Below, piece by piece: positions 1-64,000 of a DNA stretch of 64,000 nucleotides. The translations under genes and the position numbers were made by a program. The notes beneath the pieces were generated by a model, which saw only the letters and a program-made list of their open reading frames with translations, made no database searches and was not told where the DNA came from. Source of the stretch: Phorcus lineatus (Eukaryota > Mollusca > Gastropoda > Trochida > Trochidae); the NCBI GenBank assembly GCA_921293015.1, contig OV121091.1, positions 23,978,839 to 24,042,838 on the forward strand, read 5' to 3'. How positions within the stretch are numbered: the first letter of the stretch is position 1; each line of letters opens with the position of its first letter.

Positions 1-137
1 ATGATAATATCCTTCACACATTCCTCTTCAAATAAGATTAGATTATTTGTTTTCAGTTAAAGTAAAAGTGTTTACCCACCATCACTTTTGAAAAATAATT
101 TGTGATTCAATTTTTAATCTGCAAGTGTTTTGGCAAT

Positions 138-216
138 ATGCGGTCTTGAACCCGTATACTTCATAGAACTCTATGCCCTATTCTGACGATCATACCACTG
201 GGCCACAGCTGCTGAG
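138..216 (-). repeat. tRNA-derived SINE head (tRNA-like)
   Basis: Read on the minus strand, this stretch has a pol III A box (TGGCCCAGTGG) followed about 50 bases later by a B box (GGTTCAAGACC), with tRNA-like spacing. The acceptor stem does not pair cleanly and no convincing anticodon loop is seen. A SINE head or tRNA pseudogene is therefore more likely than a working tRNA gene. The body would run leftwards into the AT-rich sequence below position 138; its 3' end is not clear. Confidence 0.55.
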
Positions 217-1002
217 ATGACAACCTTTAAATTTTAGCGCCTTAAATAACTAAGGTATGCTTTTTTGTGTACAATCATAATTAATTCACAGTTACTAAAA
301 AAAACATGGACCCCCCTCAACTCATTCCTACCCCTCTTTCACGTAATCAGTCAAATCAGCTTAATTAAAATCAGTTGACTGTTTATAAGAATAATAAAAC
401 CATTACCGGTCATAACCATTCTTAAACACCAGGGATTGGAGGATGGTTATGAGCATCTATGGTCACACTTAGTTAAATCAATGTAATCATATATACTGAG
501 CAGTTAATAAAACAGTTAAAACATGACAACCACCCCCTTCTGTCAATTTGTCTAGAGTATTTGATAGGATTCTGGATTGATAGGATTTATTTTCAATGAT
601 ATGTGAACATTTCTGAACACAACGATCTCATGTGACATCCAATGTCCAAACTTCATAGGCATGTTACATCTTCAAGGTTACATCATTTAGCATTGTGATG
701 TTACCAGGGTTTTTTGTCATTTCATTTGAGCAATGTAAATGTTAAATGCAATGTCAAAGCTTGGAGATGTCATTTAATTGAAGACAGAATAATGTGAAAA
801 ATCCACTGTCAAAATGAAATCTAGGAAATATTCCGTGCTCACACAGTGAAATAAACAAGCTTCCAGAATAATAGTGACAAGTCCATCCTCATATTCAAAA
901 TAAGGAACTTTTCAAACTAAAAAATATAATCTCCTATGTATTTCAGTTAAAACATAGTATTAAAGATTACCTTATAATAACAGTTCTTTAGACATGTATA
1001 TA
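217..1002. other. intergenic, no gene seen
   Basis: This is AT-rich sequence downstream of the epimerase gene. No open frame, RNA gene or clear repeat was recognised. Confidence 0.5.
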
Positions 1003-1008
1003 TTTATT
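1003..1008 (-). terminator. poly(A) signal of epimerase gene
   Basis: An AATAAA hexamer on the minus strand lies about 70 bases past the epimerase stop codon. It is the first such signal downstream and would give a short 3' UTR. Use of this site is inferred, not shown. Confidence 0.5.
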
Positions 1009-1074
1009 TTTCCAAAACCTTGAGAAATGTCCCAAGAAATAAATCAATCCTTCACTCTACCGCGTGATAATGTT

Positions 1075-4000
1075 TCATCGTTCTAGTGATGCTCTCTGGA
1101 GAGCTTCCTCCACCTCATGTCTCAGTTTGGCAATGTCCCTCCGCGGGTCATCACTGTTGACTAGAGCACTTCCGGACACAATTACGTTCGCTCCTGCCTG
1201 GGAACAATGAGACAACACCATAAATAAATTATCAGTATTTCTGAGAGTTTCGTCAAGGCTCAACTTTAAAAGAGTTGCACTCAACACAAATTTTGAATTT
1301 TGTGTCATGTTTACAGGGATGAGGATGGCATCGGTAATTAAATAAGGTCCATTGTAAATACTGGATACATTTGTTGTATGTATTGAAGGCTGATGACAGG
1401 CATTGCCAGAATGTTTCTGGTAAAGGGTTGCTATAAACTTTTAACATAATGATTCATAACTCTGAGTCTTACTTACCTCTGCACACTCACGGACAGTGGT
1501 CAGTCCAACCCCTCCGTCCACCTCGATGTCCATCGCTGGGTGCTTGTTGCGCAGGTACGACACCTGCAATAAGAAGTCACAAGGTGTTCCTGAGAGGAAC
1601 GAGAGCAAGGATACCAAAAGAGTACAAAGGTGACTAAAACATTATCTCTTTCGGTAAATAAATTTGAATGAAGCCATAAGCGCTGTAGCTTATAACTCTT
1701 TGCATGAATTTTATGATCTAACATTGACAATACACATATTAAACATTAGGATTTTGGGCAATCTCATTAAAATGAAATCTAAAATGCTCCACTACGTTAG
1801 TCGTATAGATCTCACTAGGCTCTGTTACTCGAGCCGTCAGATTTGCTTGTGACATAATTAAATCAGCCAATCATATCCTAGGGTGCAAGCAATTTATATT
1901 TGCTTATATATCCAAATGTATGTATTGTCAATATCTTTTAATTCATCCCGGCTCGGTTTGTTGGTCAAAAAAGTTAAATTGCAATTTTGCAATCTTTTGT
2001 AAAGCAATCTCTGCACACCTAAATTTAATGCTGTAGCAGACAGGACCAATCCAAAAGATATTTCTGGAATTTTTGATGAATAAAGTCTTTGTCTTTAAAT
2101 TGTAAAAAAAATTCTTGTAATTTAATTTATGGCCGTCGAGAGACATGCATTGTGATTGCTTGAAATTATATGCATCAAGCCAATGAGATCAAGAGGTCAA
2201 ATTGGAGTCAAAGGTGAACCCGATGGCTTGAGTAAAGGGGACCTTGTGATATCTATAATCTGCGTTACATAGTGCAGCAACATTTGATTTTATTTCATGA
2301 GATTGGATTTTGGTATGCGATGAATCCTTGATAATCATATATAATTAAAATCTGCTGGTCAAAGTGTGCCGTAAAGGGTTTTTTCATCATGTAATTTCTT
2401 TTGTTCTCTAGTGCAATAAATAGGTAATCATCCATGATGAACACCATGTATATGTAGTGTCACAATGCCAAACTCTAAAACAAATTCCCTGACAATCTCA
2501 TACATGCATTTAACCAAGATCCATTAGAGGCCACTCAATAACCACCTCCTTGAAGGCCTGATGAATTAGACATAATATTTCAAAATATATATGCTGCCAT
2601 CTCACCTTCTTCAAACAATCACTCATAAATTTCTGTCCACCAAATCCAGGATGGACTGTCATGATGAGAAGCAAATCGGAGAGATTCACCAGGTCGTCAG
2701 TGAGAACTTCCACTGGTGTGTCTGGATTCACTGCCAGTCCAACCTACATGAACACATATCATGATTAGAAGTTACTCTTTTAGTTCAAATGGTGAGATAT
2801 TGCATTTATCGGTTGTAGTGAAATAACATGAGATTCTACTATGGGAAATAACACTAATTGACATTTTCAAACAACAACAAATGCACGTGTCAAAGTGGAA
2901 CATGTGCATTTCCCTTCACATTGCCCATTTAAAAAAAAAAAAAAATGTGAAGGGAGGTCGCATCTTGAATAAGGCTTTTTACCTCGATCTGGGCACTTCC
3001 GTCTTACGATGATGCAATAAAACTCGCTTTTCACTAATTGAAGTAATGTAGCTCTAATTAAGAAGGTGACATACACGTAATTCCACTTTTAAATTGGAGG
3101 TTGGTCATTTATGAATACGTTACGAGTGATACATACCGATGTCACTTTATGAGTATGTTTATAACAGCACATATATCGAAGCTTGATATGTCTATGTGGA
3201 TTGCCTTGTTATATATTGTATATGACCTGTATCGATGTCTCCCGTGCTTGTGCAGATATCATGAGATGACAGTGATTTGAAAAGCATTGAGACTACTCCA
3301 GCCATAGAATGAACTTCATTAACGACTTTAGGGAATATAAATAAATGACTATACCTGTTATAAATACCAAACAAATATCTCAACTAATGAAGTAGAAAAT
3401 TTTTATATTTACACTTCCGGCCGCGCCACTCATGAAAATATCACTTTATACTTAACTCATGGTTGATGAGTTTACACGGTAAAGAGGGATGACAAGATCC
3501 ACACTTACAATGAAATACCTTAGAAATGTATAAAAAAACACATCTACAAATAAGAAGTTGATACCTTCAGTGCGTAAGTAAGATTTTAATTGAATAGGCT
3601 ACTATAGCAGTGCCTGGCTTTTATATTGTGTGTTGCAAAAAAATCTCTTTGTCTTTTTCTATTTAGAATGTAAACAGTTATACAAGACCTTCATGCCTGC
3701 CTCCTTGATCTTGCGCATACATGTCGCTGGATCTGCCGTGGCCTCGTAGTGGAAGGAATACATGTTGCCCCCTGCATCAGCTACTGGTTCAATCCACTGA
3801 AAAAAGGTCATTGCCATAATTGTTTTATTTTGAAAGAATTCACTTCGGTTCATTTTATTAAAGTAAGTTAACAATTATTCTTCTGCTATAAATAGAGTAG
3901 TCATGTTTGTGGCCATGTTTGTGTCTCAAGTAGAGACCTCTAAATCATTTGAATACATTTAACATTTGAATTTAACACACATCTGAGTAACATAATGAAT

Positions 4001-4485
4001 TATTCAAAATAAATTGGTCAACATTCATCATTTAGACAATCACTGGTGACAAGACTGACACAAGTCTAACGAAATACGGTCAAAGGGAAGTAACTCCTAC
4101 TGGCACAATTGGCACACAAATAGGCCTCTCATGAAAAGATCAATGACATTTTGTCAGGTAAAATAATAATGTTCAGATTAAAAACTCAATATCTTTATTT
4201 GGTTAAAAGTTCTGATATCAGATGTTATCATAATTAATGTACCTGTTCGGGTTTAGCAACCATCATGTGCATCTCAAAGAAAGCATCGGGCAATTTTCTT
4301 CTAAGGCATTTCACAACAGGATGGCCGAATGTGAGGTTGGGAACAAAATGACCATCCATTACATCCAAGTGTAAATAATCCGATCCACTGTCCATGAAGC
4401 GCTGACATTCTACGGCTAAGTTAGAGAGGTCTGCATTCAAAATCGACGGTGCAATTTTACACACACATCCCTTGGGGGCCGCCAT
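1075..4485 (-). CDS. RPE: ribulose-phosphate 3-epimerase, 5 coding exons
   Basis: Ribulose-phosphate 3-epimerase interconverts ribulose 5-phosphate and xylulose 5-phosphate in the cytosolic pentose phosphate pathway. Coding exons on the minus strand are 4485-4243, 3796-3689, 2743-2606, 1563-1477 and 1197-1075. Every intron is GT/AG and every junction is phase 0, giving 232 aa against 228 in human RPE. The start is the first ATG (MAAPKG), with in-frame stops just upstream. The TIM-barrel signature motifs are intact: [52 protein letters not shown] and ANVIVSGSA. By analogy to the family, metal ligands are H39, D41, H73 and D179, with D41 and D179 as the catalytic acid/base pair. The protein ends RASLER, close to the vertebrate RSLDR. 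Nothing suggests decay. Intron 2 carries a hairpin with an A15 loop (about 2911-2957). Confidence 0.97.
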
Positions 4486-5570
4486 GTTGGAATTGATCAA
4501 GGGCTATTATTGATTGTTTACCCCAGGCACCATGCGGCGTACGCCGCAAACAAAATTAAACCGGCGAACCACTTTCTTATCAACTAGCTTATGCTGAATG
4601 TTTATACGTCGCTTAATAGCGGGAAAAACGTTTCCTTGCAACATATTCTCAACATATTATTCACATGATTACTTTTAACTTTAAAATTTCCATCTGACTT
4701 ATAAAGATATAATTATATCGTATACAATGCAGCAAAGCCCATGTTTAGCGCTGTGTACTGTGATTATAAGTTTTGCCACTTGACTTTTTTTGGTATTGTT
4801 CATTGTTATTATAGAAATAGGATCTTACTATCTTAATTACACCAAAACCATTTCACGCTTTGCTTTTACACTGTGTATCTGTATTTCCTGCCAAATTATC
4901 AATTAGCATACTTAAATTTAGAGATTTGACTTTCTCTTTTTATATTTGATAATTATATTTTTATTTTGTTCCTAATACTCATCTTAGCTTGTATTGATTA
5001 TGAGTTAGATCGGGAATTGGAAGCTAATATTGCACAAAAGAAGCTATATTAAGTGCGCCCATCAGAAGCTAAGATTGTAATTTTTGAGTAAACTTAAAGT
5101 GTTTTTTTAAAAATGAAAACCTTTGGGTCAATAATTGATTTAATGAAATCATTTTTGCTTATGGAGTTCTCGCTATGTTTTCATAATCTTGTCCGTATTG
5201 ATAATGTACAGTTAGGATTGAGGCTAACAGCTTCAAATCCTGGATGGCCTGTAACACATGCAGGGGTAGAGGAGATGAGATTTAGGTTTTCAAATTCTTG
5301 AAGTTTATTGGATATTTTTTGTCGCTTTCAACAGAATCTGTTCCCAGGGTTGTCTGAACTGGTGCAACGCCGACAAGTACACCTTACATAAAGATGAAGA
5401 TGTCAAATTAAGTCTTCAGTGACAAATCTGGCTTCAAGATTGTAGTAATGTTTTATGTTGTTTTTTACTCGCCAAAAAGAAGTCATCACTAGTGGAATTC
5501 CAAATTAATTCCATAAATTGTTGCAAGAATAATGAAAGATGAAAACTTATTTTTTTACTTTGTACACACA
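4486..5570. other. epimerase 5' flank and intergenic
   Basis: This holds the presumed promoter side of the epimerase gene. A perfect 14-bp palindrome (GCGGCGTACGCCGC, 4534-4547) sits about 50 bases upstream of the start codon in otherwise AT-rich DNA. No TATA box was convincing. The remainder shows no gene. Confidence 0.4.
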
Positions 5571-5574
5571 GCTA

Positions 5575-5710
5575 GATCTCAACTACGCTTACATAAATAG
5601 ATAATACTAAACGACGTCCCGTTTAATAACAATTTCATGAAACGAGTGTGTGGTTTGGTATTTAACGGGCGAAAGCGGGATACTGATACCATTCACGAGA
5701 ATCATAAAAA
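5575..5710. repeat. fold-back repeat, 'aaatagataatactaaacg' family
   Basis: The start (AAATAGATAATACTAAACG) and core (CGAGTGTGTGGTTTGGTA, then GGGCGAAAGCGGG) recur in diverged form at 33950-34085 and 40440-40550. The core is partly self-complementary. This is a short interspersed, apparently non-coding element; its ends were not resolved. Confidence 0.5.
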
Positions 5711-5798
5711 TATAATGAAAAGGGGACTGAGTTAAGTATTTTTTACTACTCGCTGACTTATATAAAAGAAAAACCATAAACATTGCGGAGATTAAAAT

Positions 5799-6052
5799 TG
5801 CTGCCGCACCGCTAACATTTTGACGTCATGCTTAACGATTTTGACGTCATGTGACGTCTGTAGACGTCAGTCAACACGCGATAGATGTACTAAACGGCGG
5901 TATCTTCAACAGGCAGCTAATAATTAACTTTATTACTCTCCCGCAGGAGATACTGATAATAAATCTGCATTGTTATTACACATTGTGTCATGACATCGCG
6001 TTTTGTTTGTTTCTTTAGGTACGATGTCACATGATGTTAGCGGTGCGACAGC
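5799..6052. mobile_element. MITE with 20-bp inverted ends
   Basis: The termini TGCTGCCGCACCGCTAACAT (5799-5818) and its reverse complement with one mismatch (6033-6052) bound about 254 bases. Several TGACGTCA-type sites lie inside the left half. No open frame and no clear target duplication were found, so superfamily is unassigned. A non-autonomous DNA transposon is the likeliest reading. Confidence 0.6.
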
Positions 6053-6359
6053 AGTGGTAAGGTCGGCGATTTTCATTGTAACAAACTAATTAAGGGCCAA
6101 AAGGTTCATTTACGTTTATGAAACTTTTTCCGTTTTAATAATCCAGTTCCGCTTCCCAAACTTATGTTTTGATGACTAGTTTTGTATAAACCAACATGGC
6201 GACACCAATGTAGTGTGCCCCCCCCCCCGTACCATTTCACTAGAATATAATTAGTTATTGGAAACAATGGTTGGTTTTCATTTGCACCACTGCAATTAAT
6301 TTAACCTCATCCCGTGCACCCTTGCACCTTGTTTTCATTCATGCTTTTTAGAAAATATA

Positions 6360-6665
6360 AACTCACGGTCAAAAGAAACGCTACCATGTATTTAAATCTA
6401 GAGTGCAGAAAATCAAAAAGAGTGAAATTAAAAAACAAAATTTTTATTCATCAAGAACATGTGACGATATCATATGCATAAAAAATGCAACAAATCAGCT
6501 TCCGGTTTCAACGGCACAGTCTGCGATATTGGCCTGGGGGTCAAAAAGTCTATGTTCACTGTCATGACTGATCCCGGTGCAGGGAAATCCAGGTTCAGTG
6601 TGTTAAAAAAAGTTCACCTTAATAACGTGTATGCCCTCCCCTTGCATCAATTGACGCATTAACCC
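6360..6665 (-). pseudogene. Tc1-like transposase 3' relic
   Basis: On the minus strand, 6659-6618 reads NASIDARGGHTRY and then a stop. This is the typical C-terminal end of Tc1-family transposases (RGGHTRY just before the stop). No DDE catalytic motifs are visible upstream, so only the 3' tail of a Tc1/mariner element survives. The following bases to about 6360 are taken as its 3' flank and terminal repeat, with uncertain limits. Confidence 0.55.
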
Positions 6666-6971
6666 TCCGACATATATAATCATTAAGGGTTGTGTAAAAC
6701 GAAACTCGCCATTAAAACGTATACGGTCATGTAACCCGGATGTGAAGTTGAGACAAATATGAACGTAAAACAGTCTACACGTATAGACGGTAGCCTAACC
6801 TGTGTGGTAATAAGGAATGGATTTAAAATCTACATATATTCCTCAATCGTTGTACAAAGATAAATAATAATTATGCAACAAGGAATGTCTTTAACATGCT
6901 GCTTATATTAACTCGAACGACGTTATATTGGCACGAGCACTATACAGGAAAACACGTGGTTTGAAAAGATG

Positions 6972-7160
6972 CTAACCATTACATGTCGGCCGGCGAAGGT
7001 AATTCCCTAACAGATTCCAACTGTTCCAAACCTCTAATGGTTCAAAGCGATAGGGCTCTGGCAGACCCTCAAAGCTTTCATCGGAGCCCCTTGTCACTGA
7101 CACTAGTTTAAGGTAATCTCTACAGTCGCCATATTGTATATTTGCATCAGTTGACGTCAC
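6972..7160 (-). CDS. possible exon of an unrecognised gene
   Basis: An open frame of about 60 codons on the minus strand contains a PEPYRFEPLE motif. It resembles the PYxFEP motif that precedes P2X7-cytosolic-type domains in invertebrate proteins; this is a recollection of the family, not a search. No in-frame ATG starts it and no strong donor site was seen at its 3' end. It may be a fragment of a first exon, or chance. It abuts a TGACGTCACTTCC promoter-like motif. Confidence 0.22.
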   Translation of the reverse strand: MTSTDANIQYGDCRDYLKLVSVTRGSDESFEGLPEPYRFEPLEVWNSWNLLGNYLRRPTCNG

Positions 7161-7220
7161 TTCCTGGATCGGTTAAAAAAAAAGAGTTTTCTCCGGTCGT
7201 TTCCGTAAAACAAAATGGCT
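7150..7220. promoter_or_regulatory. CRE/ETS promoter-like site
   Basis: TGACGTCACTTCCTGG (near 7153-7168) joins a CRE palindrome to an ETS core, a pairing typical of animal TATA-less promoters. A well-placed ATG follows at about 7215 on the plus strand (CAAAATGGCT, reading MAYTLRNGVIG...). The frame closes after about 20 codons unless spliced. Direction of transcription is not known. Confidence 0.35.
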
Positions 7221-7229
7221 TATACGCTA

Positions 7230-10200
7230 AGGAACGGCGTAATCGGTACACATTTTTCTCTTCTGTGGTCTTTATCATAAAATGAACATTACTTTATATT
7301 TTATCTGTACGACAATAAATTAGATGTAACATAGAAAAAATGTTGTTCAATCATGTTTAGTGTACATATATCACCAGGGAGTTGCACTTCAAAAAACGCG
7401 TTCCCTACTTATGCACTTAAGGAGGCCTGGTTATAAATTTAATATCCGTTGCGCAACGCTAAACTTGGCCTATGAGTGCAGTTACACAACCTAGTTAAAA
7501 CTAGCTGTAATGATTCGTCATTACATCTAGGGAATAACTGATTGGGGTCATGTTGTGATGACCTTTGACGAACTTTGAACCGACCAATAGAATTAGGACT
7601 GGAACTCTGCCTTGAACGTGCTTTTGTCACATGTTGTCGTTTGCCCTATGTTTGTAAAAAAAAATTGTAAAGGTACCATCAAAATATCTATGGTACGAAT
7701 AACGCAATGAACAACTTGTAACTACTTTTAAACATTAATAATTGAAACGTCCAATGATCCGACGACTGCTGTTCTACGAAAAAAATAATAAATTTTCATA
7801 GGGTCACCACCTTTAATTTTTTTATTCATTGTGAGATGATAGAACAAATGAATAATGATTGGATTTTCCATTTTTTGAGATCTAGATAATACTAAAGTTT
7901 CCTAAGCATGTTTTGTAAGATTATTACTTAGATGCAAAGTATTTTATCAACTTGACAATACAGCACAGATGTTTGGCCTGAAACACACGAAAGACGTTAA
8001 TGCAGGTCACATGTTCAGCGTCTACACTGGGTACACGAATCAAGCATAGCCAAGATCACCGTGTTGAATGTAAAATCATCACGTAGCGGAAATGGACTAG
8101 GAAGGGCTTATTTGTAATTGTGTCAGACATGCCGCTATGAGTGTTGATTATGAAATGCATCCTTGTTTCAGGTTTTGGAGGTTATATACATTCTTGTTTC
8201 GTGACTTGAATGATACTTCCAATTAATTCATTTACAAATTCAAAAATTTCCTGCATTTGCAAAATGTAAATGGTTTATCCTAGGTTTATATGTAACATCT
8301 TTCATATTAAATATTGTGGTACTTTTACGCATATATAAAGCTTGACGAATGTATTCTGCAAGGGAATGGAACCTTGTCCAGTCAATGAGGAGACTTTCTG
8401 CGGCATTTATTCGTGTTTACGCCCATTACTGATCGACTTTTTTTGGTTTTCTTACTAACCTTTTGTGATCTTACTAACTGACCTGTACATAGTGGTGTTA
8501 CAGTAATAGTTTTCCGACCAAGGATTTACTACGAAGGTTTGTTTAAAAAATAATAAATTCGGTAATTATTTTTTTCACCGACTTTTGAGAAATCTCTTCC
8601 TAGACCGTTTGGAATTCAGGGATTAAATGTGAACAGAAATGATGCATTACATGGATACATCGTGTGAAAACAAAGAAAACATCCCAAGATTGTCAATTGA
8701 ACACAGAGAACATGCTATTCGTATGGTGAATTAACAACATGCAACAAAAAGCTCATCCTGGAGTAAATTCAAATCTACAATAACAGTAAAGGACTCCAAA
8801 CAGCATGAAATTACTTATTTGCCGTGTATGATACATTAACGACAATCACTCAACGATGACATTCGATGGTGAGTGTTAGCAACATCATTAGCATCCTGCT
8901 ACAACAGCATATTTTTGCATCCGCATAGCTCTTACAATAGAAAGGCTCTGCGACAATGCGGATATAAACGTGCTGTGGTATCATGTAGACTAAGATTTAG
9001 TCTATGAAATATTCCAATAATTTACTGTTCCTTCATCCATTATATTCTTTTCGTCGGGCTCTTAATATAATGTGTATGCAGTCGAATTTAGATTTGCTGA
9101 ATGATGACCTAGACTGTATTGAAGGCTTCTATTAAAAACACAGTCATGAAGCAGGTATCATGGTGCTTCAGTAGATTTACCACTATACCATTTCGTCTTA
9201 CTCAATCCAGGATATGATACTGAACCCTTCGAGAACATAAAGGATGAACATGGCAGTAAGGAAGTTTATGTATCAGGCCGTAATTTCACAAAGCTCCCTT
9301 AGTGCTGAGAGTACCCTTAACCCTTACTTGTAACATTGAGTAAAGACCACCTTAATCTTAAGGAGCTCTATGTTAGTGGGCAAATTGAAACAAGCAGGTT
9401 GAACTGGGGGGCATATAGAATATTCATGTACATCTTGACTGTGTAACTACAGAGAATTGACTATTAAAAGTAATGAATAGTTTCACTAACAAAGGGTTAT
9501 AATAATTTGATCAGTCGAAATATTGTCTTCAAAGACAAATTCCTTTTTTTATTATTCATTACATGTCTTTCTTGTTGACTTCTCACTACTGTTTCGATAT
9601 TTTGAAGTCGATATTGATATTATACGGATGTTCAGTCATATTGATTCCAGTGGGAAAAATTCGACCAGAGCTTTATGTACAACAGCTTGGTCCATCTTTC
9701 TCACGACATACACACAACGGGGTTCTCAAAACCCCTTCCACGCGATTTGCCAAAATTTAGAATATTGAAAAAGGTAAACAAGCCATTTATGATCGAATGC
9801 CTACATCTCTCATACATTTAAATTTTCAATAGAGATATTATTCTACAAAGTTTATATCATGAGGCAAATATGTCACTTTTTTAAATGAGCAAAATATGAC
9901 AACACTCCATTCAGTAGTATTCATGATAATTATTATCTTAAAAACAATGAAGTATCACTACTCAGAAAAAACCCGAATTTTTTTCCAAAACATGATAGAA
10001 ATCGTATTAGCCATTTTCATAGTCCCGCTTCATGACTGTGTATTTAAATAAAAGCCTTTACTACAGTCTAGGGTAACATTAAGTAAGTCTAAATTAACTG
10101 AATAGGAGCCCGAAAAGAAAAGAAAATATAGATGAAGGAAATATTTCATAGACTAAATTTTAGTCTACCATTTTCAAAGCCAAATGCTCGGTACATCGAA

Positions 10201-11764
10201 TCGCGAAAAATTCGCAATTTGGCAAGCAACATGTGAAATCATACACCCCTCAAGATGACATTTACTCTGAATTAACACCCACTTCTTAAGAATAAAAGCA
10301 AGTGGAATGATTTCTTATTGGTATGAGATAAATAAATAATTACTAAATTATTAAAAATTTAAATCTCATGGTTCATAATCACAATTTATTTCTTCCCCTA
10401 TTACTTTAAAACCCCAATAAAACAATAACAAATCTTTCGCAAACAATGACAACCCCAGTACGTGTTGAAACAATTTCGACCAAATTTCCGCCTAAACGCG
10501 ACTATTAATAAATAAGTATTAAAAAGCGGCGACAGATCGGGCCAGGTTTAATGCTAATCATTGAAGGCTTTAGTCGCAGGAAATTACCCATCGCGTCTGG
10601 GGGAAGTTATTCTCATTAAACTGTCATTAATTATTCACACCTTCTGTCTTGACGTTTCAAACTGATGCAAGCAGCTGTTTTGTCCCACAGTCGGTTTGTC
10701 ACGTCCGTTTACCATGATACACAAGCGTGAACGGCAGCTTCCACCTCGTTGACGTTGGATGAAATTTAATCAGAGGAAGGCAATCTTGAGATGAAAATGG
10801 CTATTAACTAACGACTCAAAGACTTGATAAACTTCTTCTGCCTATATTCTTCTCATTTTGACGTTTTTCAACAACAAACGAGTGGATTATCAACGAGCTT
10901 TTCTACTCTTTTGAGTTTATAAACTACGCAATTCTCATATGGAAGAATTTTGAGTAATCCGAAAACATTAAATTTGAGATTTGAAATTGAAGTCCTGAAT
11001 CATTCCTGAATTGAGCCCGCTCAATTATATTGATCAAACAATCAGAATCGGATAAATGCCAATTTGTTTTAGAAAAAAGGAATCATCGAAATATTATCTT
11101 AATAATGAATAACTTGTAGATAAAGATATTTTTTCTGGATTAACTAGGTTTTTTTCTATTTAAGAATTTCATAAATTTAACTTATTTTACAAACTTTCTC
11201 CGATTTCGGTTTATTTATCGACTTTTATTTCGAGGTTCCGATTATAATGTCTGCTTGCATATCTCGAAAGGGAGAACTTTGGTCTTCATGGAATGGTTTT
11301 TAGATTTCATACTGCTATATCAGCATATATGTATATGTGAAGCTTCTACAATAATGTAAACATACGCTGGTTTAGCAACATGATTAGATGGATGAAATAT
11401 ATCTTCATTTTGCGTCATTTCTGCATACTTTCAACAAAAGTTTTGATCAACCATTGCAGAAAATAATTGCAACACTTTTTGACCAGGTTTTGGCATTAAC
11501 ATTTTTTCCTTCTTGTAAAAAGATCATTTTCTTTGCTTCTTCGATATCATAATTGCACATATTATTTTGATAAAAACAAGAACATAGAACAATTTCATTC
11601 ATGTAACCACTCATTGCCAGGACGTATATGTTACGAGCAGGTTTACCTTCAACCAAACGTGCCTTCTGACAGAGGCTTCACAATAATACAGCATAATGAA
11701 ATGTAAATCAAGTCCTATCATCCTACATGTATTTGAATTAAAGCCTACTGAAATGATTTCATCT
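7230..11764. other. long intergenic stretch
   Basis: No exon, RNA gene or transposon was recognised in these 4.5 kb; the open frames are short and lack codon-like content. One portion (about 10480-10760) is richer in GC, with homeodomain-like TAAT cores, and stands out as a possible conserved regulatory element of the neighbouring homeobox gene. Confidence 0.4.
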
Positions 11765-12552
11765 ACCTGAGAAATATTCAACTTTCTTATCATCTATACC
11801 AGAGAAATATGAACCTTTCCTTATCATCCATACCAGAGAAGTATTAAACTTTCCTTATCATCTATACCAGTGAAATATTAACCTTCCCTTATCATCTATA
11901 CCTGAGAGATATTAAAACTTTCCTTATCATCTATACCAGAGAAATATTAACCTTTCCTTATCCTCCATACCAGAGAAGTATTAAACTTTTAAACTTTCCT
12001 TATCATCTATACCAGAAAAATATTAACCTTTCCATATCATCTATACCAGAGAAATATTAAAACTTTCCTTATCATCCATACCAGAGAAATATTAACCTTT
12101 CCTTATCATCTATACCAGAGAAATATTAACCTTTCCTTATCATCTATACCAGAGAAGTATTAAACTTTCCTTATCATCTATACCTGAGAAATATTAACCT
12201 TTCCTTATCGTCCATACCAGAGAAATATTAACCTTTCCTTATCATCTATACCTGAGAAATATTAACCTTTCCTTATCATCTATACCAGAGAAATATTAAC
12301 CTTTCCTTATCATCTATTCCAGAGAAATATTAATCTTTCCTCATCATCTATACCTGAGAAATATTAACCTTTCGTTATCATCCATACCAGAGAAGTATTA
12401 AACTTTCCTTATCATCTATACCAGAGAAATAATTAACTTTCCTTCTCATCCATACCAGAGAAATATTAACCTTTCCTTATCATCCATACCAGAGAAGTAT
12501 TAAACTTTCCTTATCATCTATACCTGAGAAATATTAACCTTTCCTTATCGTT
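11765..12552. repeat. 34-bp minisatellite, about 22 units
   Basis: Tandem copies of a roughly 34-base unit (consensus contains CCTTATCATCTATACCAGAG followed by AAATATTAA) run head to tail with about 22 full units and a partial one. Units differ by a few substitutions (CATCCATACC, CCTGAG, GAAGTATT) and small indels. Variants are interleaved rather than blocked, which suggests unequal exchange over some time. Nearly every unit carries a TTATC (GATAA) core. Confidence 0.92.
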
Positions 12553-14893
12553 TTTCTGTGACAACATCTGAACATAGACTGCATGCTCCACGAAACATCG
12601 AAGCTACCACCGCAACTTGTACAACCTCCTTCACTTCAAAGCCATCCACCCGGAACGTGTATTTAATTATAGAAAGCTTGATGTCGTAATTACGATTAAC
12701 GTGTGTGACATAAACCCATTGACTTGACAAAACAAGCTGGGAAAAGCTTTATTGTCTCTCAACGGAAATTTGACGGAAAGTTGCGGGAAACGGAAGAGAA
12801 CGGAAGACGTTGCGGGAAACTGAGGTTTGAAATGCTGTTTTTTTTACAACTAACTTCTTTCAAGATTAACATATATTTTGCCATTGTCGAAGTGTCAGGG
12901 ACTCGGAGACATTAGTTGATTATCTGAAAAAAATCTGATGCAGAATTTTGACTCCTGCAACCCAGTTTTTTATGTAATATGATATGTTTTACTGTTAAAA
13001 AAGCGTATATGAGTCCGCTCTCGCTCCTTCCAAATACCATGATCTCTTTCGGGCTAAATCCCTTGCATGGCTGGCGGCATGATATTCGTGGCTATGCTCA
13101 CCTGTTATTTTTTCAACCAATGAAATGTCGTTAATTAAGGAGCTTGGAGCTAATATCTTGAACACAATTGATTTGTCATTCCGGTTTTAATAACATTATC
13201 ATCTAGTTAAAAGGGATACAGCATAGTTTCGTTCACAGTCGTGTTGACAGTGAAATGTACGACAGTCACTAATGAATAATTCTGTCAACACCCCGGTTCA
13301 CCACTCAACTCGCTAGCAGGTCGTGCACTGCATACACACTCATGTATCCGACATAGTTATACGGTCATATAGTTACTAGTATTACAAATTGTCAAGTCAG
13401 TGTGAACTTCATCATTTACCCTTCATCATTTTTTGCTTGTAACTTAGCTTTTCGTAATTGTTTACCGCTGTAAACAAAAGAGAATTTTTATCAGATAATC
13501 GCAACAAATATAAAAACTCCGTGTTCTTGTTAACGCCGCTAAAAATAGAGTTTAATTATTGAATAGAAGTTTAAATAATATCATGTGAAATCATGCTGAT
13601 TACCATTGTAAGCTTCCCATACAAGCACAATTTATAAGACAAAAATGATGCTTTAAAGAACCTATATCATGGATAATCAACAAACTTGCACAAGAGAAAT
13701 AATTAAGTTGAAAAGTAAAATATCCCATGCTTGAATTTTTCTGAAAGATGTCACGTGATGTTAACAACAAATCAATCTTAAGAAGTATAATTTTATTTTC
13801 TTCTCTAAATTTGGTCCCATTGCCGTTCTTGCAATAACCAACTACAAGTATTTTTGGAGAGCAGTACAAACTGTCAATCGAAGTACAGCTTAAAGGCCAA
13901 AAGATGGCTTCATTTTGCTCTTTACAGTGGGGGTGTTTCATACTGTTTGAGGGGTGCTTCATCATCTAAATTTATGACCTGTCCAATGAGATAGCAGATC
14001 ACTGTGAAAGTAACCGAGTTATAGGCATTCGTAGGCAACAATAATCTCACGACAATGCGACCGTAAAAAATAAAGCCTTTTAATCAACTATATTTACTTC
14101 AATGTGTCTACAAAATCGCTGTTTCACTGACTGACAAAGCGTCGGCTTTACAATTTTGTCTGCTGATGACTATGATGTCATCTTCAAATATAAGCGAATC
14201 ATACACGAATAATCGAAATGAATTGTTAATGGCGTGTTTGAGTGACAGGTTGTATTATTGCTTTATAAAATCATCTGAAAGTCGCAAGGACAAACACGAC
14301 CACTATTAATTACATGAAATATTAAACAAATATTAATTGAACAGTAACATGAGTCTTGCGGTACTTAATATTGATAATGACTAAATGGTGATTGGAAGTT
14401 AATGCAACCCCTTCGCTTTCAATATAAAATTGGTAAGAAACACGATTCTTTCACTATTTTACTGGTTATATCTTTTTACACTATTTTCTGATCATCTTTT
14501 GAGGGATTATAAATGTACAGCAATGATGAACATATACTGACAATCCGGCTACTTGTCACATGTCAATTATTGATTATGTCAAAATTGATATAAAGGTGCT
14601 GTTTTAAACACAACGGTGTTATCCAACAAGGTACAATAAATATCAATAAATAGAATCTCATAAAAAGCTTCCACCTTCGTAGACGCTCTGATGAAGCTGC
14701 TACGCTGCGGACATGGGACCTGCATTGTACTGCAAGGACACAGAGCAAAGTTTGAAAACTAGTTTATAAAACATTTCACTGATTCTAACTTTAAGTGCAC
14801 AACTGTAAGATGTCTTAGGTGAACACAGTCCAAAACGATGTACACTGTCTCTGTGCAAGATCTTTGGTAAGAAGAAACTCTGTAAATCTCCTT
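12553..14893. other. intergenic 3' of the homeobox gene
   Basis: This contains one degraded MITE (13010-13200) and otherwise no recognised gene. A 121-codon open frame on the minus strand (13600-13965) has no familiar domain, lies in AT-rich DNA and has no supporting context. It is not called as a gene. Confidence 0.4.
13010..13200. mobile_element. degraded copy of the 46.1-kb MITE family
   Basis: This segment aligns by eye to the left half of the MITE at 46132-46466. Shared blocks include GTGGCTATGCTCACCTGTTATT-type sequence (one or two changes), TTCAACCAATGAAATGTCGTT and AAGGAGCTTGGAGC. The terminal repeats have been lost. Confidence 0.6.
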
Positions 14894-17824
14894 TCAGGAT
14901 GAGACTTCTGGTGGTGGTCTCCTCGACCAAGGGTCCCAAGCCGGAAGTGACGTCACAGAGGGGGCTGGAGCAGGTAACTGGCCCGGATATGGCATCCCCC
15001 CAAAAGTCATTGCACTAGAATAAAAAATAATTCCAGATGTCATCCATGCGCCAATAATGATAGAACAAATTGGAATTGATCTAAACTGTCTTATAGACTT
15101 CATTTGATATCATGCAATCTCGTTACAGTCGTTATCATAATCACTGTTAACAATGAGGTTAATTGTGCCGTGACATGATCTCATAAATTTATTAACAAAA
15201 AACAACGGCCATGTTGGTTCATGAGATTTACATTCGTCATTGATCTACTCAATATTTGAATGTGATAACATGAATAAAATTAATTTATATTGGATAGTGT
15301 TCTCGTATGAATTGACGTTATGACACAGATACAAATACGAATTATTTAATGATTTCGGAATACAATGTAATGTGGCTTGTACTTACCGTATCTGTTGATC
15401 TAGATGTGCCTTTTCTATCCTTTTATCTTTCGCTCTTCTATTTTGGAACCAGATTTTGATTTGAGTTTCTGTGAGGTTCAGCAACTCCGCAAGCTCCAGT
15501 CTGCGCGTGCGCGTTACGTACTCTGCCCTCCTGTACTCCACTTCGAGACGCAACGTCTGCTCGCTGCTGAAGGTCGTACGTTGTCGTCGAGGTCGTTGTT
15601 CACGTCGCTTGCGTCGAGGTACTGAAATATATTATTTTAAAGCGACATCTTTAGGTCTTTACCAAACAAAGACTTTTTATCAGAACCTCCTAACTCGGGC
15701 AACTAGTTTGCAATGGCCTGATAACAACTGATCAATTAATTATATTTGAAAAAGCATTTTCATACATATGTATTTGAAAAATTACTTAGGAATTTCGTTT
15801 TTAAATACAGATTCTTTTTGAATGGACATCTTTTGTATAAGAGACAGACAGGCGGAAGTACTGGATGAAATTATAAGGAATTATTATGAATAAAATTGAC
15901 TAAAATTTTGTCTATTCCTGAATACACAAAGTAGTCTCCATGAGGTCAAGGCAAGTAACAGCGCAGCCCAAAGGATTTGTTACTAGCTCATTAAATGGTA
16001 AAACCAGAATCAATCATCTGAATCCATTCCCATTTTCCGAATATCTATCGTCCAAATTATGTATCAAATAAGCTATTGCTTGTGCGATATGGCGCTGATG
16101 AGATATCGGTGAAACAGTACCCGGAGTCATGAGTTTACACTACATGTATATCACAAAGTACATGGCTGCCAATTTGTATGGTGTTAAAAAGAATATGATG
16201 GAATTAAAGTGTTTTGGACACAGTTACTGTTGCTCAAACCACTTGACACTCTTTGTATATAAGACTTTAAATGACGACAGATGGAGAGTGATTCTACTGA
16301 TGAAAAGAAACAGGATGTCGTGTCTTCTCCTATTAATCATAAAATTGACCTTTAGAATATGTTATTAAAAACCATGACAAGCGTAAGATATTCGTTACTT
16401 TTATCAACTCTTATTGATTTATTTAATCGGGATATTTGGTAAGACACACATAATGCATGGATATTTCAACGTTCGAAGTCACTGGAGGAGAACCAATAAA
16501 TCCCATGCCGCAAAATGTTTAGCATTTTGCACTGTTTTTTTTGCATTTTTACCATAATGCTTTGTATAAGAACACTAATCCATCATCAATGACATCAAGA
16601 GAGAAGTCCATGCATGCTAATGAAAGAATACCACCATTGAAAACATTTTAGAACGGAATGAGGGAATATTATTTTTTAACAATAATATTGGCCTTTAATT
16701 AAAATTTGGTCCATTTGTCGGTGGCACATTACTATGGGTGTAAGAGATTTGAATCCATCGTAAATTAGGACGAACGTATTATCAACACACTTTTCCAGTG
16801 GTGTTGAATATCCGCAAACATATAATTGTATCATTTAAAACCGTTAGAGATTGTCTTAGTCCTATACAATGGTCTCTTCGCATGCGCCTACAAAACGTTT
16901 AATTAACAATAGGGTTAAGAATGGCGTGAAAGGGACATTCACATTTTAATCATATAATCAGTGGTTATTATAGTTTTCGTTTAGTTGCTTTAGCTCGATG
17001 GGTTTGACAGGCTTGTCGGTAATATTCATTAAGAGTATGTTAAACACAGGAGCTCCTTTTAAAAATTAGCCTGTTCTCTTTGAAGAAACGTGCAAAACTA
17101 CATTGACACTTCATTTTGAAGAACAAAATGTGCATTCACCAGACAATAATCTACAAACCATACATAGTGAAATTCAGAAGGGTTGCAAATAATGACTCTG
17201 ATTCGAGTTAATTTTAAAAACATCAAATGATGATTTACGGCCAATTTAGAATATTTCTGTAACTAATGCTTTCATAATGATAACAAGCGCCAGTGTTTTT
17301 CTTATCCAATGAAATTGCAGTTACCTGAGACGTTTCATAAGAGTTAAAATAGCCTGTCAGACACTGTTACTTTTCTTTCATACTTCAATTCTTTCACACT
17401 CATACTTTCGTTGAACTAGAAAGGTCAAAAAAGGTTGAATACGCCCCATGGCGTTGTCTTGAGGATGAATGATGATCAGATAATGATTTCATCATGAATA
17501 CTTCTAATATAATCGAATGGAATAGAATTATTTCACAAAGTCGTTTCAGAAATTCAACACATGCAACTCACTGTATGAAGGAGGTCCGTCGGGGAGATAG
17601 AGCCCGCGGTAGTCTAGGTGCGATGCCGGCATGTCCAGGCTCGGTGCCTCCATTCCGGGGAGGTAACTCATGAAGAGGTTTGAGAGTCTTATCCCCTGAG
17701 TGAGGGGTGAAGTGAGCGATATCGGCGGAAGTGGCGTCACAGACGGCGGAAGTGAAGGTGTCCAGGAAGTCGGAGATATGTGTGTGTTATCCTGATCTTG
17801 TCCTTTGCTTTTGGAAGTCGTCAT
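14894..17824 (-). CDS. Ro: rough-type (Ro) homeobox transcription factor
   Basis: This is a nuclear DNA-binding protein, orthologous by motif to Drosophila rough. Coding exons are 17824-17572, 15621-15387 and 15014-14894; junction phases are 1 and 2, all GT/AG, giving 202 aa. The start ATG has an in-frame TGA four codons upstream. The homeodomain spans residues 95-154: [38 protein letters not shown], with R5, W48, F49, Q50 and N51 present. [17 protein letters not shown] and the DQQ that follows match rough rather than other NK/HOX classes. A basic run ([12 protein letters not shown]) before it can serve as a nuclear localisation signal. The N-terminal 84 aa are Ser/Pro-rich and the tail is Pro-rich ([15 protein letters not shown]). 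The protein is shorter than fly rough. Intron 1 is about 1.95 kb. Nothing looks broken. Confidence 0.93.
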
Positions 17825-19639
17825 ATCGGAAAAGTTTCACACACGCAGTTTGCGTGAGCGACAAATATTTTAGACAAACCCCTCAATGTCGGATACAACC
17901 TTGGACTAATATATTTGGTAGACTGAGGATAATGGTTAACTACACATGGTCGGCATTGGTAGAGGAGATCGGGACATAGTCTCAACTTCTTGATTGCAAG
18001 TCTTGGAGTCAGAGTTATTAACAACCAACCAAATCAGAACCGAGGCTAAAATGAAAGCGCGGGAACAAGCGCGTGTAGCGGTCTTCGGGGCGGCAGATCC
18101 GCATTCTCTGATTTCTTCTAACTATCAATGGTTTTAATCAATGATTAAGTGCGGCCTCCAAACAACCGGCAATTGTCAGTGGATACATAAAAGAGTCGTT
18201 TTCTTCTCATTATTGTTAGCAAGCGGAGCAATTTCCTACTCCGCTGCCTTCATTATCACGCATGCGCGGTTCGTCTCCAGTCGCCCTAGGCCACAAAGCG
18301 ACAGGAAGGGTTCGAGGAGACGGTTCCGATTAAATACATCTGAATTTCACAACACGTCGGTGATAATAGTTATAACCAATAATTGCACGATTAACAGACT
18401 GGGGCCATCCACACGTGCGTCTAGTAATAGGCTAATTGCTTTTAAATAATTCAGCTCATCTCCCAATTCATGGCCGATCGCTTGACAAATTGGATTGGCG
18501 TTTTTGCCGCCCATCTCGTGAAAAGCGAGGATAAAACATATTTCTGTGGACTGAATTTGAATCTCAACTTCATCTTGAAAATTAATGACACGGTTAATCG
18601 GGGGATTATGATTTAATTCAATTTGTAAATTATTAAGGAAGATTTTATGCGGGGAACTGACAGATCATACGGACCGCACGGAAGTCCCTATTAATGAGGA
18701 CCGATTTACCTGCAGGCGCGCCTTCTTTTCATGGAATAACTTCATGACTGAAATTCATCAGGATCATTTTCTTTTAACTTAACAACTGAAATTCATCAGT
18801 GTTTTTTTTTTTGAAATTTTTTTTTTCAAACGAATGAATTTTCATTTCCATTTTCCTTTAGATGTATGTTAAACTTCATCTTGAAATTTTGGATAAAACT
18901 TGAACTAAAGTTTACAACAAAGGCTTACGTAAATAAATTCAATTATTTACTGCAAGTGGGGTAGGGCATTCATATTTATCATACATGTATATATGTATTC
19001 TCTCATAAGTTTGGTGATCTAATACATGACGATATACGCGATAGAAGAAGTTCTGAGACAACAGGAAATTGGAATTTTCAATAATTAAGATATTGAAAAA
19101 TGTATGAAATATTACGAGATAATACTATCTCCTCCCCTATACAAATAAACTATACAGCTGCATACCAAAGGTTTGTTCACATACCGGCTTACCCTAGTGC
19201 AAATATGTTATTTGGGATGTCTTTGAGACATGGTAGCGTTGCGAAAAAGAAACGGATAGTGTTGAATTTTCCATACAGAAGTCTGGATCTATCGTATGTA
19301 ATCTTACCAAATTATAAATCGTAACAGCTTTGGTAGGTCACTGAAGTGATCAGGGGTCAAAATTTCGAAAACATTAATTTTTTTCTTTCTACAATATTAT
19401 TTTAGAAGTAATCAACAGCTTTAAACAAACTTTGTCTTTTCGTTAAGTCAATGTGATTTTGATGATTATTATCTCCTTGTTTCGATATGGATATTTCAAT
19501 CGAAAATTAAGAAAATGGGAATTAAAACAAATATGACCTCTTTTGTTGGGAGACCAGACGATCCCTAAATCAGTGAAAGAAATGCTATTATCACATGGAT
19601 GGGTGTTCCTTTGTCAGTTCTACTGAAGTTATTTTATTT
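17825..19639. other. upstream region of Ro
   Basis: No exon was recognised. The stretch 18000-18720 is less AT-rich than its surroundings and includes several homeodomain-like TAAT/ATTA cores (around 18600-18700) beside a GC-rich patch. This is compatible with promoter or enhancer DNA for Ro. The transcription start was not located. Confidence 0.35.
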
Positions 19640-19889
19640 ACAGTTTACAGTTAACCAAAATTACATGATGTTTACAGTAAGATACAGAAGTAAGTGAACA
19701 AACTGTCGGTATGCAGCTATAGGACAGATTTTTCAAATATGTCTTAAAAAATTGCGTCAGCGATATTTGACTGTAAAAAAGCCCCGATATAATTGTACGG
19801 AACTGAAATTTTGGGCCACAATAGTAACGTCCACTGCCTTTTCCCAAACGTTCTCCAGTAATATACAGTATTGGCCCAGATAATAACAT

Positions 19890-20990
19890 ATTTACGTAAG
19901 GGGGATAGATGTGGCGTTGTATATTTCAATGGATAATGAGTTCCATGCCTCGATAACACTGGCTAAAAAGGGTAATGAATATCTCTGCGTTCTACAATTG
20001 ATGGATTACTGTTCTTTTGATTATTGTTACTAAGTTCAGATACTCTATCTGGAACAAGATCGTTTAGATAGTCTGGAGCCATATGATGGTACATCTTATA
20101 AAAGCTTATGAGTTTTAAGCGATATCTTCGTTTTTTAGTGTACTGTAGTTGTTTTCCCTATATAATGGTTCATGGCTTGTGCCTGGAACTGCACCGCATA
20201 TAGTTCTTAATGCATCTAAATGCAGATTTTTAAGTGCATTTGCCTGTTCAAACGTACAATTATCCCATATCTGTCAGCAGTAATCAAAGAGTGGTAAAAT
20301 GAAAGATTTGTACAAAGTGTTCAATGTTTACGATTAAGACGTTGTCCTAAACTTCTCAGGCAATTGATCCTTGAGCTTATTTTATTTATAACTTAATTTA
20401 CATGTAGTTTCCAAGAACAATCGCTTTGAAGTGTTAAACATAAATGTCTATGGTTTTCAACTTCTTTAAGGGGTTCACTGTTTAGTAATAAAATCGGTTT
20501 AACGTAGTTTTGAGTTTTTCGAATGAACGTAATACTTTCAGTCTTCCTAGGATTGAAACTTACTTACCATTTTCTTGCCCACTCTGAAATTTTTTCTAGG
20601 TCACTATTTATAGTTGCGGTAGCTGTAAAATGATCATCTACTATAACATATAATGATGTATCATCGGCAAAGAGGCGAATGTTACTGTCTATGCCATCTA
20701 CAATTTCATTAATACTGATATTGAACAAGAGCGGTCCAAGCACCGAGCCCTCTCGTACGCCAGCTTCGACAGAGCTAATACCTTAACCATTAATTAATAC
20801 TTTCTGCTTTATACCGTCTAAGTAACTTTTAACCCATTTTAAGAGTTCTTCCCTTATGCCGTAGCCATGAAGCTTATGAATGATGCCATTATGCCAAACT
20901 TTATCGAAAGCTTTGCTTATATCGCAAAATACTGCTCTGATTTCCTTTCCCTGGTCCAATGCACTTGAAATAAAATCGTAAAGATACATT
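19890..20990 (-). mobile_element. LINE fragment, CR1/Jockey-like reverse transcriptase
   Basis: On the minus strand a single frame runs from 20989 with the reverse transcriptase motifs VFCDISKAFDKVWH, EGSVLGPLLFNI and LFADDTSLYV, then the thumb (SDLEKISEWARKW, VSFNPRKTE). The terminal IEAWNSL motif lies near 19940. A handful of in-frame stops and at least one frame shift interrupt it. The 5' part (ORF1 and endonuclease) is missing, as expected for a 5'-truncated non-LTR insertion. Clade assignment to the CR1/Jockey group rests on these motifs only. Confidence 0.85.
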
Positions 20991-21036
20991 AATAAAAAAA
21001 CACAATTTATGTTTTTCTAACCACTCACTAGACTTT

Positions 21037-21108
<72 letters not shown>
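21037..21108. repeat. (TAA)n microsatellite, about 24 units
   Basis: An uninterrupted ATT/AAT trinucleotide array of about 72 bases. It is followed at once by GAGTATTTATAAAGCGCTTT, a sequence that often trails such arrays in marine invertebrate repeats. The pair may be one mobile unit. The minus-strand Leu-rich open frame here is only a reading of the repeat. Confidence 0.95.
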
Positions 21109-21111
<3 letters not shown>

Positions 21112-21169
21112 ATTTATAAAGCGCTTTATCCATACACAAACTGTCAAAGTAAATGCTCAAAGCGCGTCG

Positions 21170-22400
21170 ACATATCAGAATAAAAAGAGTGTGTGATTTG
21201 TTCGGATGTAATAATATCGGGGAGAAGAGCATGAAATTACAGCTTATGAATTATAGCAGCACTAAAAGTCAGTTAATCAAGTCTGTGGGACATTATCATG
21301 AAAAAAAAACAGCTTAAAAACAGATAAATTTTGATTGTCAATGAGGGTGACATCGAAACGGGTAATTTTAGATCAGATTCGAGTAACGAACTTGTAACTT
21401 GTAAGTAAAAATATGGAAACTTGTGGATCAGCATTAGTACTACATAAACCGAAAACTTTACACATTGATATCACGATGTTTTGTGTCAGCAGAACTAACA
21501 ACACTAAAACACTAGTGTTCGTTGTTACCATCATCCTTAATCTATTGTTACCGTAATTTATTGTCAACTTCTCTTGAAGTTACCAGCATCCAAACACGAT
21601 TTAAAAATTGCTCATTCTTCATGTTGTGTGAGTTGATATGCAGATTCGGTGCATCAAATATATTTTCATCATCACAGTTCATATCTGTGAAAAATAAGTT
21701 TGATAATATACACATAGAAATGATAGTTGTTGAGACACTATCTGACTTTCCGTTGGTGTCCTTTGACCATTGAAGCATTTAAATAAAATTAGGAAAGTCA
21801 ATTTATGATTCAATCGATTTACTCAATGAACACAGATGGACAAAATTTACCAACACACAATAGTCCAAACTTAAACTGCATGGTTGTTTTTATGTGGCTA
21901 GGATACGTGACGAAACTCCATATTATGGGATATGAATTCATGTCACATGGCTTGCATATTCATACGAAAATGCCAAATATTTGACATTTAATATTTTTAA
22001 ACGGAAATGAACAAAAGCCTTATAGGGAGATACAAAATCCTAAGTCACATGTCGAAAGAATACAAAAATTGGTGCTCTAATCTACCAAACGCTATTAACC
22101 TGTCTTTCTTATTGATTGTGTGGTAATTTGCGCGTACATAGTCCCGGTTTTCGATCAAAAATAAAGAGATTGTACCTATATAATTTGTTATTACAGTGAA
22201 ATAATTAGTATTAAAATGGTGAGGTTAGTACTTTTCGATTAGATCACAGCATTAAAACGCTTGGCATTAATGAACACAACAAAACACGAAGTGTCAATTC
22301 GTATTTAAACCCTAATTTTGTGACAACTAATTCATACGAGCAGTTAAAGCAATCATGAATGATCTTATTATCGTATTGGATTATTACCAAATTGATGATA
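21170..22400. other. intergenic, nothing recognised
   Basis: AT-rich sequence without recognisable exons, RNA genes or repeats. Confidence 0.45.
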
Positions 22401-22407
22401 CTGTGGT

Positions 22408-22484
22408 CATAAAGTCAAGGTGGTATATGGATGGTATAAAGCATAAAGTCAAGGTGGTATATGGATGGTATAAAGCATAAAGTG
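22408..22484. repeat. perfect 34-bp tandem duplication
   Basis: Two identical 34-base units (22408-22441 and 22442-22475, beginning CATAAAGTCAAGGTGG) are followed by the first eight bases of a third. Perfect identity implies a recent slippage or duplication event. Confidence 0.95.
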
Positions 22485-22929
22485 TTGTTATGCTCATAAC
22501 TGTACATGAACATCACTGAAAATCTGGACGAGGAACTAATCTGTTCATGACCAAATAAATTATTTTCTTTTTCTTCTTCATTTTCATATCTATAATATGC
22601 TACAATATGATCATACAGGTATGGGGGATTGTAATGTTTTAATTCTTATTCGGTTCATTCGGTTGAAACTGTAACTCTCAAACCCGAAAACAATGTTAAC
22701 AAGCAGCTGACATGGTCGAGCTATTTCCCCGCAACTAGCTCAGAGATTTTAGATTTTACATAATTGATCAAGTTTAAAAAATAGATATCTAAGATGCCAT
22801 AATATCATTTTGCTGATTAATATGTCATGTCAACACATTTGCAATGTTTTCATGAATATTAAGAAGGAAACTGTTGATTAAAACAAACCAAAAAACTAAA
22901 TCAAAATAATTTCACTGTTGGGAAAAACT

Positions 22930-24800
22930 AAAAGAAATCAATTAATGATTTTCAAATCATATGTGTTAACCATGATACACCTTTACACAAAATAATTTAT
23001 GCTAGTCCATCGCTCTATTTGATTATCATCAAGTCACTATATCAAGAGATGCACCAGAGAAGACTGGATCATTAAGGGTTTCTTACCAAGTAATTTTTAA
23101 AGCCAAAAAGCCTTTATTTTAGAAATGTATTTTGAGAATTGTTAATTATGAGACACCTTCATGTTAATAGGTATTTTATTACCAAATTTGAAATTGTTAA
23201 TCATGATGCACTTTCTCGTGGTAAAATGCCAAGTTTGATTAAATTCCTATGATTATTTCACAAGTTATAAGGACTTGTTAATGGTATTCTAAAAGAGACC
23301 CTATTGTAAAGAAAAACGCAAACGATTAACAAAATATGAACAAATTGTTAAACATAAAAGTCTCGCATGCAATTATGTATCTTAGTGCCAAATTTGATTA
23401 TATATTATGATAAGTTTAAACGCACTAGTGCACACGAATATTTCTTAAAGACAACGAATGCACAGATACTGCATATCTCTCGATATTATTCAAGATCCTC
23501 ACTCACGTAATCTACCTCGTAAGTTATTTAACAAATATTTACGTATTCAGGTAGTAAAGTTGATTATTAAAGACCGGAAGTATTTAATGTTACGTTACAA
23601 TAAATCTACATGAACTACGATATATCGGAAAATAATAAGATTTTGCTTATAATCAAAAAACGGAAACGGCAGCCGCTTTGGTCAATCTAATAGCGATGTT
23701 AATGCTGTGTTATTAAATCGGTTTATTTACAACATTGCGTTCATATAACATAATTCATTATTTGTTCTCAGTTCAGAGTTTAGGTAAATTCAACAGCTGC
23801 ACATAATGATAGTTCAGCCGCTTTCAACTGTCTATAATTTATCCGTTTTGTGCACAGCTGACCTTAGATTTGTTATATGTCAAAGCCGACAGCGGCTGTG
23901 TAAATTTTTTCATTGTTGATTGCAGGTCAATTGTAAAGAATTTTAAGTTTTTCATTGCATCGATAGAAAGCTTAAGTGAATGCATAAGTCCTCTTAAACC
24001 TTAAAATAGCCAATTTAAACCGTAAAAGCGTGCACTAGTGCCTTTAATACTAATGAGCACGGCTATCAACAATTTTAAAACAGAATCACAAATTTTTAAA
24101 GAAAGCACAAGTTTTACAAACCATTTTCAAAATCGTCTTTCATTACACCCAGTCAGATGATTATATATGTTAAAATTGAAATTAGATTAAACTTATGATT
24201 AGAAAAAACGTTGAGAGCAGAATAGGGCTTCTACATTTTTTCTCAGAAATTCACCACTTTTAAAGAAAAAGTAAGATTTTACACAAATGTGTTAAAATAG
24301 TAAATAAAGACACACCTTCATGTATTTGTGTATCTTCATACCAAATTTGATTATTAAAATCTGATAAATAGTTAAGGGCACCAGTACACACATATTTCGT
24401 AAATATAAATACTGCACAGATAATGCATATCTCTAACGACGGCCAATATGATAATAATTATTAAAGTTATTTTGAAATACACACGTATTCAGACTGTAAA
24501 GTTAGTTTTAAAAAAACCCGGAAGTATTTAATGCAACGTTGCATTAATTTCGCATTAACTACGATATGCGGTATTAAAATTTTGCATACAGTCTTAATAG
24601 CCAAAACGGCAGCCGCTGTTGGTAATACAAAGGCAATGCGAAAACTTTATATAAGAAATTGGCAAAGTTACAGATATATATAAATGAGGAATATTTCACC
24701 CTTTGTCCTTAGCTAAGAGATTTAGGTATATTCAAACAGTTGAACATATTACTAGTTCAGTCCTTTCAACTATCTATATATCCGAGGTTTAATTCTCAAA
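22930..24800. repeat. diverged tandem duplication, about 0.95-kb period
   Basis: Blocks at 23340-23860 reappear at 24290-24800 in the same order. They include ACCAAATTTGATTAT-type sequence, GCACAGATA.TGCATATCTCT, CGGAAGTATTTAATG, ACTACGATAT, ACGGCAGCCGCT and TTCAACT.TCTATA. A weaker partial unit lies at 23150-23290 and perhaps another at 22930-23060. No coding frame is preserved between copies. Confidence 0.7.
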
Positions 24801-24899
24801 GGTAACTTCAGTGATATGATCCTTATCAATAATGTATTTTAAGCACTTTGCTACAACCACTAGATTTCCCCAGAAACAAACGGAAGGATATAATTAACA

Positions 24900-25920
24900 A
24901 GCATTTGTTATTGTAGCTGAAAAATCAACACTTGAAAAGAAACATGAAGCCTTTGCACGTGCATGTTTTAATGGTCGATACACATGTAGTTCTCTATGAC
25001 AAATCATTTAAAGATAAGACGATAAATATTTCAAAACGACAAAAACAGGACATTAATAACTACAAATGTTGGCCAAATATCACTGGTTTTTTATTTCAAC
25101 GAAAAATTTTTGTCTTAATTAGATTTTATGCCTGACTGTTTTGTATAGTCTTCTTTGATGCTGCTCCACGGCTCGAAACGGATTAAAAGATGTTTTAAAA
25201 ATTTATCAAATAGTATTTGATAAAATTAATAGGGACACGAAATTTGGTTAATAGAATAAAACTAACCCTTAATGTCTTTATTCGAATATGCTATCCATGC
25301 CTGATTAATTTTCTTAATTGCGATAATCTGCTAGGCGGTAATAAAAGTCGGTATATGCAAGAGCAAACACGTATTCATGTGTAGCACGTGACTTCTCACA
25401 CGCTTAACGCCCCCTGGCGTGAGAACATGGTTATCATCATCATGGGAGGTAACCGCTGTAGAAGTAATTATCGTTAATAATTAAACATTGGGAAATGTTA
25501 AGAAGAAACAAAAAGACGACCTTTGATGTAATTTTATTGGTAAAGGTCCATAAAGATAAAATAAACGATAATGGAAGAAGTTTTGTATTACTTAAATATA
25601 TTTTTTTGTAGTTCTTTTCGTGAAGTTTGGCGTGAGGTAATTTAAATTGAAGTGCTTTTGAAATTCTGAGGAAATCAAACAGTCTTTGTAATCAGCATCT
25701 ATAAAACTTTGTGTAATAAAACGTTTTCCCATGAAACCGCTTTGAAATTCACACATAAATTGTTATGAAAAGCACACATATCAGAAACAAAGGGGACAAT
25801 CGATATTTTTTTCACGTATATTTTGTAATCAAATTTCATGGGTAGTATGAAATCAGACTTTAAAATGTTACTGACTTTTCACTTTCCGATTGGACAAAAA
25901 AGGTAATGAGACCCGTGATC
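24900..25920. other. intergenic, nothing recognised
   Basis: No gene or repeat family was recognised here. Confidence 0.45.
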
Positions 25921-25924
25921 ATTG

Positions 25925-26190
25925 TCATAAACGCGAAATTTGAGGGTTTTTAAAAAAATTTTTATTCCCTATATCAACATACAGAAAAAATATATATAGT
26001 GAGCTGATAGAATTTCTGCACATAAAAAAAATATATGTTGATAATGGATCACCTTGCATGCAGCCCCGATGAATTGATATCCATGGTGATATTCTTCCAT
26101 TAATAATCAAGCTAGATTTCGAGTCTTTATATAGAACAGAAACCCAATTTAAAATAGTTTCACCAAATCCAAAGAATCTCAATGTTTTGA

Positions 26191-26224
<34 letters not shown>

Positions 26225-26470
26225 TTCAAAATCTATGAGTAATAGCATACTTGGTATTTTATTTGTATTCTGTAAGTAGAATTGAGTCATGTATCATACG
26301 TTTATTTTCTCCGCTGTATTTATTTGACATAAATCCTGTTTGTTCTTCGCTTATGATATGAGGAAGAACTTTTTAAAGTCTATTTGCAATGACTGAAGAT
26401 AAAAGTTTATATGAGGAGTTTAGCAAAGTAATTGGGCGCCAATTCTTCACATTTGAAATTTGAGGTTATA
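25925..26470 (-). mobile_element. LINE fragment, L1/Tx1-like reverse transcriptase
   Basis: The minus strand encodes reverse transcriptase palm motifs: RPITLLN, SSVIANRL, EEQTGFM and then LLLIDFEKAFDSISW and GCMQGDPLS. These have the L1/Tx1-like style (DFEKAFDS, QGDPLSPY). Stops and frame shifts break the first part, and the YADD-containing region and tail are absent. It lies just 3' of a different LINE in the same orientation, and the order of domains shows they are separate insertions. Confidence 0.8.
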
Positions 26471-26689
26471 AATTTACAACCTCCACTTTTTGGCGTTTAC
26501 ACAATTTGAACGTCAGGAGAACTTCATCAGTGTAGAAGTGTTACTCAATGATGGCGCAGCTAATAAATGATCTCCTCTTTAATTTATCGTCAATGCTAGG
26601 ATAAGAGATTAAATTGCTTGTCCATTATTTAATGTTAAATTAATACAGTTGCCACACAAATCTATTTGCTAGTTAATTTGTCTCAATCA

Positions 26690-28075
26690 ATGTTTATTCA
26701 ATACTTATAGGCCACAGGCCTGAAGTACATTTGTAAAATACATTATTTTCATATCTGTACAATGAATGGAACGTTAAATCTTTTTATACATCAAACCATA
26801 TAATACCTGCATTTTGTATAAACATGAATACAAATCATTCTAATCTAAGTTTTCATCATATTATGTCTGTATAAAGAGGCTTAGAATATATACATAGAAA
26901 CATTCTGAAGGATATTACTATTTGAACTTGACAACAATGCCACGAATTTGTTTATATTAGGATATCTGAAATAATTTGCTTTCAAGTATTTTCCCCTAAG
27001 ATGTGAATAAGCAGGACACATAAGTAAAAAATGGTATTCATCTTCTTTTAAATTCAAGTGACTAAGATTACACATTCTTTGTTCACGAGCTTTTTTTACA
27101 TAGCGCCCCGTCTCAATACACAGATCATGTGAGGAACATCTGAAACGTGAAAGGGCCATTCGGAATTTTTTAACAGTAACTTTTGTTAAATAATCCTCCT
27201 TGATTATTTCCGATTTAATCATTCTATAATATAAGCACTTATTTGTTAGAGTCATTGATGCTGTCCATGTCTGCAAATAGATATATTTCAAACGATGCTT
27301 TAATGAAGATATAAAAATTGCTTTTGAATGCACATTTTGTTTCTTCCAAATATTACCAAAACCACAGGTGAAAAGTAATTCTCTTATATCTGTCACCCAA
27401 TTTCTCTGACCATTGTTATCATGAACTATCATCATGTCATAAACCTTTTTTGGTAATCTGTATGAAGGCATCTAAATAAGTCTAAGCCAATATTTAATAA
27501 CTTTAACATTTGCATGTACATAAATAGGAAATCTTCCACATTCTCCATATATCATCAAACTAGATGTGTTTATTTTCACACCTAAATACTTTTTACAGAC
27601 ATATAAAATAATCTTTTCTATGACATCAAAGTGTTGTAAACTCCATATCTCTGCTCCATACAACAGTATTGGGAGTATCTTTACATCAAATATTTTAAAA
27701 AATGAATGGTATGAAATATTCCCTAAGGCCTTTAGATTCTTATATATACATATAAACACTTTCTTTGCTTGTTTAGCAGCTTGATTTGAATGCCTATGCC
27801 ATGAGAGATTTTTGCTAAAATGAACCCCAAGATATTTGTAGAAACCTGTAGTTTCAATTTTTTCCCCTCTAAAATACCATAAATATCATTACCTGATAGC
27901 TGGCTTTCAGTTTTGAATACAGGAACTTTTGTTTTATTCATGTTTACTGATAACTTCCATTTGTCACAATAACAGCTAAGTTCATTAATTTGGCTCTGTA
28001 AGCCTTTGATTGTTGTAGAGAAAAGGATAATGTCATCTGCAAACAATACTAAAAATATTTGTCTCGTCACATATG
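26690..28075 (-). mobile_element. 5'-truncated LINE, RT thumb to 3' end
   Basis: The minus strand begins within the catalytic box (LFADDIILFS, 28050) and continues through the thumb and the long C-terminal domain. That domain includes ILPILLYGAEIWSL, YLGVKINTSSLMIYGECGR and a terminal Cys/His knuckle (CNLSHLNLKEDEYHFLLMC). It ends near 26880, in three long open frames broken by about two to three lesions. The 3' UTR contains GGCCACAGGCCTGAAGTACA (26711-26730), a palindromic motif that I associate with LINE 3' ends in molluscs. This is the best preserved LINE in the window. Clade is uncertain (Jockey/I/Nimb-like). Confidence 0.85.
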
Positions 28076-28079
28076 TATC

Positions 28080-29690
28080 ATGTAGGATTGGAATAAATTG
28101 AAAGTTAGACAGTCATATTAAAATTTGAAATAATCTAACCCCTCTAAGTCAAAATTGCGCAAAGTTTGTATTTATTTGAAAACAAGAGAAGTAGAGACGT
28201 CCATATTTTACGCTAGTAAGAACCATAGTACCAACATGGTAAGTACCAACATGTTCATTACTAGTATGATGGATATTTAGAACCATGTGGATAGAAACAG
28301 TATACACATGGAACATGGTTGTTCAAGGGCGAACATTTCAGTTGATGTGTACATTCATTGAAATCGTATCTATTATTATTTCTTCGATTCGTAAGAAAAG
28401 CTTTTGCTCCAAAGAGAAGTGACAAATATCTTGCTCACAGATAGCGTAGGAATAAAGAATTGTATTTTAGGTTTAAAAATCAAATTTATCCAATGATAAT
28501 GCACAATATAATTTTAAGAACAGTGAAGAGATGATTATTTCTTCAATAAAGCCGAGAGGTACAAAAGAAAGAGGTTTGACAAATGTAAATTGTCCACGTG
28601 TTGAAAGAAAGATGTATCATTTGGGTGTTTTATTGTCAGTTGCCAGTTGATGATGTGAAGCATAAATGATGCGTAAGATAACATATTTGATAAATATAAA
28701 TAAATGAGACCGCGACAATCTCATCATTAACACCCAGTAGACATGATTAACGTCTGTGCAAGTGAAAACTCGAAACAAACAGTTGTGTTTATACAATAGG
28801 ATTTGCAAATACACTGCAAAGGCAACGTCACCTTACTAATTACGAGATACTTTAGTCCACTTGTGACAGATACGATTGAAACAAAAATACACTATGTCTT
28901 AAGAACCTTCAACTTTATATTAATTTCTTATCACGTTTCTGAAAAAACAAACCTTTTAAGAAATCGTCGTTTAAAAGATTCCTTAAATAGTCGATACGGG
29001 ACAGTAAAAACGGTGATTTGGCTTGTTTTATGAGATCATACAGGAAGTGTGCGTATAAAAATTTATATATAAGTAGATTATACATGTCGATAACATCGTT
29101 CATTAATTCAATTTCTTTAGTTCAGAATTTTAAAAATTTAAATTCCAAACATTCTGGCCCACTTAGATTTTGAAAAGACGACCTCAGGAACCCAAGTGTA
29201 CTTGAAAAGACTTAAAGATAATAGTATCATTCTCTGATGTATGAAATTGTGAGTACTTTTTGATAACAAAATTCTGCTTATCACATACATTTTAATTCGC
29301 TTTTCCTTTGCAGAAATATATTTTTTTTGCTCTTTTGAAAATGTGTTCATTTAAGATTCATGCGAAGATTTTAGCTTAATGTGACATCAATGTCCTTCTG
29401 CTGATTAATATGAAAGAAAAAAAGAACAACATAATGACCGAAGAAGGACAAAATAAAGATGAAGGCATATTTGAAAATATAACTACAGAGAATCCACCCG
29501 CTAATATAAACATTTCCATACACTTTCCTTACAGTCACAGTTGGAATCTGATGGTTAATGAATTCCTTAATTTTTTAGTTGAAGTTATGAAGGTTGGCTC
29601 GTTGACAGGAGTCACTATGCCAGCTTTGCCAATTGTCTCTCTTTTGTGTCTTTAGTACCTACTTTCGTTAAAAGTAAAAAGTAAAAAGTA
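28080..29690. other. intergenic, nothing recognised
   Basis: Short open frames only. A small AGTAAAA triplication sits at about 29670-29690. No gene or element was recognised. Confidence 0.4.
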
Positions 29691-29859
29691 TATTCATTTC
29701 AATTTTGATTGCTAAGAGGGGTAATTGATAAGTAGTGAGTCTCGATAGGTAAACCATTCTATACAATGCCACCGCTATTTGCATGAGAACTATCATGTAT
29801 ACGGGTCACCAACTCTCATTGTGACAGGTATTTCAATTAAAAGGGGGGCCTGTTTTTTT

Positions 29860-30660
29860 TTTTATCAGAGTGTGGACTATATAGGGTCGCGAGCTGTGAT
29901 AAAGTATCTGCATCGAAAGAGGCTGATACAGAAAGCCATTCATGATGTTATGGTTGCGATGTTGTTCCTTCATATGCCAATATCATAAGGTTAACAGCTG
30001 AATTCAAACATGACCGCATAGCTTTGAAGACGAACTACGTCCTGGTCGTGCAAAAAGTTTGGCATCATCACAAGTGGTTAAACAATTCATGATTCATAAT
30101 GAATGCGCCATAAGCATGCATAAGTGACTAAGGCGCTATATAGATAGCGTCCACTATCACCATCAACATCACCAGCCACAGGCCCTCGGATCATTAAAAA
30201 GATTCATAAAAAAATTATTTTTTGTTTGAGAACATCCCCTGAATAGAATTGTACCTCTGTTAATAGTTTACACCCCTGAATAGAATTGTACCTTTGTTAA
30301 TAGTATACTATACTATTAACAGAAGTTCAATTTGATTCGGGGGTGTTCTCAAAAAAATAATTACATTTTAATTTTTTTAAATTTGTTTAATTGTTTTTAA
30401 TGATCCGAGGGCCTTTGTCACCATCACAATCATAGCTGTAATATTTGGCGTATGCCAGGAGCGAGTTCATTTATTGTCAGGTGAATATGGAAATGACGAT
30501 GATTCAGCACGATGGGTGCCAAAACTGGTGACATATGTTTAAAAGCGTTTGAAACACATCAGACCAAAAGAGAATCTAGAATTTTTAACGACAGATCCTG
30601 ACAATTTCACGAAAATGGATTATTCTACACCTGAGACAAATACTGTTTGACTATCATTGA
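29860..30660 (+). pseudogene. mariner transposase relic, interrupted
   Basis: The plus strand reads AVIKYLHRKRLIQKAIHDVM (mariner N-terminal helix-turn-helix) and AEFKHDRIALEDELRPGRAK. After about 360 bases of inserted sequence it reads ERVHLLSGEYGNDDSARWVPK, RPKENLEFLTTDPDNF and remnants of the first catalytic region. Frame shifts and stops occur throughout, and the C-terminal half is not seen. The interruption contains a fold-back MITE (30180-30414) and a short GCGCTATATAGATAGCG-type repeat, both younger than the mariner. Confidence 0.75.
30180..30414. mobile_element. fold-back MITE inside mariner relic
   Basis: Perfect inverted ends GGCCCTCGGATCATTAAAAA (plus one extra A/T pair) enclose about 235 bases. 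The two halves continue to pair through GAGAACA.CCCC.GAAT and the CTGTTAATAGT motif, so the whole element could form a cruciform. One half carries an internal duplication of a 30-base block (CCCCTGAATAGAATTGTACC). No coding capacity. Confidence 0.85.
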
Positions 30661-31012
30661 GGGCATATGGTCTTTTGGCTCTTAAGTAAACAATATGAAC
30701 AATCATAAAGCATACTCTTTGTCACTTTAAGACTCTGAAACACCGATGGCACAACTGTATGTCATAGAAGGGGAACGATGTTGATTCGAATTCCTTCTTT
30801 CTTTCTGCTTTGTTCACTACTTACCAATCACCCCCGTAAATGGCGGTTTTGATCGAAACCCAACAAAGTACCGCGGCCTGCCTATTAGTCAAACGACATA
30901 CTGGAAATTTATCTTAAGCAGATGGCCAATTATCATGAAATTTCGTTGCAGTTCTAAACATGAGATACTGTGATCTAGTATGATTGACGCTTTGTTTCTG
31001 ACGAGTACGGAA

Positions 31013-31101
31013 ATCCTGCTTCATCGACGTATTTGTATCCGAGTAGCTTATACCATACTGTAGGTGCTTCGCGGATACATCTATGATGATGTACCAGGAT
31101 G
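31013..31101. repeat. short fold-back, ATCCTGCTTCATC ends
   Basis: ATCCTGCTTCATCGACGTAT at the left pairs imperfectly with GATGATGTACCAGGAT at the right across 89 bases. The ends resemble those of the MITE at 46132-46466, suggesting a deletion derivative or cousin. Confidence 0.5.
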
Positions 31102-31264
31102 TGATACGAATTGTTAAAGAGCCACTCCGTGAGTTGATGGAGTCATATATGTCAAACTTAATCAATGGTGTCATTTGATCGCGAAGTATCGACTGTTACC
31201 AAAAAGACAGATTTTGAAGCTTATTGGGGTTTTTACAGTGACAATATGAAGGTAGAACGTCGCA

Positions 31265-32431
31265 ATTATGATCGAAAACCGGACAGTGGCGCGCGTCATA
31301 GAGTCAAACGTAATTTTGGAGACTTATCTAAAACAGCCAGGAGGGCAGCTAGGAGTTGATAGAGTTTGTTAGGTTATATAACTAGTATCCATGTATATTG
31401 AATGTGATATATCCACCTCTGTGCATATATAAGGCTGTTTTTAGATTTTCATGGAAAACAAATAATTGTCATATATATGTCTTTTGGACATAAAAAGTTA
31501 AGATGTTTTGATTTTATATCACTACATATGATATTTAGGTTCGTATCAAAGGTAAATAATATGTTATGAAAATCAAGAATTGGCTCTTTAAATCAAGTTT
31601 TATATGTAAGCAATGCTTTCTAATTACACAAAAACACATTTCTTGATGTTAGTTTTCACAAAGACCTTTTATTTGTTACTCAACACATCTATAAATAATT
31701 GGTTTTTAAGCGATTTATGTGAATTGCAATTTGATGCTGCTACAAAATGAACAGCTAATTACAAAATGGGAATTTGAACTGGAAGAGAATGGACCAACTT
31801 ATTACCGTAGCTGCATATTAATATCGCCTATCCTGTAACCTGTCTTTGGTACTTTCCAACACTTTAAAGATATTTTACGAACGCTTCACATTCTTAAACA
31901 AGCAGGTCAAATGTTCTGATATTTAGATCGATTTTACGCTGTTAGTATTTCATTCATACTATATAGCCGATTTTAATTGCAAGGACAAGTTCGGACATCT
32001 GATCTCTCGATCTATTGAATGGCAAACAAAGTCAGAGGACTAGCCAAAGCGGGGCATTTTTATTCGTATGAAGACATTTCGCCTACAATGTTTTTTGTAG
32101 TGACACACAGTATGTTTCAAAATGTTGTATGTTGCATAAATAATTACCAATATACCATGTGTCTCGCTTAAAGTTAAATTTATGTCGAATAGAATACATT
32201 TTCATCACTTAAATGCAATATTTATGATATTTACTTGCTTTCAATAATAATTGACAAACGGCCAAAAAATGTTACAAGGTTGAAATTCTACGTCGCATTT
32301 GCCTGTATACTACTAATGTGATATACTTAATGCAACATTACTATATTTGTCGTTATGTCTGCTGTAGATAAGTTTCCGAAATTACGTTTGATTCATTGGC
32401 GCGCGCCACTGTCCGGTTTTTGATCACAAAT
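31265..32431. mobile_element. non-autonomous element, about 70-bp inverted ends
   Basis: The left end (31265-31340, containing AAAACCGGACAGTGGCGCGC and TCAAACGTAATTT) is matched in reverse complement at 32361-32431 with few differences. The 1.0-kb interior has no open frame of note. The CpG-rich GTGGCGCGC core of the ends is unusual for this AT-rich window. No target duplication was resolved, so two independent solo insertions remain possible. Confidence 0.6.
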
Positions 32432-33949
32432 CACAACTGTAAGTTGTTTATTTTGCTGAAATGATAAGCATTAAAATGGTAGTTTCCAGATACAACCAGT
32501 AGTTCTTGACATAATAACACCATTTTTAAAGTTTGATTTATTTGACCCCAACAACATACTCTGTGACCCTTTTAATAGTTCCCGTTTCTTTGTAATTCAG
32601 CTATTACCGGGATGTCGGCTGTCGGTTTGTTACTGTAAATGCAATCTAAATAAATTTTGATACACATTTCTTTATTTTGTTATCATAGCATGACAGGATA
32701 TTAAAAAAAATGTTGATCAAACTTGACTTAGATTACTATAATGTCACTGTAAATCCGTAAAAAAATTATGCTTTGTCGGTGTTGTTTTTCGTTTCTCTTT
32801 ACCAAAGAAATTTGAGAAACTTTTTACTGATATAATTTTTACACACATTAAAGAAAACAAATGAGTAGAATATTTAGTAAATACCGGGTAAAGGTATTAC
32901 AACAATGATGATTCGATCCAGCGACGATTCAAATGATTCATTAAGCGTTCATAAAGGTTAGGTTGGTCCTTTTATAGAGTTATTTCCCTTTGACCACGGG
33001 GCAGTGCTAGTAAGTGTTGCGCTTTGAACATTACTCTATTCTCTAGTTTCTTGAATTCTGCCTTGAACAATGAATATCCTAAATTGAAGTGAAATGTGTT
33101 TATTAATGTTTATAAAGTAAATTAACCACAGTTGTTAGATGAAATTTGAATTATACATTTATCTTTAGTATTTAAGGTTTTATAAGGAATTTACATTGAT
33201 AAAAAAATAATTTGATTCATCAATATTTTAAGGGATTAAATGTATGCTGAGAATTTAAGAAATCAAACATCAAACATCCAATTAATGAATGAAACATAAT
33301 GCTGATCTTTACATACATAATTCTTTTAGATAAAGGGTTGGCTAAGCGGCCAAGAAAGTCAATACATGTATAATATTTTTGCATTATTTTTTTGTATGAT
33401 AACCAATTCAGTCTAAATAAGAATATAATTTCTTAATTTTAACTTCATCTTAATAATCGTATCGTGAGTGTTCAAATACCATTAGTACCTTTTCGGAAAC
33501 TTGGAATCAGGAAATGTTAATCAAATATGAAGCACCCAAAAACCATTATTTTCATCTGAATTTCACTAAAAAACCTACTAAAAGTGCATGTCTTACATAC
33601 AAACATTGCCATAAGCTTTGGAGGCACCCTCTTATAAGGGGGCGTTATAACGTTTTTGCATCATTATAAGAGATCTGAAAGCCTACAGCCATTTGAAGCT
33701 GAAATTAACTCCTGGTATTTTGTTATTTTGTTTAAGAAGATGTGCCCACTAGTAATGAAGAACAAAACTTATTTGGATGTCTTGAACAGATTTTATTCTC
33801 ATTACAATATGTTAGAGATTTCTTCAACATTACATGGCTTATCTGGTATATGCTTCTTTGAAATTCTTCTTTCATTTTCTTTCATCTTGAGCTACAAATT
33901 GCGATAAATCATTCCATGTAAGATTGATACTGTTTTCGAAAAAGGAAGT
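32432..33949. other. intergenic, nothing recognised
   Basis: AT-rich DNA without a recognised gene. AGTTATTTCCCTTTG at about 32980 is one of several copies in the window of a motif common in mollusc DNA. Confidence 0.4.
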
Positions 33950-34085
33950 ATTAAATAGAGAATACCACACGAAGTCCCGCTAGATACAAATTATAGGAAA
34001 CGAGTAATCTTCCGACCGACTGATAGCGAGGTCAAATACCATTCGAACGTTGTGAGCTTCGTTTGATTCGTACCGAATCTGGTAT
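33950..34085. repeat. diverged copy of the 5575 fold-back family
   Basis: It begins AAATAGAGAATACCACACGA, matching the start of the repeats at 5575 and 40440 at most positions, and continues with a comparable GAAACGAG core. No coding frame. Confidence 0.4.
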
Positions 34086-34158
34086 CTAATATATTGAGGA
34101 TTTAAGGACCTTGATGATAATGACTGTATATGTCATTTTATATGGATGCAATAAATTA

Positions 34159-35378
34159 CGAGGGGAAATCAAGTTCATAGAAATGGTTATAAAACGGAAG
34201 CGGGTGGTTGTGAAATTGATATTATTTTATTAGAATCTCCCTGCAGGGACCTGGATGCACTATGCCCATTTGTCTCTACCCTTGCGGTAGAAGTCTTCTG
34301 ACTGGCTCTTCAGCCACTCCTCAGTAGCTGCCTTGAGTTCATCATCATCGCCAAATCTTGTAACACGAAGTTGTGATTTCAAATGGCAAAACAGATAGAA
34401 GTCGCTGGGGGCAAGATCTGGACTGTAGAAGAGATTGTTAAATTGTTCAAAGCCACATTGTTGAAGTGCCGCCTGTGCAATACGACTCTTGCGTAGTGGA
34501 GCGTTGTCATGAAGAAGCATAACTCAAGCAGTCAACATGCCGCGCCTCTTCTTCTTGAAAGCCGCTCTCAATTGTGTCAACAAGTGTAATAGGCTCTTGT
34601 TATTGCAGTTTTAGGTGGTTTATAGTCTATAAGTTTCACACTCCTTGAATCCCAGAAAATGGTCGTCATGGTCTTGCCAACAGACGCCTGATTTCTGAAC
34701 TTTTTAGTGTAGGAGAGTGCTTATGCTTGCATAAATTCGTGCTTGCTGTCAGGATCCAAGTGATGAATCCACGTTTCATCTCCTATAACCAGACGGGGAT
34801 GAAAGTTATCGAGATCAGCATTGAAGATGTCCAAGAGCTCAAGACTTGATTCAACTCTCTGGTATCGAACTTGTGCATTTAAAGTTTCGTGGCACCTATC
34901 TTGCAGACACCCTTGGATATGTGCAAACGTCATGAAATATGGCGCAAACAAGATATCTCGTCAACCTTTCGTCTACTATTGGACATGATTAAGCCCTGGA
35001 CCTATGCAACAATATCATCTGTAATGGCTACAACAGGCCTTCCAGACCGTGGGTCACCTTCAAAGGAGCTGCGACCCCGCTTGAACTCAGCAGACCATTT
35101 TGAAACATACACATTGGTCACATGTCCATGTATTTCGATCGTATTCACCCATTCTTTAATGAGAAACTTGATAACCACATTATGCTCAGTTTTAGAACTT
35201 CACATGATTGCAGGAGGATACCTGTGTTGAACAGGCTGTAAATCTCAAGTAAACGGTCGGGAAAGGTTGTTTATGTCTGTAAACTGTCAGATGGCCTATC
35301 TCAATAATGACATCAACAATGATGTCTTCAGGGGTGTATCAATACTCACTTCTATGGATTTATTTACTTCCCTTTGTT
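34159..35378 (-). pseudogene. mariner element with decayed transposase
   Basis: Imperfect inverted ends (CGAGGGGAAATCAAGTTCAT at 34159 against ATGGATTTATTTACTTCCCT at 35354) next to TA dinucleotides bound about 1.22 kb. In order, the minus strand encodes the N-terminal HTH (IKFLIKE, VSKWSAEFKRG), GDPRSGRP, a second helix region, GDETWIHHLDPDSKHEF with the first catalytic Asp, and LLHDNAPLRKSRIAQ with the second. YSPDLAPSDFYLF and the tail ending VPAGRF then follow, with spacing compatible with the mariner D,D34D triad. Several frame shifts, stops and an internal deletion in the N-terminal half make it inactive. Confidence 0.88.
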
Positions 35379-35379
35379 A

Positions 35380-38310
35380 TATTAGAATGTAAAAATACAA
35401 ACAATTTGGCACGGCCAATGGATGTGTGATGTGATGTGATGTTCGGTTTTTCATACAGCTGTAAATCTTTTGACCCGTTCATTGATACATGTAGTTTCAG
35501 CTATTGATGAACTACTCATTGCATACTTATTGATTCATAATATTCCAAAGCATTGCCTAATTCTCTAATGTACAGAAAGATTAAACCATTTCGAAAATGA
35601 AGCCGTACAGTTTGTTTTGATTCAAGTTCTAACTTGACCCTAATTTTTCGCTGATTAACTATCATTTGTATCTCACTTATACAATATGTTTTTGTCTAGA
35701 ACATATTACTCGGCAACTGGCCCAATACAGGAAAAATAGGCCTATACAATTCTGAACATGCGTAGACAACAATAATGACAAAGATTGTAACCATTGCTGA
35801 CAGCTATGCCAGTTAACTTTACTTTACCAAGGTGCAAGTAAGATATTATGAGGTTAATTGATAAATTGTAATTACTTAAGCATATCCGCATTGGCCAAAT
35901 TACAGGTTCGTGGTTCCTTTGTATTGGCTCTTGAATTCGTCTTGTGCCATTGCCGGCGACATAGGCTGGTACAGATGAACTTTAAGTAATAATAATACAG
36001 TGTGTCATCAGATTTAAGTAACTACGTTTGTGATAAAAGTTATATACCCTGTAAATGAACCGATGAATGGACAATGTCAGAGTTCAGTACACACAGATAA
36101 AATAAATTTAGTTATCCCAAAAATGGATTAATATTTTTAGAACACAAACTTCGCAAATATTGTTCTTTGTTCTTGTACAAGGTGACATGCGAGAAAATGT
36201 TTATTTTTCTCCGACATATCAGGTAAAAACAATCAAATTACTTATATTTTTCATCTTTAAGAATTTTTACATTAAAAGTACTAAATTCATTTTGTTTAAA
36301 TACTTTTAATCTACAAATTCAGCAGTAGTGATTTTCTATTCTGAATATAAGAATTTAATTGATAATAATTTTAGTAGATCATATTGGTATACACGTGTCA
36401 AATTGTAAAGATATTGAAAATAGAAATAGAACTCTATTTTGTAACTTGGAAATTGCAATCGGAACCGTATAATAAGGTTAATATTCTCATACCGCTTAGA
36501 CTAGGAAAAGAGGCAGCTAAAACAAGCAACAGTATTGATTGGAGTACCTTGTCTGCAAAAACAAGACTAAATTTCTCTCAAGACGTCTTAAAGCAATTTT
36601 GCAGAGACAGCATTTCAGTCAAACTTCAACAAAACAATCCCTTCCTTCGTTTCGTATGAATGCAGCATATGTTAATCATTTTTGTTGGAAATTTTTAAAT
36701 TTTTTTTATCGAAGCTGAATTTTCTGTACAATTCATTTCAATCGTATTATAGCGGAAATATAACACATGCAGGTGTTATACTTGAGTAATGTTAGAGTTG
36801 TACTTATTTATTCTGCCTCAACCATGCTATTGGTATTTAGAAACTGTTTAACGTCTACATGAACGTTGTTGACAAATTGCATTATCCAATCAAAGTCTAT
36901 ATCGGTTTGACATTCGTATGTTGATATACTAATTAGAGAGAATGAGAGTAATTAGCTAGCATTAGTATGTTTTCCAATTATAACATTGAAGCAGAATGTT
37001 ATTGTTGCACTATGAAACAAATTTTCTCATTGTCGTGACATTATCAATGTTCTCAATATACATTATAATCACTTTGATTTCACGCCAATGATGATACAAT
37101 TTCAATACAATGATAAATGAAGTTTTGTAATGGCCATACCTTTCTCTTTAAAGTCAGAGAACTATTGTGCAACTAAATGCAGTCTAGACTTACAACTCTT
37201 TATTTTAGAAAAAAGATCAGATAATAGAATCAAACATTGTCTCTGATAAACATCTTTTGGATGAAAAATATGATTACATAATAATCATTATCATTTATTG
37301 TAATTAAGAAGTGTTCTCTCATTTTCAAATTTATCCTTTATTGATTTATTCTAGATGCATTTAATTAATCTTAATAGAATTAAAGACGTTGCCTCTAGAT
37401 ACAAGTTTATCTTATCTTTACGAACGATGTCAATTCAGTAAAGTAGTCAGATTACACAAATTACCTAAGGTGTTTCAAGGTGGAAATCCATATTATATTA
37501 CATTCTCATATGATTAATCTCGCTAATAATTTTTCCTCACTATTGTTTAATAATTACTTGTTATGGTTATATGTACCAAAATTCATATATCCTGATGGAG
37601 TAATCATGTACTCAGGAACGTGAAATTTAAAATAAAGTTGTAAAGCGGTAAATTTTGTCTTCCTTATATACATCACTTATAAAAGCCCTATTAGGATTTC
37701 ATTTTTGTTGCCTATGGTGGACCTGACATAAAAAAATGTTGATAAAGTTTGCTGTCTGCAACTGAATGACTATCGCTGTGAAGATGAGTCAAACAATGTA
37801 ACATGGACACTACAATGATACCATCAAAAGCCTAGAGTATCATACAATGCATTTCAATTAACAGGTGGCTCTGAGGAAGACATCTCATGTTCCAATGCCT
37901 GTTGTTCCTGTTGCTAATGAGAGTCACAGTTTGACACTTGTGGATGGGAAGCTAGAGACATTGCGCTCTTCCTAGAGAGTTGGTCGACATCAAGGCCCCG
38001 CAATGTGACAGCTTTGAGAATGCTTATGATGGTTGTTGTGGTGTGTGGTGTATGGTGATGTTATTGATGATGATGCTCTCTCTTAAAACTATGATTTTGA
38101 TAAATTGGTGATGTCCAAAAGGCAGCTGAATCAAACAGTCATATGGAGATTGAAAATGAATAACTTGCAAGAATGTACTCCTTTACTACATGACTGTGAT
38201 GTGTGTAAAGACGGAATTAGTACATATGTGGAATCTTCTTTGTACTCTTTAAATCTATCTCTTTAAATCCCCAATGATTTAGAAGTAAAACAACACATTC
38301 AAAATACAAA
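35380..38310. other. intergenic, nothing recognised
   Basis: A 91-codon plus-strand open frame (36384-36659) has no recognisable motif and is not called. No RNA genes or transposons were seen. Confidence 0.4.
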
Positions 38311-38324
38311 ATTGTGAGGTTTTT

Positions 38325-38711
38325 TGGTTGAGTTGGTGTTTTTCAATGATAGTAGAATAACGGTAGGTCCTTTGGTTTGCTTTTGGACACTTAATTTGTG
38401 TGTCGTAAGTACACATAAGTACACAAAAGAGTTGCAAGTACTCATAATTCTACTCTTAGTGCAAATAATGTAAAATAAAATGATATGCATTAACTGTAGA
38501 GAAGAGAAAATAGTTTTTTTCCAAGGCTGGTTTGGTGTATTTCAATGAGAGTAGATTAAAGGTAGGTCCTTTGGTTTCCTTTGGACACTTAATTTGTGTG
38601 TCATAAGTACACATGAGTACACAAAAGAGTTGCAAGTACTCATAATTTCACTCTTAGTGAAAATAATGTAAAATAAAATTATATACATTAACTGTAGAGA
38701 TGAGGAAACAG
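38325..38711. repeat. tandem duplication of about 195 bp
   Basis: Units 38325-38513 and 38524-38711 are about 90 percent identical by eye. They share CTTAATTTGTGTGTC, AAGTACACA.GAGTACACAA and GTTGCAAGTACTCATAAT. The similar minus-strand open frames in each unit follow from the duplication and show no known domain. Confidence 0.9.
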
Positions 38712-40430
38712 AAATGTTACCGATCGAAGTCATGAATGAGGAATTTTTGTGTGGACTACCTGCCATGGAAGTTTACGTCCGAATTTGAACTTCACAATAT
38801 ATCTTATGAGCATTTCACGGTTATTTAAGCTGTTGTTAACTAAAAGAAAAAACTGCGCATAAAAATACTTCAAGAGTAATCTGAGCAAAAGAAAAGACCT
38901 GACAAGGCAGTTTTTGACTTCTTATGCTAAATGATATAGTCTTTGAAGCAATGTCGCGAAGATCTACATGTTCATGTCTCGTAAATCTATAATTTTCGGA
39001 TTACTTCTTTGTTATTGAAATGCGTTGATTTGCAGTTTTTAATGTGAATTATTTGTGTTTACCTTTCTTGATATGAGTCTTTTCTAAGCTTTACCACCAA
39101 CCACGGGGTGATAACAGTATGCCACACTGAACAAAACACTGTATCAGGAGAATTTTGAAGATGGAATTATGATATAAATCAAAGCAAAAAATTTAGGCAC
39201 CTTCTCATTCTAAATTGTATATATTCATGGGTGTTAAAGGCTATATATAATTTCCGTGCTATGAATAGGAAAGATGTTCGCCTTAAAACATCTCTTATGC
39301 AACGAAGAAAAATAACTATCAATGGTCTTTCTTTTAAAACTCTGTCTGCAGATTTTCAGTGATTTCCTGGTGTATCTTTGAAATAAAATCGAGTGAAACA
39401 AAAATGGGGGTGCTTCATTTGTTGCAGTGTATTCTATGTTACATATAATTGACAAGAGTTACAACTTGTTTGATAGCTATTTGCAAACATGCTGTTTTGA
39501 TTTTGTATCCTTCCTCCAGTGTATGCATATGTGATGTTAAATCAATCCCAAAGTACATAGACCATTAGTTCACTAATACATATTCTGCTGTAAGATAAAG
39601 AAAGATGAAAATATAAAATAGGTTTTTTTTTTAACAAGTAGTCATTGAGGTGATTTACAAGGTGTTACCTCCGTCTTGGACAGGATACACGGGTTTTGTG
39701 GTACACTAATATTGTGTCGTATCTGTAAAGTAATGGAAAGCTAAAACATGAGATACGACTAGTGGAAATAAAAAACTTATCACATATACCCATGTATTGA
39801 TTTCCATGACAGTGCATTAAAGGGTACGTAGAAGAACGTTCTTATAGACTCTTCGTACAGAACTATGCGTGATAGCAATCTGTTAAGTCATAATTAACGA
39901 TCTTTACTGAGCAAGATTAAAAAAGCCAGATTATTAATCAAAACTTTCCCTTCTTGCTATATAGTGTGATTTTAAACTTGCTTCAAATTATCTGCGACAC
40001 TAATTACACTGGTTCCATCATCGCTAATGTCTGGCTTAATAAGTATTTAATTATTTTCAGAAACCGAAATGAGATAGATTTTGTAAGATAATTACTAGAG
40101 AAGGGATGTCCATCAAAAATAATGAAACAAAGTCTATGAACTAAGGTTTCCCTCTTCAAGATCTTTGATATTGTCTGAAAGTTTGAACTTCATTTAAAAC
40201 TTAAGAAGAGGAAAAGGAACTTAAGCTTATTTGTAATCGAGTTTCGGGCAAATAGGTCATCTTTTAGGAAACTAATTAGAAAGATGACTTCCTTTTTCCA
40301 AAGGTCAGAGCTTAGTGTATTTTAACGACTTGCAGGCCGCAAAATTGATTAATGTTGATCTGACATGTTATAAGATCCTATCTGCCATCATTGATTAGTT
40401 AGTAGTCAATGGCGATTCTTTCAGGTTACA
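38712..40430. other. intergenic, nothing recognised
   Basis: AT-rich sequence with no gene or repeat family recognised. Confidence 0.4.
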
Positions 40431-40439
40431 ACAATATCC

Positions 40440-40550
40440 TAGTAAATAGAGGATACTAAACGACCTTTTATTTAATACTATTTTTATCAAACGAGTTAAT
40501 GATTTAGTATGAAACGAGCGAGAACGAGTTTGATACCAAATCGTTTCAGA
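40440..40550. repeat. copy of the 5575 fold-back family
   Basis: AAATAGAGGATACTAAACGA followed by TTTAATACTATTTTTATCA and a GAAACGAGCGAGAACGAG core parallels the repeat at 5575-5710. Confidence 0.5.
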
Positions 40551-40619
40551 GTTAAAAAAAAAGTAATAAATGGTTAGAAGTTTAATATCGGGTTTACTAC
40601 ATGCCCACATAAATCAAGC

Positions 40620-40980
40620 ACACTTTTCGACAGTGATCTGATCCACGTTTAATTATAAAGTTTTATCAATTTATATGTATATATATCTAATTCTTTGTGA
40701 TATATATAGTGTATTTTACTTATACATGCACCTTATCTAACAGTGTACAATACTTTTTACAACCTGATTATGTATATATCTTTTTAATTTTTTTATTTAA
40801 AATGTATGTTATTTTAAAAACTTTTGTATATATATATCTTAATAGTCTCTCATAACTCTTTATAAAGTGGCTCATTGCATTTTTGTAAAACAAATTTTAT
40901 GTTGTTCACGTTCTCTGTATTTTGAATTTTTATGTAATGAGGTGAGACTTAAATAAACTATCTGTCTGTCTGTCTGTCTG
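40620..40980 (+). mobile_element. LINE 3' tail with (TCTG)n end
   Basis: AT-rich sequence ends in GGTGAGACTTAAATAAACTA and then five CTGT repeats (about 40961-40980), the usual form of a non-LTR element's 3' UTR and microsatellite tail. No coding part remains. A 16-base inverted repeat (GTTAGAAGTTTAATAT) flanks the region at 40573 and 41112; whether it belongs to an older host element is unclear. Confidence 0.55.
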
Positions 40981-42001
40981 AAACTAATATTTCCGGGACT
41001 TCTCTGCCATTGCAACAGTGGCGCGAGCATTGTGATGTCATAACTACACACTATTGTGACGTCGCACGTGCAGCGGTATTACACTAGTTATACTTAATAT
41101 TATATAGCTTAATATTAAACTTCTAACATGCCCTATACATTTTACACTGAAATATCTTACACGGGCGAGTAATAAAGTTCATAAAATGACCTTGTCATTT
41201 TACATATTTCAGAAAACAGTTTTACACAAAAACCCCACGATTCAACGTCAACTTTACTTGCAGAATACTCAAAGGTAATGAGTCAAAAGTTGAAAGTCAG
41301 ATCATCTATGTTTATCACTTAAAATGCATCTTTATGAGATAACCCGTTTGTGAGATCAAGCGATATATCTCAGAAAAAAAAAGTTTTTAATGTATATATT
41401 ATCTGATGAAATATATCAACGCTAGTTGATAAGAACAACATATCCTTGATGCGTATTTTGACAAGACCAATTGGTGATCTTCTTTACAGTTCATCACTTG
41501 TTAACATCAACACCACAGATTCAGTTTAATGATATTTTCTCACTGAAACGTAATACGATTCGATGCTAGTATACTATCATTATCAACTTTATAAATACAG
41601 GGACACATACAATGACTAATAAAAAAACACAGACAATATAGAGAAGGTAGATAACATGAATATCCATAATTAGTCACAAGTTATTTTAATCTTTTCAACA
41701 TATAATTAGCATTAGTAGTAAGCACATGTTTAAATGCATGACTATTACCAGTTATAGTTTTAGGTAGGTACAGTTTTCTTAAATCAATATGGAATAGACA
41801 AATAGAAATGAAATCAAGGTCATCTTCTATTCCGCACTTACAAATAGGGCAAATCCCTAAGTTGAATAACTTTATAATATGATGAACCTCTGTGGCATAT
41901 ATACAGCGAAGAATTATATGTCGCGTTCGTTGTTTATCATTTGTATATCAAAACGTAGACAGACAACATTGTTTATATCAACTTCAATATTCGAACAAAA
42001 C

Positions 42002-42868
42002 TTATGCCCTTTTTACATGCACACTTTTACACCTGTAAGTATATTTACTCCTACGGGTAAATATACTTACAGGGAGTAAACATGCCATGTAAACGGTCCC
42101 TTTGCAATTTACTTACAGAAGTATATTTGCTCCTTGGAGTAAAATACTCCACCCCAAGTATATTTACTTTTGCTCCTGTAAGTAACCATGTCATGGAAAC
42201 AGGTTTTGTGTTTACTCCTGTAAGCAAACTGAATGCAGCATCCCAAAACTAGAAATAAGTTTGCATAAGTTCTTTAAAAAAGCAGACGGTCACATGATCA
42301 TCTGGAACCGCTGTCTGCAACATCTGTCTCGGTTTAGTTTCTTATGTCTTCAAACCTGTTTGATTTGAAATATTGACAATCTCTAATTCTCCTTTGGATA
42401 AGCAGTTTACTCATTTTGAGTTCTCACAAAAATGATGTTTTAACCGTAAGCAAACAATATACATACTGATGGGTCCTTAATTTTCAATGCAACGTTAAGT
42501 AAATATACTTACCGTATTTCCTCGAATAGACGCCCCCGGCGTCTATTTTTTCAGACCCCTTTTACCCCCGGCGTGTATTCGAGACCCGGCGTCTAATCGA
42601 GGCCGGCCTCTATTCATTTTATTGTAGGAACTTTCGTCCAGAGGGAGAATACATTATTTGCATTCAACTACGGGAGCATTAATGAGTCAACTTATGACCC
42701 GGCGTGTATTCGAGACCCGGCGTCTATTCGAGACCCGGCGTGTATTTACTTAAAACAGCCATACCCCCGGCCTCTATTCGAGACCCGGCGTCTATTCGAG
42801 GCCCGGCGTCTATTCGAGGAAATACGGTATACTCCTAGGAGTAAAGACTGCATGTAAAAAGGGCATAA
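42002..42868. mobile_element. MITE with 20-bp perfect inverted ends
   Basis: TTATGCCCTTTTTACATGCA (42002-42021) has its exact reverse complement at 42849-42868, with TA at the edges in the manner of Tc1/mariner-type MITEs. The interior is built from repeated TTTACTCCTGTAAGTA-like modules, one pair forming a near-perfect hairpin (about 42032-42072), and from CATGTAAAcGG-type motifs that echo the ends. A second MITE (42510-42829) is inserted inside it. Confidence 0.88.
42510..42829. mobile_element. GC-rich nested MITE, TACCGTATTTCC ends
   Basis: Inverted ends TACCGTATTTCCTCGAATAG and its complement bound 320 bases, with TACT repeated on both sides as a likely 4-bp target duplication. The interior is a degenerate array of about 18-base GCGTCTATTCGAGACCC modules, far more GC- and CpG-rich than its host. 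Elements with these ends are widespread in marine invertebrates (recollection). It is the youngest of three nested insertions here. Confidence 0.85.
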
Positions 42869-45800
42869 TATATAGATTTCGTGACAAAAACGTAAATTCC
42901 ACCTGAAAATCTACCATATTTGATAACTTAATTGCCTTGCTAAAGTACAATTCATAATCACATAGTTCAGGCATCAAACTGCAGTAAAAACTCAAACAAG
43001 TCTCCATCATGAAGTTTGTTGGATAACCCATCAATATTCCATGACAAAAATCTAAGTGGATGAGACACAGAGTGATGGAACGGTTTATGCAGATAAGTTA
43101 TTGGCTTATTATCAGGTTGGGAACTAGAATGTGAGATATCGCAGGCCCAGTCGACTTTCTATCGTGGTAAATTAGTATAAGTATCAGCTCTTAATGTCTG
43201 TGAGAGGGAATTAACAAATATAGTGACATAATCTATAATAATTCTTGCTTTGACATTCCACATACCGATCTTGATCTTCACTTCGTTATATGGTTCTCTT
43301 GCAAACTCGATCTTTAGTGTCACTCTTTAAAATTGAATTCGAAATAATGTATTTCAAATTATCATTCATAGCGCAACTTCTTGATAAGAAACTTGATATA
43401 ATGCAGCATAGCTCAATCATATGAGAAAATTGATGTTATGTATATATTCTTGTTGTGGTGGAATAATCTACAATGATATGTATCCATACTATTCAATAGA
43501 GTGTTATAAAGTGATATCTCTAAGTAAAAGGTGAAGAAAATACTAGGAGTTGGAAAAATGCATAAATTTATTATTTTTTTCTTTATGACTGGTTAGTCTT
43601 AACCTATACTCTTATAACACTTGAAATACCAAATCCACAGAAATTTCAGTTACGATAAAAAAAGACATTCTTTGCAATTGAAAAAGTCCCCGACATTAAT
43701 CGAATTTCAACAGTTTATCGCATCGTACGAGTAATAAGAACATGTCATAAAAGCAACAAACGCCTGTTCTCAAACCATTGCATTTATTTTATGTAAATTG
43801 ATACACTAATCCAACGTGTAAAGTAAATCTATTTCCTGTCTCAAAGGGGGAAATAATCCATTTTCTACTGGTGGTTACATAAATGTTCTCCATCATTTCC
43901 CCCAACAAAACTGTTTCACAAAACATTGTTCCGTACTCAATCCTAATATATTTACGAATGACAAGTGATGTGTACAGCGCGACATGCGATACACAACAGA
44001 GCCAGACTATTCTAAATTGACAATTTTACACAAGACACATATCAGTTAATTCTATCATTGATCTTTCCAACTTTGTTTTTTTTCTCTATTCCTGTTGTCA
44101 TGTGACAGAAGAATGATGATGGCTTACATAAACAAGCCTGTGCATTCTATAACGGAATATTCGAAGCTGTGTATTAAGCTGCTAGGACAGCCTTAGATAC
44201 ATTGGTAAACATGGAAGGCATATATTTAACTTTCAACGCAACTTCAGGTTTCCTTGTTGAGAGACAATCGTATTTAACAATAATTTGGAGGATAAGTATA
44301 GTTACTGCATCTTTTTTACTATTTTTTTGAGTTTCATGATTACTGTGATTTATATAACACGTTGAGTTCGTCAATTACCCCAGCTCGTAACACGCACATA
44401 GCTCGTGACGTCCTGCATTTACCTATACAAAGTATATAACACCATCGTTTGTCCAGGAGAAAATACAGCATCATATTCAAGTGAAAAGTATGAGACTATG
44501 GCTTCAATGCAATAACTTAACAAGATGGTTGATGGTATATGGTTGATGGTTGTTACGCTGTCCACTCTATGATGATATACGAAGAGAGCTACTAGAAATG
44601 TGTGATAGAATGATGGAACATTTGCCGGAACGCCAGGATATCGACGTCACCACTTTTATTTTAGCAAACCCTGTGATAACTGTGTCTGCCTGTCTGATGT
44701 AGTCTATATACTTTAGATACTTTGGAAGGAGAAACCCCTCGACAACATTGGAACAAAATGAAAATTTGTTTACACTATGAACAAATTTGGACGATGATCA
44801 CTACTTTGAAAGCATTTAAATATATATCTTGATATGACAAGAATAATATCAAAGAGTAAATAACGACAAAACAAAATTTAAAATAGATGAATCTCAACAT
44901 TTGTTTGTGCTTGACATCGCCACGTATGACATAATTTGATTTGAGTTTATGACTTGGAACTTAATTAAATTTAACTACTTTCATTCAAGTTTTAGAATAT
45001 ATGTTCTATTTGTCAACTCACATCAAATAATTGTTACGAAAAGAGAGATAATGCACCTAGATTTTGTTCTCTAAAAATCTGTAATAATGGTATTTGAGAG
45101 GGTGTTGAAAAAGGATAAAGAAATATTATTGAACGAAATAACGAGTTTGTTAAAGAGTTGCTATAATGCAGTTAAAGTTATTACAATGGAGTAGCCTTAC
45201 TTTATGATGCATAAATGCATTATGAAACTCCTTTTCACTTCACTTGCACATTGATTCTTACTAGAATATCTAATTGCATTTGGCTATATCATCGTTGTAC
45301 ATTTCTGCTTTCTAATGGTTACAAGGTGTTAAATGTGTTAGCCTGATATTTTTATAGAAAACACTGTGATATAAACGCTTAAATTCTAAATCTCTCGTAA
45401 CATTAAAAGAGGAATGAACTAGTAAAGTACGCTTCTTAGTTTTCTGAAAACAAACATTATGCCAAACATTAAAGAGGACTTTCAGTTATGACATGTGCAG
45501 TTAACCTACGCCTCACATGGTGAAAGGTTTAACACTTTTATGATACACTTTTTCATTGTTATCTTCATTCTAAATATAGGCGAATTGCTTTTCATAACAT
45601 TCCGCAGTGGATGTCCTACTTAAGAATGAACAAAAGATTGTAGTCACCTTGTCTTCTTAACACCAACTTGGATTATGAAATCTCTATATTTTTTCATCTT
45701 TTTAATAGGAATCAAAACTTTATTTGACTGAAAAGATTTTGTTTAAGATGTATTCATCTATTCTAATCGGTACAGTTTTCAAACTGAGATGAGGTATCAA

Positions 45801-46131
45801 CAACAACCGTTAACAATTTTAGATAAATAATTTCAAATCAATCAAATTTCTGAGTTTGTTAAATTACTGCAATTCATTTTTATTCAACACCTGAAAATAT
45901 AGTTTAAAACCTAACGATCCTTCAAAATTGTTCCAAAAATTGTTTAAAACATTAAGTTACATAAAACAATTCATATTGCGATCAACATATGGTATTTAAG
46001 GGTAAATTAAAATGATATTATGTTTTATATTGTCGTTTGTTGTGTCCAGTTCTGATGTTTTTATTTATCTGACGTATGTGGTGGTGACGTATTAACATAA
46101 GCAGAATTTTGCGTATTTGCTGAACCAGATT

Positions 46132-46466
46132 AATCCTGCTTCATCAGCGTAGTTGAATCCGCTGATCGAGCTCGTTCCATATACCCTGATCTCCTTCGAG
46201 CCAAATCCCTCCTCCGGCTGGCGCGGCTTGAAGTTCGTGGCTGTGCTCACCTGTTATTGTTTCAGCCAATGATATGTCGTTATCCAAGGAGCTTGACGCT
46301 ACTCCTTTGAAATTAACAGAATTTTCCATCCGGGTTGTGCCGCTGGATGCGAGTCGTCTAATTGACTGGTTAGACGGATAGCGATACGAGGCTTTTGGCC
46401 TAAAGGAGATCAGGGTATATGAAAGGAGCTCGATCGGCGGATTCAATTACGCTGATGTAGCAGGAT
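46132..46466. mobile_element. Mutator-like MITE with 10-bp target duplication
   Basis: Inverted ends of about 65 bases (AATCCTGCTTCATCAGCGTA at left, its imperfect complement at right) enclose 335 bases. GAACCAGATT flanks both sides (46122-46131 and 46467-46476), a 10-base target duplication in the range of Mutator-type transposons. The 100-codon minus-strand frame inside runs through the inverted ends and has no transposase motif. It is absent from duplicate copy B, so it inserted after the duplication or was lost there. Confidence 0.88.
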
Positions 46467-47259
46467 GAACCAGATTCTTCTGGAATAAAGATATGTTTAA
46501 ACCAAACTAGAATTCAGAAAATAACATGACAACTGTCTAATTCTAATTCGAATATAACGAGAATCAGAAAAATACATCTTGAGCCGGCCTGAATAATTCG
46601 ATATGATGTATCATTTTTGTAATTGAGATTCCCTGCTTATTTGAGGGTATTCATTGTCATTCAATATATCTATTTCAAATACGTCAATCAGAATCAAGAT
46701 CTCACCTAAGCCATGCTAAAATAACGGATATGCAATTATGAATTTCACTATGAATCGTCACAAAGACTTTGTAATGAGATTATAGCCAAAAGTAATTTTT
46801 GTTTAATATGTAATGTATTGAGACCCAATTAGTTTTCTACCTCAGGGTTTGAAGGTAATAGAATCCAAGCTAATTGAGAATGGTACCTATAGCTCACCAA
46901 CCATTGAATAAGAACTGAATAACCTGTGGTGAAATCTTGAAATTAATAATTGTTTTGCTTCATTGACCTGGGAGCAGACAGACATCTATTTCTTGAATAA
47001 CTTAAATATGATACCGCGAGGAAGCAGTGACATGAATTATGCGCTTTCATATTATTAACTATAGTATATTGTGAAGACGGATATATCTAAAATAAATTAT
47101 GACTTTCACTTCTCATGATTAAAAATGTAGTTTATATCTGTGATTCGGGTCTTTAGATAATCTTGTTTTTTCTTATCAAAGTTATAAAGAACATGTCTAT
47201 GTTGTTTGTTAACAAAAGACAGGATTAAAAGACACATTGAATCCGATTGTAATGAACTT

Positions 47260-47275
47260 AAAAACAATTTATTCA
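47260..47275 (-). terminator. possible poly(A) signal of copy A gene
   Basis: AATAAA read on the minus strand (about 47266-47271) follows the exon-like frames at 47415-47900. The surrounding 3' sequence is conserved in copy B, although the hexamer there is changed. Confidence 0.3.
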
Positions 47276-47414
47276 ATATCAGTCTAAGCTATCTTTCGTC
47301 TAAGAAAAGTATGCTGAAAGGTTTTAATCTATTTCAATGAAACTTTTTGATGCCATTTAAACATATTTAATATTTATATATACATATATACAACTTTGAA
47401 CTCAATGCCTTCTA

Positions 47415-47666
47415 TCATATTTCTAAAGGTGTAGTATCGCCTGTCTCCACAATTAAAACTGTTGATTCTCCCTCGTCTGACATGTCAAATCTTGAACATG
47501 TAAGAATACGTCTAAAGTTTGGAGGTTGTTGACGCCGGTTATGAATTTCTTTTTCTTTCAAATAGCCTTCATATTTGCACTCTGCTCCAAAATCTGCTGG
47601 ATATTTATGAGTTGGAGAACTTTGATATGTGACGGGTTGAAAGTGGTCACATGAGAAATCTCTCCA
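47415..47666 (-). CDS. exon-like open frame, unrecognised protein
   Basis: A minus-strand frame open for 83 codons between stops, without an early ATG. Its composition is protein-like: CDHFQPVTYQSSPTHKYP, ECKYEGYLKEKEIHNRRQ and an acidic end DMSDEGEST. The tyrosines and acidic tail would suit a cytoplasmic receptor tail, but no family is recognised. No counterpart was seen in copy B. It may be a 3' exon of the same relic gene as 47840-47900, or an unrelated inserted piece. Confidence 0.35.
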   Translation of the reverse strand, partial: WRDFSCDHFQPVTYQSSPTHKYPADFGAECKYEGYLKEKEIHNRRQQPPNFRRILTCSRFDMSDEGESTVLIVETGDTTPLEI

Positions 47667-47839
47667 TTATCAGTGTTAGAATGAACCGTTTTTTGGGCCT
47701 TTTCTCAACTGTTCAAGATTGAATGTCCTTGCCTTTCAATGCAACCATTTATAATTCTGCTCCAATATTTCAATTCCTTAAGTCTTTGTATCCGCCAGTC
47801 ATATCTTGATTCCATAGTGTAGACTATTATACTGACATT

Positions 47840-47900
47840 TTAGTCCGTTTCCTCAGTGTATACATTTCCTCCACATATTGGCAAATGTTCGCTTTTTTGG
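47840..47900 (-). CDS. terminal exon-like segment, copy A
   Basis: After a TTCAG acceptor-like site, the minus strand reads QKSEHLPICGGNVYTEETD and a stop. The equivalent place in copy B (51952-51850) reads PKSKHLPMSLGHVDIRSEES and continues to its own stop. Shared KS.HLP and acidic ends in the same frame, both beginning in phase 1 after an AG, support a real terminal exon of a duplicated gene. Function unknown. Confidence 0.4.
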
Positions 47901-48799
47901 CTGAACGTATGGCATTGATCGTTGTGGATGTAAACAGAAAATTATGTATGCAAATAGTGAATATCTTAAGTGTTCTGATCTTGTATTCAGTTTTTAATCT
48001 TGTTTTGTAGAGAAAATTACAAAACTTTTAAATTCAAACCTAGTTCTGGCAGTCACGATTCAAACAAGAAAAACGTGAATAAAAATAATAAAGAAACAAA
48101 TTAGCGAAAGAAGAAAAGCAATCTTAACAGTATTTAAAAAAAACCCCGCATAACCATAATTAGAAATTTGCCGAAATTTGGCGTGTAAAAGCTTGAAAAT
48201 CAATGGAAATGTAATGTTACTATCACAAATATCTCTGCTATTTGATTAACACAACTTCAGAACAGTACATCGTCAGTTATAAACCTTTCCTCTTGTCATT
48301 TGAAGAAATTTTCATAAAATTTGGAAAAACATCGTTGGAATAAGTGGAAAAGCATGTCGTTATGATTACCATATTAGGCAAACATTTATAAAAAGTTTTT
48401 TATTCGTTTTTATCATCATGCTACTGCCAAGGGTCAAGAATAAAAAAAATCGCTGTTGGTCAGATTGAAACTGTAGAGTACTGCAGATTATCATCATTTG
48501 GTTTTCTTAAAAGCACCATATTTTGTCCAAAGGATTGATACCTGCAGACCGTCACGTTTCACTCAAATTAACCTACAAAATGACCTTCCAAGACTATCCA
48601 CTGTTACATCCGTGTAAACCACGTTCAGTTTTAAGTTTAAGTATTTTCTTTCAACATAAATTCGGTGCATAATTTGACATATACCTGACCTGTATCAGCA
48701 ATAGAAACCACCGAGTACAAGCATTGCCCGGATTGCGTTCACATGAACGTGATCGTACATACCGCTACATGTATATCAGTGTGTTTATATCCACGAAGC

Positions 48800-48970
48800 T
48801 CCTACAATATCCTGGCCTGACATCTATCAATGCAAATGTCTCGTATAGCTAACACAGCGGGCCTATATGTACATTGTAGCATTAATTTGTTCAGCCAATA
48901 AAATGTAGTCATGGAAGGAGCCTGGAGAATTATATCTTTATCTCAAAGCTCCTCTCATCCCAAACCTTCC
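48800..48970. mobile_element. degraded copy of the 46.1-kb MITE family
   Basis: TTCAGCCAATAAAATGTAGT, GGAAGGAGCCTGGAG and flanking blocks align with the middle of the MITE at 46132-46466. The ends are degraded. Confidence 0.5.
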
Positions 48971-51849
48971 AATTTTGTTCGAGGCAAATTCTTTCATTGG
49001 GGACTGGTTAGATTACCGATACAATGAATTTGTCTTTATACATATTGATACATTTTGATAATGATTCCAAATATTCGATGCAAGGCAAGTTTAGGTATCA
49101 GAGCCAAATGTCTATGAGGTACTTAAGTAAACAATTTAATAAATCTAGTGCTTTACTTTACAATAATATCTTGCCTTGTCATTCATGCATATCGATCATG
49201 TGTCATGTTAATATGGTTCTTTTCCAAACTGTTTAACTAGATCTAAACCACCAATCTATTTTTAAGATAGAAATTTATTTTTCAATTTTTATTTACGGCT
49301 TTTTACTGAGAAGCTTTACACAATGCACAACAGCTCCTTGATAAGAAAACATTGATTTTATGCATGAAATGGTTACATCATGGTGGTTGAATAATCTACA
49401 ATGACAGATATCAAAAGGAAGTTATAATGTGGAACATTTAAAGAAAACGTCATTGAATACCATGTGTGTTCCAAATGGGTTCTGCCATTCACACATTTGT
49501 TATTTGTATTTGTTCAAGGCGTTAAGACTAAACCGATATACCTCTTCTAGAATTGATCTAAGAAACATTGTGTACGGTTTCGACACTAACATAAATCGAG
49601 TTTCAACTGTGTATCACATCGTACATATAGAACACGTCATGAACAAAATAAAAAAAATTCAAATCAAAATCTAAAAAAGCTTTTCATGTGATATCTGAAA
49701 CTGAAAACACAAATCCAAATTTCAATTCATAACTGCCTATAAAATAGGAGACAAAACATGAAGAGGCTCTTAAAAAAGAGTTCAAAGTAGGCCCCGCCCC
49801 ACTAAACTGTTGTCATAGACATTGTTCTGCACTCAAACCTAATACATTTACGAAAGACAAGCTATATGTAAAGCACGACAAGCAACATATAACAGAGCCA
49901 GACTATTCCAAATTGACACTTTTGCACAAGACATATATAAGTTAATGTTATTGTCTTTCAAACGTTCCCTTTTAATCTATTCCTGTGATGTCATGTGACA
50001 GAAGGCTGATGTCTTACACAAACTAGCTGCGACACGCCATACTGAATAGCTGAAGCTGTGTATCGAGCTGGGGACAATAGCCTTCTTTACATTAACATGG
50101 AACGTGTATTATCTTTCATAAGTTCACGTTTAGTCAGTGATATTATAATTTCGTGTTCGATTACAATTGTGAAGATATCTATAGAAACTATTTAACTTAC
50201 CTTACATCTTCTGGTAAACAACTGGTGACACTTATTCAAAGCTCAAAATGCTGATCCCAAGTGATTTTAAGAAACTGTAAAATATGTAAATGAATAAATG
50301 TGCTTTTATATAACACGTTTGAATTGTCGATCCCCTGAAACTTTTTACAATTACAGACTGAGTTATCGAGCCTGTTTAAAGAGAAATAACTTTACTTTTT
50401 GGTCGTGACGCTGAAATACAATAAAATCTATTATTACCAATATTACAATATAACCTTTTTCATTGGAATGACGTAACAGTTGGCCTATGACGTTGCGTTC
50501 TCGACTTATATATTATTATATTCGTGCGCATGGTCTATGTTTACGACACTCGTGCCTACATATCACTATAACCCCTGCTGTCGCTCGGGTAAAACTTATA
50601 TTTAGGCATTCGTGTCATCAACATAGTATGTCATTAATATGTCTATATATGCTGACTTATGATGCATTCATGTATTCTGAAACTCCTTGTCACGTCACTT
50701 GCACATTAATTCTTTGTAGAGCATTTTATTTAATTGGACTACAATATCGCTTTACATTTCTGCTTTCAAATGGTTTCAAAAGCATACTTCATTCAAACTA
50801 AAGTTTAATGTGTTTGCTGTTTTTTTATGGAAAACGCTGTGACACTATCGATTAACTTCTAAACCTAATGTAAGGTTCGAAGAGGAATGGATTAGAAAAT
50901 ATCACGGACATATCTGGAAGCTAAATACAGTTACAAATACAAGTTACAAACCGAGCAACACCAAAACAAAAAATGATTTAAAACAGACTTTCAGTTGTGG
51001 CATGTACATTTGACCAACGAATCTCACCATGAAAATATTATTACCCGCAAGTGCGGGTATTCATTATCATTGAAAATAGGTAAACAATAGCTGATCTGAA
51101 TTAATAATTCACCTAATTCGACCATTCTAAGACAAACAAATATCATAGTATACGTAATTATACAAACCAACCAGAGACCCTGAGAAAAATCCCTCTTTCA
51201 CAATGCAACGTCACAAAAGCTCCGTGATGAGGTTATAGCCACAAGTCTTTTTTCACTAAATATGAAATATAATGAGATTCAATTAGTTTGTTACCTCAGG
51301 GCATGAAGGTAATAGAATCCGAGCTAAATGGGAACGGTACCTACAGGTTACCACTTAAAAATGTGAATGGAATGACCCCAGGTTACATCTTATTTCATTA
51401 GTTTTTGCTTCGTTGACCAAGAAGAAGGAATACATCATTGTCTTGAATTACTTTGATCCAATACCATGCACATAATTGAGATGAATCATGTGCAATTCAT
51501 ATTATTAACTAGACTTTAACTTTCTCAAACATTTATTACTTACATTTACATAACTGAAAATCTAGTTCATGTCGGCGATTCGTGTCTTTAAACATTCGTC
51601 GGTGGTCTTTAAATCAAAGTTGCAAAGGTGTTAAGAATGATTAAAGATATATATATATGTTCACAATGGGGAGGAATGAACATTTATTAAAAAAAAGAAA
51701 ACTTGAAGATAACTTTTTCAATATCAGTTTCAGCTATCTTTCGTCTAAGAAATTCTTCTGTACTGCTGTTGTAATGTATTTCAATCAAACCATTATCAGA
51801 AGTTTAGATCCCTGTTCATTTTCAACTTATATCAGATATTTCGAAATAC

Positions 51850-51952
51850 CTATTTAACGTTGATATTGTCATTATTTTTAAAATTTATATCTGATTCCTC
51901 TGATCTGATGTCAACATGTCCTAGACTCATTGGCAAATGTTTGCTTTTTGGG
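51850..51952 (-). CDS. terminal exon-like segment, copy B
   Basis: This is the paralogue of 47840-47900: an AG acceptor (CTATCAG), then a 33-codon frame starting PKSKHLPMSLGHVD and ending in a stop. The acidic SEESD stretch parallels TEETD in copy A. Confidence 0.4.
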
Positions 51953-52071
51953 CTGATAGTATTAAAAATGATTATGAAACGTTGTATACATATAATGAAT
52001 ATATTTAGTGAATTTAACTTCTGATAAATCTATATATTTTCGAGTTGTACAAAAATTGCAAGACATTTTAA

Positions 52072-52250
52072 TTAAAAAAAGCTAGTTCTTGCAGTCAGGA
52101 TACATAAAGAACCCAGTACGACAAAAACAATAGAAATGTAATGTTTCTTTCCAAAATGATTCTTCACAACTTCAGGACAGAAATGAGGCAGTTTTAAATT
52201 TTCCCTTAAATTACGAAGCATTTTAGACATTTTTGCAAAATTGTGAAAAC
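52072..52250 (-). CDS. possible transmembrane exon, copy B
   Basis: The minus strand reads KNHFGKKHYISIVFVVLGSL and then CILTARTSFF, a hydrophobic segment after a basic patch as in a single-pass membrane protein. Copy A has a hydrophobic stretch (AFLLSLICFFIIFIHVFLV) and a VTARTRF remnant at the same place, with a stop between them. Conservation of the hydrophobic character in both copies supports a membrane-anchored ancestral product. Confidence 0.35.
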
Positions 52251-52339
52251 ATGTAATGCAAACTTCACTTAGGAATAAGTTGAATAACATGTTGTAACGG
52301 TCGAAATAAAATAAAAAATAAAAAAAGTTTTCAAAGTTT

Positions 52340-52441
52340 TTATATGTTTGCTTTCCTGATAAACAGGTTATCATCATCCCAGCGCAGAGTGGCTAAAATC
52401 GAAACATCGCTGTTGGTCGAATTAAACTGTAGAGTTCCAGT
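52340..52441 (-). CDS. exon-like segment of unknown gene, copy B
   Basis: After an acceptor-like TTACCTGCAG, the minus strand reads TLQFNSTNSDVSILATLRW then DDDNLFIRKANI. Copy A reads TLQFQSDQQRFFLFLTLG at the same place. NST is a possible N-glycosylation site, fitting an extracellular region ahead of the membrane segment. No donor site of good quality was found. Confidence 0.35.
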   Translation of the reverse strand, partial: TGTLQFNSTNSDVSILATLRWDDDNLFIRKANI

Positions 52442-52457
52442 CTGCAGGTAACTGCAT

Positions 52458-52655
52458 TTAAATTTTCATCAGAGCATCATGTATTTCCTTTGAGGTAGAT
52501 TTTTGCAAACAGTTTTCCACCGTCCAAGATTTACCACCAAACCCTAGCACCGCTACAATGGGGTGGTACTCACAAACTAAATCGTCTTGACAAAGCTTGG
52601 CGGCTACACGACACATTCCCGTGGTAAACAAAGATCTGATTAAGTGGTGTCTCGG
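52458..52655 (-). CDS. cysteine-containing exon-like frame
   Basis: A 65-codon open stretch on the minus strand reads MCRVAAKLCQDDLVCEYHP, VLGFGGKSWTVENCL, then KEIHDALMKI before a stop. Four cysteines in about 40 residues suggest a small disulfide-bonded extracellular domain, but the family is not recognised. Copy A keeps only faint similarity (about 48490-48640). With the segments to its left it may form a relic or divergent receptor gene. Confidence 0.38.
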   Translation of the reverse strand, partial: PRHHLIRSLFTTGMCRVAAKLCQDDLVCEYHPIVAVLGFGGKSWTVENCLQKSTSKEIHDALMKI

Positions 52656-52659
52656 TTAA

Positions 52660-54510
52660 TTTAATAACAAATCAATATATCTGCCCGACAGCAGATTATA
52701 ACCCAATAGAAGTAATAAACTTTACGTGTACGTCAACGTCATCACATGCTTCTGACACAGAACAGAAATACAACCAAAACGTAGCATGTGCAAACTATTT
52801 GTTTAAAAGCATGTGAAGTTTTACTTTCTTACCAAAGGAACTATATGACATTTTGGCCCTAAGTCAACAGTTGAAAATTTTTAATACGTTTTTTTTAATT
52901 AGTGTACTGTATTTAAATTAGCAATTCATGATAACGTCACAGATTTGGTTGAAATACATCGGGTACGTACAGCCTAAACGTTACTTTATAGATTGCAAGT
53001 ACTTGGGTTGTTTCACATCAAACATGAGAGCCTGATATCTGAGCTATTCTGCTACATTGTTGCGCTTGCACATCGGCACAATGATCTTTATTAGATCCAA
53101 AACATTTGCGATGACAACGTCACGGTTGAAATATGATTTTCTCGTTATCCTCTTCATTTTGAAATTCTCATAATGTTCATACTCCTTCGTTAGACGGGAT
53201 ATTATAGCGAGTTACATGTAGGCACCGTAACGCATAGCAAGGAAAGCATGTCAACTATAATGAGTAACCTTTAATGGAAAGGTTGAATAAATGTGAATGA
53301 TATACAGAAGCGATTGACAATCAGTACGAGGGGAGTATATACTTCTGTGGTAAAATAAATACTGGCCTGTAGGATTTACTGAAGAATTGGGCACATAGTA
53401 CAATGTAGATATTTTATTGATACGTGTTATTCATATTCTCATGTACCACCATTTGTTGGTTGGGAAATAAACTGTTCTGTTCTGGTAATACGTTGAATGT
53501 TTGAATTCTATAGGGATTTGTTTTTAAAATTGGTAAAACATGAGGTCCATGTGTTAACCTTTTTTGGTTCTATATAGAGATAAGGACAGGCAGAAAATGC
53601 AAACCCAATAAGATTACATCTGGACTGTCGGTTTTCATTATGTCCTAATGAGTAGTAGTTTTCCTATTCATAACATATTACACAAGTAAATTGTTTATTT
53701 AATATTAATTCAAATGTAACAGTATAATACGACAGCATACATACAAAAGTCCAACCATGGAATCTATTAAGGACTTATATAAATAATTCTACAGGTGATC
53801 CGCCAAAACATGTTTTCCGCGCTTTCATGTCCATCAAAGTGTCCATAGAATATTTAGATTGCTATGGATGCTCGTATGTCCCCAATATCTTGTCATTTCA
53901 TCTACAGCCCGTCATTTATATAGACTGGTGAGACATGTTGTCAGCGGATCTTTTGATGCTTATTATGCTTAATACGTTTCGTAATATCAAATATGGCACT
54001 GGAAATAATTCAAAATATGTTTTCGTGTTTTCACATAAATCGTATATAGTAGTATATCAACTATCATTTACACGTATATTGCGACATTTATGATAATATC
54101 CGGTATATCCATTTCGTGTAGAACATGTTTAGCAACACTAATGGGTTGCACATAATATATGAGAGTTTATGATATATTACAAACAGTATATTTTGTCGAT
54201 CGTCATTAGAAAAACTGGCTGTGAATTATATCCATTCTGCAACAAGACTTACTAACACTATATGTTTTACGAATTTTTAATTTTTGAAGACCAACGACTT
54301 GTGTATGCTACTTCACCTTAAATGTTTTTAACTTCAAATATGGGCAAGGTAACATCGGTCAATAATGATTTTGAATTTCATACGTTTCACTTACTTGTAA
54401 CTTATATTTATCTTTTCTTTCAAGCTTCAGGCAAATTTTTAAATGGCGTATAGAAATTCCGTCAAACAATAATGATGCCGGTCATTTCAGAGAGCTCTTA
54501 TTCTCTTGAA
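52660..54510. other. intergenic, nothing recognised
   Basis: No exon was recognised. A weak inverted repeat (GATCCGCCAAAACATGT at 53800 against a partial complement at 53938-53956) may mark a small fold-back element. Confidence 0.35.
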
Positions 54511-54524
54511 CCTTTAAAAAAGCC

Positions 54525-54650
54525 AAGGCCTGGTGGCCGAGTAGCTGATACGGTCAGTGCTTGCGGTGTTTCCTGACTCTGAGGTTGTGGGTTCGAACCT
54601 AGGATCATCTGCACCATAAACTGGATCATCTGCACCAAATAATGTCTTCC
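54525..54650 (+). repeat. tRNA-derived SINE
   Basis: The A box TGGCCGAGTAGC and the B box GGGTTCGAACCTAG lie about 50 bases apart after GGCCTGG, in the style of Leu/Ser-type tRNA heads. The following sequence carries a direct repeat of GGATCATCTGCACCA. The head is degenerate as a tRNA, so a SINE is preferred. Confidence 0.75.
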
Positions 54651-55410
54651 CAAATATAACACTATTTCCAGCCGTATGGGTAAATTATTATCATTTCACC
54701 TCCTTAACAAATATTAGTAAAACCTAATTGAATAAGATTTTGAAGAAGTTCCACTGATAATGCTATATTTCCAACCACACTCAAATTATAATGGGGCAAA
54801 TATTTTTCCTATAGCCTTTTCTATTTGTCATTATAATCTAGAGGGAACTTGTTTATTACATGAATTTCTACATGTACCTCCATACTTTTGAAATTCCATC
54901 ATTTATTTTTCAGACTATCTTTGAGTTGTCATAAACATTATGTGATTGCGTACATAAACCTTTTTTGGTATTGAGGAATGTCATCGATGTAATTAAACCA
55001 ACTAGTTTCACTTTCTTCGATTTCGAAAGAATAGTAATGATTTCATAAAAACAAATTAAACATGTTTCATATAAGTTAGCTCATTATCTTCACGTTATAA
55101 TTTTGAATGTGCTTTTCCTACATTATATACAGGGAAATAAATTGCATGGTACTTTTACCCTTTCTTTAAAGGGACTACTTAATTATTAACTTGAAATCAA
55201 GCATAGGAACTTGTTTGGTGAGTGAGTGAGTTGGGATTTAGCGAGTTTTTAATAATATTTCTGTTATTAAACACGTCGATGACGAGCGTTAAATGAGATT
55301 GGACAGGTCAAGGAAAAGGGAAAAGACGGAGAGAAAGACTGGTAAGAGATTGACAACAGGTTTTGGTCTTCCCGTCAACCTGTCCTTACTAGGAGCTCCG
55401 GCTATCATTT
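54651..55410. other. intergenic, nothing recognised
   Basis: AT-rich sequence. A GTGAGTGAGTGAGTT run at about 55217 recalls the start of a common gastropod/bivalve repeat, but the rest does not match from memory. Confidence 0.35.
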
Positions 55411-55412
55411 TA

Positions 55413-55458
55413 TGAGGGAAAGGGGGGGGGGGGGCATTTTACGGGGCGGGGGTGGTTT
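55413..55458 (+). repeat. poly-G tract
   Basis: A G12 run followed by GGGGCGGGGGTGG forms several closely spaced G runs on the plus strand, in DNA otherwise poor in GC. Confidence 0.85.
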
Positions 55459-55725
55459 GTACGGGGAACTAGATATTGAACATTTGAATAATGAATATCT
55501 AAAATATTCGTTTGCCTGCCTTGGGCGTTTGTCATGGAACCCTTACAAGACAAGCTAGCCTCTAGCAAGTGTATAAATCGCAATCTGTGTGTAAGAACGC
55601 GGAGAAGGGTCCCTGGTTTTGGGACAGAATGCGTTTTCTAAATATGAAAATATAAAATACCTGTTAAAATGAACAAATATATTTTGTAATTTATGAAAAC
55701 TACATATACATGTATAGTAAGAAAT

Positions 55726-55892
55726 CATAAGCGTAGGAACACTTCAAAAAGTTGGGGGGGGGGGGGGTGCAAGGTTTTTCATTTGTGAAGGGGGGGGGGG
55801 GGTGGGTGGGGGTGGGCACCATATTTTTTTCTGGTGGTGGGGGGAGGGGGGGGGGGGGAAGGGGTGCCTGCCCCCTGGTTCCGACGCCTATG
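55726..55892. repeat. G-rich fold-back element
   Basis: CATAAGCGTAGGAAC at the left and GTTCCGACGCCTATG at the right are inverted copies with two mismatches, enclosing about 167 bases dominated by long G runs. The ends suggest a mobile or formerly mobile unit. The interior could form G-quadruplexes on the plus strand. Confidence 0.6.
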
Positions 55893-56300
55893 GAAATTCA
55901 AATCGACAATAGCAAGACATCATAATCAACGAAAGAAGACCTTGAGACGCAGCACGATTCCAATCTGTCCTTTAGAACGGAGTTCGAAACCAGTCAGCCG
56001 TTAAACTGTGATATAGCTGATTTCCATACATTACTCGCTGACATTTAAGAATACCCAAATTGGCCAATTACCTCCCTATAATTGGTAGTTTCAGAGTTAA
56101 ATCGAAGAATTAGAGGAACTCACTGTCGCCGTTCGGGGGCAATAATTATGTACCTGCATAACATTGTGATTCGAGACATGAGAACGCATTTATCACCCAA
56201 AATTAAGAAAGCCGCAAGCATAGAACGATTATCAACTTTAATTAATGAATCCATCTAAACATACGAATTCAACTGTTGACAACACACAAATGCACGGAAA

Positions 56301-56306
56301 TGCGTG
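56301..56306. repeat. target site duplication, left (TGCGTG)
   Basis: These six bases are repeated exactly at 61745-61750, immediately outside the terminal repeats. Six-base duplications are characteristic of Polintons. Confidence 0.9.
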
Positions 56307-57282
56307 AGTAGTATAGAAGGTGGACGTAGATGCTGCTTTTTTTGCAACCATATTTGCAACCATTTGCAACCGTGAAATTTATATAGCTGCATGACGTCAC
56401 AGATCAAAGTTGACATAAGTGCATGACGTCACAGATTAAATTGAATATAGGGCGTGGTAATCTATTATGAATAATATTTAAATGGATATTAGAAGATGAT
56501 ATAATTTTCTGATATAAAATAATTAAGATAAATTTGAATTGAATGAACCCATTAGATGAATTAAATCAAGCCTTCAACATTAAACTGAAACAATACGGAA
56601 TACGAAATACAGGTAAATTTAGATGTTTAGATCTGTATGATATAAGGCAAAGGAATCTAAAGTTGGTTAATATGTCAATCAAGATAATGTACACTCGTCC
56701 ATTCACCTGACCCCGAGTGTGTAAACCGTACGTGACTTAGCTAAAGTGTGAGGATGAAACAATGGAAGGTGTGACTTGGAAAAAGATAACAATGGAACAT
56801 ACCATGATCTAAAAACCAATCATCCATAGTAAGAGAACACATTATAGAGATTCCCATGAAATCATTTGGTAGCCATTTTGGCGTGAACACCTGCCCCCTT
56901 TCACATATAAAACTGGACCAAACTTTTCGTTGAATTATAAGATTGACGTATAATTATGAAGTGTACTCTCTTGTACTGTTATGAACATAAATTATAGCCA
57001 GTGAGCGAATACAAAGTTTCTCCCGCTGTACTTATTTAAGGATTTAAATAATTTGTATATTGAAGTAATGCTGACTTTGATAACTGTTAATGTGAACAGA
57101 GGTATTTTCTTTTTTTAATGCCTGTTTACTTTTAAATATGAACAGGTAGTCGTGTGCTGTCAAGATGTGTTCCACTATAAGGGGGTCCCTAATCAAGGAT
57201 CCAGACGATTTGGTCTCCACTTGCTAGGGGCTCGTGATGCAGATACAAGCATTATTCCGAAGCGAGTGTCGCGGGTAGATGT
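56307..57282 (+). repeat. left terminal inverted repeat, about 976 bp
   Basis: Reverse-complementary to 60291-61744. It opens with AGTAGTATAGAAGGTGGACG, then three TTGCAACC motifs (56340-56372) and two TGACGTCACAGAT direct repeats (CRE cores at 56392-56399 and 56424-56431). It ends at GCGGGTAGATGT next to the TATA box. Where the right arm has 565 bases, this arm has 66 (56745-56810). A 24-base extra piece near 57243 is absent from the right arm. Confidence 0.93.
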
Positions 57283-57291
57283 ATATAAATA
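57282..57291 (+). promoter_or_regulatory. TATA box of the element's gene cluster
   Basis: TATATAAATA lies at the junction of the left repeat and the unique core, about 80 bases before the first ATG. It is well placed to drive the four frames from one promoter. The matching sequence is not present beyond the right arm, so transcription would be one-directional. Confidence 0.5.
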
Positions 57292-57367
57292 AGACATAAC
57301 GCATTTGGTCTTCATTTGCGAGAGAAGAAGAGGACAGGTCAGTCAGAGGAATACTAGAGTGAACATC

Positions 57368-57625
57368 ATGCAAAGAAGATTATACATTCCTGATACACAA
57401 AAGTTTATGGACTTTTTTGAACGTCGACGTGAGGAATCAAGAGGAAATCAAAGTCGACCTTATTCATGCATAATCGCTAACCCCACCAAAACTGAGGAAG
57501 CCACGGGGGTGAAAAGGTCCAAGACCTCTCCTAAACGTACCAAGACTATCCAAGGCGAAACAGGAGATATTGGAGGAAGATCTCATAGCAAGCATACTCC
57601 TCCTCCCAGAGATTTCTTTGCATAG
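57368..57625 (+). CDS. small basic protein 1 of Polinton-like element, 85 aa
   Basis: Starts at ATG (MQRRLYIPDTQKFMDFFE) and ends PPPRDFFA. A longer frame begins upstream only with a non-ATG codon. The first 25 residues look structured and amphipathic (FMDFFERRREES); the rest is Lys/Arg/Thr-rich (VKRSKTSPKRTKT). No known domain is recognised. Position first in the cluster and strong basic charge suggest a nucleic-acid-binding or virion-core-like protein, but this is inference. Confidence 0.55.
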   Translation: MQRRLYIPDTQKFMDFFERRREESRGNQSRPYSCIIANPTKTEEATGVKRSKTSPKRTKTIQGETGDIGGRSHSKHTPPPRDFFA

Positions 57626-57755
57626 TAGAAAACTAACAGAAGAAATCATCTTTCCTTATCCATTGTGCATGACATTCCACAGCATAAAACACTGTTACTG
57701 TAAGGGCTAAGTATTCATTTTCCCTCTGGACGGTGGAGAGAGAAGACGTATAAAC

Positions 57756-58040
57756 ATGAAGAGGCCTTCAGTGAATAGACCAAAAGACATTTTCTGTACC
57801 CATGATAAGGTAATAAAGTCCAGGAAATCAAAAACATCAGCAAAGAAACCAGTCAAGACGCGGCGACTTACATCTCAAAGGACATCGTGCAAGCAAAAGA
57901 CCTCACCTCCTGTATTGAAAATTCGGCAAATCACAACCACCCAGGGCGTTGTCAACAGGGCTCTAGCTGCATTGAAGAGACAGAGACTGGAAAAGTATAA
58001 AAAGAAATCTGCACTCCCTCTCATCACATCTTTGTATTAA
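57756..58040 (+). CDS. small basic protein 2 of Polinton-like element, 94 aa
   Basis: Starts at ATG (MKRPSVNRPKDIF) and ends SALPLITSLY, six bases before the next start codon. It is very basic and largely disordered in appearance (KSRKSKTSAKKPVKTRR), with a possible helix near the end (VVNRALAALKRQRLEKYKKK). No family is recognised. The tight spacing with the ATPase frame suggests a shared transcript. Confidence 0.55.
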   Translation: MKRPSVNRPKDIFCTHDKVIKSRKSKTSAKKPVKTRRLTSQRTSCKQKTSPPVLKIRQITTTQGVVNRALAALKRQRLEKYKKKSALPLITSLY

Positions 58041-58046
58041 ATCGAA

Positions 58047-58143
58047 ATGGAACAGGTCATCTGTCCGGATTGTGGGAAGTCCTTTTCACGAAAGGATGTT
58101 ATGTATCGACATAGGAGGAATATACACTCGCACACAGCTACGC

Positions 58144-58177
<34 letters not shown>

Positions 58178-58385
58178 GCCTCCCCCCATCTCAGTTACTT
58201 CAATGGCAACCTCGCCGCCGCCGCCTGGTTCAGTGACTTCTTATGCATCAAAGCCATCGCCGCAACCGCCGCCGTCGCCGCCTGGTTCAGTGACTTCTTA
58301 TGCATCAAAGCCATCGCCGCCACCGCCGCCGTCGCCGCCGCCGCCTGGTTCAGTGACTTCTTATGCATCAAAGCCATCGCCGCCA

Positions 58386-58428
<43 letters not shown>

Positions 58429-59876
58429 AGGAGCACCCATTCCAATTTCGTATAGCATCCTGTGGTCTTTTGGTCGGACCGAGCGGATCCGGTAAATCGA
58501 CCTTTATGTTCAATGTACTACGACAGGGACTGATCAAGCCCCAGCCCGACCATATCACCTGGTGTTATAATGTATGGCAACCTCTGTACGATCGTATTCT
58601 TCAAGTCTTACCCTTTGTGCAGTTTGTTAAAGGACTCCCTTACAATCTCGAGGATGAACATTACTTTGATGCCCACAAACAGAACGTGTTGATCCTGGAC
58701 GACTTCCTGGCTGAAGCCAAGAATGACAAGCGAATCTCTCGTCTGTTTACTCAAACTTCGCACCACAAAAATGTACTGATCTTTTTACTCCTGCAAAACC
58801 TGTGCCCCAGAGGCAAGGAATCTCGTGATATTGCTCTTAATTCACATTACGTGACCCTCTTTAATTCACCCGTGGACAGACAGCAAGTTAAGGTATTTGC
58901 TAGGAGAATATTCCCTGATGATGTCACTAAGTTCATGAGTTTATACGAAAAAGCCATTGAAACACCTTATGGAAACTTAACAGTGGACCTTAAACCTGGT
59001 ACAAGCGAGAAGAACAGACTCCATCCCAACATCTTGTCTTCTACTACTACGAGCTATCGTCAGGAGGGTGGACCACTACACCTACCACAGCCAGAGATAA
59101 AAGACGTCTCTGTCGCCTCAGGTCATCAGTTGACTCAGGACATTGTAGCTGAACACACGTCTCTTGACGAAAACATTGAAACAGCATCCTGTTCCAGTGA
59201 GGAGTCTGGTCCGTTCACCATGGCTACAGCTTGTGCTGATTGTGGTGTCTTGATAGACAATATGCATGATCTCCAAAAACACATCAAATCGTGGTGTCCA
59301 GCAAATGATAATGGCTTGAAAACCAAGAAGCGTAAACGGGTCATCTACGACACAGACAGTGAGGACGAGGGGATACAGGAGGCTTTACAGAAAGGCGGTG
59401 GAAGCAAAGATTCAAAACCATTACCTCGTCACTGGAAGCCCATCAATGACATGACAGCCGAGGAGTGGCAAAACGTTGGTTTACAACGTATCTGGAGGCG
59501 GGTTTATGACCTTTATCAAAATGATATGAAACTCACTAGGAAAAAGTACAAGCAGCGTGGCAGAACAGACGAATGGATTGATAGAAAAATGAAACAGCTG
59601 TGGGATGCTAAATTGTTGGAAAGTCTCAACAGCGTACTCGAGTTTACTCACTATTTCAAAGAGGCGCCTTTCTTTACACCAATCCTAATGAGTCTGGATG
59701 GCATAGACCCAGCTTCAGATCGAACCGTGATAAAGGAAAAGATCAGGCGCTTCATTAATCCTAAAATGAAGGACATTTCAACTCGTCTAGATCGACCGGA
59801 ATTGGAAAGTGACATGGAATCAGACATGGCTCCTGATGAGACTACTGCCGATGATGAACAAAGTGATCAGGACTGA
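58047..59876 (+). CDS. zinc finger / A32-like packaging ATPase fusion, 609 aa
   Basis: Domains in order: a C2H2 finger (C6, C9, H22, H27); a proline-rich linker (about 33-138) with three GSVTSYASKPSP cassettes between polyproline runs; and a P-loop ATPase (about 139-330). The ATPase has Walker A GPSGSGKS (144-151), Walker B VLILDD (D218, D219), the SHHKNVLIFLLLQNL strand and a DLKPGT motif. A C2HC finger (C396, C399, H412, C417) follows, then KKRKR with acidic TDSEDE, a charged Trp-rich C-terminal region (W-rich 460-580) and an acidic end. The ATPase matches what I know of Polinton A32/FtsK-HerA-like genome-packaging ATPases (WCYNVWQPLYD, FTQTSHH, LNSHYVTLFNSPVD). Polinton ATPases are usually about half this length. 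The frame is uninterrupted. Confidence 0.82.
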
Positions 59877-59938
59877 TTTAAAACATCGGTTGTGAGCTAA
59901 ACCAGCATCAGTTGACTCCCAGCCCTTTATGAGACAGG

Positions 59939-60103
59939 ATGAGTCTACCTAACTTGCTTCACATCGTGAAAACACCACGTCCACTCAAGAGAAAGAATGA
60001 CAAGAAAAAGACTATTTCCCTGTATGTCAAAGGTGTAATAAAACTTGGACCTCCTGGGCGACGAAAATTGAATAAGACAGAGGCCTTAAACTCTAAATGG
60101 TGA
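59939..60103 (+). CDS. small basic protein 3 of Polinton-like element, 54 aa
   Basis: ATG (MSLPNLLHIVKTPRPLKRKN) to stop after EALNSKW, 62 bases downstream of the ATPase. It has a short hydrophobic start and then a Lys-rich body (KRKNDKKKTISLYVKG). It is short enough to be chance. Clean context, codon use like its neighbours and the poly(A) signal 63 bases later favour a real product. Function unknown. Confidence 0.45.
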   Translation: MSLPNLLHIVKTPRPLKRKNDKKKTISLYVKGVIKLGPPGRRKLNKTEALNSKW

Positions 60104-60165
60104 CTTGATATATGACTCTGTTGACTTGGTTTTGTATCCCATTTGACAAGCAGATATTGAGAATG

Positions 60166-60171
60166 AATAAA
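60166..60171 (+). terminator. poly(A) signal of the element's cluster
   Basis: AATAAA on the plus strand after the last open frame and before the right terminal repeat, placed to end a transcript covering all four frames. Confidence 0.55.
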
Positions 60172-60290
60172 TTTTTTAAACTGCTGCCTTGTTTTGTTTT
60201 CTTTTGTTTGACACTGTTCATGTGTTAGAATCTAAGAAAAGACAAAAATATCATAACAAGAAATATATATCATGATACATACTGATAAAG

Positions 60291-61744
60291 ACATCTACCC
60301 GCGACACTCTCTGCATCACGAGCCCCTAGCAAGTGGAGACCAAATCGTCTGGATCCTTGATTAGGGACCCCCTTATAGTGGAACACATCTTGACAGCACA
60401 CGACTACCTGTTCATATTTAAAAGTAAACAGGCATTAAAAAAGAAATTACCTCTGTTCACATTAACAGTTATCAAAGTCAGCATTACTTCAATATACAAA
60501 TTATTTAAATCCTTAAATAAGTACAGCCGGAGAAACTTTGTATTAGCTCACTGGCTATAATTTATGTTCATACCAGTACATGAGAGTACACTTCATAATT
60601 ATACGTCAATCTTATAATTCAACGAAAAGTTTGGTCCAGTTTTATATGTGAAAGGGGGCAGGTGTTCACGCCAAATTGGCTACCAAATGATTTCAAGGGA
60701 ATCTCTAAAATGTGTTCTCTTACTATGGATGATTGGTTTTTGTTTTTTTTTGATTGAGATTTTTTTACATTATAAAGATATTACATTTAGCATTAAAGTA
60801 TCCTTATCAGTGAACACCTGAAAACATACAATTTCGAAAAACATGCTTCTTCCCCTATAAACATTGTAAAATATTGTTGTTTCTTTATAACACTAACAAG
60901 TATCTATTACACGAGGGAGGTGAATTGTCAAGTGGACTCTGTTGTTCACACTTTGATGTTAAGCACGTTCCATGGATAGAGCTGACCAGGAAGTACACGA
61001 AGGCCAGTCCCTGTTTTACACACAGGCTCGTGTAAATGGAAAAGTGCAAATTATCGATATATATATACATGGATTGAAAAGTCAGCCGACTTTAGATTCC
61101 CTTGACTTTTATTATACAGATTTAAAAACATTTTAAATGTACCTCTATTTATCATTCCGTATTGTTTCAGTTTAATGTTGAAAGCTAGATTTAATTCAAT
61201 TAATGGTTTTCATTCATTTCAGCTTTATCTTTTTTATTTTATCTCACACAATTATATCATATTCTGTTGTCTTATCCATATGACTATTATCCTTCCATTG
61301 TTTTCATTAGCTAAGTCACGTACGGTTTACACACTCGTGGTCAGGTGAATGGACGAGTGTACATTATCTTGATTGACATATTAACCAACTTTAGATTCCT
61401 TTGACTTATATCATACAGATCTTAACATCTAAATTTACCTGTATTTCGTATTCCGTATTGTTTCAGTTTAATGTTGATGGCTTGATTTAATTCATCTAAT
61501 GGGTTCATTCAATTCAAATTTATCTTAATTATTTTATATCAGACAACTATATCATCTTCTAATATCCATTTAAATATTATTCATAATAGATTACCACGCC
61601 CTATATTCAATTTAATCTGTGACGTCATGCACTTATGTCAACTTTGATCTGTGACGTCATGCAGCTAAATAAATTTCACGGTTGCAAATGGTTGCAAATA
61701 TGGTTGCAAAAAAAGCAGCATCTACGTCCACCTTCTATACTACT
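60291..61744 (-). repeat. right terminal inverted repeat, about 1454 bp
   Basis: Complement of the left arm, with 565 extra bases at about 60742-61306. Within that extra part, 61080-61290 is a diverged second copy of the arm's own 61390-61572 segment, sharing CCGTATTGTTTCAGTTTAAT. The CRE cores lie at 61620-61627 and 61652-61659 and the TTGCAACC triplet at about 61679-61709. The arm ends CTTCTATACTACT. Confidence 0.92.
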
Positions 61745-61750
61745 TGCGTG
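61745..61750. repeat. target site duplication, right (TGCGTG)
   Basis: Exact partner of 56301-56306. Confidence 0.9.
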
Positions 61751-61870
61751 GATGCTATCTTTGTCTTTAAACAATCCCCAAAATAAGATTTATTGATTAC
61801 TGGGGTCTTTTTAAAGTGAAGTAGAAAGAGTTACATGTAAGTATACTCTCTCGGGCTCCATGTTTCGTAC

Positions 61871-62188
61871 TTAATGCTTTTCAAATCTTAGATCACATGA
61901 CAATCCGTTGACCCGCCTAGGCCAGGACATATTTTTTAGTGTAGAGAGTAATTGTAGCATATAGGATGAAGCACATCGTCGTTCACTTCCGGGGTATATG
62001 TTTTGATAATTCTCCTCTTTTACTCTTGATTCGAACTTAGATTGGGTTTGCGAATGTAGTGGAAAGTATTGATTACCTTTTCTTGCTACGCCCGCGCCTT
62101 CTGGCAGAGGCCAATCGGATTGGTTTATACAATCAGTCGAGACAAGGGCGGAACTGGTGGATGCGACATATGATAAAATCTTTTTCAT
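61871..62188 (-). CDS. open frame of unknown status, 105 aa
   Basis: ATG-initiated frame (MKKILSYVASTSSALVSTD) in sequence somewhat richer in GC than its flanks. A CCAATCGGATTGG palindrome (two facing CCAAT boxes) lies inside it. No domain is recognised. The palindrome and composition fit promoter or repeat DNA as well as a gene. Confidence 0.2.
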   Translation of the reverse strand: MKKILSYVASTSSALVSTDCINQSDWPLPEGAGVARKGNQYFPLHSQTQSKFESRVKEENYQNIYPGSERRCASSYMLQLLSTLKNMSWPRRVNGLSCDLRFEKH

Positions 62189-62270
62189 TGGTGAACATAT
62201 ACCAGCATGTGATTTGATAAAATAGGTTGCTCATAAATTACACAGAAAAGGTTGTCATTGAAGTAGTGGA

Positions 62271-62326
62271 GATAACCGAGAATTTATAGTGGAACACAGC
62301 CCTCCACAACTATATTCTCGATTATC
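62271..62326. repeat. short hairpin
   Basis: GATAACCGAGAATTTATAG and CTATATTCTCGATTATC pair imperfectly across a loop of about 14 bases. This may be a small fold-back element or a structured RNA; nothing decides. Confidence 0.45.
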
Positions 62327-64000
62327 GCCATCATGATAGATTGATGTGCGAAAAACCAAATTCTAATTGAAACAATAATTTATTCTAAAACACATTATAA
62401 GTTAAAACAATGATTTAACAAGTATGGTGACATGAAATCGTGAATCTACATGTACACCAGCACGACATACAAAATCACTGGATATATATATATATATACA
62501 AGATAATTTGACAATACTCCTTTTCTGACATTGTTTTTAAGAAGGTATCTAAGGAAGAAATCATGACGTACATTTAAGAAGGAACTGTTGATATAAAGGT
62601 TATTAAGAAATTGATGCTAACACTAAGGAACCTGAACTACTTCTGAAGACGTTTGATAAAGGTAGACAATCCAGTCGATAAATCTTTACATGATGTCTTG
62701 ATGTATTCCACGATTTGTATGAAAACATGCTTTTATGTAACTGTGACGGAGAGGTTTATAATGTACTTATACACTTATCATTTTTCCTGACATTTTGACA
62801 TCTATGATGTCTTACAAAACAAATTGATGGTTAGGTATTTACCGTTTGTCTCAACAAGCCTGATCATGCCCCAAATATTACAGTTGATGGACGTTGAGTA
62901 GCAAAGGGACGGAGACTCAATAAGGTTTCCATTAGGTTATCATTACTTGGTAAATATGAGTTGATCTCCCTGGTGTTAAGATCTGAAATAGCAAATTTGG
63001 TTTCAAAATATAAGTTTTATAAGTAAAGTCACTTGTTTTAGTGACACATATCCCTACACCTGATTCCGAGAATACTTTAGTGTTAACAGTTAATGACTTA
63101 TTTAGTATGAAAGATATGTCTTACGAATATCCCCTATTTCTTGATATATTTTAACAACAATAAGTATTCCAGGAATTGCATTTCAAGTTGTATTTCAGAA
63201 TAGGTATATCTGGCAAGAGCTTTGTAGTTTGTAGTTATCGTTCAACAGATTTAATTTAAGAAAGCAATACCAGGGGGTTGACACATTGAAGTGAACGCTT
63301 ACTTGTTTCATGTACGAGAGATTAATGGCGCGTGAGTGGACATGTATTTCATGTAACTAGTGTTATAGAATATCTGTATAGTTAATTTGTTTCAAATTTT
63401 TGCCACTTCAATTTGACATTTGTACCTCAGTATTTCTCATTTTCAATATAAATACGACTTCATTAGTCTCGAAAATAGATTTACAAATACTTTTTGCTCA
63501 TTAGCTCAATAATAGAAATGCTGTGGGATCATTTTAAAAATAATTTCAGGCTGCATTGTATCTGCATTAAATTCCCACCCAATTGGCAAACACAAATTTA
63601 CAATTTAATTGATTTGCCAAAAGATTATTCACAGCTATGGCAAGGGCCTCCCAGGCTCTTGTAATCAGGAAATTTTCCTAAGTTTTTACGTGATAGTTTG
63701 AGTTAATGTTTCATGTTAAAAAGATGAACATTTGCACAATGATAAGAAGGAGAGTGATTCTGGCATTTGAACGTAATAAGTTGTCTTTCATAAAATTCCT
63801 GACCCGTTTTACATTAATGTTCCTTTGAAGTATGGAAACAAATTGGTGATAAAAGATTTAGAAAATGATGATAATACACAAAAATCAAGACCTACGAATT
63901 TGACTTGCTTTACATTATTGCTTGAAATGTTAATGCGTCATCTTCAAGAAAGTTTCTAAATTAATCGAATGCATTTTGATCATTTTCCTATGTTAAAGGT
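62327..64000. other. intergenic to window end
   Basis: AT-rich DNA with a short (TA)n run near 62483-62500. No gene or repeat family was recognised. Confidence 0.4.

What the first reader, a model, noticed from the sequence alone, without database searches (positions are those of the whole stretch)
56301..61750. Compact Polinton-like element without polymerase or integrase
Seen: exact TGCGTG flanks, AGT...ACT ends, about 1-kb inverted arms and four uninterrupted frames in one direction. Known: these termini and the 6-base duplication are Polinton features, and typical Polintons are 15-20 kb with PolB and integrase. Inferred: this is a streamlined lineage that borrows replication and integration but keeps its own ATPase. 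That choice is odd, because a pure parasite needs no coding genes. It may be a satellite-like element that is packaged by its own ATPase.
Basis: partly seen in the sequence, partly recalled or inferred. Interest (0 to 1): 0.88.

Follow-up and report, generated by a model that had tools for sequence, protein, structure and literature searches.

The report
Compact Polinton relative keeping packaging motor
A family of short jumping DNAs in an animal-like genome has the ends of virus-like Polinton elements, lacks their polymerase, integrase and capsid genes, and has kept four small genes including a likely DNA-packaging motor, which suggests satellites that ride on full Polintons.

Summary
The element is 56307-61744: AGTAGT/ACTACT ends, TGCGTG duplication, arms about 98% alike, four same-strand frames (85, 94, 609, 54 aa). 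It is not a one-off deletion: the same genome holds at least 19 loci with 96-100% identical ATPase (family A), 17 near-full-length at 77-79% (B) and two at 73-75% (B'). Ten ATPase-bearing copies have exact paired termini; 8 of 9 copies with both termini located have perfect 6-bp duplications. In 28 of 28 loci of one test the only recognisable Polinton genes are the ATPase and a PW-like gene; two further loci are recombinants with Polintons. All four frames are shared by A, B and B'; A/B dN/dS is 0.16 (ATPase) and 0.15-0.34 (others), so the lineage maintained them. An 8.6-kb element with the same ends carries an integrase and capsid-gene remnants; its ends are 97-98% identical to those of some compact copies. 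Most likely it is a coding satellite of Polintons that borrows polymerase and integrase (well supported, not shown) and probably fills helper capsids with its own zinc-finger ATPase (inferred). No intact full Polinton with these ends was found. No earlier description turned up in the papers searched.

The parts
56301..56306 (.). left copy of the 6-bp target-site duplication TGCGTG
56307..57287 (.). left inverted arm, starts AGTAGTATAGAAGGTGG
   Evidence: terminal 17-mer in 11 inverted pairs in the genome
56388..56438 (+). two copies (56388-56406, 56420-56438) of the arm motif TGCATGACGTCACAGRTYA with CRE-like core TGACGTCA; mirrored in the right arm at 61613-61631 and 61645-61663
   Evidence: also in B arms, one of two B' loci and L011; 123 matches with up to one mismatch in the genome against 1 for the reversed control pattern
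57368..57625 (+). ORF1, 85 aa, homologue of the small Polinton gene between minor and major capsid genes (PW position)
   Evidence: E 1e-12 to the L011 copy; 1.9e-11 to the C41 Polinton copy; PW position from PMC8097293 section 7
57756..58040 (+). ORF2, 94 aa, basic; 53 genome matches, in A, B, B' loci or relics/fragments
58047..59876 (+). ORF3, 609 aa: N-terminal C2H2 finger, Pro-rich linker, A32/FtsK-type ATPase (Walker A GPSGSGKST, Walker B NVLILDD; motif names recalled), second finger-like CxxC..H..C motif and C-terminal extension
   Evidence: zf-C2H2 2.4e-6; Pox_A32 0.0042 and Adeno_IVa2 0.004, both under cut-off; tblastn 2.7e-26 with the ATPase of the C41 Polinton
59939..60103 (+). ORF4, 54 aa, basic, conserved (...LYVKGVIKLGPPGRR...)
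   Evidence: weak likeness to the tail of a 224-aa Polinton protein
60286..61744 (.). right inverted arm, ends CCACCTTCTATACTACT; holds a right-only stretch at 60742-61306
61745..61750 (.). right copy of the target-site duplication TGCGTG

Best explanation
It is one copy of a coding, non-autonomous lineage derived from Polintons that behaves like a satellite. Shown: it integrates as a discrete unit with Polinton-type ends and 6-bp duplications, in many copies; it lacks recognisable polymerase, integrase, protease and capsid genes; its four genes are conserved between subfamilies under purifying selection; its ends are shared with an element that carries a Polinton integrase and remnants of capsid genes. 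Inferred: a co-resident full Polinton supplies the protein-primed polymerase, which starts at the AGTAGT ends, and the integrase, which inserts the linear product. The conserved genes would then serve transmission: the zinc-finger ATPase would load the element's own DNA, perhaps chosen through the arm motif, into helper capsids, with the PW-like and the small basic proteins as virion or DNA-condensing parts. This is the logic by which some bacterial satellites redirect packaging with a terminase part of their own (recalled).
For: Family and mostly open frames. Duplications. Gene content, 28 of 28 loci (see evidence against). Selection: (ATPase A/B dS 0.89, dN 0.145, ratio 0.16, p 2e-45). Ends shared with an integrase element. 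A co-resident Polinton lineage with PolB, ATPase, protease and capsid-position genes and integrase, whose minor capsid, PW-like and major capsid proteins are 100% identical at C41 and C2, hence probably recently active. Recombinants with Polinton genes: B genes abut an integrase at C2; at C25 Polinton genes are followed by the last third of an A element, 216 nt of it 100% identical to the window. One copy (L009) has a left end of one type and a right end of another inside one duplication. Both point to exchange among co-existing elements.
Against: No virion, episome or transposition was observed. No intact full-length Polinton with these ends was found; L011 is a relic with an 899-aa ORF of another kind inside it, the C41 integrase is split over two frames, and the ends of the C41 Polinton were not located. 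One search did not list DNA_pol_B_2 for the 1,092-aa C41 frame, although one search matched that family there over its cut-off (62.4 bits). Of seven A/B loci left out and tested, L009, L042, L046 and L055 show the same two Polinton genes, L016 none, but L045 also has integrase and a PolB scrap (its PW-like gene was not matched) and L018 has two other Polinton genes; I read both as recombinants. Within family A, ORF1 (pN/pS 3.1) and ORF2 (0.98), and within B ORF2 (2.1), show no constraint, though few sites differ. The ATPase is under cut-off to Pfam packaging families and a PDB profile search returned no packaging ATPase. Single-sequence structure models were worthless (pLDDT 37 and 47).
Confidence: 0.6

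Rival explanations
1. A passive non-autonomous Polinton: a deletion derivative mobilised in trans whose genes are leftovers without function.
For: Small size, lost enzymes, ends shared with an integrase-bearing element. Derivatives with an ATPase frame do occur: family C keeps one beside PolB and integrase scraps. No constraint seen within A on ORF1 and ORF2 and within B on ORF2.
Against: Purifying selection on the four frames between subfamilies; no stop in the ATPase frame in 16 of 19 A loci (one of these, C7:663981, is frameshifted in the linker) and 16 of 17 B loci; the same two Polinton genes in 28 of 28 loci.
Confidence: 0.12
2. A helper-dependent element as above, but the zinc-finger ATPase does not package: it acts in replication, segregation, expression control or interference with the helper's own ATPase.
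For: The ATPase is fused to finger motifs and a C-terminal extension not matched beside the short ATPases (frames of about 216-313 aa) that lie near PolB or integrase genes in this genome; the arms bear CRE-like sites that could be promoters.
Against: The ATPase core aligns over its length with that of a Polinton bearing capsid-position and protease genes, Walker motifs included, and is kept together with a PW-like gene that in Polintons lies between the capsid genes.
Confidence: 0.22
3. A full Polinton lineage with these frames exists and the compact copies are recent repeated deletions from it.
For: At C2 B genes sit directly beside integrase and capsid genes; at C25 Polinton genes precede the C-terminal part of the ATPase gene and ORF4 of an A element; in family C a related fused ATPase lies between PolB and integrase remnants.
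Against: ORF2 has 53 matches, none in a full Polinton but for the two B blocks at C2. C2 has two B blocks in opposite directions and a truncated ORF2 at the junction; C25 has only the last third of an A element, 96-100% identical to the window, plus a LINE-like 802-aa frame inside it: both look like recombinants. A, B and B' share the compact plan at dS 0.5-0.9.
Confidence: 0.08

Closest known systems
Polintons / Mavericks (polintoviruses)
   Same: (AGT)2...(ACT)2 termini, inverted arms, 6-bp duplication, A32/FtsK-type ATPase, PW-position gene (PMC8097293 section 7 and passages; PMC4028283 passages)
   Different: 5.4 kb instead of 12.7-24.6 kb for intact vertebrate Mavericks; no PolB, integrase, protease, major or minor capsid gene recognised; ATPase fused to zinc fingers and an extension; ORF2 not matched in full Polintons here
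Non-autonomous DNA transposons, MITEs
   Same: presumably mobilised in trans through shared ends
   Different: not empty: four genes kept under selection
Phage satellites such as phage-inducible chromosomal islands (passages in PMC6431247; others seen only as search listings)
   Same: logic: small integrated element using helper particles; own terminase part in some (recalled)
   Different: no sequence relation; eukaryotic; helper use not shown
Virophages and Polinton-like viruses
   Same: ATPase family; dependence of some on another virus
   Different: these encode their own capsid (recalled); no capsid gene recognised here

Membership tests
Polinton / Maverick | termini AGTAGT...ACTACT | tested here: met
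Polinton / Maverick | 6-bp target-site duplication | tested here: met
   8 of 9 copies with both termini located; the ninth, L012, has inverted-complement flanks
Polinton / Maverick | terminal inverted repeats | tested here: met
Polinton / Maverick | protein-primed PolB | tested here: not met
   no match in the element
Polinton / Maverick | RVE integrase | tested here: not met
   no match in the element
Polinton / Maverick | major and minor capsid proteins and adenain-like protease | tested here: not met
   with queries from the C41 Polinton only; very distant versions could be missed
Polinton / Maverick | A32/FtsK-type ATPase | tested here: met
   by homology to a Polinton ATPase; Pfam matches of the element's own protein under cut-off
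Non-autonomous family mobilised by a Polinton | ends shared with an integrase-bearing element in the same genome | tested here: met
   L011
Non-autonomous family mobilised by a Polinton | transposition only with the helper | not testable with these tools
   needs living material
MITE | no coding capacity | tested here: not met
Satellite virus | DNA enclosed in helper-encoded particles | not testable with these tools
   no particle data

The most novel reading that the evidence does not exclude
An old, germline-resident satellite lineage of Polintons in an animal-like genome that has discarded every replication, integration and capsid gene but keeps its own sequence-selective packaging motor and accessory virion proteins to steal helper capsids: a eukaryotic counterpart of phage-inducible islands, and indirect evidence that Polintons really form transmissible particles.
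Probability: 0.4. Interest if true: 0.92.

Novelty: new variant of a known kind. Interest (0 to 1): 0.78.

Why it matters
Whether Polintons make particles is an open question (the abstract of PMC8097293, 2021, seen in the listing, says that their particles have not been observed). A lineage without capsid genes has no obvious use for a packaging motor unless particles exist to be filled, so selection on this ATPase makes that question testable by looking for 5.4-kb DNA in protected fractions. It also shows that a non-autonomous DNA element can be gene-bearing and long-lived, and gives a model for satellites of viruses resident in animal-like genomes.

Tried and rejected
One-off deletion: rejected. 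Junk coding remnant: rejected for the lineage by dN/dS between subfamilies, with the within-family exceptions told above. Full Polinton with exactly these ends: not found; no PolB match lies beside any of the 33 matches of the terminal 17-mer (both lists may be incomplete). C41 Polinton ends: looked for in 1.1 and 1.3 kb stretches, none found. IMG/VR relatives: 37 pattern stretches, none confirmed. PDB by sequence: the window protein alone gave mostly zinc-finger and low-complexity hits, the ATPase profile a best E of 0.025. PHROGs: best E 0.076, nothing useful. AlphaFold without alignment: pLDDT 37 and 47, discarded, no fold search made. ORF2 against the PW-like gene: E 0.022, not accepted. 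ORF4 against a 224-aa Polinton protein: 9 of 23 residues, E 3e-4 for a single comparison, kept as a lead only. A frame at L011 912-1433 looked like PolB by eye, but one search gave no PolB match in L011, so it is not claimed. Family C: related fused ATPase; no arms found in the 8 kb of L052, only a 105-nt inverted pair in repeats in L053, so not counted as a compact element. Dating by arm divergence was left out, because arms look exchanged between copies.
Full report
Names A, B, B' and C are mine. That the host is an animal is inference. The genome searches score only the best candidates, so copy counts are lower bounds.

The element. The arms match at 98.4% over the outer 438 nt and 97.9% over the next 433 nt; the right arm has a 565-nt stretch of its own, part of which is a diverged duplicate of the arm. 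Between the arms lie 2,998 bases holding four frames in one direction: 85, 94, 609 and 54 aa. The 609-aa frame has a C2H2 finger (Pfam 2.4e-6), a Pro-rich linker and a P-loop ATPase that scores under cut-off against Pox_A32 and Adeno_IVa2.

It is a family. The outer 200 bases gave 22 matches in the genome. The terminal 17-mer, allowing one mismatch, gave 33 matches against 24 for the reversed control; the 26 exact ones include 11 inverted pairs, ten ATPase-bearing elements of 5,241-6,527 bp and one element of 8,631 bp without the ATPase, and four unpaired matches; the mismatched ones may be chance. The ATPase protein finds 19 loci at 96-100% identity (A): 16 without a stop, one of them (C7:663981) frameshifted in the linker, two broken and one fragment. 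It finds 17 loci at 77-79% over most of the protein (B; 16 without a stop) plus four broken B loci, two at 73-75% (B'; L037, L038), 12 at 30-34% (C), and further relics. A B element was read to both ends: L051 2249-8057, 5,809 bp, AGTAGT/ACTACT, duplication CACGAT. Both termini were located in nine copies: the window, L009-L015 and L051. Eight have perfect 6-bp duplications, all different; the ninth (L012) has flanks that are inverted complements of each other. L016, L017, L018 and L020 lack recognisable intact termini and L019 shows only a left one, so they were not in that count.

The gene set is kept. The four frames were sought in 33 loci, the window not counted; L042 and L051 are the same place and L045 and L055 are neighbours. 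Besides the window, 17 of the other 18 A loci were in the set (C11:35936762 was not): 15 have an ATPase frame of 456-649 aa, L009 is broken and L018 is a fragment. ORF1, ORF2 and ORF4 are present in the great majority; misses and oddities are L018 (no ORF1, ORF2), L045 (no ORF1), L055 (no ORF4, ATPase cut), L010 ORF2 (split over two frames), L015 and L026 ORF2 (frames of 165 and 163 aa), L034 ORF4 (43 aa) and L046 (stop in the ATPase). The window and 27 other loci were searched with eleven proteins, ten of the C41 Polinton and the integrase of L011: in 28 of 28 only the ATPase and the PW-like gene match (many of these loci span only 1.5 kb around the ATPase). Seven A/B loci left out of that set were searched afterwards: L009, L042, L046 and L055 give the same two genes, L016 none, L045 the ATPase with integrase and PolB, L018 two other Polinton genes.

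The two exceptions. At C2 (L055, L045, L056) B genes in opposite directions, with a PolB scrap between, abut the integrase, minor capsid, PW-like and major capsid genes of a Polinton. At C25 (L018) a 323-aa frame 52-62% identical to two Polinton proteins is followed by the C-terminal part of the A ATPase, split by an 802-aa LINE-like frame (named from memory of such proteins), then ORF4 and an A-type right arm; 216 nt are 100% and 1,174 nt 96% identical to the window. I read both as recombinants between compact elements and Polintons.

Selection. Between A and B the ATPase (Pro-rich linker left out) has dS 0.89, dN 0.145, ratio 0.16; A/B' 0.22; B/B' 0.15. In the same order ORF1 0.33, 0.31, 0.23; ORF2 0.15, 0.23, 0.60; ORF4 0.34, 0.33 and not measurable. 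Fisher tests on rounded counts for nine of these twelve comparisons give p from 2e-45 to 0.048. Within A the ATPase ratio is 0.39 and ORF4 0.23; within B ATPase 0.47, ORF1 0.38, ORF4 0.25. Against this, ORF1 within A is 3.1, ORF2 within A 0.98 and within B 2.1, on few changes. ORF4 is nearly identical between B and B' while their ATPases differ at dS 0.52, a sign of exchange between subfamilies.

What is shared with full Polintons. A Polinton at C41 (L054) has, in order from its integrase: minor capsid, PW-like gene, major capsid, adenain-like protease (Pfam Peptidase_C5 over cut-off), a 135-aa frame, a 221-aa ATPase (Pox_A32 over cut-off), small frames and a 1,092-aa PolB frame. The integrase there lies in two frames. 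PolB rests on the genome search (DNA_pol_B_2, 62.4 bits); the protein scan listed Endonuclease_7 but not that family. The capsid names rest on gene order and recall, not on Pfam. PMC8097293 (section 7 read) gives int-minor capsid-PW-major capsid-protease for vertebrate Mavericks, termini (AGT)2//(ACT)2 and sizes of 12.7-24.6 kb. ORF1 matches that PW-position gene at 35-38%. The ATPase core matches its ATPase at 31-32%, but the compact protein has fingers and a C-terminal extension; the extension has 82 matches, in A, B, B', C and relics or unclassified fragments. ORF2 has 53 matches, in A, B, B' or relics and fragments. Relics with several of these parts and stops (for example C15:19463707, C39:43463411, C37:31123030) suggest that the lineage is old.

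The shared ends. L011, the 8.6-kb element, has the same termini and duplication AACGTG. It encodes a Polinton-type integrase (rve 3.8e-8) and pieces 83-94% identical to the minor capsid, PW-like and major capsid proteins of the C41 Polinton. Over the outer 340 nt, L011 is 97-98% identical to compact copies L012 and L013, whereas the window's ends are 87% identical to either. The cores of L012 and L013 are 96-98% identical to the window's. So ends and cores have been reshuffled, and an integrase-bearing Polinton takes part in the same pool. L009 has a left end nearest L011, L012 and L013 (96%) and a right end 99-100% identical to L010's within one duplication. None of these ends was found at C41, whose own ends were not located.

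A common arm motif. TGCATGACGTCACAGRTYA, with the CRE core TGACGTCA (name recalled), occurs twice per arm in the window element and L011; in B element L051 it occurs once per arm, the right copy with a mismatch, although A and B arms do not otherwise align. Genome-wide, 123 matches with up to one mismatch against 1 for the reversed pattern; of the 71 exact matches, 64 lie in known A, B, L011 or L016 copies (60 by script, four by their coordinates) and seven elsewhere. A role as promoter, replication or packaging site is inference.

Mechanism. Trans-replication and trans-integration follow from Polinton ends, duplications and missing enzymes. Packaging is inferred from which genes selection kept. 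An alternative is a replication or interference role for the ATPase. What cannot be told from sequence is whether particles exist.

Print. A search of a 5.39-million-paper library for non-autonomous or nonautonomous Polinton or Maverick and for Polinton- or Maverick-derived found three papers, each by 'polinton-derived' only, and broader searches listed no paper whose title, abstract start or passages seen describe such a lineage. Passages were seen of PMC4028283, PMC11071308, PMC11071296 (and its section 16), PMC8097293 (and its section 7) and PMC6431247; the rest only as listings. Subscription papers, Kapitonov and Jurka 2006 (not held) and Repbase were not seen, so earlier naming as a repeat family is possible.

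Noticed in passing
G000:C9:47711971, C16:8757268, C2:51445864, C16:11310218, C29:15970594, C19:3361268 and six others (L052, L053): Family C: a second amplified family with a fused ATPase frame (750-790 aa in eight of 12 loci, no stop in nine of 12) beside PolB N-terminal and integrase C-terminal scraps; the integrase scrap carries one TAG in eight loci. Possibly an independent ATPase-retaining lineage; ends not found.
   Followed up: partly
G000:C2:54349200-54360600 (L055, L045, L056): Two B gene blocks in opposite directions, a PolB scrap, then integrase, minor capsid, PW-like and major capsid genes of a Polinton: a recombinant between compact element and Polinton.
   Followed up: partly
L018 378-6339 (G000:C25, about 1014454-1026849 by arm matches): Polinton genes joined to the last third of an A element with an 802-aa LINE-like frame inside: a second compact-Polinton recombinant, possibly about 12.4 kb long.
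   Followed up: partly
L011 3188-5887: 899-aa ORF with a DUF1280 match (5.1e-20) inside the Polinton relic; looks like another mobile element inserted there.
   Followed up: no
L012 87-5951: The inverted repeat runs on beyond the AGTAGT termini on both sides; the flank resembles inner arm sequence, so ends may be nested or added.
   Followed up: no
G000:C39:10501632-10501825: A 194-bp stretch bounded by inverted copies of the terminal 17-mer (one with a mismatch): possibly a MITE-sized remnant or chance.
   Followed up: no
window 60742-61306: Right-arm-only stretch containing an 80-86% duplicate of the neighbouring arm, so the arms are not simple copies of each other.
   Followed up: no
window 11764-12549: 34-bp tandem array, about 23 copies, 87% matches.
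   Followed up: no
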